The position numbers were made by a program, and so were the translations under genes. Shown here piece by piece: positions 1-64,000 of a stretch of DNA of 64,000 bases. The notes below the pieces were generated by a model. It had not been told where the DNA came from. It did no database searches and worked only from the letters and a program-made list of their open reading frames with translations. How positions within the stretch are numbered: position 1 is the first letter of the stretch; every line of letters starts with the position of its first letter. Source of the stretch: Streptomyces katrae (GTDB lineage Bacteria > Actinomycetota > Actinomycetes > Streptomycetales > Streptomycetaceae); the NCBI RefSeq assembly GCF_002028425.1, contig NZ_CP020042.1:7167560-7231559 (forward strand), written 5' to 3'.

Positions 1-2
1 CG

Positions 3-836
3 CTGCGGGCTCTGGTCGAGCGGGCCCGCGGGGCGGGACTCGACGTACGGCTGTGCGTGGAGGGGGAGCCGGAGCGCGCCGACGGGGCGGCCGCCGCGGG
101 ACGGGCGGCGGTCCAGCGGGTGGTCCAGGAGGCGCTGACGAACGTCGCCAAGCACGCTCCGGGCCACCGCGCCACCGTCTCCCTCCGGTACGGGGAACGG
201 AGCACGCACGTCACGGTCACGGACGGGCCGCGCCCGGACGCGGGCCGTACCGCCCGCCCATCCGGAGGGGGCGGGAGCAGCGGGTTCGGCCTGATCGGTC
301 TGGACGAGCGGGTCCGGCTGGCCGGCGGCACCTTCTCCTGCGGCCCCGAGGGGGCGGGCTATGCCGTCCGCGCCGTCCTCCCGCACGCCCGGGACTCCGG
401 CCCCGCACCGGGCCGGGCCGCCGGCGGACCGGCCGTCCACGGGACCCGGCTGCCCGTGGCGCACCGCACCGCGAGCCGCCGGCTCGGGCGGACGGCCGCC
501 GCGGCCGTCCTGGTGCCCCTGTGCTCCGCGGCCCTCCTCGTCAGTGCGGTACGGGCCTGGGAGGCCGTCACCGCCCGATGGTCGGTCCTCGATCCGCGGG
601 ACTACGCCCGCCTGACCCTCGGTCAGCCCAGGGCCGAGCTGGCGGCTCACCTGCCCGAGCGCCAGACCTCCCACCGCCCCCTGGTACCAGCCCCCGCGCC
701 GCCGGGGGCGGTGTGCGAGTTCTACGTGCCGACCGCCGACCTGTTCGACGACCGTTCGGGGGACCTGTACCGGCTCTGCTTCCGTGCCGGACGCCTGGTC
801 TCGGCCGACACCTACGAGGGAAAGGACGTCCGATGA
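3..836 (+). CDS. Sensor histidine kinase, C-terminal part (5' end outside window)
   Basis: The frame is open from the window edge, so the N-terminal sensor and most of the dimerisation domain are missing. What is visible is the HATPase_c domain of a NarL-type kinase: an N-box (VVQEALTNVAKHAP) and a G-box (GFGLIGLDERV). It should phosphorylate the regulator encoded next, whose ATG overlaps this stop by 4 bases (ATGA), so the two are translationally coupled. Oddly, the protein continues about 150 residues past the ATPase domain, with one hydrophobic segment (around AAAAVLVPLCSAALLVSAV) and a soluble tail, so the catalytic domain is followed by a membrane anchor and probably an extracytoplasmic segment. 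The kinase identity is secure; the signal is unknown. Confidence 0.86.
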   Translation: MRALVERARGAGLDVRLCVEGEPERADGAAAAGRAAVQRVVQEALTNVAKHAPGHRATVSLRYGERSTHVTVTDGPRPDAGRTARPSGGGGSSGFGLIGLDERVRLAGGTFSCGPEGAGYAVRAVLPHARDSGPAPGRAAGGPAVHGTRLPVAHRTASRRLGRTAAAAVLVPLCSAALLVSAVRAWEAVTARWSVLDPRDYARLTLGQPRAELAAHLPERQTSHRPLVPAPAPPGAVCEFYVPTADLFDDRSGDLYRLCFRAGRLVSADTYEGKDVR

Positions 837-1528
837 TCAGGATCCTGGTCGCCGACGACGAACCCATGATCCGCGCCGGCATCTGCGCGGTCCTCGCCTG
901 CGACCCCGGCTTCTCGGTCGTCGCGCAGGCGGCCGACGGCCGGGAGGCGGTGGAGCTGGTCCTGCGTCACCGCCCGGACGTGGCCGTCCTGGACGTCCGG
1001 ATGCCCGGCGGCGGCGGTATCGACGCGGCCGCCGAGATACGCCGGACGGTCCCCGGGACGGCGGTGGTCATGCTGACGACGTTCGGCGAGGACGAGTACA
1101 TCCTGCGCGCCCTCGGGGAGGGCGCCGCGGGCTTCCTGATCAAATCGGGGGAGCCGGAGGAACTCCTGGCCGGTGTGCGGGCCGTGGCCGAGGGAGCCGC
1201 CTACCTGTCGCCGAAGGTCGCCGCCCGGGTGGTGGCGCACCTGGCCGCGGACGGCGCGGGTGCCCGGGCCGCCCGCCGCTCAGCCGCCCGCGCCCGGGTG
1301 GAATCCCTGACGGCCCGGGAGCGGGACGTGCTCGGCTGCCTCGGCGGGGGGCTGTCCAACGGGCAGATCGCCCGCCGTCTGGGTCTCGCGGAGGGGACGG
1401 TGAAGGCCCATGTCAGCTCGATCCTCGCGCGGCTGGGCGTCGACAACCGCGCCGCCGCGGCCGTGACCGCCCACGAGGCCGGTGTCGTGCCGGCGCCGCC
1501 GGCCGGGGGGTCCGCCAAGGAGCGCTGA
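833..1528 (+). CDS. NarL/LuxR-family response regulator
   Basis: A 231-residue two-component response regulator. The receiver domain (about residues 1-120) has the acidic pair in VADDE, phospho-acceptor D54 (AVLDVRMPG) and the conserved lysine K104 (FLIKSGEPEEL). A LuxR-type helix-turn-helix lies at about 165-212 (LTARERDVLGCL, then GTVKAHVSSILARLG). The start overlaps the upstream kinase stop by 4 bases, so this is its cognate partner. The 3' end runs antisense to the convergent PAP2 gene. Targets cannot be told from sequence. Confidence 0.93.
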   Translation: MIRILVADDEPMIRAGICAVLACDPGFSVVAQAADGREAVELVLRHRPDVAVLDVRMPGGGGIDAAAEIRRTVPGTAVVMLTTFGEDEYILRALGEGAAGFLIKSGEPEELLAGVRAVAEGAAYLSPKVAARVVAHLAADGAGARAARRSAARARVESLTARERDVLGCLGGGLSNGQIARRLGLAEGTVKAHVSSILARLGVDNRAAAAVTAHEAGVVPAPPAGGSAKER

Positions 1529-2206
1529 CGCGCCCCGGGCGGCCGCCGGCAGCGCCAGCAGCCGTACGACGGCCACCGCCGCCGCCCCCAGCACCGCACC
1601 CGCGAGCACGTCGTGCGGGTAGTGCACGCCGACCAGCACCCTCAGCAGGGCCGCCGCGCCCGCCACGGGCAGGGCGAGGGCCGCGAGCCGCGGCCGCACC
1701 GCCGAGACGCCGACGGCCAGTGCGACGGCGAGGGTCGCGTGGTTGCTCGGGAAGGACCAGTCGCCGGGCGCGGGGCACTCCGCGAGGGCCCGCGCCCACG
1801 GCAGGGCGCGGCACGGCCGCTCCTCGTCGACGAGCACCTTCAGCACCTCGCTGATCCCGTAGCCCGCGACCGTGCCCGCGGCGGCCGTGGCGAGCCCGCC
1901 CAGCCCCCGTGCGTCGCGGGTACGGAAGGCCCGCCACGCCGTCCAGGCCAGCAGGAGGCCGAGGACGACCAGCGTGCCGTCGCTCGCGGCCTCCAGCAGG
2001 GCGCGGGTCCAGCCCGGCAGGTCCGCCGCGGTCCCGCTCAGCGTCCGGTACACCGTGGCGGAGGCGCCGCCCGTCACCCGGGCCGGCGCGTCCGCGTCCC
2101 GCGCCCCGTCAGGGGCCAGTGCCAGGAGGGCCACCGCTGCGGCTCCGGCCGCCGCGCCCGCGAGGGGCACGCGGCGCCGCCGCCGGAATTCCTTGATCGT
2201 TTGCAT
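1280..2206 (-). CDS. PAP2-family membrane phosphatase
   Basis: An integral membrane lipid phosphatase of the PAP2 superfamily, probably acting on undecaprenyl-pyrophosphate- or phosphatidate-like substrates outside the membrane. The three signature motifs are present: K-x6-RP (residues 123-131), PSNH (153-156) and R-x5-H-x3-D (R189, H195, D199), among several hydrophobic segments. The recognisable domain ends near residue 225; the frame then continues about 80 codons antisense through the end of the response regulator before a stop. That tail is arginine- and glycine-rich, so the true C-terminus, or a lost stop codon, is uncertain. ATG start at 2206 is followed by a basic N-terminus and a first membrane segment. 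Confidence 0.82.
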   Translation of the reverse strand: MQTIKEFRRRRRVPLAGAAAGAAAVALLALAPDGARDADAPARVTGGASATVYRTLSGTAADLPGWTRALLEAASDGTLVVLGLLLAWTAWRAFRTRDARGLGGLATAAAGTVAGYGISEVLKVLVDEERPCRALPWARALAECPAPGDWSFPSNHATLAVALAVGVSAVRPRLAALALPVAGAAALLRVLVGVHYPHDVLAGAVLGAAAVAVVRLLALPAAARGASALLGGPPGRRRRHDTGLVGGHGRGGAVVDAQPREDRADMGLHRPLRETQTAGDLPVGQPPAEAAEHVPLPGRQGFHPGAGG

Positions 2207-2262
2207 GCTCCCGACGATAGGGAGCCGGGCCCGCGCGCACCCCGGCCGAACGGCCGCCCGCC

Positions 2263-2282
2263 ACCCCGACGAAGGTCGGGGT
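2263..2282 (-). terminator. Hairpin downstream of the TetR gene
   Basis: ACCCCGAC and GTCGGGGT form a perfect 8-bp stem around a 4-base loop, 24 bases beyond the stop of the minus-strand TetR gene. There is no T-tract, as is common for Streptomyces terminators. It could also help insulate the PAP2 promoter. Confidence 0.5.
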
Positions 2283-2305
2283 TGACGGGCGGCGCGTCCG
2301 GTGCC

Positions 2306-2941
2306 TCAGGCCGGAAGGGCCCCGGCCAGGCCCGACCCGAGGAGCCGGAAGGCGCGGTCGGCGGCGGCGACGGCCTCCGGGTACACCTCGTCGGCGGGAC
2401 GGCCGGCCTGCACCTGCCCGCTGTTGCGGTCGGCGAGCACCCGCAGGGCGGTGACGATCTGCACGGCGGCGAGCCGCGCGGTCAGCTCGTCGGCGCCGGA
2501 CTCCTCCAGGGCCTGCGCCAGGGCGTCGATGCTGCGCCCCGCGTACCGCAGCAGCCGTTCGCTGAGGCTCGGCGTCGTGCTGAGCAGCCGGGCGAAGGCC
2601 ACCGCCTCCGGGTCGGAGGTCAGCCCGGTGACCGGGTCGCGCCGCGCCAGGGCGTCGAGCTCGTGCGCGTGCAGGGCGTCGAGCGGGGACATGCCGGCCG
2701 GGCGGGCGCGGACCACGCGGGCCGACTCGTCCTCGTGGTCGGCGAACACGTGCAGGACCAGGTCTTCCTTGGTCGGGAAGTACGTGAACAGCGTGCGCTT
2801 GGAGACCTCGGCGGCCTCGGCGATCTCCACGATCGACACCTCGTCGAACCCGCGGGTCAGGAACAGGTGCAGGGCCGCTTCGAAGATCGTCTGCCGGGTC
2901 TTCTGCTTCTTGCGTTCGCGCAGTCCCAGGTGCTCAGTCAT
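2306..2941 (-). CDS. TetR-family repressor, divergent from an FAD monooxygenase
   Basis: A 211-residue TetR-type regulator. The N-terminal DNA-binding domain covers about residues 10-60, with the typical helix-turn-helix (IVEIAEAAEVSKRTLFTYF); the rest is a helical ligand-binding domain. It is transcribed away from the FAD monooxygenase, with 90 bases between the start codons that contain an imperfect palindrome. The arrangement predicts that it represses itself and the monooxygenase until a substrate-like ligand is bound. Start chosen at ATG 2941, since further upstream the frame is merely the antisense of the monooxygenase. Confidence 0.92.
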   Translation of the reverse strand: MTEHLGLRERKKQKTRQTIFEAALHLFLTRGFDEVSIVEIAEAAEVSKRTLFTYFPTKEDLVLHVFADHEDESARVVRARPAGMSPLDALHAHELDALARRDPVTGLTSDPEAVAFARLLSTTPSLSERLLRYAGRSIDALAQALEESGADELTARLAAVQIVTALRVLADRNSGQVQAGRPADEVYPEAVAAADRAFRLLGSGLAGALPA

Positions 2942-2980
2942 GCGCACACGATAGAGCAGAAGGGGTACCCGGGCGAAAGT

Positions 2981-3010
2981 TGCACCTGGTATAGTTATCG
3001 ACCAAGTGAA
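2981..3010. promoter_or_regulatory. Candidate TetR operator in divergent promoter region
   Basis: TGCACCTGGT and ACCAAGTGAA match as inverted repeats in 8 of 10 positions around a 10-base AT-rich centre (atagttatcg), which also holds a -10-like TATAGT. Placed between the divergent TetR and monooxygenase starts, it is the natural operator for that TetR. Confidence 0.5.
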
Positions 3011-3031
3011 GGAATCGTCCTGGGAGGCTCC

Positions 3032-4558
3032 ATGAACACGCAGGTCACGGGCGTCATCGTCGTAGGGGCCGGCGGCGCCGGACTCATGCTGGCCACCGAG
3101 CTCGCCCTCGCCGGCGTCCCCGCCGTCGTGCTGGACCGGATGCCCGGCCGCAACCTCCAGTCCCGGGCGGGGGCGATCCAGCCCCGGACCGCCGAGGTGC
3201 TCGCGCTGCGCGGCCTGCTGGACGGAGCCCTCGGGCGATCGGTCGACTACCGGCTCGTCGGCGGCCACTTCGCCGGACTGCCCGTCCCGCTGGACTACGC
3301 GGCGTGGGACACCCGCTACCCGCACCCCGTCCTGCTCCCGCAGGACCAGCTCGAAGCCGTCCTCGAGGACCGGCTCGCCGAGCTCGGCGGCCGGGTGCTC
3401 AGGGAGCACCTGCTGACCGGGCTCCGGCAGGACGCCGACGGGGTCGTGATCACCATGGCCACGCCCGCCGGCGACCGCTCGCTGCGGGGCCGTTTCCTCG
3501 TCGCGTGCGACGGCGCCCACAGCAGCGTGCGCAAGACCCTCGGAGCCGCGTTCCCCGGCCGGGCCGCCACCGTCCGCATGGCCACCGCCGATCTGCTCCT
3601 CACGGGCGAGGTCGACGACAGCACGGCCGGACACATCAGCTCGCGCATCCACACCTCGCCCGAGGGCCACTTCGCCATGATCACGCCCCTGGCGAACGGA
3701 CTGCACAAGCTCCTCTTCAGCGGCCCGCGCACGGCGCTGGCCGAGCGCGACGCCCCCGTGACGGCCGAGGAGGTCCGCGAGGTGCTGCGCGCCACCCACG
3801 GCGGCAGGCTCGACGTGGCCGAGATCCGCTACGCCTCCCGGTTCAGCGACGCGAGCCGGCAGCTGGAGCAGTACCGGCACGGCCGGGTGTTCTTCGCCGG
3901 GGACTCGGCCCACATCCACTCCCCGGCCGGCGGCCAGGGGCTCAACCTCGGTGTCCAGGACGCGTTCAACCTCGGCTGGAAGCTCGCCGCGGTCCTGCGC
4001 GGCGAGGCGGAGGAGGAACTGCTGGACACCTACCAGACCGAGCGGCACCCCGTCGCCGCCCGGGTGCTCGCCCTCACCCGGGCGCAGGGCGTCGTCATGG
4101 GCCCGCAGCGCGACGGCGGGCTGGGCGAGCTGCGCGACGTGCTCACCGACCTGCTCCGCGTGCCCGAGGCCAACCGGTACATGGCCGGTGTGATGGCCGG
4201 ACTCGACCTGCGCCTCCCCTCTCCCGACGCCGCCGAACACCCGCTGCTGGGCCTGCGGATGCCCGACCTCGACCTCGTCACGGGCGAGGGCGAGCAGGTC
4301 CGGTTCAGCGACCTGACGCGCGGCGGGCGCGGCGTCCTGCTCGACCTCGCCGACACCCCGCTCGACGCCGCGGACCCCTGGAAGGACCGGATCGTGCGGG
4401 TGCGCGCCCGGGCGGAGGAGGGTGCCGTCGACGCCGGGGCCGTACTCGTCCGCCCCGACGGGTACGTCTGCTGGGCCGGCGGCGCCGGTCTCACCGAGAC
4501 GCTCACCCGCTGGTTCGGCCCGGCCGGCCCCGGCGGCGCCGCGGGGGAGTCCGCGTGA
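3032..4558 (+). CDS. FAD-dependent aromatic monooxygenase (PheA/TfdB/RdmE type)
   Basis: A 508-residue flavoprotein hydroxylase, which uses NAD(P)H and O2 to hydroxylate aromatic or polyketide substrates. Visible: the FAD-binding GAGGAG at residues 12-17, the DG motif (CDGAHSSVRKTLG) and the GD motif (FAGDSAHIHSPAGGQG, D291). The C-terminal thioredoxin-like domain typical of this family is also there. ATG 3032 follows GGGAGG at a good distance. The divergent TetR suggests drug or aromatic-compound induction. Some homologues inactivate rifamycins or tetracyclines, but substrate cannot be told here. Confidence 0.9.
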   Translation: MNTQVTGVIVVGAGGAGLMLATELALAGVPAVVLDRMPGRNLQSRAGAIQPRTAEVLALRGLLDGALGRSVDYRLVGGHFAGLPVPLDYAAWDTRYPHPVLLPQDQLEAVLEDRLAELGGRVLREHLLTGLRQDADGVVITMATPAGDRSLRGRFLVACDGAHSSVRKTLGAAFPGRAATVRMATADLLLTGEVDDSTAGHISSRIHTSPEGHFAMITPLANGLHKLLFSGPRTALAERDAPVTAEEVREVLRATHGGRLDVAEIRYASRFSDASRQLEQYRHGRVFFAGDSAHIHSPAGGQGLNLGVQDAFNLGWKLAAVLRGEAEEELLDTYQTERHPVAARVLALTRAQGVVMGPQRDGGLGELRDVLTDLLRVPEANRYMAGVMAGLDLRLPSPDAAEHPLLGLRMPDLDLVTGEGEQVRFSDLTRGGRGVLLDLADTPLDAADPWKDRIVRVRARAEEGAVDAGAVLVRPDGYVCWAGGAGLTETLTRWFGPAGPGGAAGESA

Positions 4559-4584
4559 GGACGCGTACGCGCCGGCCCCGCCCG

Positions 4585-5403
4585 TCAGGGACGGTGCCCG
4601 GCGACCGACCGGCGCGCGACGGGGAAGTCGAAATAGGTGTCCGGGAAGGGTTCGGGCTTGTACGTGAAGTGCCACCACTCCTCGGGCAGGTTGACGAATC
4701 CCTCCGCGGCCAGCGCCGTCCGCAGCAGTAGGCGGTGCGCGCGCTGGGTCCCCTGGACGCGCGGGTCGTCGGTGTGCGACAGCGTGTCGAAGCAGTCGAA
4801 ACCCGTCCCCATGTCCACGGAGTTGTCGGGGTAGCGCTCCGCCTGGGGCGCGTAGCAGGGAACGGACTCCTGCCCCGGCCGCGGCGGGGGCGCGGGGAGC
4901 GCCGGCAGCGCCACGATCGTGAGGTCCATGGTGCTGCCGCGGCTGTGCCCTGACTTCTCCGCGATGTAACCGTCGTCGAACAGGCGCGACTTGTCGACCC
5001 GCGGATAGAACTCCGCCTTCATCCGCTCGTCGGCCAGGTCCTTCGCCCACCGCACGAAGTGGTCGACGGCGCGCTGCGGCCGGTAGCAGTCGTACACCTT
5101 GAGCGAGTACCCCTGCCGCAGGAGCTGCGCCTGCGCCCGGTGCAGGGCCTGGGCCGCCGGGCGCGTCAGGATGCAGACGGCCTGGCGGTAGCCGTCGATC
5201 CGCTCCCCGACGAAGTTGTGCGCCGCCGGGTAGCGCATCTCCTGGATGATCGTGGGGTCGACGGAGGCCAGCGCGACGAACTCCCGCGGTGCCTTGGGCT
5301 CCGGGGACAGGGCGGCGGCACCGGCACGGGGTGCCGCGGTCGCCGCGAACAGGGTCGTGGCCGCCACGGCAAGGACGAGCCGTGTCATGGGCGACGTGCT
5401 CAT
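4585..5403 (-). CDS. Secreted D-alanyl-D-alanine dipeptidase (VanX/DdpX family)
   Basis: A 272-residue zinc dipeptidase that cleaves D-Ala-D-Ala. A signal peptide is seen at residues 1-30. The VanX signature is complete: zinc ligands H153 and D160 (SGHSRGSTMD) and H245, catalytic E242 (EEWWH) and the stabilising R108 (YDCYRPQR). Unlike cytoplasmic VanX it is exported, so it more likely trims wall-derived peptides for nutrition or wall turnover than confers glycopeptide resistance; no vanH, vanA or vanRS lies nearby. ATG 5403 is preceded by GAGGAGAACCCG. It convergently faces the monooxygenase at 26 bases. Confidence 0.9.
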   Translation of the reverse strand: MSTSPMTRLVLAVAATTLFAATAAPRAGAAALSPEPKAPREFVALASVDPTIIQEMRYPAAHNFVGERIDGYRQAVCILTRPAAQALHRAQAQLLRQGYSLKVYDCYRPQRAVDHFVRWAKDLADERMKAEFYPRVDKSRLFDDGYIAEKSGHSRGSTMDLTIVALPALPAPPPRPGQESVPCYAPQAERYPDNSVDMGTGFDCFDTLSHTDDPRVQGTQRAHRLLLRTALAAEGFVNLPEEWWHFTYKPEPFPDTYFDFPVARRSVAGHRP

Positions 5404-5465
5404 CGGGTTCTCCTCGGGACTGGGGGCTCTACGCGAAGGACGATCAGTCGGTCTGCTCGTACAGG

Positions 5466-6716
5466 TCAGTGCCGCCCCGCCCGTTCGAGCGCGGCGGCGA
5501 CCCGGGCCACGCCGTCCTCCGTGGCGAGCCGGCGGGCGATGTCCCGGGCGCGCTCCCCGTAGGAGGGGTCCGTGACGGCCTGCCGCAGCGCGGACCCCAG
5601 GGCGGCGGAGTCGAGCCGGCGCAGGGGCACCACCCTGGGGGCGGTGCCCAGTTCCACGAGGCGCGAGGCCCAGAAGTGGGCGTCGAACTGCACGGGGACG
5701 GGGACGCAGGGAACGCCCGCGCGCAGGGCCGCGCCGGTCGTGCCCGCCCCCGCATGGTGGACGACGGCCGCCATGCGCGGGAAGAGCAGGGAGTGCGGAA
5801 CGTCGCCGATGGTGATCATGTCGTCCTGGCCGGCGGCCGACAGCCCCGCCCAGCCCCGCTGGATCACCCCGCGCAGTCCGGCCGCGCGCAGGGCGCCGAC
5901 GATCCGCGCGCTGACCCGCCCGGGATCGGGAGCGGTGGCGCTTCCCAGCCCCACGTACACCGGGGCCGGGCCGGAGTCGAGGAAGCCGACGAGCTCCGCG
6001 GGGAGTTCGCCGGTCGTCTCGTGGGGCCACCAGTAGCCGCAGACCTCCAGGCCGGGACGCCAGTCGCGGGGCCTGGGCACGACCAGCTCGCTGAAGCCGT
6101 GCCAGACGGGCCAGCCCTGCCGCTCGCGGGCGCGGCGGGCCGCGGGCAGGCGGCCTACCGGCAGGCCGTGCTCGGCGGCCAGCGACCGCGCCGCCCGGGT
6201 GAAGACGTGGTCGACGGCCGCGGTGACGGCGTCACCGCCGATCCGGTTGCCCAGCGGGCCCAGGGAGCGGGTGCCGAGCATCGGCGGCGGGAACGCGCTG
6301 GTTCCGTGCAGCGGTTGCAGGAAGAGGCCCATGCTCGGCCGGTCCAGGCCCTGCGCGATGGCGTGGGCGAGGGGGGCGACCGGGCCGCCGGCCAGCACCA
6401 CGTCCGCCTCGCCCGCCTCCCGTACCATCGCGGGGGTCATCTCGGGCGCGATCCTCCTCGCCAGCGCCACGGCCCGCAGCAGCTTCACGGCCCCGGTCCG
6501 GCTGCGGTGCAGCCCCCGGCCCCGCGCCGAGTGCAACTCGGCCTTCGGGTCGCCGGGAACGGCCCGGAAGCGCACCCCCGACCCGGCGACCAGCGGTTCG
6601 AACAGTCCGTGGGTCACCAGGGTGACCTCGTGTCCGGCCCGGACCAGTCCGGCTCCCAGGCCCGTGTACGGCGCGACGTCCCCGCGCGACCCGGCCGTCA
6701 TGATGGCGATCCTCAC
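5466..6716 (-). CDS. MGT-type glycosyltransferase (GT1 family)
   Basis: A 416-residue GT-B-fold glycosyltransferase of the macrolide/sterol glycosyltransferase group. The N-terminal acceptor domain begins with the family hallmark MRIAIMTAGSRGDVAPY, and the C-terminal donor site shows HHAGAGTTGAALRAGVP, which binds the nucleotide-sugar phosphates. GTG start at 6716. Such stand-alone enzymes glycosylate lipids or inactivate macrolides; there are no polyketide or deoxysugar genes nearby to fix the acceptor. It lies 62 bases upstream of the dipeptidase on the same strand and may share its transcript. Confidence 0.9.
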   Translation of the reverse strand: MRIAIMTAGSRGDVAPYTGLGAGLVRAGHEVTLVTHGLFEPLVAGSGVRFRAVPGDPKAELHSARGRGLHRSRTGAVKLLRAVALARRIAPEMTPAMVREAGEADVVLAGGPVAPLAHAIAQGLDRPSMGLFLQPLHGTSAFPPPMLGTRSLGPLGNRIGGDAVTAAVDHVFTRAARSLAAEHGLPVGRLPAARRARERQGWPVWHGFSELVVPRPRDWRPGLEVCGYWWPHETTGELPAELVGFLDSGPAPVYVGLGSATAPDPGRVSARIVGALRAAGLRGVIQRGWAGLSAAGQDDMITIGDVPHSLLFPRMAAVVHHAGAGTTGAALRAGVPCVPVPVQFDAHFWASRLVELGTAPRVVPLRRLDSAALGSALRQAVTDPSYGERARDIARRLATEDGVARVAAALERAGRH

Positions 6717-6824
6717 GCCCTCAGTTTGGCGGCCGCTTGCCGCCTGGCCCCCGCGGCATCACGCGGCCTTCACGGAATCCTCCGAAACGACCCCGTCCCC
6801 AGGCCCGTTGACGGTCTCCTTCCA

Positions 6825-6860
6825 GCCATCGCCCACGCCATCGCCCACGCCATCGCCCAC
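6825..6860. repeat. Three tandem 12-bp repeats
   Basis: Three exact copies of gccatcgcccac in the 261-base divergent region between the glycosyltransferase and the macro-domain gene. Nothing else recognisable is in this stretch. It may simply be replication slippage, but it could also be an array of protein-binding sites. Confidence 0.7.
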
Positions 6861-6977
6861 ACCAGCGCCTCCGGAGCCGTGACGGCAGGTCATCGTCCCC
6901 TTCCCGCAGCCGCGTTGTCAGTGGCGGCCGTTAGCGTCGGGGGTATTGGAAGGGCCGTTTCCCGACAGGAGTGGACG

Positions 6978-7655
6978 ATGACCGACAACCGTGTGCAGCC
7001 CGCGCTCAAGGTGGTGCTGACCGACGTCAACGAGCGAGTGGTCCAGGCATGGCGGACGGCGTTCGCGGACACCCCCGGGATCGAGATCCGCAGGGGTTCG
7101 ATCCTCGACGAGGACGTCGACGCCTGGGTCACGCCGACCAACTCCCGGGGCCGGATGGACGGCGGGGTCGACGCCGCCATCAAGCGGCACCTCGGAGCCG
7201 GCATCCAGCTGCGCGTGCAGCGGGCGATCCGGGACCGGTTCGCCGGGACGCTCCCGGTGGGCAGCGCGGTCTGCGTCCCGTCGGGGGCGGCCGTCCCCCG
7301 CTACCTGATATCGACGCCGACGATGGCGCAGTCCTCGCAGAACGTGAGGGACACGCTGAACGTGGCCCTGGCCTGCGCCGCCGCGTTCCAGGCAGTGCAC
7401 CGGCAGAACCGGCGGGCGCCGGGCAGCATCCGGTCGGTGGCGCTGGTCGGGATGGGCGCGCAGACCGGCCGGGTCCCCGCCCGGGTCTGCGCCAACCTGA
7501 TGTGGACCGGCTACACCCTCTTCCACGACCACTGGTTCGAGGACGACGACGAGCTGCGCGCCACGATCACCGCCCAGCTCGACGGGATCGAGGACGGGCC
7601 GGCCGCCGGGCGGGTGCGGATCGTGCCACCGAAAGGGCATTCCTTTCGCCGCTGA
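6978..7655 (+). CDS. Macro-domain protein (ADP-ribose binding or hydrolysing)
   Basis: A 225-residue protein with a macro fold. Residues 40-75 carry the family signature: GSILDEDVDAWVTPTNSRG followed by GGVDAAIKRHLG, the equivalent of the N-x-(G)-GGGVDGAI loop that holds ADP-ribose. Macro domains bind ADP-ribose, and many remove it from proteins or DNA. ATG 6978 follows AGGAG. The next gene, 73 bases downstream on the same strand, encodes a UDG-ADP-ribosyltransferase fusion, so this protein is the obvious candidate for reversing that enzyme's modification or acting as its antitoxin. Longer than a minimal macro domain, with divergent flanks; hydrolase activity is inferred. Confidence 0.88.
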   Translation: MTDNRVQPALKVVLTDVNERVVQAWRTAFADTPGIEIRRGSILDEDVDAWVTPTNSRGRMDGGVDAAIKRHLGAGIQLRVQRAIRDRFAGTLPVGSAVCVPSGAAVPRYLISTPTMAQSSQNVRDTLNVALACAAAFQAVHRQNRRAPGSIRSVALVGMGAQTGRVPARVCANLMWTGYTLFHDHWFEDDDELRATITAQLDGIEDGPAAGRVRIVPPKGHSFRR

Positions 7656-7728
7656 CGGCGCCCACCCCGCCGGCGGGCACGCCGGCCCCCCGCACCCCAC
7701 CAGCACGACGCCCGGGAGCCCTTCCCCC

Positions 7729-9360
7729 ATGAACGACGCCAACCCCGCCCCCGCCCAGCCCGACGCGGCCGACCCGTTGCACCTGAGCGAGCTCTTCAAG
7801 GGCGGAGGTGAACCCTGGCTCCCGCTGCTGAAGCCCGTCATCGAGGCGCAGCCGGACGCCGCCCGGTTCATCGGCCAGGGCCGCAGCCCGGAGGTCGTCC
7901 CGGTCCGCGAGCTGACCTTCCAGGCCCTCAAGCCCCACCCGCCGCACAAGTGGAAGGTCGTCGTCTTCGGCCAGAACCCCTATCCGCGGCCGGAGAGCGC
8001 CACCGGCATCGCCATGTTCGACAACACCTTCAACGACTGGAAGGACAGCCAGTTCGGCCGGGTCGTCAGCATCCGCTGCATCATCAAGGCCGCCGCGATG
8101 TGGAAGTACGGCATCGCGAAGAAGACCCCGATCGCCGACGTCCGCGCCCTGCTGAAGGAGCGGGACACGGTCCAGCCGCCGGAGTGGTTCCAGGCGATGC
8201 TCACCCAGGGCGTCCTCCTGCTGAACGCCGCGCTCACCGCCAGCGCCGACGGCGCGATGGGTGCCGACCGGCACACCGCGTTCTGGAGGCCCGTCGCCGA
8301 ACGGATCGTCGAGGAGATCCTCCAGGCCAAGCAGGACGCCGACGAGGAGGACCGCAGCGTGGTCTTCGCCTGGTGGGGGGCGCACGCCCGCAGCCTGAAG
8401 AAGGTGGTCCTGCGCCTGCAGAAGAAGTACCCGGACGTCGAGGTCCGGCACATCGACCACGCCAACCCCGCCGCCCAGGGCGACATCTTCTGCGAGGGCG
8501 ACCACTTCGCCACGGTGAACGACGCCCTCGCGTCCCTGGGCGCCGAGCCGGTCGACTGGCTGCCGAGCACCGGCTGGAACCAGAGCCCCGAAGGCGCCCC
8601 GCCCGGCGGCGCGGACGGCGAGGTCGCGGCGCGCATGGGGGCCTTCATTGCCTCGACCATGGAACTGCACCAGCTGTACCTGGAGCGGCTCACCAGCGTC
8701 AAGGACGAGGGCCTGGTCCTCCCGGCGATCACCGGCGTGTTCGACACCCCGCCGACGGACTTCCGGGACGCGCTCGCACCGGTGGCCGAGGTGCTGCCCG
8801 GCCTGGGCCGGCACATCGACCGGTCCCACGAGTTCGGCAAGCGGCGAGCGGACGAGGCCGCCGGCGCCGGCCGGCCGTCCGCCGACGCGATCGCCGCGCT
8901 CTACCTCTACACCTGCGAGTCCGCCTTCTACCGTGAGATCAACGCCGTCCTCCGCTCCCCGGACCGGACCGCACTCGTGCCGTACCTCCCCTACCTGCGG
9001 CTGCTGTTCTCCGCCGTCTCGCAACTGCCCGCCCACACCCGGCCGCTGTGGCGCGGCGTATCGCTGGACCTGCGCGCCCAGTACCCGGTCGGGGGGACGG
9101 TGACCTGGTGGGGCGTCTCCTCGTGCACCTCGGAGCTGAGCGTGGCCCGTTCTTTCCTCGGCAGCCGCGGCAAGCGGACGCTCTTCGAGGTGACCCCCGC
9201 CCGCGCGGTGGGCATCCGCAGCTTCTCGGCCTTCACCGGCGAGGAGGAGTACATCCTCGCCCCGGGGACCCAGCTCAAGGTGACGGACGTGAAGACCGAG
9301 CGCGGCGGCCTGTGCACGGTCAGACTGACCGAGGCGGAGGCCGGCCCCCTCGTCTCCTGA
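7729..9360 (+). CDS. Uracil-DNA-glycosylase-like / ADP-ribosyltransferase fusion protein
   Basis: A 543-residue two-domain protein. Residues about 70-270 resemble family 1 uracil-DNA glycosylase: GQNPYPRPESATGIAMF (81-97) fits the GQDPYHGPGQAHGL motif, VVFAWWGAHARSLK (211-224) the central strand, and HANPAAQGDIFCEGDHF (244-260) the HPSP loop. The catalytic Asp is Asn (N83) and the following His is Pro (P86), so glycosylase activity may be weak, altered or lost. Residues about 385-540 form an R-S-E type mono-ADP-ribosyltransferase: R442 (LWRGV), SSCTS at 464-468, and the ExE motif E505-E507 (GEEEYILAPGT), all intact. Follows the macro-domain gene. Interpretation: a DNA-targeting domain delivering an NAD-consuming ADP-ribosyltransferase. 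Confidence 0.87.
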   Translation: MNDANPAPAQPDAADPLHLSELFKGGGEPWLPLLKPVIEAQPDAARFIGQGRSPEVVPVRELTFQALKPHPPHKWKVVVFGQNPYPRPESATGIAMFDNTFNDWKDSQFGRVVSIRCIIKAAAMWKYGIAKKTPIADVRALLKERDTVQPPEWFQAMLTQGVLLLNAALTASADGAMGADRHTAFWRPVAERIVEEILQAKQDADEEDRSVVFAWWGAHARSLKKVVLRLQKKYPDVEVRHIDHANPAAQGDIFCEGDHFATVNDALASLGAEPVDWLPSTGWNQSPEGAPPGGADGEVAARMGAFIASTMELHQLYLERLTSVKDEGLVLPAITGVFDTPPTDFRDALAPVAEVLPGLGRHIDRSHEFGKRRADEAAGAGRPSADAIAALYLYTCESAFYREINAVLRSPDRTALVPYLPYLRLLFSAVSQLPAHTRPLWRGVSLDLRAQYPVGGTVTWWGVSSCTSELSVARSFLGSRGKRTLFEVTPARAVGIRSFSAFTGEEEYILAPGTQLKVTDVKTERGGLCTVRLTEAEAGPLVS

Positions 9361-9394
9361 CCTCCCGGACTCCCCTCCGACGCGTACAGCACCC

Positions 9395-9423
9395 TTGACA
9401 GATGGTCTGGACCAAATCACCGT
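9395..9423 (+). promoter_or_regulatory. Chitinase promoter with DasR-like operator
   Basis: A consensus -35 box TTGACA (9395-9400) is followed by TGGTCTGGACCA (9403-9414), one base from the dre core TGGTCTAGACCA bound by DasR, which controls chitinase and GlcNAc genes in Streptomyces. The -10 would lie near 9418-9423 and is weak. A site inside the spacer fits repression lifted by glucosamine-6-phosphate. Confidence 0.68.
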
Positions 9424-9564
9424 GGAGCGCGTCACACCGCGGCCGCCCCTGGGGCTCCCGTCCCCGCGGGCGGCCGCGCCCACGGCAGCACTTCCCTCCC
9501 GGTCACTCCGGCCTGTCCGCCTGCCCGCCCGCCCGGGCGCGGCCGGCGCGAAGGGAGCACACCC

Positions 9565-10635
9565 ATGGCCCGTCGGACCATCCGCCTCGTGGGACTCGGA
9601 CTCGCGCTCGCCGCGACCGTGCTGAGCCCGTTGTCCGCCGCGGCGGCCACCCCGCCGCCCCCCGGCCCGCGTGCGCCCGACACCTGCGCCCTGCGGCCGA
9701 AGCCCTCCGGCAAGGTCCTCCAGGGGTACTGGGAGAACTGGGACGGCGCCGCCAACGGAGTCCACCCGCCCCTCGGCTGGATCCCCCTCACCGACAGCCG
9801 CATCCGCGGCCACGGCTACAACGTGGTCAACGCGGCCTTCCCGGTGATCCGCTCGGACGGCACCGTGCTGTGGGAGGACGGGATGGACAGCACGGTGAAG
9901 GTGCCCACCCCCGCGGAGATGTGCCAGGCCAAACAGGACGGACTCACCGTGCTGATGTCCATCGGCGGCGCCGCGGCCGGCATCGACCTCGGCTCCGCCG
10001 CCGTCGCCGACCGCTTCGTGGAGACCATCGTCCCCCTCCTCAAGAAGTACAACTTCGACGGGATCGACATCGACATCGAGACCGGTCTCGTCGGCTCGGG
10101 GAGCATCACGCAGCTCTCCCCGTCCCAGTCCAACCTGATCCGCATCATCGACGGCGTACTCGCCCGGATGCCGGACGGCTTCGGTCTCACGATGGCCCCC
10201 GAGACCGCCTACGTCACCGGCGGCAGCGTGGCGTACGGCTCGATCTGGGGCGCGTACCTGCCCATCGTCAAGAAGTACGCGGACAACGGCCGCCTGTGGT
10301 GGCTGAACATGCAGTACTACAACGGCAGCATGTACGGCTGCAACGCGGACTCCTATGCGGCGGGCACCGTCAGGGGCTTCACGGCGCAGACGGACTGCCT
10401 CGACCGCGGGCTGGTCGTCCAGAACACCACCGTCAAGGTCCCCTACGACAAGCAGGTCCCCGGCCTCCCGGCCCAACCGGGCGCCGGCGACGGCTACATG
10501 ACCCCCGCTCTCGTCGCCCAGGCGTGGAACTCCTACGGCGGCCGGCTCAAGGGCCTGATGACCTGGTCCCTCAACTGGGACGGCTCCCGCAACTGGACGT
10601 TCGGCGACAACGCCAGGACCCTCCAGGGCCGCTGA
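9565..10635 (+). CDS. Secreted GH18 chitinase
   Basis: A 356-residue exported glycoside hydrolase of family 18 that should hydrolyse chitin. A signal peptide spans residues 1-28. The catalytic motif is FDGIDIDIE at 164-172, with proton donor E172; the second conserved segment is SIGG at 132-135. No carbohydrate-binding module is attached: it is essentially a single catalytic domain. ATG 9565 is preceded by GAAGGGAG. The DasR-like site upstream indicates induction by chitin or GlcNAc metabolism. Faces a convergent gene across a strong bidirectional hairpin. Confidence 0.93.
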   Translation: MARRTIRLVGLGLALAATVLSPLSAAAATPPPPGPRAPDTCALRPKPSGKVLQGYWENWDGAANGVHPPLGWIPLTDSRIRGHGYNVVNAAFPVIRSDGTVLWEDGMDSTVKVPTPAEMCQAKQDGLTVLMSIGGAAAGIDLGSAAVADRFVETIVPLLKKYNFDGIDIDIETGLVGSGSITQLSPSQSNLIRIIDGVLARMPDGFGLTMAPETAYVTGGSVAYGSIWGAYLPIVKKYADNGRLWWLNMQYYNGSMYGCNADSYAAGTVRGFTAQTDCLDRGLVVQNTTVKVPYDKQVPGLPAQPGAGDGYMTPALVAQAWNSYGGRLKGLMTWSLNWDGSRNWTFGDNARTLQGR

Positions 10636-10653
10636 CACCACGGCCGCGGAGCC

Positions 10654-10688
10654 GTGGCGTGGCGGCCGCAGCCCGGCCGCCACGCCAC
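10654..10688. terminator. Bidirectional terminator hairpin
   Basis: GTGGCGTGGCGGCC and GGCCGCCACGCCAC form a perfect 14-bp stem with a 7-base loop, centred between the convergent chitinase and pyrophosphokinase genes. Confidence 0.8.
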
Positions 10689-10698
10689 GACCGGAGCG

Positions 10699-11472
10699 TC
10701 ACGCCGGGGCGGGCAGCGGTACGGGCAGCGGGGCGGGCAGCCGGGCGGGCGCAGTCAGCCGGTCGGCGCCCGCCGGTACGGGCACCGCGGCGAACTCGGC
10801 GTCCTGCCGAGCCTGGAGCTCCTTCTTCCGGGCCGGGGAAGTCGAGGGCAGCCGCTGCTCCTCGTACAGCACGTGGGTGACTTCCTGGGCGTGCTTGCTG
10901 GCGGGGGTGTGGAACTGGACCTCGAACAGCTGCCCGGAGCGGGGCGCGCGCCAGCCGGTGTTCAGGCCCTTGTAACCGCTGTTGCGGCCCCAGGTGTTGG
11001 ACCACTTGGTGGAGTCGTTGCCCCAGGCGGAAAGGAGCGCCGACGCGGTGGACACCCCGTCGCTGTAGGAGCCGTCCGGCCACTGGAGGGTGTACCTGAC
11101 GGCGTCGCCCAGCCCCGCCAGGACCGCCCCGACCGGCTGCCCGGGATGTTCCCGCAGGGAGGTGGCGACCTTCCGCTTGAGCGAGTCGGGGGACTTGAGG
11201 CGGTTCTCGTAACCGATCAGCTCGGCGCCCGAGACGAGGGCGGCGGCGCGCACGTCCGTGCTGATCGACCGTTCGGCCTGCTTCGCCCGGTCCACGTAGG
11301 CGTTGACCTCGGCGTTGTCCGCGCTGCTCAGCGTGAGCCCGCCCTCCCCCTTCCAGCCCTCGTCGGCGGGGCCGGCGGCCACCGCCGTTCCGGCGCCGAG
11401 GGCCAGCGCACCGCTGAGCGCCGTCGCGATCAGGATCCGGCCGAAGACGGGTGCTGCCGTACTGCTCGTCAT
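10699..11472 (-). CDS. Secreted RelA/SpoT-like nucleotide pyrophosphokinase
   Basis: A 257-residue exported protein with a RelA/SpoT-type synthetase domain, like the extracellular ATP nucleotide 3'-pyrophosphokinase known from Streptomyces morookaensis. It should move pyrophosphate from ATP to the 3' position of a nucleotide outside the cell. Signal peptide at 1-33; GDAVRYTLQ (122-130) resembles the D-x-x-G-x-R strand of Rel synthetases, GYKGLN (166-171) the GY-x-S-x-H segment, and FEVQFHT (183-189) the E(I/V)Q(I/V)RT motif, followed by H200. The ATG at 11472 has GAAGG eight bases upstream; a GTG at 11487 in the same frame is less likely. Proline- and alanine-rich C-terminal tail. Why such an enzyme is secreted is unresolved. 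Confidence 0.78.
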   Translation of the reverse strand: MTSSTAAPVFGRILIATALSGALALGAGTAVAAGPADEGWKGEGGLTLSSADNAEVNAYVDRAKQAERSISTDVRAAALVSGAELIGYENRLKSPDSLKRKVATSLREHPGQPVGAVLAGLGDAVRYTLQWPDGSYSDGVSTASALLSAWGNDSTKWSNTWGRNSGYKGLNTGWRAPRSGQLFEVQFHTPASKHAQEVTHVLYEEQRLPSTSPARKKELQARQDAEFAAVPVPAGADRLTAPARLPAPLPVPLPAPA

Positions 11473-11633
11473 GGACTGTGCCTTCACACTCGTGGGTTTG
11501 ACCTGGTGCTCGGCACAACCGGGCGGGCTCCGGCGGGGTTACGGATCATCATCCGGCCGCCTCGGTCCCGCGCCGGCCCGTCGGTGCGGGATCATGAGGG
11601 CGTCGAACGCCGGCCGGACCTGGAGGGGACGCC

Positions 11634-12350
11634 TTGACGGAGGTGGAGCACACGACGCAGACCGCGACCGTCGCGGGGCTGCTCGCGGCGGCTGCCGAGG
11701 GGCAGGGCGGGGCGTTGTGGCGACTGCGGGGGGCCGAGCGGCAGCTCGACGCCAATCTCGTGCGCCATCTGCCCGGGACCGGGGGAGCGCCCTCCACCGA
11801 GGGATCCGTCGACGTCATGATGGTCGTCGTCTCGGGTACGGGCGTCCTGACCCTGGACGGCGAGCAGTCCCATCTCTCCCCGGGATTCATGGCGTTGCTG
11901 CCGCGCGGTGCCGTCCGGGCGCTGCTGGCCGGCCCCCAGGGGCTGGTCGTGCTGACCGTCCACCGCAGGCGCCGGGGGATGAGCATCGCGCCGGCCGCCC
12001 CCGCCACGCCGCCCCGGACCTGCGCCCTGCATCTCGTCTGCGCCCACTGCCACCGGCACGCGATCGAGGTCGACGCCCGCTACTGCTCCGGCTGCGGCAC
12101 CCCGCTGGCGGCCCGGCCGGCGGGCGGCGGCCGACCCCGGTCAGCCGGGGCCGTCGACCGGCACGCCCAGCCGGCCCGCCACCGTGGTGAGGGCCGCACC
12201 GAGCGGCAGGGCGACCCGGGTGACGGCCTGCCGGTCGCCCCGGGTCCGGTCCCGGTTGACGATCACCACGGGCTTCCCGGCCTCAGACGCCTGCCGGACG
12301 AAGCGGAGCCCCGACATCACCGTCAGCGAGGAGCCCAGGACCAGCAGTGA
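11634..12350 (+). CDS. Cupin-domain protein with C-terminal zinc ribbon
   Basis: A 238-residue protein with TTG start behind GGAGGGGAC. Residues about 30-110 look like a small double-stranded beta-helix (cupin) domain, in the style of AraC-type ligand-binding domains. A zinc ribbon follows: C136-x2-C139 and C151-x2-C154 (CAHCHR, CSGCGTPL). After residue 160 the frame runs another 78 codons antisense over the end of the convergent sirtuin gene, with no recognisable domain, so the last third may be fortuitous extension. Function unknown; metal-dependent sensing is a guess. Confidence 0.7.
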   Translation: MTEVEHTTQTATVAGLLAAAAEGQGGALWRLRGAERQLDANLVRHLPGTGGAPSTEGSVDVMMVVVSGTGVLTLDGEQSHLSPGFMALLPRGAVRALLAGPQGLVVLTVHRRRRGMSIAPAAPATPPRTCALHLVCAHCHRHAIEVDARYCSGCGTPLAARPAGGGRPRSAGAVDRHAQPARHRGEGRTERQGDPGDGLPVAPGPVPVDDHHGLPGLRRLPDEAEPRHHRQRGAQDQQ

Positions 12351-13028
12351 GGCCGCCTCCCGGACCAGCGAGCGGCAGTGCTCGACGCGGCGCGGCGGGA
12401 CGGATTCGCCGAAGAACACCACGTCGGGCTTGAGGACGCCGCCGCAGGCCGCGCACGGCACCACGCGGAAGTCCCCGACCTGCTCGCGGGTGAGGTCCGC
12501 GTCACCGTCCGGATTGAGGCCGGCGGCCACGGGCGCGAAACCGGCGTTGGCCTCCTCCAGCCGCCGCGCCAGCTCGCGGCGCGGGCTGAGGGCGCCGCAG
12601 GAGAGGCAGACGACCCGCTCCAGGCTCCCGTGGAGCTCGACCACGTCCTCGCTGCCGGCGGCCTGGTGCAGACCGTCGACGTTCTGGGTGATCACGCCCG
12701 AGAGCAGGCCGTGGCGGGCGAACGCGGCGACGGCCCGGTGGCCGGCGTTGGGCCGGGCCCGGCCGAAGGTGCGCCAGCCGAGGTGGCCGCGCGCCCAGTA
12801 CCGCTGCCGGGCCCCGGCGTCGGCGGTGAACTCCTGGTACGTCATCGGCGTGTGCCGGCTCAGGCTCCCGCCCTCGCCACGGTAGTCGGGGATGCCCGAT
12901 TCCGTGGAGATCCCCGCCCCGCTGAGCACCAGCACACCGCCGGCGCGCAGGGCGTCCGTGACCGGCCGAAGGTCCGTGGTGCCCGGAGGCAGGTCCTCCG
13001 CGGGGGTCCAGTCCAGGGTGGGGCGCAT
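12141..13028 (-). CDS. NAD-dependent protein deacylase, SIR2 family
   Basis: A 295-residue sirtuin that removes acyl groups from lysines using NAD, giving nicotinamide and O-acetyl-ADP-ribose. Visible: NAD-binding GAGIS (37-41) and QNVDGLH (115-121), catalytic H133 (ELHGS), and a four-cysteine zinc site C141, C144, C192, C195. The start ATG 13028 has GGAGG seven bases upstream; an ATG six bases earlier (13034) lies too close to it. Convergently overlaps the cupin gene by 210 bases. Stand-alone; its targets are unknown. Confidence 0.93.
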   Translation of the reverse strand: MRPTLDWTPAEDLPPGTTDLRPVTDALRAGGVLVLSGAGISTESGIPDYRGEGGSLSRHTPMTYQEFTADAGARQRYWARGHLGWRTFGRARPNAGHRAVAAFARHGLLSGVITQNVDGLHQAAGSEDVVELHGSLERVVCLSCGALSPRRELARRLEEANAGFAPVAAGLNPDGDADLTREQVGDFRVVPCAACGGVLKPDVVFFGESVPPRRVEHCRSLVREAASLLVLGSSLTVMSGLRFVRQASEAGKPVVIVNRDRTRGDRQAVTRVALPLGAALTTVAGRLGVPVDGPG

Positions 13029-13063
13029 GCGCATGCCTCCAGGGTACGGACCCCGCGCACGGG

Positions 13064-13099
13064 CACGGCGTGCCAGGCCGGTTCGCCTGGCACGCCGTG
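13064..13099 (-). terminator. Terminator of the lamin-tail-domain gene
   Basis: CACGGCGTGCCAGGC and GCCTGGCACGCCGTG form a perfect 15-bp stem with a 6-base loop, located between the minus-strand stop at 13154 and the sirtuin start. Confidence 0.75.
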
Positions 13100-13153
13100 G
13101 TTCCTCCGGGGGTGCGGCCCGTGCCGGGTGGGCCGGGCCGCCGCTGGAGCGGA

Positions 13154-13627
13154 TCAGGCGTGGTGGTGGTGTCCGCGCCGGCCCCAGGACTCGGTGTCGA
13201 CCACCTTGCCGCGGGCGTCGCGCAGGGTGGCGGTGTCGCGCTCGTCCCAGATCTGCCGGCGGCGGTTCTGGTAGACGTCGCGGTGGGTGTCGCGGCCGTT
13301 GCCGGTGTGGACCTTGACGCTGGAGCGGCCGTCCAGGCGGAGGCTGTTGAAGCGGTAGCGGTTGCCCTGCTTGTCGGTCAGCGTGTAGCCGCGCAGGTTG
13401 ACGCTGCTGCGTCCGGTGTTCTTGACCTCGACCCACTCGCCGTTGAGGGCGCGGTTGCCCTGTCCGCGGCCCGCGTTCTCGACGTCGCCGATGACGATGG
13501 AGGAGTGCGCGCCGTGGCGGTCGTGCCGGTGGTCGTCGGCGGCGGCCGGTACCGCCGCGGCGCCGATCAGGGCGCCGACGGCCAGGAGGGCGGCGACGGT
13601 GCGGCGGGTGGCGTAAGAAGCGGACAT
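13154..13627 (-). CDS. Secreted lamin-tail-domain (LTD) protein
   Basis: A 157-residue exported protein. A signal peptide (about residues 1-30, ending AAVPAAADD) precedes a lamin-tail-type beta-sandwich: GEWVEVKNTGRSSVNL and LRGYTLTDKQGN are the typical strands, followed by a region with VHTGNGRD and a C-terminal HHHH. LTD domains occur in extracellular nucleases and surface proteins; here the domain stands alone, so it may bind DNA or wall polymer. ATG preceded by GAGGAGCCACC. Confidence 0.82.
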   Translation of the reverse strand: MSASYATRRTVAALLAVGALIGAAAVPAAADDHRHDRHGAHSSIVIGDVENAGRGQGNRALNGEWVEVKNTGRSSVNLRGYTLTDKQGNRYRFNSLRLDGRSSVKVHTGNGRDTHRDVYQNRRRQIWDERDTATLRDARGKVVDTESWGRRGHHHHA

Positions 13628-13943
13628 GCAGGTGGCTCCTCAAAGGTCGGCACGGCCCGGCCCGGTACAGGCCGGGCGGGCTCCGAACTGTTCCCGGCGT
13701 GCGGCCGGGCAGGGCATACTCTGACGTTCCATCACCCCCGAAACTGGTAAGGACATTGCATATTGCCTAATCTAGACATTTCCATGACCCTCCCTTGTGG
13801 GGGGCGTGCGCGATGGTGTCGACCGGGGGACGGATAGGGTCGAGGGGGGCCGTACGCCGCCACGGTGGTGGCCGTCGCCCGATGACACCGGGGCCTGGCG
13901 CCCACCCCCTGACCTGGAGCCGAAACGCGATGTACGGTCCGCT
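13628..13943. other. Divergent intergenic region with an AT-rich island
   Basis: No gene seen. Bases 13741-13790 are strikingly AT-rich for this genome and contain a -10-like TAATCT (13768-13773), suggesting a promoter, probably for the plus-strand ATPase gene. An open frame extends upstream of 13944 as far as GTG 13797, but has no ribosome-binding site. Confidence 0.5.
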
Positions 13944-14618
13944 GTGTCCGAAGCCGGCCCTGACGTGAAGAACGCGAACTCCGCCGTGGATCCCGGCCGC
14001 CGAGCCGTCCGCCCGATCGCCCCGCGAGGCGTCGTCGACCTGCGCGGCCGTACCGATACGGGCATATGCCTGTCCTACCCGCGGGACGCGGTCGTCGTCA
14101 TAGCCGGCCTCCCCGGCAGCGGGAAGAGCACCCTGCTGCGCGCGTGGGCCGGTCACGGAACCGTCCTGGATCCGCGCGCCACCCGCGCCGCCTGCGAGGC
14201 GCTCGCGCCGGCCTGGCTCCCCTACGGCGCCTACCGGCCCCTGGCGCGGCTGCACCACATGCGCCGCATACGCAGGGCGATGCGGGGCTCCGGCCCGCTG
14301 CTCCTGCACGACTGCGGCACCCGGACCTGGCTGCGCCGATGGCTCGCCCACAGCGCCGGCCGGGCGGGGCGCCAGGCGCACATGGTCCTCCTCGACGTCG
14401 GGACCCGGGAGGCCCTTTCGGGCCAGCGCGCCCGCCGGCGCCTGGCCCCGCCCCGCGTCTTCGCCACCCATGAACGGGGCTTGGCGACCCTGCTGTCAGG
14501 AATCGAGGGCGGCGGCCCGGCGGGAGCCGCGGGATTCGCCTCCGTGGTCCTCCTCGACCGCCGGCTGCGCGACACCTCACCCCGTGCCCGGTTCGCGGGA
14601 GCGCCCGGGCGCCAGTAG
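13944..14618 (+). CDS. P-loop ATP-binding protein (AAA/kinase-like)
   Basis: About 224 residues with a clear Walker A motif, GLPGSGKST (residues 55-63), after a hydrophobic strand (AVVVIA). The rest is arginine-rich with helical character and LLLHDCG as a possible Walker B strand. It resembles small zeta-toxin/kinase-like P-loop proteins common in actinomycetes, but the substrate is unknown. The start is uncertain: GTG 13944, GTG 13965 and GTG 13797 are all in frame and none has a good ribosome-binding site; I chose 13944 because it is nearest the AT-rich promoter region while keeping the conserved part intact. Confidence 0.68.
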   Translation: MSEAGPDVKNANSAVDPGRRAVRPIAPRGVVDLRGRTDTGICLSYPRDAVVVIAGLPGSGKSTLLRAWAGHGTVLDPRATRAACEALAPAWLPYGAYRPLARLHHMRRIRRAMRGSGPLLLHDCGTRTWLRRWLAHSAGRAGRQAHMVLLDVGTREALSGQRARRRLAPPRVFATHERGLATLLSGIEGGGPAGAAGFASVVLLDRRLRDTSPRARFAGAPGRQ

Positions 14619-14690
14619 GGGCGAAACCACCCCGATTCCCGCACTACGAATGGGCGGATTCTTTGATTCTGCAGGCCGAGGATGACCCCC

Positions 14691-15152
14691 ATGACCGAGG
14701 AACCCACACCCCACGCGACGGCCGGCCCCGAAGGGACCGGCCGGCAGCACGGGGCGCTGCACCACGTCGAGATCTGGGTGCCCGACCTGGAGCGGGCCGC
14801 AGCCTCCTTCGGGTGGCTGCTGGAAGCCCTGGGGTACACGCCCTTCCAGAGCTGGAGCAACGGCCGCAGCTGGCGGCTCGGCGCGGCCTACCTGGTCTTC
14901 GAACAGTCCCCCGCCCTCACCGCCGGCCGGCACGAGCGATGCCGGCCGGGGCTCAACCATCTGGCGTTCCACGTCCAGGACCACCACGCCGTGGAGGAAC
15001 TGGCCCGCCGGGCCTCGCGGCACGGATGGACCCTCATGTTCCCCGACCGCCACCCGCACGCCGGCGGCGAACGGACCTACGCCGCCTACCTGGAGAACGC
15101 CGACGGCTTCGAGGTGGAACTCGTCGCCATCACGGCCCCCGGACCCGGCTGA
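14691..15152 (+). CDS. VOC-family (glyoxalase/bleomycin-resistance-like) protein
   Basis: A 153-residue vicinal-oxygen-chelate protein: LHHVEIWVPDLERAA at the N-terminus and LNHLAFHVQD in the second half are the paired beta-alpha-beta modules, with metal-ligand-like H and E residues (HHVEI, FEVELVAI). Could be an isomerase, dioxygenase or drug-binding protein. ATG 14691 has GAGG nine bases upstream; the in-frame ATG at 14682 directly abuts GAGG and is unlikely to be used. Confidence 0.85.
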   Translation: MTEEPTPHATAGPEGTGRQHGALHHVEIWVPDLERAAASFGWLLEALGYTPFQSWSNGRSWRLGAAYLVFEQSPALTAGRHERCRPGLNHLAFHVQDHHAVEELARRASRHGWTLMFPDRHPHAGGERTYAAYLENADGFEVELVAITAPGPG

Positions 15153-15250
15153 CGGCCGCCGACGGGCACGGGGCGATGCGTGCGGGGCCGTGACACGGTC
15201 CGCCCCGCACCCCACACTTGACCTGAACCAGGCGGTCGGGGGAGGCGCTG

Positions 15251-16791
15251 ATGGGCCGGGCTCTGCGGATCGGCATACCGGTGGGTTTCGTGGTCCTCGT
15301 GGCCTGCGCGCCCCTGTACGCCCCGTACTACAGCACCGTCCTGGTGTGGGAGCTGCGCAAGCTCCTCGCCTGGCTGGCCCTGCCGCTGCTGGCCGCGGCG
15401 TTCGTCGCGGCGGTGTGGCTCGTGCGGTGGCTCGTGCTCAGGCGGCGCGGCAAGGCCGCCGCCGGGCCGGGCGGTGTGGCGGGGGTCCTCGGCTGCCTGG
15501 GGGCCATAGCCGGGCTCGCGCTCGCCGTCGCGTGGCTGGTCTACGGCGCGTACCTGGGGGACCGCGCCTACATGCAGGCCACGCAGGTCGTGACGGAGCC
15601 GGTGCCCGCACTGGCGCCCCGCGCCCCCTACCTCGTCGGCAAGGCGCAGGCCGCCCCGCACCTGGGTGACGTCACCGGTGAGATCGCCGACATCACCTAC
15701 CTGCCGGACTCAGACCGGTTCGCCACCCTCGTCGAGCGGAGCGGCTGGCTGTCCGGGTACGAGGTCGGGCTCGTGCAGGACGTTCCGCTCGGCGGCACCA
15801 GCCGTGCGCAGCAGCGCTGTTCGTTCGACGTGGACGTGGCGGACGCCCGGATCAGCGGCTGGTTCGGCCACAACCTGGGCCGGAAGATCTCCGAACACAA
15901 GCGCTGGGTCCGCTTCGAGGCGGACGACGCGTACGTGACCTGCTCGGGTGACACACCCGTGGTGGTCGTCCCCCTCAAACGCCAGACCGGGCTCCTGGTC
16001 GTGACGGAACGCCCCGCCGGAGTCGCGCTCTACGACGGCCGCACGGGAAAGATCACCTTCACCACCGACACGGACGGGGTCCCCGGCCCCTCCTACCCCT
16101 GAGCCTCGCCGCCCGGCAGCGGGAATCGGTCGCCGCCGTCGGCAGCTTCGCCGACTGGTGGTTCGAACGCAGCGGCTGGGACGCCTCGAAGGACGGCGCG
16201 AACGACGGGAACGACTCGGAGTTCACCCTCCGCTACGGCGACTCGAGCGGACACAGCGTCTACGTCACCCCCCTCACCCCCCAGGGCGAGGCCAGCTCCG
16301 TCGTCGCCGTCGCGACCGTACCGGCACGCCACGAGGGCACCCGGCTGGCACCCCTGACCGTGCACCGGCTCGACCCGACCTGGTCCTCGCCGAAGGCGAT
16401 CGTCGCGCTGATCAAGGCCGAATACCGGGACGTCTGCTGCTACAACGACGACCAGGTGTTCGAGGTGGTCCCCACCGGAGGCACCACCTGGACCGCCACC
16501 ATCGGCAGCGAACAGGACATCCGCTACCGGGTGGTGGGCCGGGGCCAGGTCGCGGGCCGCGAGGCGACCTGCCTGACCGCCGCGGACGGCGCACTGATCC
16601 GGTGCGCGTACGCGGCGCCCGGCTCACCGGAGGAGCAGGAGCTCAAACGGCGCGAGGAGCAGAAACAGAAGGACAAACCCCGGGCCGCCCCACCGGACCT
16701 CGGGGACCTCACCGCCTACCCCCCCGAGCAGCTGGCCGAACTCAACCGCCGGATCGGCGAGGAGATCAACCGCCGCCTCAAGGGCGGCTAG
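15251..16791 (+). pseudogene. Membrane-anchored protein gene split by a frameshift
   Basis: The first part (15251-16102, 283 codons) has three N-terminal hydrophobic segments and a soluble domain with paired cysteines, ending at a TGA at 16100. The continuation is in the -1 frame: from 16099 the frame reads on without a stop to 16791, with normal codon use and sensible protein (SFADWWFERSGW; C-terminal NRRIGEEINRRLKGG). No ATG, GTG or TTG occurs in it before 16360, so it cannot be a complete separate gene. The switch falls at a run of four C (16097-16100); one extra C would restore a single frame of about 513 codons. Sequencing error, mutation or strain-level phase variation are possible. Function of the intact protein is unknown. 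Confidence 0.75.
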
Positions 16792-16979
16792 GGCCTGCCT
16801 GACAATCCCTAGTCCGCAGGGCCCAGTCCGCTCGCTGCCGCGCCCGTGGTCAACCGGGTGGGACCGCCGCGCCCACCTGCGGGTGAACCGCCTCCGAAGA
16901 CCGCCCGGCGGCCCGGCGGGCCGGACCAGACTGGCCCCGCCCGGTCCCGGCCCGCCGGGGCACCCGTGACGGAAGGCGG

Positions 16980-19373
16980 ATGGAACCCATGGCGAACGGC
17001 ACGGTGTTGCTGGCCCTGCGCGAGGACCCGCTCGGCGGCGGGGTGAGCGTCGAGCAACTGCGCCGGATCGGCAAGGAACTGGAGGAGCGCGGACTGGAAC
17101 TGCGCCGGGCGGCCGACTCCCGGGACGCCCGCGCGATGCTCCAGACGGAGGCGGGCATCGCCGCCGCCGTGGTGGCCTGGGACCTGCCCCGCCCGTCCGC
17201 CGCCACCCGCACGGGCGGCGCCCCCTCCCCGTCCGCGACCGGACCGGCCCCCGGCGGGAACGCGCACCTGCCGACCGGCGGGGCGGAGGTCCTCGACCGG
17301 ATCCGGCACCGCTTCAAGGACCTGCCCGTCTTCCTCCTGATGACCGACAGCTCCGACCACGACCTCGAACACCTGCCGCTGTGGGTCTCGGAGACGGTCG
17401 TCGGCTACATCTGGCCGCTGGAGGACACCCCCGCCTTCATCGCCGGCCGGGTCGCGGCCGCCGCGCACACCTACATGAAGGAGATCCTGCCGCCGTTCTT
17501 CCGTGCCCTGCGCCGCTTCGACGACGCCCACGAGTACTCCTGGCACACCCCGGCCCACTCCGGCGGCGTCGCGTTCCTGAAGTCCCCGGCGGGACGGGTC
17601 TTCTTCGACTACTACGGCGAGCGCCTGTTCCGCACGGACCTGTCCATCTCGGTGGGCGAACTGGGGTCCCTGTACGAGCACACGGGCCCCATCGGCGAGG
17701 CCGAACGCAACGCCGCCCGGGTCTTCGGCGCCGAACGCACCTACTTCGTCCTGCACGGGGACTCCACCTGCAACCGCATGGTGGGCCACTTCAGCGTCAC
17801 CTCCGACGAGATCGCCCTGGTCGACCGCAACTGCCACAAGTCCGTCCTGCACGGCCTGGTCGTCTCCGGCGCCCGCCCCGTCTACCTGGTGCCCACCCGC
17901 AACGGCTACGGACTGGCCGGCCCCGTGCCGCCCACCGCGACCGCCCCGGACGCGGTCGCGGCCCGGATCGCCGCCAACCCCCTCACGGCGGGGGCCGTAT
18001 CGCCGGACGCCCAGTACGCGGTCCTCACCAACTCCACCTACGACGGCCTGTGCTACGACACCCTCGCCGCCGCCCGCGCCCTCGCCCCGAGCACGCCCCG
18101 CCTGCACTTCGACGAGGCCTGGTTCGCCTACGCCCGCTTCCACCCCCTCTACCGGGGGCGGTTCGGCATGGCCGTGGGCCCGGACACCTTCGAGGGCGAC
18201 GGCCGGCCGACGGTGTTCGCCACCCACTCCACGCACAAGCTGCTCGCCGCGCTGTCGCAGTGCGCCATGGTCCACGTACGGCCCGCCCCCCGGGCGCCCG
18301 TCCAGCACGACCGCTTCAACGAGGCGTTCATGATGCACGGCACCACCTCCGCCTTCTACCCCGGCATCGCGTCCCTCGACGTGGCGACGGCGATGATGGA
18401 CGGGCCGCAGGGGCGGTGGCTGATCGACGAGGCCGTCACCGAGGCGATCCGGTTCCGGCAGGCCGTCGTCCGCACCGGCCGCCGCATCGCCGCCGCGGGG
18501 GACCGGCCCGACTGGTTCTTCGGCGTCTGGCAGCCCGAGGAGGTCACCGACCCCGCCACCGGCACCCGCATCCCCTTCGCCGACGCGCCGGCCGCCCTGC
18601 TGGCCGGCGAACCCTCCTGCTGGCAGCTCGAACCCGGCGCCGCCTGGCACGGCTTCCCGGACCTGACCGACGGCTACGGCCTCCTGGACCCCGTCAAGGT
18701 CACCCTCACCTGCCCCGGCGTCACCGCCACCGGGGAGACCCGGCCCTGGGGCATCCCCGCCCGGATCCTCACCGAGTACCTCGCCACCCGCGGCATCGTG
18801 GTCGAGAAGACCGACAGCTACACCACCCTGGTCCTCTTCTCGATGGGCATCACCAAGGGCAAGTGGGGCACCCTCATGGACGCCCTGATGGACTTCAAGG
18901 CCCACTACGACAGCGACGCCCCGCTCGACCGGGTCCTGCCCGCCCTCACCGCACGCCACCCCGGCCGCTACCGCGACACCACCCTGCGCGAACTCTGCGC
19001 ACAGATGCACGGGCACCTCACCCGGGGCGCGTTCATCGGCGCCCTCGACGAGGCCTTCCAGAACCTGCCCGAGCCGGTCCACCCGCCCCGGTACTGCTAC
19101 CAGCAGCTCATCCGCGGCGGCACCGAACGCCTGCCCCTGGCCGAAGCGGCCCACCGGGTCGCGGCCGCGATGGTGGCCGTCACCCCGCCGGGCATCCCCG
19201 TCCTGATGCCCGGCGAATCCCTCGGCGCCCCGGACGGCCCCCTGCTGCGCTACCTCGGCGCCCTGGAGGCCTTCGACCGCGCCTTCCCGGGCTTCGGCAG
19301 CGAGGCCCACGGGGTCACCGTGGACCCGGAGACGGGCGACTACCTGATCGAATGCCTCCGCACGACGCCGTAG
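16980..19373 (+). CDS. Orn/Lys/Arg-type PLP decarboxylase
   Basis: A 797-residue basic amino acid decarboxylase of the fold-type I PLP family. It has the N-terminal wing domain (about 1-130, containing a low-complexity insertion near 75-100), the PLP domain with HTPAHSGGVAFLKSP and the Schiff-base lysine K420 in THSTHKLLAALSQ, and the C-terminal domain. The reaction converts ornithine, lysine or arginine to putrescine, cadaverine or agmatine; which one cannot be told. ATG 16980 follows GGAAGG. The 188 bases upstream contain no gene. No antiporter gene is adjacent, so an acid-resistance pair is not indicated. Confidence 0.9.
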   Translation: MEPMANGTVLLALREDPLGGGVSVEQLRRIGKELEERGLELRRAADSRDARAMLQTEAGIAAAVVAWDLPRPSAATRTGGAPSPSATGPAPGGNAHLPTGGAEVLDRIRHRFKDLPVFLLMTDSSDHDLEHLPLWVSETVVGYIWPLEDTPAFIAGRVAAAAHTYMKEILPPFFRALRRFDDAHEYSWHTPAHSGGVAFLKSPAGRVFFDYYGERLFRTDLSISVGELGSLYEHTGPIGEAERNAARVFGAERTYFVLHGDSTCNRMVGHFSVTSDEIALVDRNCHKSVLHGLVVSGARPVYLVPTRNGYGLAGPVPPTATAPDAVAARIAANPLTAGAVSPDAQYAVLTNSTYDGLCYDTLAAARALAPSTPRLHFDEAWFAYARFHPLYRGRFGMAVGPDTFEGDGRPTVFATHSTHKLLAALSQCAMVHVRPAPRAPVQHDRFNEAFMMHGTTSAFYPGIASLDVATAMMDGPQGRWLIDEAVTEAIRFRQAVVRTGRRIAAAGDRPDWFFGVWQPEEVTDPATGTRIPFADAPAALLAGEPSCWQLEPGAAWHGFPDLTDGYGLLDPVKVTLTCPGVTATGETRPWGIPARILTEYLATRGIVVEKTDSYTTLVLFSMGITKGKWGTLMDALMDFKAHYDSDAPLDRVLPALTARHPGRYRDTTLRELCAQMHGHLTRGAFIGALDEAFQNLPEPVHPPRYCYQQLIRGGTERLPLAEAAHRVAAAMVAVTPPGIPVLMPGESLGAPDGPLLRYLGALEAFDRAFPGFGSEAHGVTVDPETGDYLIECLRTTP

Positions 19374-19543
19374 CAGCGGGCCGGGGCCGGGCCTGCCCTT
19401 CCCGCAGTCCGCGCCGGCTCCGGGATCGGATCCGGGCGTCCCGCCCGGCGGCGTGGGAACGGGCGTCCGCGGGGTGCGACCGTCTTTGCTGGGCACGTGA
19501 CACGTGACGGGTGCACGGAGCCGGCGAAAGGAACGTGACGGGC

Positions 19544-20656
19544 ATGCGCAGCGTAGGCGTGGAGGAGGAACTGCTGCTGGTCGATCCCGGGACGGGGGAA
19601 CCGATCGCCCTGTCGGCCGCGGTGATGTCGGCCGCCTCCCGCGAGGGCAACGGCACGCACCGGCCGGAGGAGGGGGCGCTGGAGCCGGAGCTCAAGTGCG
19701 AGCAGGTGGAGTTCGCCACCCGCCCCGTCCTGCGGATGGGGGAACTGGCCGAGGAGATCGTCCGCTGGCGCGCCGAGGCGGCCCGGCACGCCGCCGACGC
19801 CGGCGGGGCCCTCGCCGCCCTGGCCACCTCCCCGCTGCCGGTGCGGCCGTCCACGATGCCCGGCGAGCGGTACCGCTGGCTGACCCGCCAGTTCGGGCTG
19901 ACCGCCCAGGAACAGCTCACCTGCGGCTGCCACGTCCACGTCTCCATCGCCTCGGACGAGGAGGGCGTGGCCGTCCTCGACCGCATCCGGCCGTGGCTGC
20001 CGGTGCTGACCGCCCTCAGCGCCAACTCGCCGTTCTGGCAGGGCCAGGACAGTGCGTACGGCAGCTACCGCAGCCGGGTGTGGAACCGCCTGCCGTCCGC
20101 CGGCCCGACCGAGGCGTTCGGCAGTGCGGAGCGCTACCACCAGCAGGTGCGCGACATGATCGCCACCGGCGTCCTGCGCGACGACGGCATGATCTACTTC
20201 GACGCCCGCCTCTCCGCCGGCTACCCCACGGTCGAGATCCGCGTCGCCGACGTCTGCCTCGAACCCGAAACCCCGGTCCTCCTCGCCGCCCTGGCCCGCG
20301 CCCTGGTGGAGACCGCCGCCCGCGACTGGGACGCCGGACGGCCCCCGCCCCGCATCGGCGTCGGCCTGCTGCGGCTCGCCTCCTGGCGGGCGGCCAGGTC
20401 GGGCCTGGACGGCCCGCTGCTCGACCCGCGCAGCATGAGCCCCGCCCCGCCCCAGGCGGTCCTCGACCTGCTGGTGGAGCACGTACGGGACGCGCTCGAG
20501 GACACCGGCGACCTGGAACGCGTCCGCGAGGGCCTTGCCCGCCTCCTCGGACGCGGCAACGGTGCCCGCCTCCAGCGCCGCCTCCTGCGCACCACCGGCG
20601 ACCTGCGCGCCGTGGTCGCCGAGTGCACCCGCCTCACCACCGCGTCCGCCGGGTAG
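19544..20656 (+). CDS. Carboxylate-amine ligase (GCS2/YbdK family)
   Basis: About 370 residues of the glutamate-cysteine ligase type 2 family: the N-terminal GVEEELLLVDPGTGEP and the CGCHVHVSI motif line the ATP/glutamate site. These enzymes make gamma-glutamyl or related amide bonds. Start alternatives are ATG 19544 and GTG 19535; GAAAGGA lies upstream of both, close to the GTG and rather far from the ATG. The 3' end overlaps the convergent MFS gene by 23 bases. Confidence 0.88.
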   Translation: MRSVGVEEELLLVDPGTGEPIALSAAVMSAASREGNGTHRPEEGALEPELKCEQVEFATRPVLRMGELAEEIVRWRAEAARHAADAGGALAALATSPLPVRPSTMPGERYRWLTRQFGLTAQEQLTCGCHVHVSIASDEEGVAVLDRIRPWLPVLTALSANSPFWQGQDSAYGSYRSRVWNRLPSAGPTEAFGSAERYHQQVRDMIATGVLRDDGMIYFDARLSAGYPTVEIRVADVCLEPETPVLLAALARALVETAARDWDAGRPPPRIGVGLLRLASWRAARSGLDGPLLDPRSMSPAPPQAVLDLLVEHVRDALEDTGDLERVREGLARLLGRGNGARLQRRLLRTTGDLRAVVAECTRLTTASAG

Positions 20657-22166
20657 GCCGTACCCCGTGGGCCGGGGCGGGCGCGGCGGATCCGCCCGCG
20701 GCGCGGACGCTCGCGGACAGCGGGACGGCCACCTCCTCCAGCGGGCGCCGTTCGGCGTCGACCCCCCAGCGGAACGCGGTCAGCCCGCCGAGGACCATCA
20801 GCACGCCGCCGGCCGCGTATCCGGCGCACACCCGCCAGGGGTCGTGGCCGGCGCCGATGAGGGTGGCGAACAGCCAGGGGGCCACGACACCGCCGAACAG
20901 CATGGACAGGGCGAAGAAGAAGGAGATGGCCTGGGCCCGCATCTCCACCGGGAAGATCTCGCTGACCGTCAGGTACGCGGAGGAGGCCGCCGCGGACGCG
21001 ATGAAGAAGATCACGCACCACAGGAGGGTCTGGGTGAGCGCGCTCAGCAGCCCTGCGGCGAACAGCCAGCCGGTGACCAGGAGCAGGGCGCCGGAGAGGC
21101 AGTAGGTCGTGCCGATCATCCTGCGCCGCCCCAGGGAGTCGAAGTACCGGCCCAGCACCAGCGGCCCGACCAGGTTTCCCACGGCGAAGGGGAAGATGAA
21201 GTAGGCGACCGCGCCGTCCCGGATGCCGTAGAACTCGGCGAGGATCAGCGCGTAGGTGAAGAAGATCGCGTTGTAGAGGAACGACTGGGTCACCATGAGC
21301 ATGAACCCGAGGACCGAGCGGCGCCGGTAGTCGCGGAACAGGATCCGGGCGAGCTCGCGGTAGCCGACCGGCGGACGTTGCCGGTACTCCACCGCCAGGC
21401 TGTCGGCAACGGGCTCCAGACGGACCCCCGTGCGTTCGACCGCCCGCTCGATCCCGGCGACGACCTGCTCGGCCTCCTCGGGCCTGCCGTGGGTGAGCAG
21501 CCAGCGGGGGCTTTCGGGCAGGTTGCGCCGCAGCCCCCAGATCGCCACGCCGATCGCGGGCCCGACGAGCAGGCCGATGCGCCAGCCGGTGTCGAGCGCG
21601 AACAGGCCGGGGTTGAGGAAGAGCAGGTTGGAAGCCGCGCCGATCATCGCGCCGAGCCAGTAGGTGGCGTTGACGGCCAGGTCGGCGTGGCCGCGGTGGC
21701 GGCTGGGGATCAGCTCGTCGATGGCCGAGTTCAGCGCCGCGTACTCGCCGCCGATGCCCGTGCCGGCGATGAAGCGGGTGACGGCGAAGAAGGCGAAAGC
21801 GGGGGACAGGGCCGTCAGCGCGTTGCCCAGCAGGTAGATCCCGAGGGTGACGATGAACAGCCTGCGCCGGCCGAGCCGGTCGGCGAGCCGGCCGAAGACG
21901 AGCGCTCCGACGACCTCCCCGAACAGGTAGATGCTGGCCGTCAGCCCCACCTGGGAGGAGGAGAGCCCGAGCGTGTGCTGGTCCCTGAGCCGGTCGGCGA
22001 TCGAACCGGCGATGGTGATCTCGATCCCGTCCAGCACCCAGGTGATGCCCAGGGCGATCACCACCCGCCAGTGGAAGCCGCTCCAGGGCAGCCGGTCCAG
22101 CCGCTGCGGCACCGTGCTCCGGACGGTACCGGCCCCTGGTGGCACGCCCACCGGTCCCACCGCCAT
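20634..22166 (-). CDS. MFS transporter, sugar/metabolite porter type
   Basis: A 510-residue major-facilitator permease with about 12 membrane segments. The sugar-porter-like signatures are present: GRLADRLGRRR in the loop after TM2, and PESPRWLLTHGRPEEAE in the centre; GRYFDSLGRRR marks the second half. ATG 22166 has GGGAGG five bases upstream. The substrate is likely a sugar, aromatic acid or other metabolite; no catabolic operon is adjacent. Confidence 0.92.
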   Translation of the reverse strand: MAVGPVGVPPGAGTVRSTVPQRLDRLPWSGFHWRVVIALGITWVLDGIEITIAGSIADRLRDQHTLGLSSSQVGLTASIYLFGEVVGALVFGRLADRLGRRRLFIVTLGIYLLGNALTALSPAFAFFAVTRFIAGTGIGGEYAALNSAIDELIPSRHRGHADLAVNATYWLGAMIGAASNLLFLNPGLFALDTGWRIGLLVGPAIGVAIWGLRRNLPESPRWLLTHGRPEEAEQVVAGIERAVERTGVRLEPVADSLAVEYRQRPPVGYRELARILFRDYRRRSVLGFMLMVTQSFLYNAIFFTYALILAEFYGIRDGAVAYFIFPFAVGNLVGPLVLGRYFDSLGRRRMIGTTYCLSGALLLVTGWLFAAGLLSALTQTLLWCVIFFIASAAASSAYLTVSEIFPVEMRAQAISFFFALSMLFGGVVAPWLFATLIGAGHDPWRVCAGYAAGGVLMVLGGLTAFRWGVDAERRPLEEVAVPLSASVRAAGGSAAPAPAHGVRPTRRTRW

Positions 22167-22408
22167 GGCAACCTCCCCGCAGTCCGCACGGCCGGCCGTG
22201 ACCCCACCGTCACGGTGCCGAGACTCCGCGTGTGCCCCGCGCGGCCGCCGCCGAACCGTTCCGTCCCCCGGACCGGTGGACCGGCCCCGTACGACGTTCG
22301 AACCGGTCCCTTGCGGGTAGAAGCGTCTGTCCAGCCCGCGCCACGGCGCCCGGACCCCGCGGCGGCCCGGGCGCCGGGACCGACGAGCCCGACGAGGCGG
22401 TGACACCG

Positions 22409-22630
22409 ATGTCCCAGTGCAAGATCCCCGACTACCGCACCGGCCACCGCGGCCGGCACTGGACCCACGCCCTGCGCAGCGCCCAGAAGGCCGGGGCGGT
22501 GGTCGTCACGGACGAGACCGGTGAGGCGGTCCGCTACACCGGCGAACGCAGCGGCCCCGGCCGCTTCCGCCCCTGGCTGACGGCCTCGGGCGAACGCTAC
22601 GACAGCCACGAGGTCCACCCCGAGTGGTGA
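22409..22630 (+). CDS. Small basic protein of unknown function
   Basis: 73 residues, histidine- and arginine-rich, with no signal peptide or membrane segment (MSQCKIPDYRTGHRGRH at the N-terminus). Codon use is typical of the genome. ATG 22409; an in-frame GTG at 22400 is possible. I do not recognise a family. Confidence 0.6.
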   Translation: MSQCKIPDYRTGHRGRHWTHALRSAQKAGAVVVTDETGEAVRYTGERSGPGRFRPWLTASGERYDSHEVHPEW

Positions 22631-22699
22631 CGCGGCCCGCGGCGGGGCCGTGCATGCGCGGCGGTTCCGGGGGCATGCGAGTGCCCGGAGGTGATAGTC

Positions 22700-22861
22700 A
22701 TGGTTCCCCTGCTCCTCGTTCTCCTGCTCGCCCTGATCCTGTTCGGTGCCGGTTTCGCGTTGAAGGTCCTCTGGTGGGTCGCGCTCGCCGTACTGGTGAT
22801 CTGGCTCCTCGGGTTCGTCGCCCGTCCGCGGGCCGGCAGCGGCCGTTGGTACCGCTGGTAG
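22700..22861 (+). CDS. Small hydrophobic membrane protein
   Basis: A 53-residue protein consisting of two hydrophobic segments (VPLLLVLLLALILFGAGF and WWVALAVLVIWLLGFV) and a short basic tail ending RWYRW. The start is firm: GGAGG lies 9-10 bases upstream of ATG 22700 and a perfect terminator hairpin follows. Such proteins are common and conserved in Streptomyces, often annotated only as hydrophobic protein; role unknown. Confidence 0.78.
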   Translation: MVPLLLVLLLALILFGAGFALKVLWWVALAVLVIWLLGFVARPRAGSGRWYRW

Positions 22862-22895
22862 CCGCGGCCGGTCCGCCAGGCGGACGCATCGGCTC

Positions 22896-22928
22896 GGCGG
22901 GCCCGCACCCCACGGGTGCGGGCCCGCC
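22896..22928 (+). terminator. Terminator of the small hydrophobic gene
   Basis: GGCGGGCCCGCACCC and GGGTGCGGGCCCGCC form a perfect 15-bp stem with a 3-base loop, 35 bases after the stop. Confidence 0.8.
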
Positions 22929-23049
22929 GCCGTCTCCGCCTGCGCCGTGTCCGTGTTCCCCGGACGTGATCCGGGGCGCGGATGCGGTCCGCCGGAAGGA
23001 GGGGGACGCTGGGAGGGGACGTACGCGTCCACGTCCGAAGGAGGACACC

Positions 23050-23232
23050 ATGTCGATCGTCGACAAGCTCAAGGGAATGCTCGGCCAGCACCCGGACAAG
23101 GCCAAGGAAGCCGTGGAACGCGGGGGCGACATGATTGACGAGCGCACGGGCGGCAAATACACCGACAAGGTCGACATGGGCCAGGAGAAGGCCAACGAGT
23201 TCATCGACCGCGACCGGCCGCAGCAGTCCTGA
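23050..23232 (+). CDS. MT0933/Rv0909-like small protein (antitoxin-type)
   Basis: 60 residues resembling the MT0933-like antitoxin family of actinobacteria: a short charged helical protein (MSIVDKLKGMLGQHPDKAKE, then GGDMIDERTGGKYTDKVD). AGGAGG lies six bases before ATG 23050. In mycobacteria such proteins pair with a downstream toxin; the next gene here is an ArsR regulator, so this copy appears to be unpaired and may instead be a general stress protein. Confidence 0.75.
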   Translation: MSIVDKLKGMLGQHPDKAKEAVERGGDMIDERTGGKYTDKVDMGQEKANEFIDRDRPQQS

Positions 23233-23277
23233 CCCCTGACCAGTCGAGGGCCGAGGGTCCGTCCCCTCCGCCAACTC

Positions 23278-23329
23278 CCAAAGAAATTCTGCAAAAATAC
23301 TTTTGGAAAGCCTTCGCGGGCCCTAGCCT
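23278..23329 (+). promoter_or_regulatory. Leaderless promoter and candidate ArsR operator
   Basis: A short inverted repeat (CCAAAG at 23278-23283, CTTTTGG at 23300-23306) flanks an AT-rich core and overlaps a -35-like TTTGGA (23302-23307). With a 16-base spacer the -10 is TAGCCT (23324-23329), six bases before the ATG, so the transcript should start at or next to the initiation codon. Confidence 0.5.
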
Positions 23330-23335
23330 GCCGTC

Positions 23336-23977
23336 ATGGTCAGCGATGAACAGCGGCGCGTCCTCGATCCCGAGCACGACGCCGCGGCCCTGAAGGCCCT
23401 CACCCACCCCCTGCGCATCAGACTCCTCGGCCTGCTCCGGCAAGACGGCCCTGCCACCGCCAGTGAACTCGCGGTCAGGACCGGGGAGTCGTCCGCCGCC
23501 ACCAGCTACCACCTCCGCGTCCTGGCGAAGTACGCCTTCGTCGCCGAGGCCGAGCACCGCGACGGCAGGGAGCGCCGCTGGCGTGCGGCGCACGCGGCGA
23601 CCTCCTGGAGCGGCGGGGAGATGGCGGCCACGGCGGACAGCCGCGCCTACGTCGGGCTGTCGCGCCGGGTCCAGATCGAGCACCTGGAGACCTCCCTCGC
23701 CCGGCACGAGGCCGACATGGCCGCCGGGCGGCTGGGGGAGGAGTGGGCCGGGGCGGCCGGGATCAGCGACCTGCTGCCCCGTCTGACCCCCGAGTCGCTC
23801 GGCGAACTCTGGGACGCGCTCCACCACAAGCTCGACGAACTGACCGCCCGCGACGCGGCGGACCCGCGCGCGGCGCAGGTCGTCCTGCTGACCGCCGGAC
23901 TGCCCCTGGCGGCGCACACCCCCGCGGCCGACACGCAGCCGGCCACCGCCCGGCCCGACGCCGCCGGCGCCCCGTGA
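23336..23977 (+). CDS. ArsR-family winged-helix regulator
   Basis: A 213-residue regulator. The N-terminal winged helix (about 15-90) shows ALTHPLRIRLLGLLRQDG and the recognition helix region AATSYHLRVLAKYAFV; the remainder is a helical domain of unknown role. It lacks the metal-binding ELCVCDL motif, so it probably senses something other than arsenite. It overlaps the MFS gene by 4 bases (GTGA), forming an operon, and likely represses it together with itself. Confidence 0.9.
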   Translation: MVSDEQRRVLDPEHDAAALKALTHPLRIRLLGLLRQDGPATASELAVRTGESSAATSYHLRVLAKYAFVAEAEHRDGRERRWRAAHAATSWSGGEMAATADSRAYVGLSRRVQIEHLETSLARHEADMAAGRLGEEWAGAAGISDLLPRLTPESLGELWDALHHKLDELTARDAADPRAAQVVLLTAGLPLAAHTPAADTQPATARPDAAGAP

Positions 23978-25317
23978 CCAGGCCTGCGCTCGCCCCGGCC
24001 GCCGCACTGCGCCGCTACGTCACGATCTGCGCGCTCTTCTGGCTCCCGCTGGGCCTCACCATCGCCCCGCTCATCCTGCTGTTCACCGAACGCGGCATAC
24101 CCATGGCGGCCATCGCGGGCTTCTTCGCCGTCCACTCGCTCACCGCCGCCGCCCTGGAACTGCCCACCGGGGGCCTGTCCGACGTGCTGGGACGCCGCGC
24201 CGTCCTGGCCACCGCCGGCCTGCTGAACCTGGCCGCCCTGACCCTCGTGGCGCTGGGCACCGCGCCCTGGCTGCTCGTGCTGGGCATGGCCCTCCTGGGC
24301 ACGGGCCGCGCCCTGTCCAGCGGGCCGGCCGAAGCCTGGTACGTCGACACCGTCCGGGCGCACTCCGGCCCCGGCGCCGACCTGCGCACCGGGCTGGCCC
24401 GAGGCTCGTCCGCGACCTCCGCCGCGCTCGCCGCCGGGACACTGCTCGGCGGCGCCCTCCCGTGGCTGACCGGACTCGTACCCGGCCTCGGGGCCGGGCT
24501 CGCCGGAGCCACCGCCGGGCTGGTGGTGCCCCTGTGCCTGCCGCTGCTGCTGGGCGCGGCCGTCGAGGCCGCCTTCGTGTCGTACGTCGTGACGTCGCTG
24601 CCCGAACCGCCCCGCCCGAAGGCCACCCTGCGCCACGTCCTGCGGGACGTCCCGGCCACCGTCGCGGGCGGGCTGCGCCTGGGGGGGCGCGACGCGCTGG
24701 TCCGCCGGGTGTTCCTCAGCGCGGGGGCCGCCGGCGGCGCCGTGGCCGCGATCGAACTGCTCACCCCCCGCCGTGCCGCCGGCCTCACGGGGGCGGCGGA
24801 GTCGGGGGCCGTGCTCTTCGCCGCCCTGGCCTGCGCCGGATTCCTCTGCGCGGCCCTCGGCAGCCACCTCGCACCGCTGGCCGCCCGGCTCGCGGGGAGC
24901 GGCGAGCGCGCCGTCATGCTGGGCCTCGGCACCGGCGCGAGCGGCGTGCTCCTGCTCGGCGCCACCTCGGCGGCCACCGGAGCGGTCGCCATGGTCCTCG
25001 CGGCCACCGGCTACGGCCTGGTCTACCTCGGGCTCGGGGCGGCGGGCCCGAGCCAGAACGAGGTCCTGCACCGCCGCGTCACCGACCGGGGCAGGGCAAC
25101 CGCACTGTCCGTCCAGTCCCTCGCACTGCAACTGGCCGGAGCCCTGGCCGGTCTGATCGTCGGACACCTGTCGGCGGGGCCGCTGCCCTGGCTCCTGGGA
25201 GGCGCCGCGCTCCTGGCCGGAGCCCTCCTGTGGACCCGCGGCGCCGGCCGGCCCGCTCCCGCCGCCGCCCAGGAGGCACCGTCCGGCGACCCGAGCGGGG
25301 CCCTCACCCACCGGTAA
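23974..25317 (+). CDS. MFS transporter, co-transcribed with ArsR
   Basis: A 447-residue major-facilitator permease with about 12 membrane segments, glycine- and alanine-rich, with the loop 2-3 signature GGLSDVLGRRAVL. GTG start overlaps the regulator stop. The pairing with a repressor suggests an exporter of a toxic small molecule, but the substrate is not evident. Confidence 0.9.
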   Translation: MTRPALAPAAALRRYVTICALFWLPLGLTIAPLILLFTERGIPMAAIAGFFAVHSLTAAALELPTGGLSDVLGRRAVLATAGLLNLAALTLVALGTAPWLLVLGMALLGTGRALSSGPAEAWYVDTVRAHSGPGADLRTGLARGSSATSAALAAGTLLGGALPWLTGLVPGLGAGLAGATAGLVVPLCLPLLLGAAVEAAFVSYVVTSLPEPPRPKATLRHVLRDVPATVAGGLRLGGRDALVRRVFLSAGAAGGAVAAIELLTPRRAAGLTGAAESGAVLFAALACAGFLCAALGSHLAPLAARLAGSGERAVMLGLGTGASGVLLLGATSAATGAVAMVLAATGYGLVYLGLGAAGPSQNEVLHRRVTDRGRATALSVQSLALQLAGALAGLIVGHLSAGPLPWLLGGAALLAGALLWTRGAGRPAPAAAQEAPSGDPSGALTHR

Positions 25318-25358
25318 ACCGTTTCCGGGCCCGGCGTCCCCGACCCTAGAGTGCGGCC

Positions 25359-25934
25359 GTGGAGATCACCTTCGACCGCTACGAACCCGCCCAGGCCGAG
25401 CAGCTGGTCGAGTTCCTTTCCGGCGACACCTGGCCCTTCCACGGCGCGGCCGTCGTGGAACCGGCGCAGGCCCGGCAGTGGATCGAGGAGGGCGGCTACG
25501 ACGGCGAGGACCACCGTGCCTTCTGGATCACCCGGGACGGTGAACGGGCAGGACTCATCCGGCTGATGGACCTGCGCGACCCCACGCCGCTGTTCGACCT
25601 GCGGATCCGCGCCGGACACCGGGGACGGGGCCTGGGCACCGCAGCCGTGGCCTGGCTCACGGCCTACGTGTTCGACGAGTTCCCCGACGTCCGGCGGATC
25701 GAGGCCAACACGCGACAGGACAACGCGGCCATGCGCCGCGTCCTGCTGCGCAACGGCTACGTGAAGGAGGCGCACCACCGCGACGCCTGGCCGGCCCCCG
25801 ACGGCGGCGTGCGCGACGCCGTCGGATACGCGATCCTGCGCCGCGACTGGCTGTCGGGCACGACGACGGTTCCCGACTGGGACGACGAGCCCGGTGCCGC
25901 ACCGGTGGCGGCGGCTGACGGTCCCCGCGCGTGA
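25359..25934 (+). CDS. GNAT-family N-acetyltransferase (RimJ/RimL-like)
   Basis: 191 residues with the acetyl-CoA-binding motif A, RAGHRGRGLGTAAVAWL, and the RimJ/RimL-like NTRQDNAAMRRVLLRNGY motif. It acetylates an amine on a protein or small molecule. The GTG start at 25359 lies six bases after a -10-like TAGAGT (25347-25352), suggesting a leaderless transcript. The acidic/alanine-rich C-terminal tail is not conserved in the family. Confidence 0.88.
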   Translation: MEITFDRYEPAQAEQLVEFLSGDTWPFHGAAVVEPAQARQWIEEGGYDGEDHRAFWITRDGERAGLIRLMDLRDPTPLFDLRIRAGHRGRGLGTAAVAWLTAYVFDEFPDVRRIEANTRQDNAAMRRVLLRNGYVKEAHHRDAWPAPDGGVRDAVGYAILRRDWLSGTTTVPDWDDEPGAAPVAAADGPRA

Positions 25935-26054
25935 GCACCGTCCCCGTACGGCTCGCCGCCGCCGGGGTGGGGCCGCGTCCGGCGCGGCGATGAGTTCGCG
26001 GGCTGCCGTCGGTCTATCTCTTGACGGAGAAGACCGACGCACAGGGAGCAAGCC

Positions 26055-26702
26055 ATGGGACTCATCGACATCGAGATGTTCGCGACCCTCGACCTGGTCG
26101 GGCAGGCGCCCGGCGGTCCCGACGAGGACCCGGTGGGGTTCCCGTTCGGCGGCTGGCAGGCGCCCCTGATCGACGAGGCCGTCGGGGCGCAGATCGCGGC
26201 CGCGTACGAGGGGACGGACGCCCTCCTGCTCGGCCGTCGGACCTACGAGATCTTCGCCGCGTACTGGCCGCACCAGAAGGGCGGCCAGGACGGCGATTTC
26301 GCCTCGCTCTTCAACAGCGTCCCCAAGTACGTGGCCTCGCGCGGCCGGCCCGACCTCTCCTGGGCCGGGTCCTCGCTGCTCGGCCCGGACCTCGTGGACG
26401 CGGTGCGTGAGATCCGCGAACGGCACGAGCACGTGAAGGTGGTGGGGAGCCTGAACCTCGTGCAGACCCTCCTGCGCGAGAAGCTCTTCGACCGGCTCGA
26501 CCTCTGGCTGCACCCGGTCGTGCTCGGCGTCGGGAAGAAGGTGTTCGACGGCGGCGAGGTACCCACCAGCCTCACGCTCCTCCAGCCCCCGCAGGCCAGC
26601 GCCAAGGGGACCGTCTTCCTGCGGTACGGGCTCGCCGACGGCACGCCCGCCACCGGGGACATGACCGCCCCCGACCGCGGCGCCGGGAACGGGCGGCACT
26701 GA
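26055..26702 (+). CDS. Dihydrofolate-reductase/RibD-C-like protein
   Basis: 215 residues with the RibD C-terminal (DHFR-like) fold: DALLLGRRTYEIFAAYWP and VKVVGSLNLVQTLLREKLFD are the NADPH-binding segments, and DLWLHPVVLGVGKKVF closes the domain. The family reduces unknown substrates with NADPH. ATG 26055 follows AGGGAGCAAGCC. A second paralogue of the same fold lies at 62655-63218. Confidence 0.86.
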   Translation: MGLIDIEMFATLDLVGQAPGGPDEDPVGFPFGGWQAPLIDEAVGAQIAAAYEGTDALLLGRRTYEIFAAYWPHQKGGQDGDFASLFNSVPKYVASRGRPDLSWAGSSLLGPDLVDAVREIRERHEHVKVVGSLNLVQTLLREKLFDRLDLWLHPVVLGVGKKVFDGGEVPTSLTLLQPPQASAKGTVFLRYGLADGTPATGDMTAPDRGAGNGRH

Positions 26703-26741
26703 CACCCGCGCCGGCGGACGGATCGCGCCGGAGCGGCCGGA

Positions 26742-26770
26742 TTCAGGCGATGGTGACCGGGTGTTATAGC
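26742..26770 (+). promoter_or_regulatory. Sigma-70-like promoter of the LppU-like gene
   Basis: TTCAGG (26742-26747) and TATAGC (26765-26770) are spaced by 17 bases, about 50 bases upstream of the ATG. Confidence 0.5.
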
Positions 26771-26818
26771 GTGCCCACGTCAAAACGACGTAAAGTCCGA
26801 TCATCGAGGGAATCCCGT

Positions 26819-27385
26819 ATGACCTATCCGCCGCAGCAGGGCCCCGGCCCCTACGGCCAGCCCGGCCCGTACGCACAGCAGCCGCAGGGGTACCCGCCCC
26901 AGCCCGGGTACGCGTACCCGCCGCAGCAGGCCCAGCCGCCGTACGCCGGGGCGCCGCAGCAGCAGATGTACCCGAACCAGCCGGGGATGCCCGGGCATCC
27001 GGCGCCGCAGCAGTGGTCCGCGCCGCCCGCCCCGCCCGCCCGCAGCGGCGGCATCGGCGTCATGAAGATCCTCAAGGGCATCGGCATCGTGGTCGTCCTC
27101 ATCGCGGCCGCGGTGGGCTACTTCCTGAGCCAGGACGACGCCGACCACGCCAAGGCCGGCGACTGCCTGAAGAACAACGGGACCACGGCGGCGAGCCTGG
27201 ACCTCCAGGTGGTGGACTGCGGGAGCACCGGCGCCGCCTACAAGGTGGTCGAGGTGATCTCCGGGACGCTGGACACCAACCGCTGCGAGGGCAAGTCGGA
27301 CCTGGGCTACTACGAGCAGACCAGGGGCTCCCGGCGCAGCTCGGGCAAGCAGTTCGTGCTCTGCCTGAACCAGATCAAGAAGTAA
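26819..27385 (+). CDS. LppU/SCO3897-family membrane protein
   Basis: 188 residues: a proline-, glutamine-, glycine- and tyrosine-rich cytoplasmic head (about 1-78), one membrane segment (IVVVLIAAAVGYFL, near 90-105), and an extracytoplasmic domain with four cysteines (GDCLKN, VDCGSTG, NRCEGK, VLCLNQ), the layout of the LppU/SCO3897 family. The function of that family is unknown. ATG 26819 follows GAGGGAAT. Followed by a strong terminator. Confidence 0.87.
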   Translation: MTYPPQQGPGPYGQPGPYAQQPQGYPPQPGYAYPPQQAQPPYAGAPQQQMYPNQPGMPGHPAPQQWSAPPAPPARSGGIGVMKILKGIGIVVVLIAAAVGYFLSQDDADHAKAGDCLKNNGTTAASLDLQVVDCGSTGAAYKVVEVISGTLDTNRCEGKSDLGYYEQTRGSRRSSGKQFVLCLNQIKK

Positions 27386-27414
27386 CCGGCCGCCGGATCC
27401 GGCAGACCGGGAGC

Positions 27415-27449
27415 ACGGTCCCCGCCGCCGACACCGCGGCGGGGACCGT
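27415..27449 (+). terminator. Terminator between the LppU-like gene and MerR
   Basis: ACGGTCCCCGCCGC and GCGGCGGGGACCGT form a perfect 14-bp stem with a 7-base loop between two convergent genes; it can serve both. Confidence 0.8.
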
Positions 27450-27478
27450 CCGGCCGGCGCCGTCCGCGGTCCCGCCGG

Positions 27479-27871
27479 TCAGGGCGCCGGGTCCCCGGTC
27501 CGCCAGGCGGCCATCTGCTCGCGGAACTTCGGACACCTGACGATGTCCTCCTCCCCGCACCTGAGGGCGTGGGTCAGCAGCTGGTGCGCGTGCTCGAGGT
27601 CGACCATGCGCTGCTCGATCTCGCCGATCTTCGCCCGGATCATCGCCTCCCTGTGCGACTGCTCCCGCTGGAACTCCGCGATCTCGACCAGGGTCAGCCC
27701 GGCCTGCTGGCACTTGCGCAGCACCGTGATCCGCTCGGCGGCCTCCGGGGGATAGCGCCGCTGCCCGCTCTGGCGCTCGGGCGCGGGCAGCAGGCCGTGC
27801 CGCTCCCAGTACCGGATGGCCGAGGCGGGCACCCCGGTGAGTTCGGAGAGCCGGCCGATCGTCATGCGCAC
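27479..27871 (-). CDS. MerR-family regulator
   Basis: 130 residues. The winged helix-turn-helix is at the N-terminus (MTIGRLSELTGVPASAIRYW, then RYPPEAAERI), followed by a long dimerisation helix and a C-terminal segment with cysteines (LRCGEEDIVRCPKF) that could sense redox state or metal. GTG 27871 is chosen because GGAGGA lies seven bases upstream. It is divergent from the aldolase operon and a perfect 8-bp-arm palindrome sits between them. Confidence 0.9.
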   Translation of the reverse strand: MRMTIGRLSELTGVPASAIRYWERHGLLPAPERQSGQRRYPPEAAERITVLRKCQQAGLTLVEIAEFQREQSHREAMIRAKIGEIEQRMVDLEHAHQLLTHALRCGEEDIVRCPKFREQMAAWRTGDPAP

Positions 27872-27912
27872 GTTCCACTCCTCCTGTTCCCCGCCCTCCC
27901 CGGTCAGGCGGC

Positions 27913-27943
27913 TTGACTTGAACCTTAGTTCAAGTTGAAGAGT
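27913..27943 (+). promoter_or_regulatory. MerR-type promoter and operator of the aldolase operon
   Basis: A perfect palindrome ACTTGAAC-CTTA-GTTCAAGT (27916-27935) lies between a -35-like TTGACT (27913-27918) and a -10-like AAGAGT (27938-27943), with a 19-base spacer. The long spacer with a dyad inside is the hallmark of promoters that MerR proteins untwist and activate. Confidence 0.68.
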
Positions 27944-28001
27944 GGTCGGCACGAGGACGGCGGCGGACGAGCCGCCGTCGACAGCGCAGGGGAGATCCGT
28001 C

Positions 28002-28667
28002 ATGAGTGACGCGTACGTACGCAACGAGCGGGCCGGCCGGCTGGTGGCGGCCACGGAGCAGCTCTTCGCGGCCGGGGTGATGTCCCACTCCGGGCACGCC
28101 AACCTGAGCGCCCGGCTCGACGGAGAGCGCCTGCTCCTGACGCCCGGGCACGTCCGGGGCCTGCGGGCCGAACAGCTCGCGACCGTCGGCTTCGACGGGC
28201 AGGTCCTCGAAGGCGAGCTCAAGTCGGTCAGCGCCGAGATCATCGCCATGCACACCGCCGTCTACCGGGCCCGGCCCGGAGTCGGCACGGTCATCCACAC
28301 CCACTCGCCCTCCGCGACCGCCTTCGCCCTGGCCCACCGGCCGCTGCCCTGCCGCACCGAGCCGATGCTGCGCTTCGGACAGGCCGAGGACGTCCCCGTC
28401 GTCCCCTGGGGGCCGCGCGGATCGGACGTCTCGGTGCGCGGCATCGCCGAGGTGCTGCGGCAGCGCCCCACCACCTCCGCGGTCCTGCTGGCCAACCACG
28501 GCCTCCTGGTGTTCGGCCCCGATCCCGAGGCCACCGCCCACCTGGTGGTGGCGATCGAGGAGAGCGCCGAAGCCGAGATCGCCGCCGCCGCCATCGGCGG
28601 GGCCGTGGACTTCCCGCCCGGCGCCCAGGAAGCCGTGCGCGACGCGATCGCGAAGGCCGCACGATGA
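28002..28667 (+). CDS. Class II aldolase/adducin-family protein
   Basis: A 221-residue zinc-dependent class II aldolase or epimerase (FucA/AraD type). Zinc-ligand histidines are seen in VIHTHSPSAT and in LANHGLLVFG. It would cleave or epimerise a sugar phosphate or a related hydroxy acid. ATG 28002 follows AGGGGAG. The stop overlaps the start of the CMD-like gene (ATGA), so they form an operon driven by the MerR-type promoter. Confidence 0.9.
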   Translation: MSDAYVRNERAGRLVAATEQLFAAGVMSHSGHANLSARLDGERLLLTPGHVRGLRAEQLATVGFDGQVLEGELKSVSAEIIAMHTAVYRARPGVGTVIHTHSPSATAFALAHRPLPCRTEPMLRFGQAEDVPVVPWGPRGSDVSVRGIAEVLRQRPTTSAVLLANHGLLVFGPDPEATAHLVVAIEESAEAEIAAAAIGGAVDFPPGAQEAVRDAIAKAAR

Positions 28668-29119
28668 CCGACGCCGCCTCCCCCTCCTCCGTCGCCGCCC
28701 GCACCGAGGCCGTGCGCGACCGGTACCGCTCCACCCTCGGAACCGTCCCCGGCGGCGTGCAGGAGCGGCTCAGGCTGGCCCAGGAGTCCGGCCGGCTGCC
28801 GACCGAGGAGGCGCTCGCGGCGCTGCGCCACATCGTGCTGACGGACAGTCCGCTGGGCGCACGGGTCCAACAGCTCGTCCACTTCGGGCAGTTGCTGGCC
28901 CTCGGCCGGGCCGAACCCGCCCGGATCCACGCCCGGGGCGCGCTCCACGCGGGAGCGGGGATCGCCGATCTGGTCGGCGTCGCCGAGACGGCGCTCATCA
29001 CCGCGGGCGTCCCGGCCTACGCACTCGGCACCGAGATCGTCGCCGGACTCCTGCCGCCCGAGGGCGACGGCGAACGGCGGCGGCCGGAGCCTCGGGACGG
29101 CGGCCCGGCCCCGCGCTGA
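28664..29119 (+). CDS. Carboxymuconolactone-decarboxylase-like protein
   Basis: 151 residues with a CMD/AhpD-like helical core (LVHFGQLLALGRAEPARIHA, then AGIADLVGVAETAL). The Cys-x-x-Cys of AhpD peroxidase relatives is absent, so it is not a thiol peroxidase. Translationally coupled to the aldolase, suggesting the two act in one catabolic step pair. Proline- and arginine-rich C-terminal tail. Confidence 0.76.
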   Translation: MTDAASPSSVAARTEAVRDRYRSTLGTVPGGVQERLRLAQESGRLPTEEALAALRHIVLTDSPLGARVQQLVHFGQLLALGRAEPARIHARGALHAGAGIADLVGVAETALITAGVPAYALGTEIVAGLLPPEGDGERRRPEPRDGGPAPR

Positions 29120-29294
29120 GCCCGAAGGCGCCCGGAATCAGCCCTACCGCTTCACGGGGCCGGCGTCTTCCCACCGGTGCCGGGGCCGTACCTGCGGAGC
29201 GTGGCGCGGGTGCGGCGGCCCGCGCCGGGGTCCGGCCGGGCGCCGGGCTTCGGCCACGCGCGCCCGGGCGCCGCGGACGGGCACGTTCCGACCG

Positions 29295-29336
29295 CCTGGT
29301 TGCTGGGCACCCGCTTGGTGCCCAGCGATCACCAGG
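29295..29336 (+). promoter_or_regulatory. Long hairpin in the ramR leader
   Basis: Outer arms CCTGGT/ACCAGG and inner arms GCTGGGCACC/GGTGCCCAGC (10 perfect pairs, 5-base loop) form one long stem with a small internal loop, ending three bases before the ribosome-binding site AGGAGAG. It could be a regulator-binding palindrome or an RNA structure affecting translation of ramR. Confidence 0.6.
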
Positions 29337-29351
29337 CTAGGAGAGCCCCCG

Positions 29352-29960
29352 ATGACCAAGGTCCTCGTCCTGCACAGCGTCAGCCTCGTGAGGTCGGCGC
29401 TCGCCGCCCTGCTCAGATCCGAGGGCGGGTTCGACGTGACCTCCGCCGGCTGGCGGTCCGCCACGCGCGAGGCGGAGTCCTTACGGCCGGACGTGACCCT
29501 CGTCGACCTCGACTGTCCGGGGGCCTCGGCCACGCTGGGGCTCGCGGGAGGCACCGCCCGCCCGCTCGCCGAGCCGGGCGCACCGCTGCTGGTGCTCGCC
29601 ACCTCGGGGGCGCCCGGCTCGCTCCGGCGCGGGGTCCAGGCCGAGGCCCGCGGCTACGTGGACAAGGACGGCTCGCCCGGGCGGCTCATGCGGGCCGTCC
29701 GCAAGGTCGCCGCCGGAGAGCGGTTCGTCGACCCCTCCCTGGCCTCGGCCCTGCTGGAGGCCGACCCCATGCCGCTCAGCCCGCGCGAGCTGAGCGTGCT
29801 GGCCCGGGCCGCGGAAGGCGACTCCGTCGCGGAGATCGCGCACGCACTGCACCTGGCCAGCGGCACCGTACGCAACTACATGGCCGCCGTGACCCGCAAG
29901 ACCGGCGCCCGCAACCGGATCGATGCCATCCGGATATCCCGGAGGGCCGGCTGGGTCTGA
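29352..29960 (+). CDS. ramR: RamR-like response regulator of the SapB cluster
   Basis: 202 residues: a NarL-type receiver (phospho-acceptor position D52 in LVDLDCPG; lysine in GYVDKDGSP) and a LuxR helix-turn-helix (PLSPRELSVLARAAEGDSVA; SGTVRNYMAAVTRKTG). No kinase is nearby, as for the orphan RamR of Streptomyces coelicolor (AmfR in S. griseus), which activates the ramC operon. It converges on ramB with only 10 bases between stops. Codon 44 is TTA (29481-29483), the rare leucine codon read by the bldA tRNA, so translation should depend on developmental bldA supply. Strong context support. Confidence 0.88.
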   Translation: MTKVLVLHSVSLVRSALAALLRSEGGFDVTSAGWRSATREAESLRPDVTLVDLDCPGASATLGLAGGTARPLAEPGAPLLVLATSGAPGSLRRGVQAEARGYVDKDGSPGRLMRAVRKVAAGERFVDPSLASALLEADPMPLSPRELSVLARAAEGDSVAEIAHALHLASGTVRNYMAAVTRKTGARNRIDAIRISRRAGWV

Positions 29961-29970
29961 GCCCGGCCCC

Positions 29971-31737
29971 TCACACCCGGGCGTCCCACACCCCCACCAG
30001 TTCCCGGTACAGGGCCGACCTGGCCGGGAGGTCCGCGTGCGTGCCGACGACCGCACGGCTTCCGTCGAGTACGAGGACCCGGTCGGCCCGCGCCGCGGAG
30101 GAGATGCGGTGGGCCACCACGACCAGCGTGCCGGGCCGGCCGGCGAGGGCCCGCTCGGCGCGTTCCTCGGCCGCCGGGTCGAGGTGGCAGGTGGCCTCGT
30201 CCAGCAGCAGCAGCGGAGCCGGGGAGAGGTAGGCGGCCGCCAGGGCCAGCTGCTGCCGCTCGCCCTGGGAGAGCGCCGCCGGATCGACCGGCGCGTCCGG
30301 CCCGCCCAGCCGCTCCACGAGGCCGTCCGCCCCGAGGGCCGCCACGGCCTGCTCCAGCCGCGCCCCGGGTACCGGCCCGGGGCACAGGTGGGTCAGGTTC
30401 TCGCGGACGGAGCCGGTGAACACGTACGCCTGCTGCGGCAGCAGGGTCCGCCGTGGATCGGGGCCCCGGGCGGGGCCCGGGCGGCGGGCCGGGGCGCCGG
30501 CCAGCAGCACGCTCCCGCCGCCGGGCGGCAGGAGGCCGGCCAGCAGCGCCATGAGCGTGGACTTGCCGATGCCGCTCGGACCCACGACGGCCAGGTGCTC
30601 CCCCTCGGACAAGTCCAGGTCGAGGCCGTCGAGCACCGGCTGGGCGTGGGCGCCGTACGCGAAGCGCACCCGGCGCAGCTCGGCCGCGCGCCCCCCGCCG
30701 GCCCGCAGCGGGGAAGCCGCACCGGCCGCACCGGGTTCCGGTTCCGGTGTCCCGGCGGCCGGTGACGGCTGCGGGAGACAGAACCGGTCCAGGACCACCA
30801 CGAGCCTGGTGCCCGAGGAGCCGAGGGCCCCCATGAGCGCGTCGAGCGCCGGGAGCAGCGACTGCACCAGGTAGGTGAGCGCGGCGGCCAGCGCGCCCGC
30901 GCTCAGCCCGTGGCCGAGCAGCCAGGGCGCGCCCAGGAGCAGCGCGACGACGGGCAGCCGGCCCGCCACGCCCAGCGCCAGGGTGCGCAGGGCGGTCCAC
31001 CGGGCGAGCAGGTGCGTCAGCCGTTCCTGTCCGGCGATCAGCTCCCGCAGCCCGGCCCCGGCCCGCGCACCGCCCCCGCAGGCGACCACATCGCGCAGGC
31101 CCGCCGCCAGTTCACCGGTCCGCGCGGCCAGTGCCTCGTCGGTGTCGAGCGCCTTGCGCTGCACCCGGGCCACGGGACGGAGGGTGAGCAGGAAGCCGGC
31201 CGTCCCCAGCAGCAGCGGCGGCAGGACGAACAGCAGCAGGACGGGTGCCAGCGCCGCCAGCCCGGCCAGGGCGCCGGCCGCGGTGAAGACGAAGGACCGG
31301 GCGACGAGCACCAGCCCCGCGAAGGAGTCCCGGGCCATCTCGGTCTGCTGCGCCAGCCGCGACACCGCCCCGTCCCGGCCGGCCCGCGCCGGATCGGCGA
31401 CCGCCCGCTCCAGGGCCTGGCGCACGGCCCGGCGCACCAGACCGTCGCGCAGGGGTTCCACCAGGTCCGCGAGCCCGCCGAACACCCCCCGCAGGGCGAG
31501 CCCGCCGAGGAGGGCGCCGGCCCCGGCCACCGCCAGCCACGCGAGGCCGGTCGCGGGGCGGGCGGCGAGGAAGCCGTCGTCGAGGGCGCGGGCCACCGCG
31601 TACCCGCCGAGGAAGGTGTGGGCGGACTCCAGCAGTGACCACAGGGCGAGGGTGCGCAGCGTCCGCAGCCGGCCGCGCAGGAAGCGCCGCCCCTCGCCGC
31701 CGACCCGCCGCCAGGAGCCGGTGCCGTCCCCGCTCAC
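29971..31737 (-). CDS. ramB: ABC transporter, SapB export, RamB-like
   Basis: A 588-residue half-transporter: an N-terminal membrane domain of about six helices and a C-terminal ATPase with Walker A GPSGIGKST, signature LSQGERQQLALAA and Walker B LLLLDEATCHLD. With the product of the preceding gene it should form the heterodimeric exporter of the SapB peptide. GTG start overlaps the ramA stop by 4 bases. Membrane and linker regions are rich in Ala, Leu and Gly. Confidence 0.88.
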   Translation of the reverse strand: MSGDGTGSWRRVGGEGRRFLRGRLRTLRTLALWSLLESAHTFLGGYAVARALDDGFLAARPATGLAWLAVAGAGALLGGLALRGVFGGLADLVEPLRDGLVRRAVRQALERAVADPARAGRDGAVSRLAQQTEMARDSFAGLVLVARSFVFTAAGALAGLAALAPVLLLFVLPPLLLGTAGFLLTLRPVARVQRKALDTDEALAARTGELAAGLRDVVACGGGARAGAGLRELIAGQERLTHLLARWTALRTLALGVAGRLPVVALLLGAPWLLGHGLSAGALAAALTYLVQSLLPALDALMGALGSSGTRLVVVLDRFCLPQPSPAAGTPEPEPGAAGAASPLRAGGGRAAELRRVRFAYGAHAQPVLDGLDLDLSEGEHLAVVGPSGIGKSTLMALLAGLLPPGGGSVLLAGAPARRPGPARGPDPRRTLLPQQAYVFTGSVRENLTHLCPGPVPGARLEQAVAALGADGLVERLGGPDAPVDPAALSQGERQQLALAAAYLSPAPLLLLDEATCHLDPAAEERAERALAGRPGTLVVVAHRISSAARADRVLVLDGSRAVVGTHADLPARSALYRELVGVWDARV

Positions 31738-33536
31738 CGGCCCGCCCCGCCGGCGGCCGGCCCGGCGCCGGGGTGCGGTCCGTCGCCGGCCTCCGGCCCG
31801 GCGACGGGGTCCCCGTCCCAGCCGAACAGCGAGCGGTAGCCGGGCTCGCGCCACAGCAGCGCGTGGGTCCCCGTCGCGCGGACCGTGCCGTTCTCCAGCC
31901 AGACGACGAGGTCGGCGCGGGCGGCCGTGGCGGCGCGGTGGGTCACCACGAGGCGGGTCCGGGCCCGTACCCCGTGGGCCAGGGCGTGCTCCACCTCGCG
32001 GGCGGTGACGGTGTCCAGGCCGGAGGTGGCGTCGTCCAGTACGAGCACCCGGCCCGCCCCGCAGAACGCCCGGGCCAGGCCGAGGCGTTGCAGCTCCCCG
32101 CCCGACATCGGCGCGTCGGCGAGCGGGGTGCCGTAACCCTCGGGCAGGCGGCGTACGAAGGCGTCGGCCCCCGCTGCCCGGGCCGCCGCGCGCACGGCGT
32201 CCGGGCCGGGCTCGGGCCGGGTCCCGAAGGCGATGGCCGCGCCGATGCTCTCCCCGAACAGCGCCGGCCGTGCGAAGGCGTGGCCGACCTCCCGGCGCAG
32301 CGCGTCGGCGGCAAGGTCCTCCAGCGGGGTTCCGTCGAGCAGCACCCGGCCCCCGTCGCAGGCGGTGAGGCGTCCGGCGACGGCGGCCAGCAAGCTCTTG
32401 CCGGAGCCCGACCGGCCCACCACCGCGGTGGTGGTGCCGCCCGGGAGGCACAGGTCCACGTCCCTCAGGACGGTCCGTCCGGCCCGCTCGACGCGGACCG
32501 CGCGCAGCTCCAGCGTGCCGGGGCCGTCCGCGGTGTACTCCCGGTCCCCCTGCGGGAGTTCGGGCAGTTCGAGGAGGGCGGCCATGCGGCGTGCGGCGGC
32601 CCGGCCGCGCACCACCGCCGCGAGCCGGCCCGTGACGGCTCCGGCTCCGGCGGCGAGCCCGGCGTACCGGACGGCGGCGAACAGGCCGCCGACACCGAGC
32701 GCCCCGGCGGCGAGGCGCATCCCGCCCACGCCGAGGACCACGTACAGCAGGAGCGGCATCAGGGCGCTGGTCCGGGCCATGGTGCCCCCGTAGACCCGCC
32801 ACATCTCCCGCCCCTCGCGGGCCAGTTCGGGCAGCGGTGCGAGGATGCGGGCCGCCTCCCGCCGCACGGTGCCGGCCGCGGCGATGGTGCGGGCACCGGC
32901 CAGGGCCTCGGCCAGCCGTCCGGCGAGCGCGAGCTGCACGCGCTGGTACCGGGCGACGCCGGCTCCCGACGCACGGGCGAAGGTCCGCAGCAGCAACGCC
33001 AGTACGGGAACCCCGGCCAGGAAGGCGAGGCCGGTCCACACGTCGACGAGGAACAGGGCGACGAGACCCCCGAGGGGCGGCAGCAGCGCCGTGACGGCCG
33101 TCGCCACGGCGGCGGGGACGGTCCCCGCGCCGGCGGCGTGGGCCGTGAGCCGGGCGGAGAGCTCGCCGGGGGAGTGCCGGGCCGCGTGGTGCGGTGCGGT
33201 ACGCAGCAGCGCGGTCAGTCCGCGCCGGCGCAGCCAGGCCGTGGAACGGGCGTCGACGCTGCCGGTGAGCCGCGCGGTCGCCGCGTCCAGCAGCACTTCG
33301 GCGGCGGTCAGCGCCGCGCACCCCAGGGCCCACGCGGTCCCCGAGGGGTCGCGGCGCAGCAGCAGGTCGAGGGCGTGGCCGAGCACGGCCGGTTCGGCGA
33401 GCGCCGCGCACGCGGCGGCCAGCGAGCAGCCGGACACCGCGGCGGTGCGGCCGGCGCTGTGCCGGGCGGCCGCCTTCAGCGCCCGGTCGGCGGCATCGGC
33501 CGTCGCCCTCTCACCGGGGACGTCGGGCGGGGTCAT
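31734..33536 (-). CDS. ramA: ABC transporter, SapB export, RamA-like
   Basis: A 600-residue half-transporter with a membrane domain and an ATPase: Walker A GRSGSGKS, signature MSGGELQRLGLARAF, Walker B VLVLDDATSGLD. Here the residue after Walker B is Asp rather than Glu, so this site may be the degenerate half of an asymmetric heterodimer, with the RamB site hydrolysing ATP. ATG 33536 has AGGAG nine bases upstream; an in-frame GTG at 33587 has none. Separated from ramS by a strong hairpin. Confidence 0.88.
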   Translation of the reverse strand: MTPPDVPGERATADAADRALKAAARHSAGRTAAVSGCSLAAACAALAEPAVLGHALDLLLRRDPSGTAWALGCAALTAAEVLLDAATARLTGSVDARSTAWLRRRGLTALLRTAPHHAARHSPGELSARLTAHAAGAGTVPAAVATAVTALLPPLGGLVALFLVDVWTGLAFLAGVPVLALLLRTFARASGAGVARYQRVQLALAGRLAEALAGARTIAAAGTVRREAARILAPLPELAREGREMWRVYGGTMARTSALMPLLLYVVLGVGGMRLAAGALGVGGLFAAVRYAGLAAGAGAVTGRLAAVVRGRAAARRMAALLELPELPQGDREYTADGPGTLELRAVRVERAGRTVLRDVDLCLPGGTTTAVVGRSGSGKSLLAAVAGRLTACDGGRVLLDGTPLEDLAADALRREVGHAFARPALFGESIGAAIAFGTRPEPGPDAVRAAARAAGADAFVRRLPEGYGTPLADAPMSGGELQRLGLARAFCGAGRVLVLDDATSGLDTVTAREVEHALAHGVRARTRLVVTHRAATAARADLVVWLENGTVRATGTHALLWREPGYRSLFGWDGDPVAGPEAGDGPHPGAGPAAGGAGR

Positions 33537-33605
33537 CGGCAGCGGCTCCTCGTCTGTCCCGGGGCCCGGACGGGGTGCCCCGGTCACGTGGTGCGGGATG
33601 TGGTG

Positions 33606-33638
33606 CGGGCCCGGGCGACAGGACGTCGCCCGGGCCCG
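33606..33638 (-). promoter_or_regulatory. Intra-operon hairpin between ramS and ramA
   Basis: CGGGCCCGGGCGAC and GTCGCCCGGGCCCG form a perfect 14-bp stem with a 5-base loop in the gap after ramS. A stem here would end or stabilise the ramC-ramS mRNA and lower the amount of transporter relative to peptide. Confidence 0.75.
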
Positions 33639-33648
33639 AAGGGACCGG

Positions 33649-33786
33649 TCAGTTACAGGTCGTGACGCTCAGGCTGCTGTCACCGCACAGGAGCAGGCTG
33701 GCGCGGCTGCCGCCGCCGTGGAGGTGGGCGGCCTCGGTGTTCTCTTCCTTCGGGGTCTCCATGGACTGCAGGTCGAGGAGCGTCAT
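33649..33786 (-). CDS. ramS: SapB precursor peptide, class III lanthipeptide
   Basis: A 45-residue prepeptide, too short for ordinary gene calls. The leader starts MTLLDLQSMETPKEE, the recognition motif of RamS, and the core is GSRASLLLCGDSSLSVTTCN. The two S-x2-S-x3-5-C type repeats (SRASLLLC and SSLSVTTC) are the sites of dehydration and lanthionine/labionin-like ring formation by RamC. Relative to the S. coelicolor core as I recall it, the position before TTCN is Val rather than Ile. The leader has a His-rich insertion (AAHLHGG). The ATG overlaps the ramC stop by 4 bases. Mature product: a surfactant that lets aerial hyphae break the water surface. Confidence 0.95.
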   Translation of the reverse strand: MTLLDLQSMETPKEENTEAAHLHGGGSRASLLLCGDSSLSVTTCN

Positions 33787-36422
33787 GGCTGTTTCCTTTC
33801 CTTCGAGGGTGTGTCGTGCGGGGTCACGGCCCCCCGGTGGGGGACCGGCTCTGGGGCCGCCGCGGTGCGCGGCGGCGGGAGGAAGGGCAGGTGCGCGCGG
33901 CCGCCGGTCGCGGCGCTGCCGAGGGCGAGGAGGGCGCCGGCGGTCCCGGTGGACAGGTCCATGGACAGGCGCATCATCTGCTCGCCGGGGAAGGCGAGGT
34001 GGCCCCGGTACGGCAGCGCGTGGCGGGCCAGGGCCTCGATCTGCCGGGCGATGTCCCCGGCGCGGGTGCCGGGCCCGGGGGTCGTGGTCCGGGACAGGTG
34101 CAGGATCATTCCGGCGGCGCCGCGGAAGAGGCCGGGCTGGGCGTAGAAGGTCGCCTGGGCCGCCCGGACGATCTGGGCCCGGGCCTCCTCGAACCGCTCG
34201 TCGCGGGCGTGGCGCGCATGGTCGTCGAGGACCATGCCGATGCCCACGCTGCCCGCCCCGAGGTACGGCATGGTGCGCCAGCCCTCGTCCACCTGGAGGG
34301 TGCCGAAGGCACTGGTGACGCAGTGGTCGAGGTCGCGGTGGAGGAAGCGGCCGGCCCGCAGGAGCAGTTCGGGGTCACCGGTGCGTTCGTACAGGCGCAG
34401 GTGCAGCAGGGCGATCCCGCTGTGGCCGTGGAGGAGGCCCGTCCGGCCCAGCGCGGGGGCCGCGGCGTGGGCGAGGTCGGCGCAGCGCAGGGCCGCCTCG
34501 TGCAGGGAGCTCTCGCCCGTGGACGTGCCGAGGGAGTCCAGGGCGAGGCCGATGCCGGCGAGGCCGCCGTTCAGGTCGGGGCCCGCGGACTGCCAGGGCT
34601 CGTCCAGGAGGCGTTCCGCGAGGGCGAGCGCACGGTCGTGGTGGCCGAGCCGGTGGTGGGTCCAGGCCAGTCCGGCGAGGCCGTCGTAGAAGCCGAGCGG
34701 GGTGCCCGACGCCGGTTCCTTGGTACGGGCGAGCAGCCATTCCTCGGCCTCGGGCCAGGGCGCGTCACCCGTCTCGGCCAGGGCGTACAGGACGCCGGCG
34801 GCTCCGTGGCCGAAGGCGGTCCCGCCGCCGGCGGTGGCGAACTGGGCCGGGTCGCCGGGGAAGAGGCGGTCCTCACGGTCCGGGGTGGCGGTGGTGTGCA
34901 GGGCCGCGGTCAGGGAGGCGCGGGCGGCGGGCCAGTCCTGCGGCGCGGCCGGCAGGTACGGCCGGGCGGCGGCGGGTGCCGTCCCGCCGGGGGCGGTGTC
35001 CTGCGGTCCGGCGAGGATCTCCCGCACGGCCGCGTCGAGGAAGTCCCGGGGCACGGGGAACTGCGCGGCGGCGATGTCCGCCAGGTGGGCGGCCTTGCCC
35101 CGGTCCATGACGAGCAGGCTCGTCAGCGGCAGGAACAGGGCGAGGCGCAGACAGGCCAGGGCGTAGCGGTCGACGGCGAAGCCGCGCCGGTCGGGCGGGG
35201 CGACGAAGGCCGGGTTGGCCACCGTCTGGCGCAGGCCCTCCTCGACGGGGGCGGCGGCCTCGAAGTCCAGCAGGGCGACGGAGGGTTCACCCGTGTCCGG
35301 GTCCTCGGCGACCATGATGTTGAAGAGGTGCAGGTCGTTGAAGACGATGCCGCGGGAGTGGACGGCGTCCACGGCTTCCGTCACCCGCGCGTGGATCTTC
35401 AGGGCCCAGTCGGTGTAGGCGGCGAGCTCGGCGGGGTCGGGGTCGGCCTCGATCAGGGGGTGGCGGCGGGCGAAGTAGGTGTTGAGCGGTTTGCCTTCCA
35501 GGTACTCCAGTGCCAGGAAGTGGTGGTCCCCGACGGTGAAGGTGCCGCGGACGGCGGGGACGCAGTCCAGCCCGTCCAGGCGCTCCAGTGCCCTGCGCTC
35601 CCGGTGCAGCCGGGCCACGGCGTCCGCCCCGTCGGCGGCGAGCCCGGCGAAGGGGCGGGCCTCCTTGAGGACGACCGGCTCGCCGGTGCGGGTGTCGCGG
35701 CCCGCGTAGACCCCGCCGCCGTTGGAGAAGTGCAGGGCCCGCTCCACGGAGTACGGGACGTCCTCCAGGGTGACGGCCGCGCGGCGCTCCAGGTGGGGCC
35801 GTAAGAAGGCGGGCTTTTCCGCCCAGGCGGGCGGCTGGAACACCGGGCCGCGGGCGTCCGGCACCAGGCGTCCGTCGGGCGTCTCGACGGCGGGGACCAG
35901 CTCGCCGCGCTCGTCGTAGCAGTGCCGCAGGGTGAAGCTGCCGTAGCGCAGGTGGACCGGGCCGTCGTTCCAGCGCAGGTCGCTCAGGATGTACGGGCCG
36001 GGTTCGCCGGCCAGCAGGGCGTCCAGGTCCTCGGCGATGCGCCGGCAGGCGTCCGTGCCGGCCGGGTAGACGGTGATGAACTTGCCGCTCGCCGCACGGT
36101 CCGCGTACTTGGCGTTGCGCAGGTGCAGCAGGTAGCGGCTGGGCACGAACTTGAAGGCGATCCGCCGCTCCGTGCAGTAGGCGTGGACCCGGTCGAGGAC
36201 GCGCTCCGCGTTGTCGAGGCCGGCCGATACGTGGATCTTCCAGCCCTGGGAGGGCAGTTCGAGGCCGGCGGGGCGCAGGGCGAGCCAGTCGCCGCTGCGG
36301 TGCGCACCCCACCCCTCGGGTACGGGGGCGACGGCCGCCGGGAAGCTCTCGCCGGCGCGCCGGTACGGTGCGTCGTAGAACCAGCGGTCGGCGTCGCAGA
36401 AGGCCGCGTGCCCGTTGTTCAC
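33783..36422 (-). CDS. ramC: Class III lanthipeptide synthetase (LanKC/RamC)
   Basis: An 879-residue three-domain enzyme that phosphorylates, eliminates and cyclises the SapB precursor. Order: N-terminal lyase-like domain (about 1-220), Ser/Thr-kinase domain (about 225-480: K253 in VVLKEARP, catalytic D363 in FNDLHLFN, DFE at 386-388), and a C-terminal LanC-like cyclase without the usual Cys/His zinc ligands, which is normal for class III. GTG 36422 has GGGAG six bases upstream. Codon 207 is TTA (35802-35804 on the plus strand reads TAA), a second bldA-dependent codon in the locus. First gene of the ramCSAB operon. Confidence 0.95.
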   Translation of the reverse strand: MNNGHAAFCDADRWFYDAPYRRAGESFPAAVAPVPEGWGAHRSGDWLALRPAGLELPSQGWKIHVSAGLDNAERVLDRVHAYCTERRIAFKFVPSRYLLHLRNAKYADRAASGKFITVYPAGTDACRRIAEDLDALLAGEPGPYILSDLRWNDGPVHLRYGSFTLRHCYDERGELVPAVETPDGRLVPDARGPVFQPPAWAEKPAFLRPHLERRAAVTLEDVPYSVERALHFSNGGGVYAGRDTRTGEPVVLKEARPFAGLAADGADAVARLHRERRALERLDGLDCVPAVRGTFTVGDHHFLALEYLEGKPLNTYFARRHPLIEADPDPAELAAYTDWALKIHARVTEAVDAVHSRGIVFNDLHLFNIMVAEDPDTGEPSVALLDFEAAAPVEEGLRQTVANPAFVAPPDRRGFAVDRYALACLRLALFLPLTSLLVMDRGKAAHLADIAAAQFPVPRDFLDAAVREILAGPQDTAPGGTAPAAARPYLPAAPQDWPAARASLTAALHTTATPDREDRLFPGDPAQFATAGGGTAFGHGAAGVLYALAETGDAPWPEAEEWLLARTKEPASGTPLGFYDGLAGLAWTHHRLGHHDRALALAERLLDEPWQSAGPDLNGGLAGIGLALDSLGTSTGESSLHEAALRCADLAHAAAPALGRTGLLHGHSGIALLHLRLYERTGDPELLLRAGRFLHRDLDHCVTSAFGTLQVDEGWRTMPYLGAGSVGIGMVLDDHARHARDERFEEARAQIVRAAQATFYAQPGLFRGAAGMILHLSRTTTPGPGTRAGDIARQIEALARHALPYRGHLAFPGEQMMRLSMDLSTGTAGALLALGSAATGGRAHLPFLPPPRTAAAPEPVPHRGAVTPHDTPSKERKQP

Positions 36423-36788
36423 ACCTGCTCCCTCGGTCCTCGGTCGGTGACGGGAGCAAAGGTGGCACGCCGCGGGGAGCCCGCGACAGTCGTGTTTGTC
36501 ACCAGCCCGGCGTGCGTTGCGCACGGGTCGCCTGGGGCGTGACGGGAGCCGCCGCCACCGGCCGCGGGGCCCGTCACCGCCCCGATCCGGTCAGCCTGGG
36601 CGGCCCGCCGGCCCGGCCCGCCAAGGCCGTCACCGGGCGGAAGTCCGCTCTCCGGTATCCGGACCGGGTGTCCGTAAGCCGATCGTCCATGTGCGGTCGG
36701 CCTGGGTATCTGGAAGGCTCGCTCCTGCTCGGGTGCTGGATGAAAGCTCCGAGGCCGTCAAAGCCTGCGATTCGAAAGGAAATTGATC
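36423..36788. other. Divergent region between ramC and the SSI gene
   Basis: 366 bases without a gene. It must hold the ramC promoter and RamR sites on the left and the inhibitor promoter on the right. I could not pick out a convincing -35/-10 pair or repeats for either. The ribosome-binding site of the inhibitor gene (GAAAGGA) is at its right edge. Confidence 0.5.
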
Positions 36789-37214
36789 ATGCGTCACCGC
36801 CTGGCCGCAGTTTCCGCCGCCGCTCTCCTCTGCCTCGGCGGCACCGCGGGCGTGGCCCGTGCCGAGCCCGCGGGCCCCTCCGGCCCGTCCGCGCTGGTCT
36901 TCACCATCACCCAGGGGAACGACGCCGCCTCGGGCACCGTCCTGCGGGCAGCCGTCCTCAGCTGCGCCTACACCGCCGGCGGCACGCACCCCGCTCCCCG
37001 GGCCGCGTGCGACGCCGTCAACGCCGCCGGCGGCGACTTCGGCCGCCTGCTGACCGCCCCGGCCCCCGGCCGCGCCTGCCCGAAGCGCTACGACCCCCTC
37101 ACCCTCACGGCGGACGGCGTCTGGCACGGCGAACGCCTCGCCTGGAAGCACACCTTTCCCAACGCGTGCATGATGTCCGCGGCCCTCAAGGACGACCCGG
37201 TCTTCGCGTTCTGA
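36789..37214 (+). CDS. Subtilisin-inhibitor-like protein (SSI family)
   Basis: A 141-residue exported protease inhibitor. Signal peptide at 1-26 (cleavage after ARA). Four cysteines (C59, C74, C97, C127) form the two family disulfides. The reactive-site loop is CPKRYDP: P1 is K99 and P1' is R100, where classical SSI has Met-Val, so trypsin-like proteases are the expected targets in addition to or instead of subtilisins. The C-terminus VFAF is typical. ATG 36789 has GAAAGGA eight bases upstream. SSI proteins control extracellular proteases during aerial growth, in keeping with the neighbouring ram locus. Confidence 0.95.
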   Translation: MRHRLAAVSAAALLCLGGTAGVARAEPAGPSGPSALVFTITQGNDAASGTVLRAAVLSCAYTAGGTHPAPRAACDAVNAAGGDFGRLLTAPAPGRACPKRYDPLTLTADGVWHGERLAWKHTFPNACMMSAALKDDPVFAF

Positions 37215-37725
37215 GGACCCCCTGGGAGTGGCCCGGGTGCCCGAGCAGGGCCTTCGCCACCAGGTCGTGGACGAGGTACTCGCCGGGGGCCCGGTTCTCC
37301 TTCAGGCGCGGGAGGTCGCCGGGCCCGAACCAGTCGTAGGCGGTGTGCTTGGACCACTCCAGAGCGGGATGGCCCAGGTCGCCGTCGACCTCCACGAGGA
37401 AGTCGGCCTCGTGCCGCGTGCCGCCCCCGTCGTCACCGGTCCAGGCCGTGACCCCGAACAGGCTCCGTACCCGCCGCAGCCGCCAGCCGGTCTCCTCCTC
37501 GACCTCCCGTGCCAGGGCTTCGAGGAGGGTCTCGCCGGGCTCGACGTGACCGCCGACGATGTCCCAGCTGTCGGGGAAGAGCTTCCGGCCGGGACCGCGC
37601 TTCTGGGCGAAGGCCCGGCCCTCGGAGTCGAGGATGACGGCTCCGACCGTCCAGACCTCGTCATCGGCGGGGACCGGTACCTCGACGCCCCTGTCCACGG
37701 TCACTTCGTGTCGTCCGTCGGCCAT
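37186..37725 (-). CDS. Nudix hydrolase
   Basis: 179 residues with a complete Nudix box, GGHVEPGETLLEALAREVEE plus ETGW (the G-x5-E-x7-REVxEExG pattern), so it should hydrolyse a nucleoside diphosphate linked to another moiety. The C-terminal 10 codons overlap the SSI gene on the other strand by 29 bases. ATG 37725 lies seven bases after a minus-strand -10-like TACAGT, suggesting a leaderless mRNA. Confidence 0.93.
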   Translation of the reverse strand: MADGRHEVTVDRGVEVPVPADDEVWTVGAVILDSEGRAFAQKRGPGRKLFPDSWDIVGGHVEPGETLLEALAREVEEETGWRLRRVRSLFGVTAWTGDDGGGTRHEADFLVEVDGDLGHPALEWSKHTAYDWFGPGDLPRLKENRAPGEYLVHDLVAKALLGHPGHSQGVLRTRRPGRP

Positions 37726-37876
37726 GGCCCCACTGTAGGGACCATCGGATGACCCACGGCCGCCGGGGCCCGTGACACGGGCGGCGGAGCTGTGGGGTGT
37801 GGTTCCCGGGCGGTAGGGTCGGCGGTATGCCGCGCTCCTGGAAGACGCGTGGACCGGGTTCCGTGCGGGTCCTGGC

Positions 37877-38560
37877 GTGAGCACGTTCGTGCTGGTCCAC
37901 GGGGCCGGCGACGTCGGCTGGTACTGGCACCTGGTCGCGGCCGATCTCAGGGCGCGTGGGCACCGCGTGGTGGCCCCGGACCTTCCGGGCGGTGACGACG
38001 CGCTGACGCTCGACGACTACGCCGACGCCGTCGTCCGGGCGGTCGGCGACCGTCGCGAACTCGTCGTCGTGGGCCAGTCGTTCGGTGCGTTCACCGCCCC
38101 GCTGGTCGCCGCCCGGCGCCCGGTCGCCTCGCTGGTCCTGGTCGCCGGGATGGTGCCCGCCCCGGGCGAGTCGGCGGACCGCTGGTGGGTCGAGACCGGC
38201 TACGCCGAGGCCGTGCGGGCCCAGGCGGGCCGGGACGGGGGGCTGACCGGCAGCACGGACCCCTACGTCGGCTTCTACCACGACGTGCCCCGCGGCCTGG
38301 CCGACGAGGCGCTGAGGAGGGAACGGGCCCATCCCTCGCCGGCGGCGACCGCGCAGCCGTGGCCCCTGGAGGCCTGGCCGGATGTGCCGACGCGGTTCGT
38401 GCTGTGCACCGAGGACCGCTTCCTTCCCCCCGGCTTCCTGCGCCGGCTGGTGCGGGAACGCCTGGGAGTGGTCCCGGAGGAGATCGCGGCGGGCCACTGC
38501 GTCGCGCTGAGCCGCCCCGCCGAACTGGCCGCCCTCCTGGCCGGGCCGGGCGGGGGCTGA
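37877..38560 (+). CDS. Alpha/beta-fold hydrolase
   Basis: A 227-residue serine hydrolase: oxyanion-hole segment VLVHGAGDVGWYWH, nucleophile S68 in GQSFG, an acidic residue near CTEDRFLPP and histidine in AGHCVALSRP complete the triad. It resembles salicylate-esterase/hydroxynitrile-lyase-like enzymes. GTG 37877 is the most reasonable start. Substrate unknown. Confidence 0.88.
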   Translation: MSTFVLVHGAGDVGWYWHLVAADLRARGHRVVAPDLPGGDDALTLDDYADAVVRAVGDRRELVVVGQSFGAFTAPLVAARRPVASLVLVAGMVPAPGESADRWWVETGYAEAVRAQAGRDGGLTGSTDPYVGFYHDVPRGLADEALRRERAHPSPAATAQPWPLEAWPDVPTRFVLCTEDRFLPPGFLRRLVRERLGVVPEEIAAGHCVALSRPAELAALLAGPGGG

Positions 38561-38585
38561 GACCGCAGGGGCCCGGGGCAGGGGC

Positions 38586-39020
38586 TCAGTCGAGGCAGAA
38601 CTCGTTGCCCTCGACGTCCTGCATCGTGAGGCACGACTCGTCGAAGCCGTCGGCCCGCAGCAGCTGCACGCGGACCGCGCCCAGTGCGACCAGCCGCGCG
38701 CATTCGGCCTCCAGCGCGGCCACGCGCTCGTCCCCGACCAGTCCCGTGCCGACCCGTACGTCGAGATGGACCCGGTTCTTGACGGCCTTGCCCTCGGGAA
38801 CGCGCTGGAAGAACAGCCGCGGGCCCACGCCCGAGGGGTCGACGCAGGCGAACGCCGAGCCCTGCCGTTCGGCGGGCAGCGAGCGGTCGAACTCGTTCCA
38901 GTCGGCGAAGCCCTTCGGCGGCGGCGGGACGACGTACCCCAGCACCTCGCACCAGAAGCGGGCGACACGCTCCGGGTCGGCGCAGTCGAAGGTCACCTGG
39001 AACTGTTTGATCGAAGTCAC
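38586..39020 (-). CDS. VOC-family protein
   Basis: 144 residues of the vicinal-oxygen-chelate fold: FQVTFDCADPERVARFW at the start, VHLDVRVG for the second metal module and VEGNEFCLD at the end. Probably an enzyme or a drug-sequestering protein. GTG 39020. A palindromic sequence lies just upstream. Confidence 0.87.
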   Translation of the reverse strand: MTSIKQFQVTFDCADPERVARFWCEVLGYVVPPPPKGFADWNEFDRSLPAERQGSAFACVDPSGVGPRLFFQRVPEGKAVKNRVHLDVRVGTGLVGDERVAALEAECARLVALGAVRVQLLRADGFDESCLTMQDVEGNEFCLD

Positions 39021-39038
39021 CGGGCCACGGTAGCAGGG

Positions 39039-39066
39039 GGATCAGATCGTTCAACCGATTTGATCC
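39039..39066. promoter_or_regulatory. Palindrome upstream of the VOC gene
   Basis: GGATCAGATCG and CGATTTGATCC are inverted repeats matching in 10 of 11 positions around a 6-base centre, between the TetR stop and the VOC start on the minus strand. Its AT content and symmetry fit a repressor operator better than a terminator. Confidence 0.5.
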
Positions 39067-39099
39067 GCAGGCCCGTTGAGCGGAGTCAGGCCCCAGGTC

Positions 39100-39816
39100 T
39101 CAGGTGCTGTCCAGGCCGTCGACCAGGCGGTCGAGGAACCGGGCGAAGGTCTCGTCCGGGGTGGCGGGGGCCCCGGCGGAGGCGAGGGCTTCGGCGAGCT
39201 CCGGGTGGTGGCCGTCGGCGGCGACGGCGGCCAGGTAACGGGCCTCGGCCTCGGCCCGGCCCGGGGGCTCCGCGGCCCGCGCCTGCGCGATCTCGTAGCC
39301 GACGTGTCCGGCCACGAAGCCCGTGAGCTGGGCGAAGACCTCCATCCTCGCGGCGCCGGCCAGTCCGCTCGGCCGCAGGACGGCGAGCACGTGCTCCAGG
39401 AAGGCCAGGGTGTTCGGGCCCGGGGAGCGCCTGGTGGCCAGGGCCGCCGGCAGCCAGGGGTGGCGCAGCATGTGGGCGCGCTGGAGGCGGGCGACGGCCT
39501 TCAGGCCGGCGCGCCAGTCGCCGGCCGGCGCGTCCGTGACCGTCAGCTCGGCGCTGACGTGATCGACCATCAGCTCCACCAGCGTCTCCTTGTCGGGGGC
39601 GTAGCTGTAGAGCGACATCACGCCGGCGCCGACCTCGGAGGCCACCCGCCGCATGGTGACGGCCTCCAGCCCTTCGGCGTCCGCCACCGCTACGGCCGCG
39701 ACCGTGATCGCCTCCCGGGTGAAGGAGGGCCGGCGGCCCCTGCGGGGCTCGGCCGGGCGCAGCCAGAGCCGTTCCGGGTCGACGCCGGCGCCGCCGGACT
39801 TTCCCTCGCCGGGCAT
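39100..39816 (-). CDS. TetR-family repressor, divergent from a CocE-type hydrolase
   Basis: 238 residues: an N-terminal extension, then the TetR DNA-binding domain (FTREAITVAAVAVADAEG; MRRVASEVGAGVMSLYSYA) and a C-terminal domain of the TetR_C actinobacterial type. ATG 39816 has GGGAG upstream. It is divergent from the CocE/NonD hydrolase, with a 31-bp palindrome in between, so it likely represses both. Confidence 0.92.
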   Translation of the reverse strand: MPGEGKSGGAGVDPERLWLRPAEPRRGRRPSFTREAITVAAVAVADAEGLEAVTMRRVASEVGAGVMSLYSYAPDKETLVELMVDHVSAELTVTDAPAGDWRAGLKAVARLQRAHMLRHPWLPAALATRRSPGPNTLAFLEHVLAVLRPSGLAGAARMEVFAQLTGFVAGHVGYEIAQARAAEPPGRAEAEARYLAAVAADGHHPELAEALASAGAPATPDETFARFLDRLVDGLDST

Positions 39817-39875
39817 GGTTTCGCACTCCCTGTCGGTGGTCTTCGGGGCGGATGTCGCCAGGTCATCCAAGCATG

Positions 39876-39906
39876 ATCTATTCTCGTACATCGTACGGGA
39901 ATAGAT
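39876..39906. promoter_or_regulatory. 31-bp palindromic operator
   Basis: ATCTATTC-t-CGTAC-atc-GTACG-g-GAATAGAT: outer arms of 8 and inner arms of 5 are perfect inverted repeats. It ends just before the ribosome-binding site of the CocE gene, so a bound repressor would block transcription of that gene and probably the TetR gene. Confidence 0.8.
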
Positions 39907-39917
39907 GGAGGAGAGAC

Positions 39918-41624
39918 ATGCCAGCACGCACCCCCCGCGCCGGATCCGCCCCCGCAGCCGCCACCGGACCCGCCTGGACCCCGCCGGCCGGAAAGCCGCC
40001 CCTGTCCTCCCGCCTGATGCGGGCCACCTGGCGGGGACTGCCGGCCGCACGGCACGCGGCCGGCTGGGAACCGGGACTGGAGGTCCCCGCCGCCGACGGC
40101 ACCCCCCTGATCACCGACCACTACTTCCCCCGGGGAGAGGGCGACTTCCCCACCCTCCTGGTCCGCTCGCCCTACGGCCGGGGCATCCCCTGGTCCCCCA
40201 TGTACGGGCTGCTCTTCGCCGAACAGGGCTTCCACGTGGTCGTGCAGAGCTGCCGCGGAACCGGCGGCTCGGGCGGTACGTTCCACCTCTGGCGCAACGA
40301 GGCGGCCGACGGCCTGGCCACCCTCTCCTGGCTGCGGGAACAGCCCTGGTTCGACGGAAGGCTCGGGACCGTCGGCCCCAGCTACCTCGGCTACGTGCAG
40401 TGGGCCCTCGCCCTCGACCCGCCGCCCGAACTGAAGGCCATGGTCGTGCAGGTGGGCCTCCACGACCCCCACGCCCTCTTCCACACGGACGGCGCGCTGC
40501 ACCTGGAGAACGCCCTCGTCGTCGGCCTCGGCATGACCTACCAGCACCGGGGCGCCCTGCCCTTCCTCAAGGCCACCCTGCGCCTGCAGCGCCGTCTGCG
40601 CGAGGCCACCACGGCGCAGCCCCTGCGCGGAGGGCACGTCCGCGCCCTCGGAGGTGAAGTCCCCTGGCTGGACGAGGTGATGGCGCACCCGGACGCCGAC
40701 GACCCCTACTGGCGGGGCGCCTCGCTCGCCGGGGCGGCGGACCGGCTGCGGGTGCCCACCGCCCTGATCACCGGATGGCACGACGCACTCGCCGGACAGA
40801 CCCTCGACCAGTACGCCCGGCTGCGGCGCGCCGGATGCGAGACCAGCCTGCTCGTCGGCCCCTGGACCCACACCTCCGCCTTCCAGCGGGGATGGCCCGA
40901 GGTGTTCGGCGAAAGCCTCGCCTGGCTGCGCGCCCACCTCTGCGAGGACTCCTCCGCTCTGCGCCCCGCGCCCGTGCGCGTCCACACCGGCGGCGAAGAC
41001 CCCTGGCGGGACCTGGCGGCCTGGCCGCCGCCCGGGACCGACGACACCTGGTACGCCGCCCCGGGCGGACACCTCATCGAACGGGCCCCCACGGACTCCG
41101 CGCCGCTGGCCACCTTCCGCTACGACCCGGCCGACCCCACCCCCTCCCTCGGCGGTCCCCTGCTCTCCCGCACCGCCGGTCCGCGCGACAACACCGCCCT
41201 GGAGGTCCGCGACGACGTCCTGACCTTCACCGGTCCGCCCCTGGCCGAGCCGCTGGACGTCATGGGAGCGGTCCGGGCACGGCTGACGGTCTCCACCGAC
41301 ACCGGGCACGCCGACGTCTTCACCCGCCTGTGCGACGTGGACCCCCAGGGGCGCTCCGTCAACGTCTGCGACGGACTGGGCCGGGTCAGCGCGGAGGCGG
41401 GGGAGGCGGCACGGATCTCCGTTCCGATGGGCTCCACCGCCCACCGCTTCGCCGCCGGCCACCGCATACGCTGGCAGATCAGCGCGGGAGCCCACCCCCG
41501 CTACGCCCGCAGCCCCGGCACCGGCGCGCCCCCGGTGGACGCGACGGCCTTCACCCCGGTGCGCGTCACGCTCCACACGGACTCGGCCCTGACCACCCCG
41601 CGGCCGGTGTCCCCCCAGGGGTGA
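39918..41624 (+). CDS. CocE/NonD-family hydrolase (X-Pro dipeptidyl-peptidase-like)
   Basis: 568 residues: a long N-terminal segment, an alpha/beta hydrolase domain with nucleophile motif GPSYLGY, acid in GWHDALAGQ and histidine in VGPWTHTS, and the C-terminal jelly-roll typical of the family (RISVPMGSTAHRFAAGHRI). The enzymes cleave esters or amides such as cocaine or acyl-proline peptides. ATG 39918 follows GGAGGAGA. Controlled by the divergent TetR. Confidence 0.92.
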   Translation: MPARTPRAGSAPAAATGPAWTPPAGKPPLSSRLMRATWRGLPAARHAAGWEPGLEVPAADGTPLITDHYFPRGEGDFPTLLVRSPYGRGIPWSPMYGLLFAEQGFHVVVQSCRGTGGSGGTFHLWRNEAADGLATLSWLREQPWFDGRLGTVGPSYLGYVQWALALDPPPELKAMVVQVGLHDPHALFHTDGALHLENALVVGLGMTYQHRGALPFLKATLRLQRRLREATTAQPLRGGHVRALGGEVPWLDEVMAHPDADDPYWRGASLAGAADRLRVPTALITGWHDALAGQTLDQYARLRRAGCETSLLVGPWTHTSAFQRGWPEVFGESLAWLRAHLCEDSSALRPAPVRVHTGGEDPWRDLAAWPPPGTDDTWYAAPGGHLIERAPTDSAPLATFRYDPADPTPSLGGPLLSRTAGPRDNTALEVRDDVLTFTGPPLAEPLDVMGAVRARLTVSTDTGHADVFTRLCDVDPQGRSVNVCDGLGRVSAEAGEAARISVPMGSTAHRFAAGHRIRWQISAGAHPRYARSPGTGAPPVDATAFTPVRVTLHTDSALTTPRPVSPQG

Positions 41625-41679
41625 AACCGTCGATACGATGCGTGCCATCGGTCGGGCGGGGCGGGACGGGGGGCAGGGT

Positions 41680-42675
41680 ATGAGCGGATACCACGGCGGC
41701 GGATACGGGGTCCCCGGCGGCGGTCCGCCACCGGCCGGAGGGCCCGCCCAGGGCCCGCAGGGGTACCCGCCCCCGCCGTACCCGCCGCAGGGGAACCCGT
41801 ACGCGCAGCCGGTCCCGCCGCAGGGAAACCCGTACGCGCAGCCGGTCCCGCCGCAGGCGGCCCCCCACCCCCCGTACCCCGCGCACCTGCTGCCGCCCCC
41901 GCCGGCCGTGCCGCCGCACGTCGAACCCTCGCGCGGCAGGAAGATCCTGCGCGGGATCCGCAACCCCTTCTACGCCGCGCAGCGGACCTTCCGTCCCTCC
42001 CGGGCCGGGATCGTCCACGACCCCCAGGTCCGTACGCTCCAGCTGTGGCGGACCGCGCTGGGCCTGGTCGCCTGGGTGGGGCTCACGCTCACCTACAAGG
42101 CCGTCGTGAGCGCCGCCGACGTCAAGGCCGCGGCGGACGACCGCCTCGACCAGAGCTGGTCCAGCGTCCTGGTCCTCGTCTGCACCTTCCCGCTGGTCGT
42201 CGGCGCCTTCGTGGCCGCCGCGCGGGGCGCGCAGCGCGGGGTCTACCTGCGCCGGGCCCTGCGCCCGCTCGGCTCGGTCCTGGCCCTCATGGCGTCGATG
42301 GCCACCTTCCCCGTGGCGATGGCGCCGGAACTTGCCGGACTGCGCGAGACCGTAGGGCTGCCCGGGAAGATCGTCATGGGTGTGCTCTGCCTCTGGTCGG
42401 TCGGTTTCGCGCTGTACGGCATCGGCCTCTCGCTCGTCCACGTCTTCCGCACCGCCGACATCCACGAGGTGCTGCCACCGGTCCTCGCCGGCGTCCTGGT
42501 GTGGGAGATGGCGCTGGTGGACGTGGTCACGGGCGCCTATCCCCAGGTCCCGGCGGCCGTCCGAACGGTGTTCATCCTGGGCGCCCCCGTCACCGTCACG
42601 GCGTTGTCCTGGTGGGAGCTGCGCCGCCTGGGCCGCCACCACGGGCTGACGGTCCGCGGAGCGCTCGGCCGCTGA
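41680..42675 (+). CDS. Multi-pass membrane protein with proline/glutamine-rich head
   Basis: 331 residues. The first 90 are rich in Pro, Gly, Gln and Tyr, and contain a perfect peptide repeat (PPQGNPYAQPV twice), encoded by a near-perfect 33-bp direct repeat. The rest has about six membrane segments. ATG 41680 has GGGGGG seven bases upstream; the frame is also open to an earlier ATG at 41638. Function unknown; such heads often act as flexible interaction arms in actinobacterial membrane proteins. Confidence 0.75.
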   Translation: MSGYHGGGYGVPGGGPPPAGGPAQGPQGYPPPPYPPQGNPYAQPVPPQGNPYAQPVPPQAAPHPPYPAHLLPPPPAVPPHVEPSRGRKILRGIRNPFYAAQRTFRPSRAGIVHDPQVRTLQLWRTALGLVAWVGLTLTYKAVVSAADVKAAADDRLDQSWSSVLVLVCTFPLVVGAFVAAARGAQRGVYLRRALRPLGSVLALMASMATFPVAMAPELAGLRETVGLPGKIVMGVLCLWSVGFALYGIGLSLVHVFRTADIHEVLPPVLAGVLVWEMALVDVVTGAYPQVPAAVRTVFILGAPVTVTALSWWELRRLGRHHGLTVRGALGR

Positions 42676-42740
42676 CGTCAGGCCGCTGACGTCCCGCCGG
42701 GTCAGAGCCGGGCCGGGGCAGGATCGGCCGGGAAGGCGTG

Positions 42741-42770
42741 TGTGCCGGGGCCCGGCCGGGCCCCGGCACA
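42741..42770. terminator. Bidirectional terminator hairpin
   Basis: TGTGCCGGGGCCC and GGGCCCCGGCACA form a perfect 13-bp stem with a 4-base loop between two convergent genes. Confidence 0.8.
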
Positions 42771-42774
42771 GGAG

Positions 42775-45120
42775 TCATCCGGTCTGCGTCGAGAGGCTCA
42801 CCCCGCTGAAGTCCTGCGTGGCGGCGAGGCTGAAGTAGACCCACCCGGCGGGCGGGTTGTCGACGGTCAGGGTCTCGTTGTTGCCGGCGCCCGTGGACTT
42901 GGCCTGGTAAGAGCCCGTGGTGGCCCAGGTGCTGCCGTTGTAGTACAGGTCGGCGTTGCCGGTGCCGCCGCTGCTGGTGATCGTCAGCTTCTTGACGCCG
43001 GCCGGCAGGTACACGAAGTGGTGGCTGTAGTTGCCGACGGAGGCCGCGAGGCCGTCCCGGCGGCAGTTCCCGTCGAACTGGCGCGGGTCCGCGAGGGTGC
43101 ACGCCGGGGTGGACGGGGCCTGCGGCAGGGGACCGCAGTCGCCGGTCGCGCAGGTGGTCGTCAGCCAGGTCGCGAACCCGGCGTCGTAGCGGGTGCCGAT
43201 GGTCTGCTTCAGGAAGGCGCGGGCGCCGTTCCAGTCACCGGCCCGGTACTTGTCGAGCACGGTGTCGACGTCGGGGCGGTGCGCCTGGAGCATGTAGCGG
43301 ACCGCGAGGTAGCCCCAGCGGTAGATCCGGTTCGAGTTGACGTCGGGGTTCGGGTCCTGGTCGTAGACCGTGTCGAACAGGTCGCTGAGCTTGTACGTCC
43401 CCTTGGCGGCCTCGTTGATCGCGTCTGCGTTGCGCTCGCCCCGGTAGCCGTACGAGATGTTCTCGGCGATGCCCTCCACCCACCAGATGGTCGGCGTGGT
43501 CATGCCGGCCTCGAAGTCGCCCGCCATGTCGAAGCGGCCGTCGAGGTAGTGGGTGTACTCGTGGTTGAGGTTCCAGATCTGGAAGGACGGCCGCAGCCAG
43601 TCGGCTTCGTGGGCGATGAAGCGGGCCTGGTTGCCGGGGACGGCCGGGTTCCCCTCCTCGTACATCCCGCCGTTGTCCACGTCGATGTCGTAGAGGGCCC
43701 ACGCGTACAGCGAGTACTGGCTGTGGTCGTCGAACACGACCACCTCCAGGTTGGTGTTCAGGTCGCCGGGTATCGCGCCCTTGTCACCGATGATCCGGTG
43801 GAAGTAGGCGTCCTGGTTGACCAGGCCGGTACAGGTGGCGGCCAGCTGGCCGGGGGACATGTCCTGGGCGCGGATCTTCAGGCCCGGGGTGCACGTCTGC
43901 TGGATCGGCAGGACCGACGGGAGGACGCGGGCCCCCAGGTCGCAGATGGCGTACGCCGCGCAGTTGCCCTTGTCGTACTCGCGCGTGTACCAGCCCAGGT
44001 TCATGGTGATCGGGCCGGTGGGGCCGACGTTCGGGTAACGGTTGATCAGGTCCTTCAGCAGCGGCCGGACCCGGTCCTTGAGCTCGGGGACGTCGAGCGC
44101 GTAGCCGAGGTAGCGGCCCACGTTGCTGACGACGTCGAGGCGGTTGAGCTGCGCGCCGTTGCGCGTGATGAAGCCGGCCCAGGTGTCGAGGAGGGACGGG
44201 TCGGCCTTGAGGGCGGCCCGCCAGCCGCGGTCGTCGTTCTTGGCCTTGAACCCGTTCTGCACGACCCATTCGACGTGCTGCATGGCCAGGTCCATCTGGG
44301 CCGGCCAGGTGCCGTCGTAGCTGCCGAGCATCCACTTGACGACGCCGGCGTACCGGCCGGCCGTGTGGGTGCTGTCGATCAGGGTGACGGCCTCGTTGAA
44401 TATCTCGCCGTTGGCGTCGGTGAGGTCCTTGGCGTGCGGGGCGGCGAAGAAGGCGTCCAGGGCGGCGCGCGACGCGCCGTCCAGTGCCGTGCCGTAGTCG
44501 CCGACGGTGTCCGCGTGGTTGTCCTGCACGTAGTAGCCGGCCCGCAGGAACATCACCAGCTGCCCGATGGCGGCCCTGTTGTCGCCCGCGTAGGACGCGG
44601 AGGCGTCGCGCAGTGCGTTGGCGACGGTCACCATCTGGGGTTCGCCGAAGGCCTTGCGGGCGTTCTCCCCGGTGAGCTCGAACAGCGGGTAGGTGCAGGT
44701 GATCCGGGGGAGGGCGGTGAGCTGCTGGACGAGCGCCCCGCCGGTGGCGTTGATCACGCCGGAGAGGTCGGCGCAGTCGGCCGCGGTGGCGGACGGGGAC
44801 TGCTGCGCGGACTTGTCGTTCCTGGCCGGCTTGGCGGCGGGGGCGGGCGCGGGGGCCGGGGCCGACACCTCGGCGCTGTCCTGCGCGGAGATCCGCAGCC
44901 GGGGCGCGTTGCGCGTCGCGTCGGGGGACTTGGGGACCGGGATGGACCGGGGTGCCGGTGCTGCCGCCGCGGCCCGGCCCCCCTGTGCGCGGGCCGGGGC
45001 CTGGGCGCCGCCGGAGGCGGCCTGGCTCGGTGGTGCGAACAGGCCGAGCGCGATGAAGACGGCCGCGCCGAGCGCAGGGAGTCTGCGCGCGCCAGCCTTC
45101 GATATCCGGGAGGGACGCAT
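42775..45120 (-). CDS. Secreted microbial collagenase (M9 family)
   Basis: A 781-residue exported metalloprotease. Signal peptide at about 1-35, then an Ala/Pro-rich linker (35-120), the collagenase activator and peptidase domains, and a C-terminal PPC-type beta domain. The zinc site is HEYTH at 520-524 (LNHEYTHYLDG) with a third ligand glutamate in WWVEGIAENISYG. ATG 45120 has GGAGG nine bases upstream; the frame extends another 28 codons upstream but without a signal. It degrades collagen or gelatin-like proteins outside the cell. Confidence 0.93.
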   Translation of the reverse strand: MRPSRISKAGARRLPALGAAVFIALGLFAPPSQAASGGAQAPARAQGGRAAAAAPAPRSIPVPKSPDATRNAPRLRISAQDSAEVSAPAPAPAPAAKPARNDKSAQQSPSATAADCADLSGVINATGGALVQQLTALPRITCTYPLFELTGENARKAFGEPQMVTVANALRDASASYAGDNRAAIGQLVMFLRAGYYVQDNHADTVGDYGTALDGASRAALDAFFAAPHAKDLTDANGEIFNEAVTLIDSTHTAGRYAGVVKWMLGSYDGTWPAQMDLAMQHVEWVVQNGFKAKNDDRGWRAALKADPSLLDTWAGFITRNGAQLNRLDVVSNVGRYLGYALDVPELKDRVRPLLKDLINRYPNVGPTGPITMNLGWYTREYDKGNCAAYAICDLGARVLPSVLPIQQTCTPGLKIRAQDMSPGQLAATCTGLVNQDAYFHRIIGDKGAIPGDLNTNLEVVVFDDHSQYSLYAWALYDIDVDNGGMYEEGNPAVPGNQARFIAHEADWLRPSFQIWNLNHEYTHYLDGRFDMAGDFEAGMTTPTIWWVEGIAENISYGYRGERNADAINEAAKGTYKLSDLFDTVYDQDPNPDVNSNRIYRWGYLAVRYMLQAHRPDVDTVLDKYRAGDWNGARAFLKQTIGTRYDAGFATWLTTTCATGDCGPLPQAPSTPACTLADPRQFDGNCRRDGLAASVGNYSHHFVYLPAGVKKLTITSSGGTGNADLYYNGSTWATTGSYQAKSTGAGNNETLTVDNPPAGWVYFSLAATQDFSGVSLSTQTG

Positions 45121-45173
45121 CTGTGGGGGCCTCCGGGGCCGTTGAGCCGCGTGATGGGGACACGGGCTGTTGA

Positions 45174-45198
45174 CATGTGACATGTAAAATTTCACATG
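45174..45198. promoter_or_regulatory. Palindrome upstream of the collagenase gene
   Basis: CATGTGA and TCACATG are perfect inverted repeats 11 bases apart in an unusually AT-rich stretch, with an additional CATGT copy inside. Located about 55 bases upstream of the collagenase start, it is a candidate operator/promoter region. Confidence 0.6.
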
Positions 45199-45306
45199 CT
45201 GCAACGTTCCGGAAGGTTTTTCGCCAGATCAGTTCGGCCAGCCACCGCGGCCGAAGCGCGGTCATGTCAGCCCGCCCGGGGGGCGGTTGTCCGCGCGGCC
45301 GGGCGG

Positions 45307-46125
45307 TCAGTGGCGGCGTGCCGGGTCGAGCAGACCCTCGGGCAGGTATTCGGAGAGGGCGCGCGCCACGGCCTGCGGGTCCGTGGCCCAGTCGGCCGGG
45401 AGGTGCTCCGACCAGTGCGGCAGCGGCACCTGCCGGTCGTCACCGAGCCGCCGGGCCACGTCCTGGCGCAGCTTCGGCAGCATCGCGTACAGCTTGTCGC
45501 CGGGGCAGGCCGTGCTGTTGAAGTCCCGGTGCCCGTAGATCTCCGAGGCGCCGATGCCGTACTGGCGGCAGACGTGGGCGCACAGGTCGGCCAGGGCGGA
45601 GAACTGCGCCGCCGGCGGCTCCTCCGTCATGTACGTGCCCTCGTTCTCGATCCCGACGGCCACGCTGTTCTGCCCCACGCAGTGGGCGCCCCGCACCAGT
45701 TGCTCCCCGGAGTCCAGTGCGGCCAGGCTCTGGTGGCGGCCCTCCAGGACGAAGGCGCCCCGGCTGACGGTGAAGTGCTGACCGGTGTCGATCCAGCCCT
45801 GCATGTCCATGTGGTACGTCTGGATGGCACGGGCCAGCGCGTGCGCCCGCTCCCGGGAGTAGTCCGAGACGTTCGCCGTGGCGGTGTGGTGGATGATGAT
45901 CCGGTCGGGCCGGGTGGCGAGGACCACGACGTCCTCGGAGGCCTCCCGGGCTCCCCACCCGGCGCACCCGGTGATCTCCGGCGCCGTGACGCCCTTCCGG
46001 CCCCCGGACTCCCCGCCGTTGGCGGCGGCGCGCGCCGCGGAGGGCAGCAGCGTGGCGGATCCGAGGGTCAGCGCGGCGAGGAAAACGCCGCGGCGGGAGA
46101 TCCGGGTGAACGGGGTGGAGGTCAT
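45307..46125 (-). CDS. Tat-exported N-acetylmuramoyl-L-alanine amidase (PGRP/Amidase_2)
   Basis: 272 residues. A twin-arginine signal (RISRRGVFLAAL, R11-R12) directs export. The catalytic domain is of the peptidoglycan-recognition type: zinc ligands in RIIIHHTAT (H79/H80) and in STACPGD, with GHRDFN nearby. It cleaves the bond between MurNAc and L-Ala of peptidoglycan. The C-terminal 60 residues lack a recognisable wall-binding repeat. ATG 46125. Confidence 0.92.
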   Translation of the reverse strand: MTSTPFTRISRRGVFLAALTLGSATLLPSAARAAANGGESGGRKGVTAPEITGCAGWGAREASEDVVVLATRPDRIIIHHTATANVSDYSRERAHALARAIQTYHMDMQGWIDTGQHFTVSRGAFVLEGRHQSLAALDSGEQLVRGAHCVGQNSVAVGIENEGTYMTEEPPAAQFSALADLCAHVCRQYGIGASEIYGHRDFNSTACPGDKLYAMLPKLRQDVARRLGDDRQVPLPHWSEHLPADWATDPQAVARALSEYLPEGLLDPARRH

Positions 46126-46243
46126 GGAGCCGCCTGTTCCGGTGGGGGACGGGCACCCATGGAAAAGGACCGGGCCGTCCGGGGCACGCAGGCGCTCCGA
46201 GGGCCGCCCGGATGGATCCCTTTCGGGGGAAGCGGGTCCGCCA

Positions 46244-46288
46244 CGCGCCGACGGCCCGCCCGGGGAGGCCGGGCGGGCCGTCGGCGCG
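46244..46288 (-). terminator. Terminator of the lipoprotein operon
   Basis: Perfect 20-bp inverted repeat arms (46244-46263 and 46269-46288) around a 5-base loop, just beyond the minus-strand lipoprotein stop. One of the strongest hairpins in the window. Confidence 0.85.
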
Positions 46289-46297
46289 GAGGGCCGG

Positions 46298-46510
46298 TCA
46301 GTTGTTCTGCGAGGCGTCCCCGTCCGCCTGAGCGGCCGCGCTCTCGGCGGCGTCCAGCTTCGCCTGCATGTCCGCGGCCTGGTCGTCCGCCCCCGCCGAC
46401 TGCCCGGCCTTCGGACGGGCGTCCGCGCCGCCGCCGCATCCGGTCAGCAGCAGGACGGCCCCGGCGGCCAGGGCGGCGAGGGCGGCGGCGCCGCGGCGGG
46501 CGGAGCTCAC
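46298..46510 (-). CDS. Small lipoprotein
   Basis: 70 residues with a lipoprotein signal (lipobox LLTGC, Cys near residue 24) and an acidic Ala/Asp/Gln-rich tail. GTG 46510 overlaps the stop of the preceding exported protein (GTGA), so both come from one transcript. Function unknown. Confidence 0.75.
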   Translation of the reverse strand: MSSARRGAAALAALAAGAVLLLTGCGGGADARPKAGQSAGADDQAADMQAKLDAAESAAAQADGDASQNN

Positions 46511-46923
46511 TTGGACCCCTGCGCGGTGCACCAGGTGGAGACGGCCTTCAGGTCCTCCTGGCGCTTCTGGAGGGTCGGCACCAGGCCCTTGCGGAAGGTC
46601 AGACGGTCGTTCAGGTAGTTCTGGACCTCGGTGTGGCCGGCGTTCTTGGCCTCGTTGACGCGCTGCTCCAGGCGGGCGATCGAACCCGGGACGGTGGCGT
46701 CGCCGTTCAGCCGGGTCAGGGCCGTGCTGATCCGGGACTCGGTCTTCGGCAGGCGCTTGCAGATCGACTTGGCGCCGTCGCCCTTCGGCGCCGGCTTCGA
46801 GGCCTTCGCCGACGTGGCCGGGCTCGGCGCCGTGGAGTCGGCCTGCGCGGGGCCGGCGGACAGCAGCGCACCGGCCAGGGCGACGGCGCCGATCGCGGCG
46901 GAGGTCCTACGGTTCACGAGCAT
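46507..46923 (-). CDS. Small exported helical protein
   Basis: 138 residues: signal peptide at 1-28 (cleavage after AQA), a low-complexity Ser/Ala/Lys/Pro segment, then a helical domain with two cysteines (ICKRLPK, TWCTAQ) and heptad-like spacing. ATG 46923 follows GAAGGGG. It sits 203 bases downstream of the two-component genes and ahead of the lipoprotein gene, so it may be a periplasmic-side partner or target of that system. Confidence 0.75.
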   Translation of the reverse strand: MLVNRRTSAAIGAVALAGALLSAGPAQADSTAPSPATSAKASKPAPKGDGAKSICKRLPKTESRISTALTRLNGDATVPGSIARLEQRVNEAKNAGHTEVQNYLNDRLTFRKGLVPTLQKRQEDLKAVSTWCTAQGSK

Positions 46924-47126
46924 GGTGGTATCCCCTTCGGTGCGACGGGCCGGGGCGTGGGCGCGCCGGCCGGACAGGACGCTAGGGAGCCTTTTTGTGG
47001 ATTCCTTGTGACCGGCGCACCGGCCGTCCGGCGCCCCGCGCGGCCGCGCCCGCGGGCCGCCCCGCACCCCCTCATGCGGCCGTGCCCGCGCGCCGCCCCG
47101 GGCCCGGTCGGCCGGTCCGTGCCCCG

Positions 47127-48578
47127 TCAGCGGCCCCGGGAGATCCAGTCGCGCCGTGCGGGCAGCCGCAGCGTCGGCTCGTCCCGCGAGACCAGCGGGA
47201 GCCGCACCTCGAAGCGCGCGCCCGGCCCGCCGGGCACGTCGCCGAGGGTGACCGTGCCCCGGTGCAGCGCCGCCTGCTGGGCCACCAGCGTGAGCCCCAG
47301 CCCGGAGCCCGGGCTGCCGGGCCGGTGGTGGAACCGGCCGAACACGGCGTCGCGTTCGCCGGGCGGCACACCGGGCCCCTCGTCGTCCACCGTCAGCACG
47401 GCGAAGCCGCCCTGGGCGCGCAGCCGGACGGTGACCCGGGGCGGCTCGCCCGGCCGGCGGCCGTGCACCACCGCGTTGCGCAGCAGGTTGTCGAGCATGA
47501 TCTTCAGACCGGAGTCCCAGCCGAAGACCCGCAGCTCCGGCGGCAGCTCCACGTCCAGGACCAGCCCCGAGCCGGCGTGCCGGCGCGCCGCCTCGCCGGC
47601 GGCCGCGTCCACCAGCTCGCACAGGTCGGTGGGGGCGAAGGCGGAGACCTCCACCAGATCGCCCAGCGCCAGCATCCGCAGCGCGCCCAGCAGTTCGAGC
47701 AGCCGGGCGTGGTCGCCGCGCAGGTCCCGCACCACCTCGGCCCGTTCACCGGGGGAGAGGTCGGGGTGGGCGGCGAGCACGTCCAGGTCCGTCTGCATGC
47801 TCATCAGCGGCGTCCGCAGCTCGTGCGAGGCGGCGGAGGAGAAGGACCGGGCGGTCTCCAGCGCCTGCGCGGTCCGCGCGGCCTGCTCGTCGTAGCGGGT
47901 CAGGAGCTGGCCGATGGCCGCGGACAGCTCGTCCACCTCCGCGATGTTCACCGGCGTCCCGGCGAACGCCCCCGCCCCGGCCGCCGGGTCGAGGGCGGCG
48001 GCCCGTCGGCTCAGGCTCCGTACGGAGGCGGTCGCCCGCCCCGCCAGCCCGTACGCCAGGAGCCCGGACACGGGGGCCGCCAGCAGGGCCACCAGCAGCA
48101 CCCGCCGCCGCACGGCGGCCACCTGCGGATCGGTGCTCGACGCCGGAGTGTAGATCCACAGGTTCCCGGGCGCGGGGCCGGTCACCGGCACGCTCAGCAC
48201 CCGCCAGGCGTGCCCCTTGGCGCGGACCGTGACCGGCCCGTCCGGGGTCCGGTCCGGCAGCCGCACCGCCGCATCGGGCTGCGGACCGCCCTCCAGCACG
48301 GTCGTCCCGTCCGCGCCGCGGACCCGGATCCCCGCGTCGAGGGCGTCCCCGAGCACCTTGCGGTGCTGGTTCTGCTCCGCCTTCGGCCTGCCGCCCCGGT
48401 CGGCGGCCAGCAGGGCCCGGGCGTCGGGCAGCACGGCCGAGGCCCGGTCCTGCAGCCGCGCGTCCTGCTGCTGGCGCAGGTCGCGGCTGACGAGCCCGAG
48501 CACCAGCAGGCCCGCGGCCAGCACCAGCAACGGCATGACCACGGTCACCGACAGCGCGATCCGGGTGGCGAGCTTCAC
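47127..48578 (-). CDS. Membrane sensor histidine kinase (OmpR-system type)
   Basis: 483 residues: two membrane segments (about 7-31 and 158-180) enclosing an extracytoplasmic sensor, then HAMP, HisKA with H252 (FSSAASHELRTPLMSM) and HATPase_c (LDNLLRNAVVHG N-box, VDDEGPGVP, GSGLGLTLV). GTG 48578 overlaps the regulator stop by 4 bases. The signal is unknown. Confidence 0.92.
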   Translation of the reverse strand: MKLATRIALSVTVVMPLLVLAAGLLVLGLVSRDLRQQQDARLQDRASAVLPDARALLAADRGGRPKAEQNQHRKVLGDALDAGIRVRGADGTTVLEGGPQPDAAVRLPDRTPDGPVTVRAKGHAWRVLSVPVTGPAPGNLWIYTPASSTDPQVAAVRRRVLLVALLAAPVSGLLAYGLAGRATASVRSLSRRAAALDPAAGAGAFAGTPVNIAEVDELSAAIGQLLTRYDEQAARTAQALETARSFSSAASHELRTPLMSMQTDLDVLAAHPDLSPGERAEVVRDLRGDHARLLELLGALRMLALGDLVEVSAFAPTDLCELVDAAAGEAARRHAGSGLVLDVELPPELRVFGWDSGLKIMLDNLLRNAVVHGRRPGEPPRVTVRLRAQGGFAVLTVDDEGPGVPPGERDAVFGRFHHRPGSPGSGLGLTLVAQQAALHRGTVTLGDVPGGPGARFEVRLPLVSRDEPTLRLPARRDWISRGR

Positions 48579-49276
48579 GATCCGCTCCCCGCCCCGGGCA
48601 CCCGCAGCACGAAGCCGACACCGCGCACCGTGTGGATCAGCCGTGGCCGTCCGCCCTCCTCCAGCTTGCGGCGCAGATAGCTGACGAAGGTGTCGACCGC
48701 GTCGGTGCGCACCTCGAAGTCGTAGCCCCACACCCGGTCCAGCAGCTGGTCCCGGGTCAGGACGATGCCCGCGTTGCGCACCAGGGCGGCCAGCAGCTCG
48801 AACTCCCGGCGGGTGAGGTGCACCTCGGCACCGCCGTGGTGCACCTGCCGGGTCGCCTGGTCCATCTCCAGCGGCCCGGCGCGCAGCACGTCGCGCCCGC
48901 CGCGCGCCGGGCTGCGCCGCAGCAGGGCGTGCAGGCGCAGCACCAGTTCCTCCAGCGCGAAGGGCTTGACGAGGTAGTCGTCGGCTCCCGCCTGCAGGCC
49001 GGCCACCCGGTCGGCCAGCTCGTCCAGGGCCGACAGCATCAGCACGGGGGTCTCGTCGCCGCGCGCCCGCAGGCTCCGGCACACCTCGGTTCCGGTCAGC
49101 CCCGGCATGGACACATCCAGGACGAGCACGTCGGGCGTCCTGGCGCCCACCTGTGCGAGGGCGCCGGGCCCGTCCTCGGCGAGGACCACCGTGAATCCGC
49201 TCAGCCGCAGCCCGCGCTCCAGCGACCGCCGGATGGCGGCGTCGTCGTCCGCCACGAGTACCACCGCCGTGTTCAT
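48575..49276 (-). CDS. OmpR-family response regulator
   Basis: 233 residues: receiver with DDD at 10-12, phospho-acceptor D54 (VLVLDVSMPG) and lysine in DDYLVKPF, then a winged-helix DNA-binding domain (HLTRREFELLAALVRNAG; VDTFVSYLRRKLE). ATG 49276 has GGGAGG five bases upstream. Co-transcribed with the kinase. Confidence 0.94.
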   Translation of the reverse strand: MNTAVVLVADDDAAIRRSLERGLRLSGFTVVLAEDGPGALAQVGARTPDVLVLDVSMPGLTGTEVCRSLRARGDETPVLMLSALDELADRVAGLQAGADDYLVKPFALEELVLRLHALLRRSPARGGRDVLRAGPLEMDQATRQVHHGGAEVHLTRREFELLAALVRNAGIVLTRDQLLDRVWGYDFEVRTDAVDTFVSYLRRKLEEGGRPRLIHTVRGVGFVLRVPGAGSGS

Positions 49277-49370
49277 CGCGCCTCCCGTCACCGTCCCCGC
49301 TCGGACCGGGCACCGACTTTCTCACAGGAGTGCGCACCGCTCGGACGCGGGTGTGCGGCACAGTGGGTCC

Positions 49371-49757
49371 ATGGTTCACGTACTGGGCAGCAGGATCCTG
49401 CTCCGTCCCACCGATCCCGAGCGCTCGCGCGCCTTCTACGGCGCCACCCTCGGCCTCGCGGTCCACCGCGAGTTCGGGACCGGCCCCGAGCGGGGCACGG
49501 TCTACTTCCTCGGCGGCGGGTTCCTGGAGGTCTCGGGCCGCGCCGACGCCCCGCCCGCGCCCGGACTGCGGCTGTGGCTCCAGGTGGAGGACGTGGAGGC
49601 GGCCCACCGTGAGCTGCGGGAACGGGGCGCCGAGGTACTGCGGCCGCCCCTGCGCGAGCCCTGGGGGCTGATCGAGATGTGGATCGCGGACCCCGACGGC
49701 GTACGCATCGCCGTCGTGGAGGTGCCGGCGGACCACCCCCTGCGCTTCCGCCCCTGA
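49371..49757 (+). CDS. VOC-family protein
   Basis: 128 residues of glyoxalase/bleomycin-resistance type: LGSRILLRPTDPERSRAFY and LRLWLQVEDVEAAHRELRE are the two modules. Small-molecule enzyme or binder. The CACAGT at 49360-49365, five bases before the ATG, suggests a leaderless promoter. Confidence 0.86.
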   Translation: MVHVLGSRILLRPTDPERSRAFYGATLGLAVHREFGTGPERGTVYFLGGGFLEVSGRADAPPAPGLRLWLQVEDVEAAHRELRERGAEVLRPPLREPWGLIEMWIADPDGVRIAVVEVPADHPLRFRP

Positions 49758-49787
49758 CCCCCGGCCGGATCCCTGCCGCCCCGCGGG

Positions 49788-50969
49788 TCAGTCCCCGTCC
49801 GCGAGGCGCCGTTCCAGCGGGGTGCGGAAGCTGGGGCGGATGCGGGTCTCGCCGAAGAAGGCGGTCAGCCGCTCCGCCTCGGCGGCGACCGCCCGCTCGG
49901 TCTCGCGGCCGGTGCGGACGCCCGGCAGCAGCCGGGTGACGATCTCGCCGTCCGGGCGCTGGGCCCAGCCGCCGACGATCCGGCCGTCCCACCACACGGT
50001 GGGGCCGATGTTGCCGTACCGGTCGAACAGCTCGGGGACGTGGGCGGGGTCGAGGTACCAGTCGCGGTGCCGCCAGCCCATCGGGGTCGGGTCGAGCGCG
50101 GGCAGCAGGGCCGCGCCCGGCCGGCCGGCCGCGTGGGCCTCGACGTGCTCGGGCAGGGCGTGGCCCGGGCCGCAGGCCAGCTCCGCCTCGACGGCGCGGG
50201 TACGGGCGAGGGCCTTGCGGGTGTCGGTCAGGGTCCAGCCGGTCCACCACCGCAGGTCCTCGGTGGTGACGGGCCCGAAGGCGCTGAGGTAGGCGGTCGC
50301 CAGGTCGGCCCGGGCCTGCTCGGCGGGGAGCTCGTCATGGGGTTCGGCGAGCATCCAGCGGAACTGGGAGGAGGCCCAGGTGCCCAGCGGACGGCCGCGG
50401 CGGATCCGGCCCTCGGCGGCCAGGACCGACAGGACGCGGCTGGTCAGGCGCGGCCTGGACTCGTACGGCTTGCCCGGCGCCATGACGATCTGCTCGCGCA
50501 GCCGGGGCACGGCCGCGGCGAGCTGGGCGGCGGAGGCCTCGCCGCGCCCGGCGAGCGCGGCGAGGACGGCCTCCTCGGTGGCCGCGAGCCAGTGCGCGTC
50601 ATGGCCGAGCTGTTCGCCCAGCACCTTGAGGAGGTTGCGGCGTTCCCGGGCGGCGACGGCACGCGCGGTGGAGGCGTCGACCACGGGAGCCAGGGCGCGC
50701 GGCACGACGAACATGGTGCGGCGCATGCACAGCATCCGCACCAGGGTGTGGTCGGTGTACAGGGCCCGCTCCACCTCGGCCGCCGACGGGGTGACCAGGC
50801 GGGCGGCGAGGCTCAGGTGGACGGTGGCGGCGTCCGTGGCGTGCAGGGCGACCAGCGCGTCGGCGACCTGCTCGGGCGTCTCGGCCCGCAGCGCCGGGGT
50901 GAGCCGGTGGCGGGCGGTGAGCAGGCTCCGGCGGTGCTCGTCGGTGATCTTCGGCCGGGCGGGGGTCAT
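49788..50969 (-). CDS. Winged-helix DNA-binding protein (AlkZ/HTH_42 family)
   Basis: 393 residues with the tandem winged-helix architecture of the AlkZ/YcaQ-type DNA glycosylases, which act on alkylated or crosslinked DNA and often protect producers from genotoxic metabolites. Recognisable segments are RRSLLTARHRLTP and WWTGWTLTDTRKALARTRA. I could not confirm the catalytic residues, so it could be a non-catalytic homologue. ATG 50969; a long palindrome lies just upstream. Confidence 0.83.
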   Translation of the reverse strand: MTPARPKITDEHRRSLLTARHRLTPALRAETPEQVADALVALHATDAATVHLSLAARLVTPSAAEVERALYTDHTLVRMLCMRRTMFVVPRALAPVVDASTARAVAARERRNLLKVLGEQLGHDAHWLAATEEAVLAALAGRGEASAAQLAAAVPRLREQIVMAPGKPYESRPRLTSRVLSVLAAEGRIRRGRPLGTWASSQFRWMLAEPHDELPAEQARADLATAYLSAFGPVTTEDLRWWTGWTLTDTRKALARTRAVEAELACGPGHALPEHVEAHAAGRPGAALLPALDPTPMGWRHRDWYLDPAHVPELFDRYGNIGPTVWWDGRIVGGWAQRPDGEIVTRLLPGVRTGRETERAVAAEAERLTAFFGETRIRPSFRTPLERRLADGD

Positions 50970-50985
50970 GGCGGGTGCCGGGCGG

Positions 50986-51052
50986 CCTGGGGTCTGTCGT
51001 CGAAGTCCCGTCGTCGCCCGGGGCGGACGGGACTTTGACGACAGGCCCCAGG
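50986..51052. repeat. 67-bp near-perfect palindromic element (MITE-like)
   Basis: 27-base arms (50986-51012 and 51026-51052) match in 25 positions around a 13-base GC loop. The inner arm reads GACTTTGACGACAGGCCCC on the right. It lies between divergent genes, so a terminator role is not expected; a small non-autonomous mobile element or a structured RNA in the leader of the AlkZ-like gene are possible. Confidence 0.7.
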
Positions 51053-51174
51053 TGCCGCCGTGGGCCCTCCCCTCGTTCGCAGTGGACGGACGATGTGACG
51101 AAGGGTAGTCGTCCGGGCGGCCGGGGCGGGTCCGTCAGAGCGCTATGCCCGTATTGCCCGGATATCCTGGCAGG

Positions 51175-52308
51175 GTGATCGAGTCCGGACGGCCGCGGCT
51201 CCCCCGGCGCTACGGTCGGGGGAGCCTCGTGCGGCTGTCGCCGGTCATCCTGACCGTCGTGATCGCCGGCCTGGCCTACGCCACGCCGCCGGAGATGGCC
51301 TTCAGCCGGCTCCTCCCCGCGGCGCCGGCCCTGGCCGCCGCCATGTGGCCGGTCCTGCCCACCGTCCTGCTCGGGACGGTCTGCCTCGTGCTGATGATCG
51401 GCCTCAGCCTCGTCTTCCCCGACCTCGGGACGTGGTGGACCGCCGCCGGGATCATCGCCGTCACCGTGGCCGCCGCCTACGGCAGCCACCTGCGGCTCCA
51501 GCGGGAGCGCACCCTCTTCCAGGTGCGGCTCGTGGCCGACGCGGCCCAGCAGGTGGTGCTCAGCCCCCTGCCCCGCCGCCTGGGCGACGTCGAGATCGAG
51601 TCGCTGTACCTCGCGGCCGCGGCCGAGGCCCGCATCGGCGGGGACTTCTACGAGGTGGTCGACACCCCGTACGGGGTCAGGCTGCTCATCGGCGACGTCC
51701 GGGGCAAGGGCCTGCCGGCCGTCGGAGCGGCCGCGGCGATCGTGAACGCCTTCCGGGAGGCGGCCTACGACGAGGCCGGCCTGGTCGACGTCGCACGCAG
51801 ACTGGACGCCAGCAGCACCCGCTACAACGCCGCCTTTCCCCCCGACGGGCCGATGGAGCGGTTCGCCACCGCCCTGCTCGCCGAGATCCCGCACCGGGGC
51901 GGCAGGATCGACATCCTCAACTGCGGGCACCCGCCCCCGCTGCTCCTGAACGGCCACGGACTGCGCGTCCTCGAATCCGCCACCCCCTCACCCCTGCTCA
52001 GCCTCGCGGAACTGCTCGGCGGCCAGTACCACGTGGACACCTTCGGCCTCGAACCCGGCGACCTGCTGCTCCTCTACACCGACGGCATCGCCGAGACCCG
52101 CAGCCGCGACGGCGAGTTCTTCCCGCTGGCCTCCTGGATGGGCGGGCAGCCCCCGACCCCGCCCCGCGCACTGCTCACGGCCCTGCACCGCGACCTCCTC
52201 CACCACAGCAGGGGCCGCCTCGACGACGACATCGCCGCCCTCGCCGTACGCCTGGGCCGGCCCAGGCGTACGCCTGGGCCGGCCCAGGGAGGCAGCGCCG
52301 GCGGCTGA
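51175..52308 (+). CDS. PP2C-type protein phosphatase (RsbU/SpoIIE family), membrane anchored
   Basis: 377 residues: about four membrane segments in the first 105 residues, then a PPM phosphatase domain with metal-binding motifs IGGDFYEVVD, IGDVRGKGLPA and DDDIAALAV. These enzymes dephosphorylate anti-sigma-factor antagonists in partner-switching networks. GTG 51175 lies six bases after TATCCT (51163-51168), suggesting a leaderless mRNA. The last 20 codons contain a tandem palindrome that appears to have been inserted by duplication. Confidence 0.9.
   Translation: MIESGRPRLPRRYGRGSLVRLSPVILTVVIAGLAYATPPEMAFSRLLPAAPALAAAMWPVLPTVLLGTVCLVLMIGLSLVFPDLGTWWTAAGIIAVTVAAAYGSHLRLQRERTLFQVRLVADAAQQVVLSPLPRRLGDVEIESLYLAAAAEARIGGDFYEVVDTPYGVRLLIGDVRGKGLPAVGAAAAIVNAFREAAYDEAGLVDVARRLDASSTRYNAAFPPDGPMERFATALLAEIPHRGGRIDILNCGHPPPLLLNGHGLRVLESATPSPLLSLAELLGGQYHVDTFGLEPGDLLLLYTDGIAETRSRDGEFFPLASWMGGQPPTPPRALLTALHRDLLHHSRGRLDDDIAALAVRLGRPRRTPGPAQGGSAGG
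52247..52288. repeat. Tandem perfect palindrome at the end of the phosphatase gene
   Basis: A 22-base unit (TACG-CCTGGGCCGGCCCAGG-CG) is followed by 20 bases of a second copy; each unit is itself a perfect palindrome. It lies within the coding frame, adding Arg/Pro/Gly residues to the C-terminus, just before the convergent XRE gene, so it may double as the terminator. Confidence 0.8.
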
Positions 52309-52322
52309 CCCGGGGCGGCCCG

Positions 52323-53189
52323 CTACCGGTCGGTGACGGCCGGGGACCGGGGCTGCGACGGGTCGCCGCCCGCGGGGCTCCCGCCGTCCGCGTCCAGGGC
52401 CGCCAGCAGGCGCAGCCCGTCCTCGGCGGGGCTGCCGGGGGGCGCCGAGAGCACCAGGAGCTCCATGCCGGACCCGTCGGGCAGCGCGAAGTTCTCCTGG
52501 TGCAGTTCCAGCGGCCCGACCAGCGGGTGCCGGTACGCCCTGCGCCCGTGCGTGCGGGCCCGCACGTCCGCGCGGGCCCACAGGCGGCGGAAGCGTTCGC
52601 TGCCCATCGCCAGTTCGCCGACCAGCGAGGCCAGCCGGGGGTCGTCCGGGTGGGTGCCGGCGGCCAGGCGCAGGTGCCCGACGACGTCGAGGGTGCACGA
52701 CTCCCACTCCGCGTACAGACCGTGCTCGGCCTCCTCGAGGAAGAGGTTGCGGGCGATGTTCAGCGACGGCAGCGGCCGTCCGAAGAGGAGTTCGGCCAGC
52801 CGGTTCCCGGCGAGCACGTCCAGCCGGTGGTCCATGACCAGCGCGGGTGCGCCGGTCACCAGCCCCAGCACCCGCAGCAGTTCCGGCCGGACCCGCCCGA
52901 CCGGGGTCTTCGCCGGCCGGCGGCGCTTCCGGGCGAGCCGGCACAGGTGCCCGCGCTCGGTCTCGTCCAGGCCGAGGACACGGGCGAGCGCGTCGAGGAC
53001 CTGGTCGGAGGGCTGGGTCGCGCGGCCCTGCTCCAGGCGTACGTAGTAGTCGACGCTGACGCCCGACAGGTGCGCGACCTCCTCGCGGCGCAGCCCCTCG
53101 ACCCGGCGGCGGCTGTCGGGGGGAATGCCGGCGGCCGCCGGGTCGACCCGGGCGCGCCGGGTCCGCAGGAAGCCCGCGAGATCGTCCAT
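52323..53189 (-). CDS. XRE-family regulator with MmyB-like ligand domain
   Basis: 288 residues: an XRE helix-turn-helix (GLRREEVAHLSGVSVDYYVR) followed by the C-terminal MmyB-like domain found in many Streptomyces regulators (DHRLDVLAGNRLAELLFG). ATG 53189 is preceded by a minus-strand GATACT -10-like box at a leaderless distance. Divergent from the oxidoreductase gene, its probable target. Confidence 0.92.
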   Translation of the reverse strand: MDDLAGFLRTRRARVDPAAAGIPPDSRRRVEGLRREEVAHLSGVSVDYYVRLEQGRATQPSDQVLDALARVLGLDETERGHLCRLARKRRRPAKTPVGRVRPELLRVLGLVTGAPALVMDHRLDVLAGNRLAELLFGRPLPSLNIARNLFLEEAEHGLYAEWESCTLDVVGHLRLAAGTHPDDPRLASLVGELAMGSERFRRLWARADVRARTHGRRAYRHPLVGPLELHQENFALPDGSGMELLVLSAPPGSPAEDGLRLLAALDADGGSPAGGDPSQPRSPAVTDR

Positions 53190-53328
53190 GCGCCCAGTAT
53201 CGCCGCGCCGCCGCCCCGCGAGGGTGGCCCTGCCAGTACCAGGAAGTCCCGGCCTACGGAAGCGGAGCCCCTGAACGGCGGGCGCCGCAGCACCCAGGAT
53301 CGAGGGCATCCGATCCGAAGGAGCCGTC

Positions 53329-54108
53329 ATGAAGACGTTGATCGTCCACGCCCACCCCGAGCCGCAGTCGCTCAACAGCGCGCTGAAGGACCTCGCGGTC
53401 TCCACCCTGGAGGGCGCGGGCCACGAGGTACGGGTGAGCGACCTGTACGCGATGGGCTGGAAGGCGGTCGTGGACGCCGGGGACTACGGCGTCCACGCCT
53501 CGCGCCCGCTGAAGGTGGCCCTGGACTCGGGCCGGGCCTTCGACGCCGGGGCGCTCACCCCCGACGTCCTCGCCGAACAGGAGAAGCTGCTCTGGGCCGA
53601 CACGGTCATCTTCCAGTTCCCGCTGTGGTGGTACTCCATGCCCGCGATCCTCAAGGGCTGGGTGGACCGGGTGTTCACCTACCGCTTCGCCTACGGAGTC
53701 GGCGAGCACAGCGACACCAAGTACGGGGAGCGCTTCGGCGAGGGCACCCTCGCGGGCCGCAGGGCCCTGCTGTCGGTGACCACCGGCGGTCCGCAGCCGC
53801 ACTACGCCGCCCGCGGGATCAACGGCCCCATCGAGGACCTGCTGTTCCCGATCCACCACGGGATCCTCTACTACCCGGGCATCGACGTGCTGCCGCCGTT
53901 CGTCCTGTACGGCACGGACCGGATGACCGACGAGGAGTACCCGGCCGTCGCCAAGGCCTGGGAGGAGCGCCTGCTCACCCTGGAGACGACCGAGCCGATC
54001 GCCTTCCGGCGGCAGAACTCCGGCGACTACGAGATCCCCTCCCTGCACCTGAAGGAGGGGCTGGAGCCCGCGGGACGCACCGGATTCGGGCTGCACGTCC
54101 GGGGCTGA
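53329..54108 (+). CDS. NAD(P)H oxidoreductase, flavodoxin-like (MdaB/KefF type)
   Basis: A 259-residue quinone reductase-like flavoprotein: IVHAHPEPQSLNSALK binds FMN/FAD phosphate and FQFPLWWYSMPAILKGWVDR is the family signature. It reduces quinones or nitro compounds with NAD(P)H. ATG 53329 follows GAAGGAG. The divergent XRE regulator with an MmyB-type domain probably controls it. Confidence 0.93.
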   Translation: MKTLIVHAHPEPQSLNSALKDLAVSTLEGAGHEVRVSDLYAMGWKAVVDAGDYGVHASRPLKVALDSGRAFDAGALTPDVLAEQEKLLWADTVIFQFPLWWYSMPAILKGWVDRVFTYRFAYGVGEHSDTKYGERFGEGTLAGRRALLSVTTGGPQPHYAARGINGPIEDLLFPIHHGILYYPGIDVLPPFVLYGTDRMTDEEYPAVAKAWEERLLTLETTEPIAFRRQNSGDYEIPSLHLKEGLEPAGRTGFGLHVRG

Positions 54109-54131
54109 ACGGCGGCCTCGCGGGGCGGGTC

Positions 54132-55148
54132 TCAGTACGGCCGGGCCCGCTGCGCGAAGGCGGGCGCGAGCTCGCCCTGCGCGGCGCGCGGGAAGGAGAC
54201 GGTGGCCGGGTCGCCGTCCGAGACGTACCGGCTGCCGCCCGCGGCGAGCTTGTCCAGCCAGCGCGAGGAACCGAACTCGGCGTCCTCGTCCTTGGGGCCC
54301 GCCGAACGGATCCGGGGGATGGCGCCGGGGGTGAAGGCCTTCGCGAACGGCGAGACCGACGGGTTGGCCCCCACGAGGTACACCCCGTCGTAGCGGTAGC
54401 CCGGCCCCCGCGCGGCGATCCCGGCCGGCTCGGGCATGGCGCCGAAGGGCAGGGCGAGCGAGGTGACCCGTGTCCCGGGCGCGGCCTGCTCGATCGCCCG
54501 CTGGCCGGCCGAGATCGCCCGCTCGGCGCCCGCCCGGTCCAGGGAACGCAGGTTCTCGTGCCGGTCGGTGTGGTTGGCGACCTCGTAGCCGTGGTCCTTC
54601 AGCCAGGTCAGGGCCTTGGCGGAGCCCGTGGCCGAGAAGGCGTCCGCGTTGACGAAGAAGGTCGCCACCGGCTTGAACGCCGGGTGCTTCTTCGCCGTCT
54701 CCGCCAGGATGGCGACGGCGGTGTCCGGCGCCGGGGCGCCGTCCGCGCCCAGCCGCACCTGGCTGTTGGTCGAGTCGTCGAAGGTGAGGACCACCGGGTG
54801 CGCGCCGGCCGGGATGTCGATGTGACCCGTCTGGAAGTCCCGGGCGGTCACCGGCACGTAGTCCTCCCGCGCGAGCCGCTCCAGCTCGGCCCGGAAGTCG
54901 GCCGCGGTGCGGTCGTAGACGCTGGCCGGCTTCTCGGTGAGCTGGTGGTACATCAGCACCGGCACCTGTCCGAGTTCGTTGGCGCCGACCTCGGCAGCGC
55001 TCTTGGGGGCGACGACGGGAGCGGCCGCCGCCGGGGACGCGGCGGCGGGGGGCCGCCCGGCGGCCGGTGAGGAGCCGGTGGAACAGCCGGTGGCGAGCAG
55101 GGCGGCGGCGCCGGCCAGGGCGCCGAGCGGGACGAGGGGGTGGCGCAT
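54132..55148 (-). CDS. Lipoprotein polysaccharide deacetylase (NodB fold)
   Basis: 338 residues. Lipoprotein signal with lipobox LLATGC (Cys about 22), an Ala/Pro-rich linker, and a NodB-type deacetylase domain: VPVLMYHQLTEKP, VLTFDDSTNSQ with the catalytic/metal aspartates, and ANHTDRHENL with the metal histidines. It removes N-acetyl groups from wall or surface polysaccharide. ATG 55148. Confidence 0.92.
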   Translation of the reverse strand: MRHPLVPLGALAGAAALLATGCSTGSSPAAGRPPAAASPAAAAPVVAPKSAAEVGANELGQVPVLMYHQLTEKPASVYDRTAADFRAELERLAREDYVPVTARDFQTGHIDIPAGAHPVVLTFDDSTNSQVRLGADGAPAPDTAVAILAETAKKHPAFKPVATFFVNADAFSATGSAKALTWLKDHGYEVANHTDRHENLRSLDRAGAERAISAGQRAIEQAAPGTRVTSLALPFGAMPEPAGIAARGPGYRYDGVYLVGANPSVSPFAKAFTPGAIPRIRSAGPKDEDAEFGSSRWLDKLAAGGSRYVSDGDPATVSFPRAAQGELAPAFAQRARPY

Positions 55149-55358
55149 CGGGAGCCTCTCCAGGGCGAAGGTGTCCTGCCATGCCTACCGGCCCCGGGAG
55201 CCCGCATACCGCACTGTCCCCTGCATGGCGTAGCCGCCGCGCCGGAGCCCTTCGCGGCCGTTCGTGTGAAATGTCGGCGGAACGAGGCGGCCGGGCCGCA
55301 CAGCGGCAATGAATGGAGGCAACATCCGGCCCCATCAGCCCCCGGCACGAAGGACGTC

Positions 55359-56987
55359 ATGATGTCCCGCACCCGCATACCCCGCTCCGGCCGCTCCTCC
55401 CGCCTCCGCCGCCCGGCCCGCCGGCGCGCCCTCATAGCGACGACCGGGGCGCTCGCGCTGGCCGGTGCGGGCTTCGGGGCCTGGACCTTCCTCGCCCCCG
55501 GACCCGGCATCGAGGGCGTCAGCGACGGCGCCGTCCTCGGCGGCCGCGCGGCCGCCCAGGTCAGCGCATACCTCGCCGCGGGCGCGCCCGGCGGCGGGAA
55601 CGGACTGCACGCCACCCTGGACGGTGCGGCGGTCCCCCTCACCCCCGAGGGCGCCCGGCTGAGACTCGGCCTCCCGCCCCTCAAGGAAGGCCCCCACACC
55701 CTGGTGGTGGACGGTGCCGGCAGCCTGCCCTTCGCCTCGCACCGCAGGGTCGTGGGCTTCAGCGTGGACACCACCCCGCCCGAACTGAAGGTGGCCGACC
55801 CCCAGATCAAGGACCCGGCCGCCCCCGTGGCCGTCACGGGCAGCGCCTCCACCGACGCAGAGGTCACCGTCAACGGCAAGAAGATCACCCTCGACAAGAC
55901 CGGAGCCTTCCGGGTCACGGTCCCCAAGGGCACCCCCCTCGTGACGGTCACCGCCGTGGACCGCGCCGGCAACACCACCACCAAGGCCGTCTCCGCCCGC
56001 GGGCGCCGCCCGATGATCCGGGCCGCGCACATCACCGCCATCGGCTGGGGCGACGACTCGCTGCGCGGCGGCGTCCTCGCCCTGGTCCGCAGCGGCAAGC
56101 TCAACGCGGTCGAACTGGACGTCAAGGACGAGGACGGCGAGGTCGGTTACGCCTCCAAGGTGCCGCTGGCCCGTCAGATCGGCGCGGCCAAGGGCTACTA
56201 CGACGCCCGCAAGGCGATCGACGAGCTCCACGCCGCCGGGGCCCAGGTCATCGGCCGCATCGTGGCCTTCCGCGACCCCAAGCTCGCCGCCGCCTCCTGG
56301 AAGGACGGCAAGTCCGACCAGCTCGTGCTGACCCCGTCCGGACAGCCGTACGACGGCGGCCACTACGGGGCCCTGTCCTTCACCAACTTCGCGAACCCCG
56401 TGGTCCGCAAGTACAACCAGGACCTGGCCGTCGAGGCGGCCGGACTCGGCTTCGACGACATCCTCTACGACTACGTGCGCCGCCCGGACGGCCCGCTGAC
56501 GCAGATGCGCTTCCCCGGCATCGGCGCCGCCACGCCCGAGCAGTCCATCACCTCGTTCGTCGCCGACACCCGCACCGCACTGCGTCCCCAGGCCAAGTAC
56601 CTCGGCGTCTCGGTCTTCGGGATCGCCGCGACCCGGCCCACCGAGATCGCCCAGGACATCGGGGCGCTGGTGAAGGTCACCGACTACATCGCGCCGATGG
56701 TCTACCCGTCCCACTGGGCGCCGGGGGAGTACGGCGTCGCGCAGCCCGACACCTCCCCGTACGCGATCGTGCAGCGTTCGCTCGCCGACTTCGCCCGCCT
56801 GGCCAAGGGGACGCAGACCGAGATCGTCCCGTGGCTCCAGGACTTCTCGATGGGCAGCAGCTACGGGCCGGCCGAGGTGGCGGCGCAGATCAAGGCCGCC
56901 GAGGCCAACAAGATGGAGTCCTTCATCCTCTGGAACGCGGGCGCCCGCTACCAGGGAGCGGCGCTCCAGCAGATCACCGCGCACTGA
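55359..56987 (+). CDS. Exported glycoside-hydrolase-like protein (DUF4015 family)
   Basis: 542 residues: an Arg-rich N-terminus and signal/anchor segment (about 25-48), Ig-like beta domains (50-215), and a C-terminal TIM-barrel domain of the putative glycoside hydrolase family DUF4015 (NAVELDVKDEDGEVGYAS; FDDILYDYVRRPDG; DYIAPMVYPSHWAPGEYG). Predicted to act on cell-surface polysaccharide; catalytic acids lie in the ELDVKDE and YDYVR strands. Two ATGs (55359 and 55362) follow GAAGGA. Confidence 0.87.
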   Translation: MMSRTRIPRSGRSSRLRRPARRRALIATTGALALAGAGFGAWTFLAPGPGIEGVSDGAVLGGRAAAQVSAYLAAGAPGGGNGLHATLDGAAVPLTPEGARLRLGLPPLKEGPHTLVVDGAGSLPFASHRRVVGFSVDTTPPELKVADPQIKDPAAPVAVTGSASTDAEVTVNGKKITLDKTGAFRVTVPKGTPLVTVTAVDRAGNTTTKAVSARGRRPMIRAAHITAIGWGDDSLRGGVLALVRSGKLNAVELDVKDEDGEVGYASKVPLARQIGAAKGYYDARKAIDELHAAGAQVIGRIVAFRDPKLAAASWKDGKSDQLVLTPSGQPYDGGHYGALSFTNFANPVVRKYNQDLAVEAAGLGFDDILYDYVRRPDGPLTQMRFPGIGAATPEQSITSFVADTRTALRPQAKYLGVSVFGIAATRPTEIAQDIGALVKVTDYIAPMVYPSHWAPGEYGVAQPDTSPYAIVQRSLADFARLAKGTQTEIVPWLQDFSMGSSYGPAEVAAQIKAAEANKMESFILWNAGARYQGAALQQITAH

Positions 56988-57035
56988 CGGCCCCGGCCGC
57001 CCTCCCGCCGCGGAGGAACGGCCGGCCGCGGACGA

Positions 57036-57064
57036 GGCGGGCCCCCGGTTTCCGGGGGCCCGCC
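57036..57064. terminator. Bidirectional terminator hairpin
   Basis: GGCGGGCCCCCGG and CCGGGGGCCCGCC form a perfect 13-bp stem with a TTT loop between the convergent hydrolase and SDR genes. Confidence 0.82.
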
Positions 57065-57072
57065 GGCGCGCG

Positions 57073-57861
57073 TCAGGCCTTCAGGATCCGCCCCGACACC
57101 GCCAGGGTGAGGCGCCGGGGCGTCAGGGCGGCGGCGACGGCGGAGACGCGGTTGGCCAGGCCCGCGACGATGCTGGGCGGCGTCGTGCTCCGCTCCAGCG
57201 CGCGGCGTGCCGCCGTCACCACCTGCTCGGGGGTGGCCATCCGGCCGACCGCCGCGTCCCGGCTGCCGACGACGTCGAAGAACTCGGTGCTGACCGGCCC
57301 CGGCGACACGGCGAGCACCCGCAGGGGGGAGTGCCGGGTCTCGTAGGCGACGGCCTCGGTGAAGCTCAGGACGAAGGCCTTGGTCGCGCCGTACACCGCC
57401 ATCGCCGGGGTCGGCTGGTACGCCGCCGCGCTCGCGACGGTGACCAGGGCGCCCCGGCCGTCGGCCGCGAGGCCGGGCAGGAACTCCCGGGTGAGCTCGG
57501 TGACGGCCACGACGTTCAGCTGGATCATCTCGTTGATCTGCGCGGGATCCTGCCGGGCGAAGGGCCCGTGGCTGCCGAAGCCGGCGTTGTTCACCAGCGT
57601 CTGGACGGCGATCCCGCGGGCGTCGAGCTCCGCGCGCAGTGCCGCGGCGGCACCGGGCAGGGCGAGGTCGGCGGCGACCACGTGGGCCGTGACCCCGTAG
57701 CGCTTCTCCAGCTGCGCCGCGAGCCCTTCGAGCCGGTCGAGCCGGCGGGCGACGAGGACGAGGTCCGCTCCGCGCTCGGCCCACTGGCGGGCGAACTCGA
57801 CACCGAGGCCCGCGCTCGCCCCGGTGATCAGGGCCACGGTTCCCTGGTATGTCATAGGCAT
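57073..57861 (-). CDS. Short-chain dehydrogenase/reductase (SDR)
   Basis: 262 residues of the classical SDR family: cofactor motif TGASAGLG, NNAG, catalytic Ser in VASAAAYQ, and the YGATK motif (Tyr and Lys). NAD(P)-dependent oxidoreductase of unknown substrate. ATG 57861 has GGAG nine bases upstream. Divergent from a TetR regulator with a palindrome between them. Confidence 0.93.
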   Translation of the reverse strand: MPMTYQGTVALITGASAGLGVEFARQWAERGADLVLVARRLDRLEGLAAQLEKRYGVTAHVVAADLALPGAAAALRAELDARGIAVQTLVNNAGFGSHGPFARQDPAQINEMIQLNVVAVTELTREFLPGLAADGRGALVTVASAAAYQPTPAMAVYGATKAFVLSFTEAVAYETRHSPLRVLAVSPGPVSTEFFDVVGSRDAAVGRMATPEQVVTAARRALERSTTPPSIVAGLANRVSAVAAALTPRRLTLAVSGRILKA

Positions 57862-57918
57862 CGTCGGCTGCTCCGTTTCCACATGTCGAAGGAACTCGAA
57901 TGTAGGCGGCGCCATCAT

Positions 57919-57935
57919 TGTAGTCAATGACAACA
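57919..57935. promoter_or_regulatory. TetR operator candidate in the SDR/TetR intergenic region
   Basis: TGTAGTC-aat-GACAACA: inverted repeat with 6 of 7 matches, in an AT-rich stretch between the divergent SDR and TetR genes. Confidence 0.55.
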
Positions 57936-57963
57936 TGACACCATCAGGAAAGGGGAGCCCGCC

Positions 57964-58560
57964 TTGACCGAGGGGCCCTACCACCACGGCAACCTCAGGG
58001 CCGCCCTGCTGGAGCGTGCGGAGACCGTCCTGGCCGAGTCGGGCGCGGACGGCCTGTCCCTGCGCGCCCTGGCCCGCGACCTCGGCGTGAGCCACGCCGC
58101 GCCGTCCCGCCACTTCCGCGACCGGCAGGCCCTGCTCGACGCCCTCGCCGTCAGCGGCTTCACCCGGCTGAACGAGCGCCTGCGCGGGGCCGCCGAGGCG
58201 CCCGGGCCGGTACCGGCGCGCCTGGCGGCCCTGGGCCGGGCGTACGTGGAGTTCGCCGTCGCCCACGCGCCCCTGCTGGACCTGATGTTCAGCGCCAAGC
58301 ACGCCGAGGACTCCAGCGCCGAACTCAGGGAACTGGGCCACCGCAGCCTCGACACCACCGCCGGACTCATCGCCCGGGCCCAGGCGGAGGGCGTCGTCCG
58401 CCCGGGAGACCCGGTCCGCCTCGCCCAGGTCGCCTTCTCCACCGTCCACGGCCTGGCCACCCTGGCCGTGGGCTCCCTCCTCGACGACACCCCCCTGGAG
58501 GAGGCGACCGACCTGGCCCTGGACGTCCTGCTGACCGGCCTGGGGAGCCCCCGCCGGTAG
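57964..58560 (+). CDS. TetR-family repressor, divergent from SDR
   Basis: 198 residues: TetR DNA-binding domain (LRALARDLGVSHAAPSRHF) and the TetR_C (WHG-type) ligand domain. TTG 57964 follows GGGGAG. It most likely represses the SDR gene and itself through the palindrome in the 102-base gap. Confidence 0.92.
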   Translation: MTEGPYHHGNLRAALLERAETVLAESGADGLSLRALARDLGVSHAAPSRHFRDRQALLDALAVSGFTRLNERLRGAAEAPGPVPARLAALGRAYVEFAVAHAPLLDLMFSAKHAEDSSAELRELGHRSLDTTAGLIARAQAEGVVRPGDPVRLAQVAFSTVHGLATLAVGSLLDDTPLEEATDLALDVLLTGLGSPRR

Positions 58561-58678
58561 TCCGCCGCACTCTCCCGGCCCGGTGGCCGCGGTGGGGAAG
58601 CCGGCCCGCCCCCGCAGATAATGGCAGCGCCGCGGGCGGTCCCCGGGGCACGCGTCGAGGGAGAGGGGCGAAGGAACG

Positions 58679-59053
58679 ATGACCCTGAAGGAAGGCCGGC
58701 GGGTGAGGCTCACCGTGGACATCGGGCTGGCCGAGGCGGTCGCGCGGCCGGGGGACGCCGTCGTCGGTTTCCTGTCCCTGGCGGCGGGCACCGAGGGCAC
58801 CGTCGAGCGGGTGGACGGTCAGCGGCCGCCGAGCCACGCGGTCCTCGAGTACGAGCGCCTGAAAGCGCTGCTCGGCGACTACGGCCACACGATGCCCGCC
58901 CAGAGCAGGAAGCGGCTGGAGGACGAGGTCGCCGCCCTGGAAGCGGAGTGGACCGCCTTCCACGGGGAGGGGAGCCGGGTCACGGTCCGCGTCCGCTTCG
59001 ACAACGGGTTCGTCCTCGACGGGGCCCACGAGGACGTCCTCCTCCCCGCCTGA
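58679..59053 (+). CDS. Protein of unknown function
   Basis: 124 residues, mixed beta and charged helix (EGRRVRLTVDIGLAEAV; SRVTVRVRFDNGFVLDGAHE). No signal peptide or motif that I recognise. GAAGGA precedes ATG 58679; codon use is normal. It lies beside the deletion junction that follows and seems intact. Confidence 0.65.
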   Translation: MTLKEGRRVRLTVDIGLAEAVARPGDAVVGFLSLAAGTEGTVERVDGQRPPSHAVLEYERLKALLGDYGHTMPAQSRKRLEDEVAALEAEWTAFHGEGSRVTVRVRFDNGFVLDGAHEDVLLPA

Positions 59054-59314
59054 TCAGCCGGCGGCGAGCTGGAGCACGGCGATGCCCGCCAGGACGGCGA
59101 GGCTGGCGGTGATGCGCCGGTGCCCGAGCCGCTCACGGAACACGACCGCCCCGATCAGGGCGCCGAAGACGATGCTGGTCTCCCGCAGGGCGGCGATCGT
59201 GGAGAGGTCGCCGCGGGACTGCGCCCAGACGACCAGCCCGTACGCCAGCAGCGAGAGCAGCCCGCCCGCCAGACCGCGGCCCCACAGCGGGCGCAGCGTG
59301 GTGAGCAGGGCGGG
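59054..59314 (-). pseudogene. EamA/DMT-type transporter, C-terminal remnant
   Basis: The last 86 codons of a drug/metabolite transporter: three hydrophobic segments ending in GALIGAVVFRERLGHRRITA and LAVLAGIAVLQLAAG, the conserved last part of an EamA repeat. The preceding segments (about seven helices) are missing; past about 59314 the frame runs into the antisense of an RpiR gene. Truncated at the junction described in the findings. Confidence 0.75.
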
Positions 59315-59316
59315 AC

Positions 59317-59889
59317 CCGGCCGCCCGCGCCCTGGGCGACACGGTCCGCGCGGCCCGGGAGGCGCTGGACGGCGTGGCGGTGACGGTGACCCCGGAGCGG
59401 CTGCGCACCGCGGCCGGACTGGTCGGCGCGGCCCCCCGGGTCCTGGTGGTCGGAGCGGGACTGTCCGGCGCGGTCGCGCTGGACGCCGCGTACCGGCTGC
59501 GCGCGCCGGGCTTCGCCGTCGACGCACCGGCCGACCCGCTGACCGCCCAGCTGGTCGCCTCGCAGCTGCCGCCCGCCGGGGTCTGCCTGGCCATCAGCCA
59601 CACGGGCGCCACGCGCAGCACGGTGGACGCCGCCCGGCGCGCGCGGCGGGCCGGGGCCAAGGTCGTCGCCCTCACCAGCTACGCCCGCTCGCCGCTGAGC
59701 GAGGCCGGCGACTGCACGCTGGTCGCGGGCGGCCAGGACCTGGTGTTCGGACTCGAGACCGTCGCCAGCCGGCTGGCCCACCTCACGGTGATCGACGCCC
59801 TGACCCTCACCCTGCTGGGCCTGCGCGGGGCCCCGGCCGAGGCAGCCCTGCGGCTGTCGGCGGACGTGACGGTCGACCACTCGTACTGA
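59317..59889 (+). pseudogene. RpiR/MurR-type regulator, C-terminal SIS remnant
   Basis: About 190 codons of the sugar-isomerase (SIS) domain typical of RpiR/MurR transcription regulators: ARALGDTVRAAREAL, RVLVVGAGLSGAVALDAAYR and CLAISHTGATRSTVDAARRA. The N-terminal HTH domain is absent: coding similarity begins at the junction near 59317. Translation could start at GTG 59374 and yield an SIS-only protein of 171 residues, but the ribosome-binding site is poor. Confidence 0.72.
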
Positions 59890-59925
59890 CGGGCCGTGCG
59901 GTCTGCGGGTCGTCCGCCCCCACCG

Positions 59926-60735
59926 TCAGTCCTCGACGCGGGGAACCTGGAGCCTGGCCCAGGACGTGGGACCGGGGATCCCGTCGGCGGCGGAGCCGGT
60001 GTAGCCGAGCGTGTGCTGCCAGGCCCGGTAGGAGCGGACGTCGCCGGGACCCCAGACGTCGGCGTCCGCCGAGCTCTCGTAGTGGTCGCAGCCGACGGCC
60101 ACGAGCCGGCCGTGCAGGGCGGCGACGACCGGGCTGCACCGGCCGGCGGTGAAGAACCCGGCCCCGGGGAACGGCTCGAAGGCGCCCGCGGGCGGTGACC
60201 ACCGCCAGGCCGTGACCGCGGGCCCGCCGCGGGGGTCGCCGGGGTCGGCGGTGGGCGGGCACTGCCCGTCGGGGTAGCGGGGGGCGAAGTAGCCGGTGAC
60301 GTAGCTGCTGCGGCGCGGGTTGGAGTGCGACCAGACGCCGTTGCCCTGGCCGTGGTCCTCGGATCCGGCCTGGATGCTGTTGCCGCCCTTGGTGTACACG
60401 GTGTCGGCGTCGAAGCCGGTGACGATCTCGGTGTGGGCGCCGTCGCCGAAGTCGACCCAGGCGCCGACGGAGGGGTACTCGGACCACTGGCCGCGTGCCC
60501 TGGCCCACGCGGCGAAGGCGCTCACGTTGTCGACCTTCGGCACGATCGCGTCGAGGCCGGTGTCGTGGTACATGCACCAGTCGAAGATCACGCACCAGGC
60601 GACGCCGTTCTCGCCGAACTCCTCGCCCCAGCGCGTGTAGTTGTCCCAGCCGTCCCGGCTGTTCCAGCCTTCGTAGACCTGCTCGGGAACGCTCATGAGG
60701 TGGTCGGTGAGCTGCCTCCACTGGGGTGTGCTCAT
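59926..60735 (-). CDS. Protein with CHAP-like cysteine peptidase features
   Basis: 269 residues. The N-terminal half has the order expected for a CHAP-type amidase: Cys in VAWCVIFDWC (C48) and His in GDGAHTEIVTG. Then a linker and a C-terminal domain resembling a peptidoglycan-binding type 1 module (YRAWQHTLGYTGSAADGIPG). Such proteins hydrolyse wall peptides, but no signal peptide is seen, so export would need another route, such as phage lysis or a contractile apparatus. ATG 60735 has GGAGG upstream. Confidence 0.7.
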   Translation of the reverse strand: MSTPQWRQLTDHLMSVPEQVYEGWNSRDGWDNYTRWGEEFGENGVAWCVIFDWCMYHDTGLDAIVPKVDNVSAFAAWARARGQWSEYPSVGAWVDFGDGAHTEIVTGFDADTVYTKGGNSIQAGSEDHGQGNGVWSHSNPRRSSYVTGYFAPRYPDGQCPPTADPGDPRGGPAVTAWRWSPPAGAFEPFPGAGFFTAGRCSPVVAALHGRLVAVGCDHYESSADADVWGPGDVRSYRAWQHTLGYTGSAADGIPGPTSWARLQVPRVED

Positions 60736-61147
60736 GGGGGGTGCCTCCAGGCGTGAAGGTGTCGCGGACAGCGGTCCCGGCCGTGTCGTGGCGCGGCGGG
60801 GCGGCGGGCGGTGGGCTGCGGGGGAGGGGCCGGGCGGTCGCGCCGGGCGGCGCGTGCCCTGCCGCGGAGCGGCGCGCGGCCGCCCGGGGCGAGGTATCCG
60901 GAGCCGTCGGTCCCCCTCAGGCTCCCCGGGATCCGGCCCCGCGATGCCGCCCTGAGCTGTCGAAACGATTCGGCTGCATCCGACCGGTGCCGCCGATGCG
61001 GAACGCCTGCGCGAACCCCCTGGGCGTCGGCCCGCCGGGCCGCGGACCCCGCGTCCGCCGGCACCCTGACGCCGCCCTCCGGTGGCCTGATGTGACTCCG
61101 CGCACCCTCCCTTGACCGGGAAGGAAGGCTTACCTAAGTTCGGCCTC
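60736..61147. other. Intergenic region with iron-box-like promoter at its right end
   Basis: 412 bases with no convincing gene on either strand; the frames that remain open have no start with a ribosome-binding site. The right end holds the promoter described next. Confidence 0.5.
61112..61147 (+). promoter_or_regulatory. Promoter with iron-box-like half-site, leaderless gene
   Basis: -35 TTGACC (61112-61117), a 17-base spacer and -10 TAAGTT (61135-61140), with ATG seven bases later. The sequence AAGGCTTACCTAA (61126-61138) overlaps the -10 and resembles half of the DmdR/IdeR iron box (TTAGGTTAGGCTNACCTAA), so iron starvation may induce the gene. Confidence 0.6.
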
Positions 61148-61405
61148 ATGTCCTCGCACCACGTCACACCGCCCGAAGAACCGGCCGACTTCTCCGTCGA
61201 CCTCACCTCGCAGGAGATCCTCCGGCGCGCCCAGGTGATGGCCGCGCTCGGCCCCGACTGGGACCCGCTGGAGGTGCTGAGAGGGGAGGAGGAGGCGTAC
61301 GACCTGCTCTACTCCGGCCTCGACGCGCAGCAGCAGCGCCTCTACGACGACCTGGTGGCGGCCGGAGTCCTGCCCGTGCGCGGGGGCGGTCGTGCTGCCG
61401 CTTGA
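61148..61405 (+). CDS. DUF6400-type small protein
   Basis: 85 residues, acidic and helical: FSVDLTSQEILRRAQVMAA, then LGPDWDPLEVLRGEEEAYD. It resembles the Streptomyces DUF6400 family; no biochemical role is known. The ATG lies seven bases after the -10, implying a leaderless mRNA. The next gene overlaps its 3' end by 14 bases, so the two form a two-gene operon. Confidence 0.78.
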   Translation: MSSHHVTPPEEPADFSVDLTSQEILRRAQVMAALGPDWDPLEVLRGEEEAYDLLYSGLDAQQQRLYDDLVAAGVLPVRGGGRAAA

Positions 61406-61661
61406 CCCGCAGGCCGACATCGGCCGCCGGGCGTGGGTCCCCTGCCCCGGCTGTGAGGACACCCGGGACTGCGAGCCGTGCGCGGAGCGCCGGACCTGCT
61501 CCCGGCACTGGCGCTACCTGCTCTCCAACAAGGGCAGCCTCCTCCACCTCCAGTGCCCCGGCTGCGCCCATGTCTGGACGCACGAGAGCGGATTCGGCGC
61601 CACGCGCTCCCTGTGGAGCCGCGTGACCACCGGCCTGCCACGGCCGTCGCGCGAGCCGTAG
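61392..61661 (+). CDS. Small cysteine-rich, zinc-finger-like protein
   Basis: 89 residues. Cysteines in CPGCEDTRDCEPCAERRTC and CPGCAHVW could bind one or two zinc ions. GTG 61392 overlaps the upstream gene. I do not recognise the family; it may bind nucleic acid or act as an accessory to its operon partner. C-terminus Arg/Pro-rich. Confidence 0.65.
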   Translation: MLPLDPQADIGRRAWVPCPGCEDTRDCEPCAERRTCSRHWRYLLSNKGSLLHLQCPGCAHVWTHESGFGATRSLWSRVTTGLPRPSREP

Positions 61662-62090
61662 GGCCGGAAAGCTGCGTTCGACGCGCCCGTTTCCTTCGAT
61701 TCACCGGCCGGAAGTGGCCCGGGCCACGCACCCGACGGGGTACGAGCGGACACATAACGTGACATCCGGGCCGCTGGGCGGTGAGGCGGCCCACAGGACC
61801 CACGTCACATCCGGCCCCGCCTAGTAGGCCCCGCCCCGGCCCCCCGCCCCGCTCCTCACCAGCGGGAACACCCTCACGGCCGGGCCGGGACCTTCCGCCC
61901 CGCCCCCGAAGGGCGTTAGTAGCAGGGGGGCGTTGCCAGGGCGGCGGGGGCCTGGCTAACTGGTGTTGTCGCCACGGCGGCCGGGGCGCAGCGCCCCCCG
62001 CCCGGTCGAACCCCTCTCCCCCGTGTGAGTGGCTCACGCATGCTCCGGCATGCGCCGCGACCGTCCCTGTTCCCGTCGGAAGGTTCCTCC
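61662..62090 (+). promoter_or_regulatory. Long structured leader region of the transglycosylase gene
   Basis: 429 bases without a gene. Contents: two direct repeats CGTGACATCCGG (61758-61769) and CGTCACATCCGG (61803-61814); hairpins GGGGCGC/GCGCCCC near 61983, GTGAG/CTCAC (62025-62037) and CGCATGC/GCATGCG (62037-62054) just before the ribosome-binding site GGAAGG. A c-di-AMP riboswitch is known upstream of some Streptomyces wall-hydrolase genes, but I do not see its conserved motifs here. Confidence 0.5.
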
Positions 62091-62495
62091 GTGTCCAACG
62101 CCGTCATCCGCCGCATCGCCGCTTCGAAGAAGACCCTCGCCGGTACCGTCCTCGCCCTGGGCGTCGCGGGCTCGATGCTCGCCACCGTCCCCGCGCAGGC
62201 CGCCCCGACGAGCGCCAAGGCGATCGCCCAGCAGATGATCAAGGACCCGGCGCAGTTCGCGGCCTTCGACAAGATCGTCACCCACGAGAGCGGCTGGGAC
62301 TACACCGCCACGAACTCCTCCTCCGGCGCCTACGGCCTGGTCCAGGCCCTCCCCGCGTCGAAGATGTCCTCCGCCGGCTCGGACTGGAAGACCAACCCCG
62401 CCACCCAGATCAAGTGGGGCCTGGACTACATGAACGAGCGCTACGGCAGCCCCGTCGGCGCCTGGAACTTCTGGCAGGCCAACCACTGGTACTAA
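62091..62495 (+). CDS. Small secreted transglycosylase-like protein
   Basis: 134 residues: signal peptide (about 1-38, ending PAQA), then a compact SLT-like lysozyme domain: IVTHESGWDYTATNSSSGAY with the catalytic-type Glu, followed by YGLVQALPASKM and NPATQIKWGLDYMNERYGSP. It should cleave peptidoglycan glycan strands, as in resuscitation-promoting and aggregation-promoting proteins. GTG 62091 has GGAAGG seven bases upstream. Long structured leader upstream. Confidence 0.9.
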   Translation: MSNAVIRRIAASKKTLAGTVLALGVAGSMLATVPAQAAPTSAKAIAQQMIKDPAQFAAFDKIVTHESGWDYTATNSSSGAYGLVQALPASKMSSAGSDWKTNPATQIKWGLDYMNERYGSPVGAWNFWQANHWY

Positions 62496-62531
62496 GCCGC
62501 CGCACAGGCGCGCAGACCGGCCACATCGAAC

Positions 62532-62560
62532 GCCCGGCGGGACTTCCCGGCCGGGCCTTT
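62532..62560 (+). terminator. Terminator of the transglycosylase gene
   Basis: GCCCGGCGGGA and TCCCGGCCGGGC pair with a single bulge, followed by CTTT. Confidence 0.65.
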
Positions 62561-62654
62561 CGGTGTGTCCGGGTGGCGCCGGCGGCCGGCTTCGTGATTG
62601 CCTCGCCCTGCGGCCGGGGCACCGCCGCACTCCCCCCGCGAAGGTGGTGGCGCC

Positions 62655-63218
62655 GTGCTGGTCTACTCCATGGGCGTTTCGGTGGACGGGTTCATCACCG
62701 ACCGCGAGGGCGGGTTCGAGTGGTCGGTCCCCGACGACGAGCAGTTCCGTGCCCACCTCGAGCAGACGAGCGAACTCGGCGCCTTCCTGTGCGGCCGCAG
62801 GCTCTACGAGTGCATGCTCCCCTGGGAGACGGACCCGTCGCTGCGCGAGGACGACCTCAGGTCCGCGTTCGCCGACGTCTGGTGCGCCCTCCCGAAGACC
62901 GTCTTCAGCCGCACGCTCGACACCGTCCGGGGCAACGCCCGGCTGGCCCGGCGGCCGGTGGCCGAGGAGGCCGCGGCGGCGCGCGAAGCGACCGGCAAGG
63001 ACGTCGGGATCGGTGGCGCCGGCCTGGCCGCGGCGGCGATCGGACTGGGCCTCGTCGACGAACTGCGCGTGTTCCGCTACCCGGTCGTCGTCGGCGGCGG
63101 CACGCCCTTCCTGCCGCCGGTCCCCGAGGACATCCGGCTGAACCTGCTCGAAACCAGGACCTTCGGCTCCCAGGTGGTCTACGAACGCTACGAACGCGCC
63201 CGCGACCACACGCCCTGA
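62655..63218 (+). CDS. Dihydrofolate-reductase/RibD-C-like protein
   Basis: 187 residues of the RibD C-terminal fold: VYSMGVSVDGFITDREGGFE at the start, FLCGRRLYECMLPWE for the NADPH site, and GLVDELRVFRYPVVVGGGTP at the end. GTG 62655 with GAAGG upstream. Distant paralogue of the protein at 26055-26702. Substrate unknown. Confidence 0.87.
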   Translation: MLVYSMGVSVDGFITDREGGFEWSVPDDEQFRAHLEQTSELGAFLCGRRLYECMLPWETDPSLREDDLRSAFADVWCALPKTVFSRTLDTVRGNARLARRPVAEEAAAAREATGKDVGIGGAGLAAAAIGLGLVDELRVFRYPVVVGGGTPFLPPVPEDIRLNLLETRTFGSQVVYERYERARDHTP

Positions 63219-63284
63219 CCCCACCGGGCCGGGGCGATGGAGTACCCGAATCCTCCGGTCACGAGCCGGAGGCCCGGACCGCCC

Positions 63285-63947
63285 CTAGAGCGGGCGCTCG
63301 CCCGTTGCCAGGGCGTCCTTGACCTCCTGTGCCACGCGGGCCGCGTCCTCCGGGTTGTTCACCACGTCCGTGTGGTTCATGTCGATCACCAGGACCCGGC
63401 TGGCCGAGTAGTGCTTGTGCACCCAGTCGTCGTACCCCGACCACAGCGTCCGGTAGTACTCCACGAGGCTCTCGTCCTGCTCGAAATCACGGCCCCGCAG
63501 CCCGATGCGGTGCAGCACCGTCTCGAAGTCCGCCTTGAGGTAGACCATCAGGTCCGGCGCCTTGCGGTACGGCAGGCCCTCGATCTCGCGCATCATCTCG
63601 TCGAGCAGCCCCTCGTACACCTGCATTTCGAGGGAGCTGATCCGGCCCAGGTCGTGATTGACCTTGGCGAAGTACCAGTCCTCGTAGATGGAGCGGTCGA
63701 GGACGTTGTCGCCCTGCTTGTACGCCTCCTTGATCGCGGCGAACCGCGTCTGGAGGAAGTAGAGCTGGAGCAGGAAGGGGTACCGCTTCGCCTGGATCTC
63801 CTCGGGGCTCGCCGTGTAGAAGAGCGGCAGGATCGGGTTGTCTTCCACGCTCTCGTAGAAGACCTCGCTGCCCAGCTCCTTGGCGATCAGTTCGGCAACG
63901 GTCGTCTTGCCGATCCCGATCATGCCTCCGACGCAGATCACTGGCAT
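63285..63947 (-). CDS. Deoxynucleoside kinase
   Basis: 220 residues of the dNK/dGK family: P-loop GMIGIGKTT (residues 8-16), LDRSIYEDWYF for the substrate-site DRS motif, and RGRDFEQDE near the lid. It phosphorylates deoxynucleosides for salvage, most likely deoxyadenosine or deoxyguanosine. ATG 63947 follows GGGAGAAGTGAGGT. The upstream promoter lies beyond the last bases of the window. Confidence 0.93.
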   Translation of the reverse strand: MPVICVGGMIGIGKTTVAELIAKELGSEVFYESVEDNPILPLFYTASPEEIQAKRYPFLLQLYFLQTRFAAIKEAYKQGDNVLDRSIYEDWYFAKVNHDLGRISSLEMQVYEGLLDEMMREIEGLPYRKAPDLMVYLKADFETVLHRIGLRGRDFEQDESLVEYYRTLWSGYDDWVHKHYSASRVLVIDMNHTDVVNNPEDAARVAQEVKDALATGERPL

Positions 63948-64000
63948 ACCTCACTTCTCCCTGGGGATCTTCTTTTCGCGGGGCGGGCGGGCTGGGCGCC

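What the first reader, a model, noticed from the sequence alone, without database searches (positions are those of the whole stretch)
6978..9360. Candidate new ADP-ribosylation module: macro-domain protein plus uracil-DNA-glycosylase/ADP-ribosyltransferase fusion
Sequence: the macro signature is at residues 40-75 of the first protein. The second protein joins a UDG-like domain to a complete R-S-E ADP-ribosyltransferase (R442, SSCTS at 464-468, E505-x-E507). Same strand, 73 bases apart. Established: macro domains reverse ADP-ribosylation, and in DarTG a macrodomain antitoxin counters a DNA-modifying ADP-ribosyltransferase. Inference: the UDG-like domain brings the transferase to DNA (perhaps uracil-containing or damaged DNA, or phage DNA), and the macro protein protects the host. 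I know of no described system with this pairing; gene order (eraser first) is typical of toxin-antitoxin pairs.
Basis: partly seen in the sequence, partly recalled or inferred. Interest (0 to 1): 0.92.

Follow-up and report, generated by a model that had tools for sequence, protein, structure and literature searches.

The report
Paired ADP-ribose writer and eraser
Streptomyces bacteria carry a two-gene cassette in which an enzyme predicted to attach ADP-ribose is built onto a DNA-base-recognising domain and is accompanied by an enzyme predicted to remove ADP-ribose, in some species as one protein, and its target and purpose are not yet known.

Summary
Confirmed and extended. The window holds a macrodomain gene (6978-7655) and a UDG-fold/R-S-ExE ADP-ribosyltransferase gene (7729-9360). 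They are a real module: both occur in the same 50 of 295 Streptomyces and the same 13 of 394 class-wide genomes; no other neighbour cluster is shared by more than 6 of 63 loci. The UDG domain has lost the catalytic Asp, the stacking Phe and the HPSPLS loop in 117 of 117 sequences: probably a reader, not a glycosylase. The ART fold is nearest Tre1 and ART2.2; with ExE this points to arginine.

New: three layouts: divergent (49), tandem (30), one 750-839-aa ORF (35). In 30 of 30 tandem loci the second gene lies in the +1 frame over 15 spacer lengths, and 26 of 30 have the very rare codon TTT before C at one fixed place near the macro stop; 0 of 47 divergent and 0 of 34 fused do. I read this as +1 programmed frameshifting that makes a macro-UDG-ART protein. 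Against it as the only route: a kept start site and an unbiased linker. Toxicity, target and defence role are untested.

The parts
6978..7655 (+). Macrodomain protein (225 aa, P0001), predicted ADP-ribosyl hydrolase; SD-like AGGAG at 6967-6971 read from the sequence
   Evidence: Pfam PF01661 E 1.5e-11; linkage
7140..7172 (+). Macro catalytic loop N55-x6-GGV-D65 (MacroD-type signature)
   Evidence: Nx6GG[V/L]D in 100 of 112 macro rows, with T in 8 and A in 4 at the variable place; motif definition from a passage of PMC10951314
7632..7655 (+). Candidate +1 frameshift site AAA GGG CAT TCC TTT C.. up to the macro stop TGA 7653-7655; slip codon TTT 7644-7646, next base C 7647
   Evidence: TTT_C at this place in 26 of 30 distinct tandem loci, 0 of 47 divergent macro ends, 0 of 34 fused linkers; 2 of 2 new tandem loci
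7630..7648 (+). Inverted repeat CGAAAGG-GCATT-CCTTTCG overlapping the candidate site (rival signal)
   Evidence: fold; at these positions 7 of 7 pairs in 8 of 30 tandem loci, 6 of 7 in 6 more, 3-5 of 7 in the other 16
7648..7728 (+). Linker, open in the +1 frame, resembles the linker of single-ORF relatives
7714..7731 (+). SD-like GGGAG and ATG of the UDG-ART gene (independent start)
   Evidence: SD-like plus ATG/GTG in 29 of 30 tandem, 11 of 34 fused, 36 of 47 divergent loci (first count: 29/30, 10/34, 37/48)
7729..9360 (+). UDG-ART fusion protein (543 aa, P0002)
7774..8565 (+). UDG-fold domain, residues 16-279, with N83 for the catalytic Asp, M96 for the stacking Phe, DHxNPAAQ for HPSPLS
   Evidence: sequence homology; residues
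8719..9357 (+). ART domain, residues 331-543: R442, S464-T467, E505-x-E507

Best explanation
A self-contained ADP-ribosylation cassette. The writer is an R-S-ExE ART aimed by a UDG-fold domain that most likely still binds a DNA base or lesion but no longer excises uracil; the eraser is a MacroD-like hydrolase that undoes or limits the mark. Shown: homology, residues, linkage, three layouts, single-ORF forms. Inferred: the ART modifies a protein arginine (or DNA) at the site the UDG domain reads, and the cassette is a stress- or phage-response switch. In the window's own clade the two genes are also joined in translation (inferred): ribosomes that slip +1 on TTT_C at the end of the macro ORF would make a macro-linker-UDG-ART protein of 793 aa, the rest stop and leave free macro protein; UDG-ART can probably also start on its own at 7729. 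In several sublineages the joined protein became permanent.
For: Linkage: identical genome sets, 50 of 295 and 13 of 394; macro adjacent in 77 of 80 named loci, the other 3 cut by a contig end within 70 bases. Single-ORF forms: 35 of 117 distinct loci, one listed as one 801-aa CDS, WP_251091506.1. Frame: 30 of 30 tandem loci at +1; 15 distinct spacer lengths, all 1 mod 3, against 18/12/11 for 41 distinct lengths in 47 divergent loci. Signal: TTT_C in 26 of 30; TTT is 16 of 2949 Phe codons elsewhere in these genes; 0 of 47 divergent, 0 of 34 fused. New loci: 7 not used before fit the rule. Tree: tandem plus fused form one clade (support 96) inside divergent; fused is nested in tandem with 5 changes, at least 4 forced by well-supported branches. 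The word CATTCCTTTCG occurs twice in the 8-Mb genome. UDG changes 117 of 117. ART fold.
Against: Linker substitutions show no codon-position bias (112/130/118 over 24 non-independent pairs) and the linker's GC by codon position (0.75/0.76/0.82) is only weakly periodic. An SD-like site and start codon stand before UDG-ART in 29 of 30 tandem loci, so the fusion is not needed to make it. Four tandem loci lack TTT_C (three have CCC followed by C or T nearby, a reading made after the fact; one has TAT_C). In 14 of 30 tandem loci the place is also a hairpin with 6 or 7 of 7 pairs. The upstream AAAGGG is not at the spacing given for +1 stimulators. MacroD-type enzymes were not known to remove arginine-linked ADP-ribose (PMC10951314, passage), and the second MacroD motif is absent. 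UDG and macro parts of the models are poor.
Confidence: 0.6

Rival explanations
1. A toxin-antitoxin or anti-phage pair of DarTG type: UDG-ART modifies DNA (its UDG domain aiming it at uracil-containing, damaged or phage DNA) and macro is the antidote.
For: Pairing of an ART with a macrodomain; patchy distribution, scattered sites, copies in plasmid records; weak DarG match of the macro, E 0.039.
Against: ExE and nearest solved folds are arginine-type; no PADLOC model matches UDG-ART at E<=1; single-polypeptide and divergent layouts; 78-91% identity between species, high for a defence gene; no full-length relative in 50,697 phage records, none in viral contigs.
Confidence: 0.25
2. The tandem genes are simply two genes; the conserved AAAGGGCATTCCTTTCG is an RNA hairpin or operator, and the frame relation is an accident of descent.
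For: Stem with 6-7 of 7 pairs in 14 of 30 tandem loci; SD and start codon in 29 of 30, linker without codon bias.
Against: TTT_C persists in the second subclade (10 of 11 rows) and in L056, where that stem has at most 5 of 7 pairs; 15 spacer lengths all in one phase; 23 of 34 fused relatives lack the SD-like start and 34 of 34 lack TTT_C.
Confidence: 0.3
3. A DNA-damage signalling pair: UDG-ART is a bacterial analogue of a PARP that marks proteins at deaminated or abasic sites, macro resets it; no toxicity.
For: UDG active-site changes while the rest of the domain is kept; purifying selection; eraser in cis in fused forms.
Against: Present in only about 17% of Streptomyces genomes (50 of 295, 66 of 392); no shared DNA-repair neighbours; target unknown.
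Confidence: 0.3

Closest known systems
DarT-DarG
   Same: ART writer next to a macrodomain eraser
   Different: Different ART class (R-S-ExE, nearest Tre1/ART2.2), a UDG-fold domain, MacroD-like loop rather than the lysine mechanism described for DarG (K80; passage of PMC10951314), single-ORF and divergent layouts
BdiUNG-like uracil-DNA glycosylases (PDB 5x3g; the name BdiUNG is recalled, one paper with it seen only as a listing)
   Same: Best PDB sequence match; GQxPYPRPESA motif
   Different: Asp to Asn, Phe to Met, altered second motif, fused to ART
Tre1-Tri1 (PDB 6drh, 'ADP-ribosyltransferase toxin/immunity pair'; the names are recalled)
   Different: Its immunity protein is of ARH type (recalled), here the partner is a macrodomain
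FseA of rhizobial ICEs (PMC5009743, passages read)
   Same: +1 frameshift on UUU near the 3' end of one ORF joins two ORFs
   Different: Unrelated proteins; reported as established there, inferred here
MavL / DUF4804 arginine-specific macrodomains (PMC10951314, passages read)
   Same: A macrodomain that undoes an arginine mark
   Different: P0001 has the MacroD loop and no DUF4804 match at E<=1

Membership tests
DarTG | DarT-family ART | tested here: not met
   ART matches PF01129; no PADLOC model at E<=1 for P0002
DarTG | macrodomain partner | tested here: met
   PF01661; the DarG model itself only E 0.039
DarTG | toxicity neutralised by partner | not testable with these tools
   no experiment
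Family-1 uracil-DNA glycosylase (active) | GQDPY catalytic Asp and HPSPLS motif | tested here: not met
   Asn in 117 of 117 and DHxNPAAQ in 117 of 117, while the host Ung and 3 of 3 plasmid UDGs compared keep Asp
UDG superfamily | sequence homology over the domain | tested here: met
UDG superfamily | UDG fold in a confident model | tested here: inconclusive
   model of this part too poor
R-S-E (ExE) ARTs, PF01129 | R, S-T-S region, ExE residues and fold | tested here: met
R-S-E (ExE) ARTs, PF01129 | arginine as acceptor | not testable with these tools
   inferred from ExE (recalled rule) and nearest solved folds
MacroD-type hydrolases | Nx6GG[V/L/I] catalytic loop | tested here: met
   100 of 112 strictly
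MacroD-type hydrolases | G[V/I/A][Y/F]G diphosphate loop | tested here: not met
   GAQTG in P0001
DUF4804 arginine-specific macrodomains | DUF4804 profile | tested here: not met
   no match at E<=1 in Pfam
Programmed +1 frameshift genes | conserved second frame and conserved slip-prone codon at the overlap | tested here: met
   frame 30 of 30, codon 26 of 30
Programmed +1 frameshift genes | protein-level selection in the joined linker | tested here: inconclusive
   no codon-position bias 112/130/118, weak GC periodicity
Programmed +1 frameshift genes | joined product made | not testable with these tools
   needs protein data

The most novel reading that the evidence does not exclude
A previously undescribed reversible ADP-ribosylation system in which a UDG turned from cutter to reader aims an arginine-type ART at a DNA feature, a MacroD-like macrodomain removes the mark (perhaps the first of its class to act on arginine), and in one clade eraser and writer are joined by a +1 programmed frameshift that sets the ratio of free eraser to joined protein.
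Probability: 0.35. Interest if true: 0.92.

Novelty: new variant of a known kind. Interest (0 to 1): 0.76.

Why it matters
It would be an ART with a built-in DNA-base reader, a new way to pair ADP-ribose writer and eraser, and a natural +1 frameshift in a chromosomal bacterial gene whose outcome evolution has several times replaced by a plain gene fusion. Each step is testable with two purified proteins and a reporter, and the arginine-versus-macrodomain mismatch puts a direct question to what MacroD-like enzymes can remove.

Tried and rejected
Ordinary glycosylase plus unrelated neighbour: rejected by the identical genome sets and by the residue changes in 117 of 117. Dispersed repeat at the shift site: CATTCCTTTCG occurs 2 times in the own genome, control 0. 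RNA structure at and after the window site: not clearly better than shuffles, z -1.24, -0.98, -0.10. Conserved neighbourhood: no other ORF cluster in more than 6 of 63 loci, with a crude ORF caller of my own (ORFs of 90 aa or more). Defence neighbours: no PADLOC match at E<=0.01 in 6 window neighbours (5, the sixth). Phage or viral origin: no full-length relative in phages or viral contigs (only two peptide patterns were scanned). UDG and macro folds by AlphaFold2: models too poor (mean pLDDT 55.8 and 55.4), so only the ART part was interpreted; no UDG or macro chain stands in the 50 rows shown by either fold search, which tests nothing. Codon-position bias in the linker: looked for, not found.

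Errors mended: L142 and L146 were first misread by my start extrapolation and corrected; L146 has a break of frame inside macro and is counted as fused but left out of the linker count. My first spacer count (14 lengths) used an anchor that failed for one row; with a better anchor gives 15, and slightly different Phe, SD and fused counts, which I use. In some searches the query 3058-4555 was in the wrong frame; repeat it in the right one (3032-4555). Of 206 relatives the tool kept the best 80, so the named set leans to close relatives; the genus and class samples were drawn by the tool. Seven of the 14 loci meant as held-out were duplicates of known ones, among them L165, a copy of L051 that lacks TTT_C; only the 7 new ones are counted.

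Full report
What is there. Window 6978-7655 encodes a 225-aa macrodomain protein and 7729-9360 a 543-aa protein joining a UDG-fold domain (about residues 16-279) to an ART domain (331-543). The window lies in an 8.06-Mb genome; that it is Streptomyces is read from the named relatives.

Linkage. In a genus sample the full-length UDG-ART is in 50 of 295 genomes (49 in one piece, G041 on two contigs); G090 and G012 hold only fragments of about 70 residues and have no macro match. The macro protein at E<=1e-40 is in 50 of 295, the same handles. In a class sample the sets (UDG-ART E<=1e-12, macro E<=1e-25) are again identical, 13 of 394, two of them in another family. A larger genus sample has UDG-ART in 66 of 392. 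In G120 the genes are on different contigs, UDG-ART lying at a contig end. Among 80 named loci (best 80 of 206) macro is adjacent in 77, and the other three contigs end within 70 bases. In L136 the pair is divergent but 2.3 kb apart. Around 63 loci with full flanks no other protein cluster was shared by more than 6: the pair travels alone. Four records of the plasmid collection carry it, one of them an 11.9-Mb replicon labelled plasmid. Both genes are under purifying selection.

Layouts. After removing identical proteins 117 loci remain: 49 divergent, 30 tandem, 35 single ORF of 750-839 aa, 3 without upstream sequence. One single-ORF form is listed as an 801-aa protein. On a quick tree (LG+G4, SH-aLRT) tandem plus fused loci form one clade (96) inside divergent ones; the named loci outside Streptomyces are divergent; fused takes 5 changes, at least 4 forced by well-supported branches. 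The root is midpoint, so direction is inferred; one row (L064) entered the tree with 24% of the columns.

Frameshift. In 30 of 30 tandem loci UDG-ART is in the +1 frame of macro; 15 distinct spacer lengths all equal 1 mod 3. Fifteen lengths need at least 14 length changes; if indels were free of frame the chance is about 3 to the minus 14, near 2e-7 (my estimate). Divergent spacers, 41 distinct lengths in 47 loci, split 18/12/11. At the fourth codon from the end, stop included, 26 of 30 have TTT followed by C; elsewhere in these genes TTT is 16 of 2949 Phe codons; 0 of 47 divergent macro ends and 0 of 34 fused linkers (L146 not scored) have it. Exceptions: L051, L074, L083, L147. Seven new loci (2 tandem, 4 fused, 1 divergent) fit a prediction written beforehand. 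A +1 shift on UUU in bacteria has a precedent in FseA (PMC5009743, passages read). AAAGGG upstream could act as an SD-like stimulator, but its spacing of 6 is not the 3 given for +1 shifts in that review.

Against. The linker shows no codon-position bias (112/130/118; the 24 pairs share branches), its GC pattern (0.75/0.76/0.82) lies between fused linkers (0.71/0.67/0.87) and divergent upstream DNA (0.66/0.68/0.68), and an SD-like site with a start codon stands in 29 of 30 tandem loci against 11 of 34 fused. In 14 of 30 the site is also a near-perfect hairpin. So the frame and the codon look selected, but how much joined product is made is open; I put the frameshift at about 0.65.

Function. 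Toxin, defence and repair roles are all inference. ExE and the nearest folds favour a protein arginine; MacroD-, PARG- and ALC1-type macrodomains had no evidence of removing arginine-linked ADP-ribose as of PMC10951314 (introduction passage). Either the target is not arginine, or this macrodomain does something new, or it only binds. Literature: 7 searches (two listed only part of their hits) showed no description of the module in their listings. Word searches inside PMC11833690 and PMC9503650 found no 'uracil' or 'glycosylase' in the held main text, and in PMC11377751 the one mention of uracil-DNA glycosylase concerns another matter. Subscription papers were not searchable.

Noticed in passing
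12144-13043, - strand: A Sir2-family gene (PF02146 E 9e-41) 2.8 kb downstream, another NAD-using enzyme; no such cluster among the neighbours shared by several loci (first 25 clusters seen).
   Followed up: partly
G090:C1:1788869-1789063 and G012:C1:3005183-3005386: Short UDG-ART fragments (67 and 71 residues, 82 and 75% identity) without a macro match: likely decayed copies.
   Followed up: no
L125:14173-16578: The gene table names the 801-aa three-part protein only 'ADP-ribosyltransferase domain-containing protein'; macro and UDG parts are not in the name.
   Followed up: yes
hits H45-H80: Outside the cassette the macro protein's relatives in plasmid and phage records (about 30-39% identity) lie in many listed rows at phage tail or tail-fibre genes; why phages carry macrodomains there is unexplained.
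   Followed up: no
L146: Macro part broken by a frame change in a single-ORF locus of an 88%-complete genome; assembly error or decay.
   Followed up: partly
loci on chromosome-sized contigs: Copies on long contigs lie mostly within about 7-16% of a contig end, as expected for accessory genes of Streptomyces arms; L136 at about 40% is an exception. Read from coordinates, not counted by script.
   Followed up: partly
3032-4555 +, 4588-5523 -, 5469-6716 -, 9565-10632 +: Neighbours are an FAD aromatic-ring hydroxylase, a D-Ala-D-Ala dipeptidase, an EryCIII-like glycosyltransferase and a GH18 protein: no functional link seen.
   Followed up: partly
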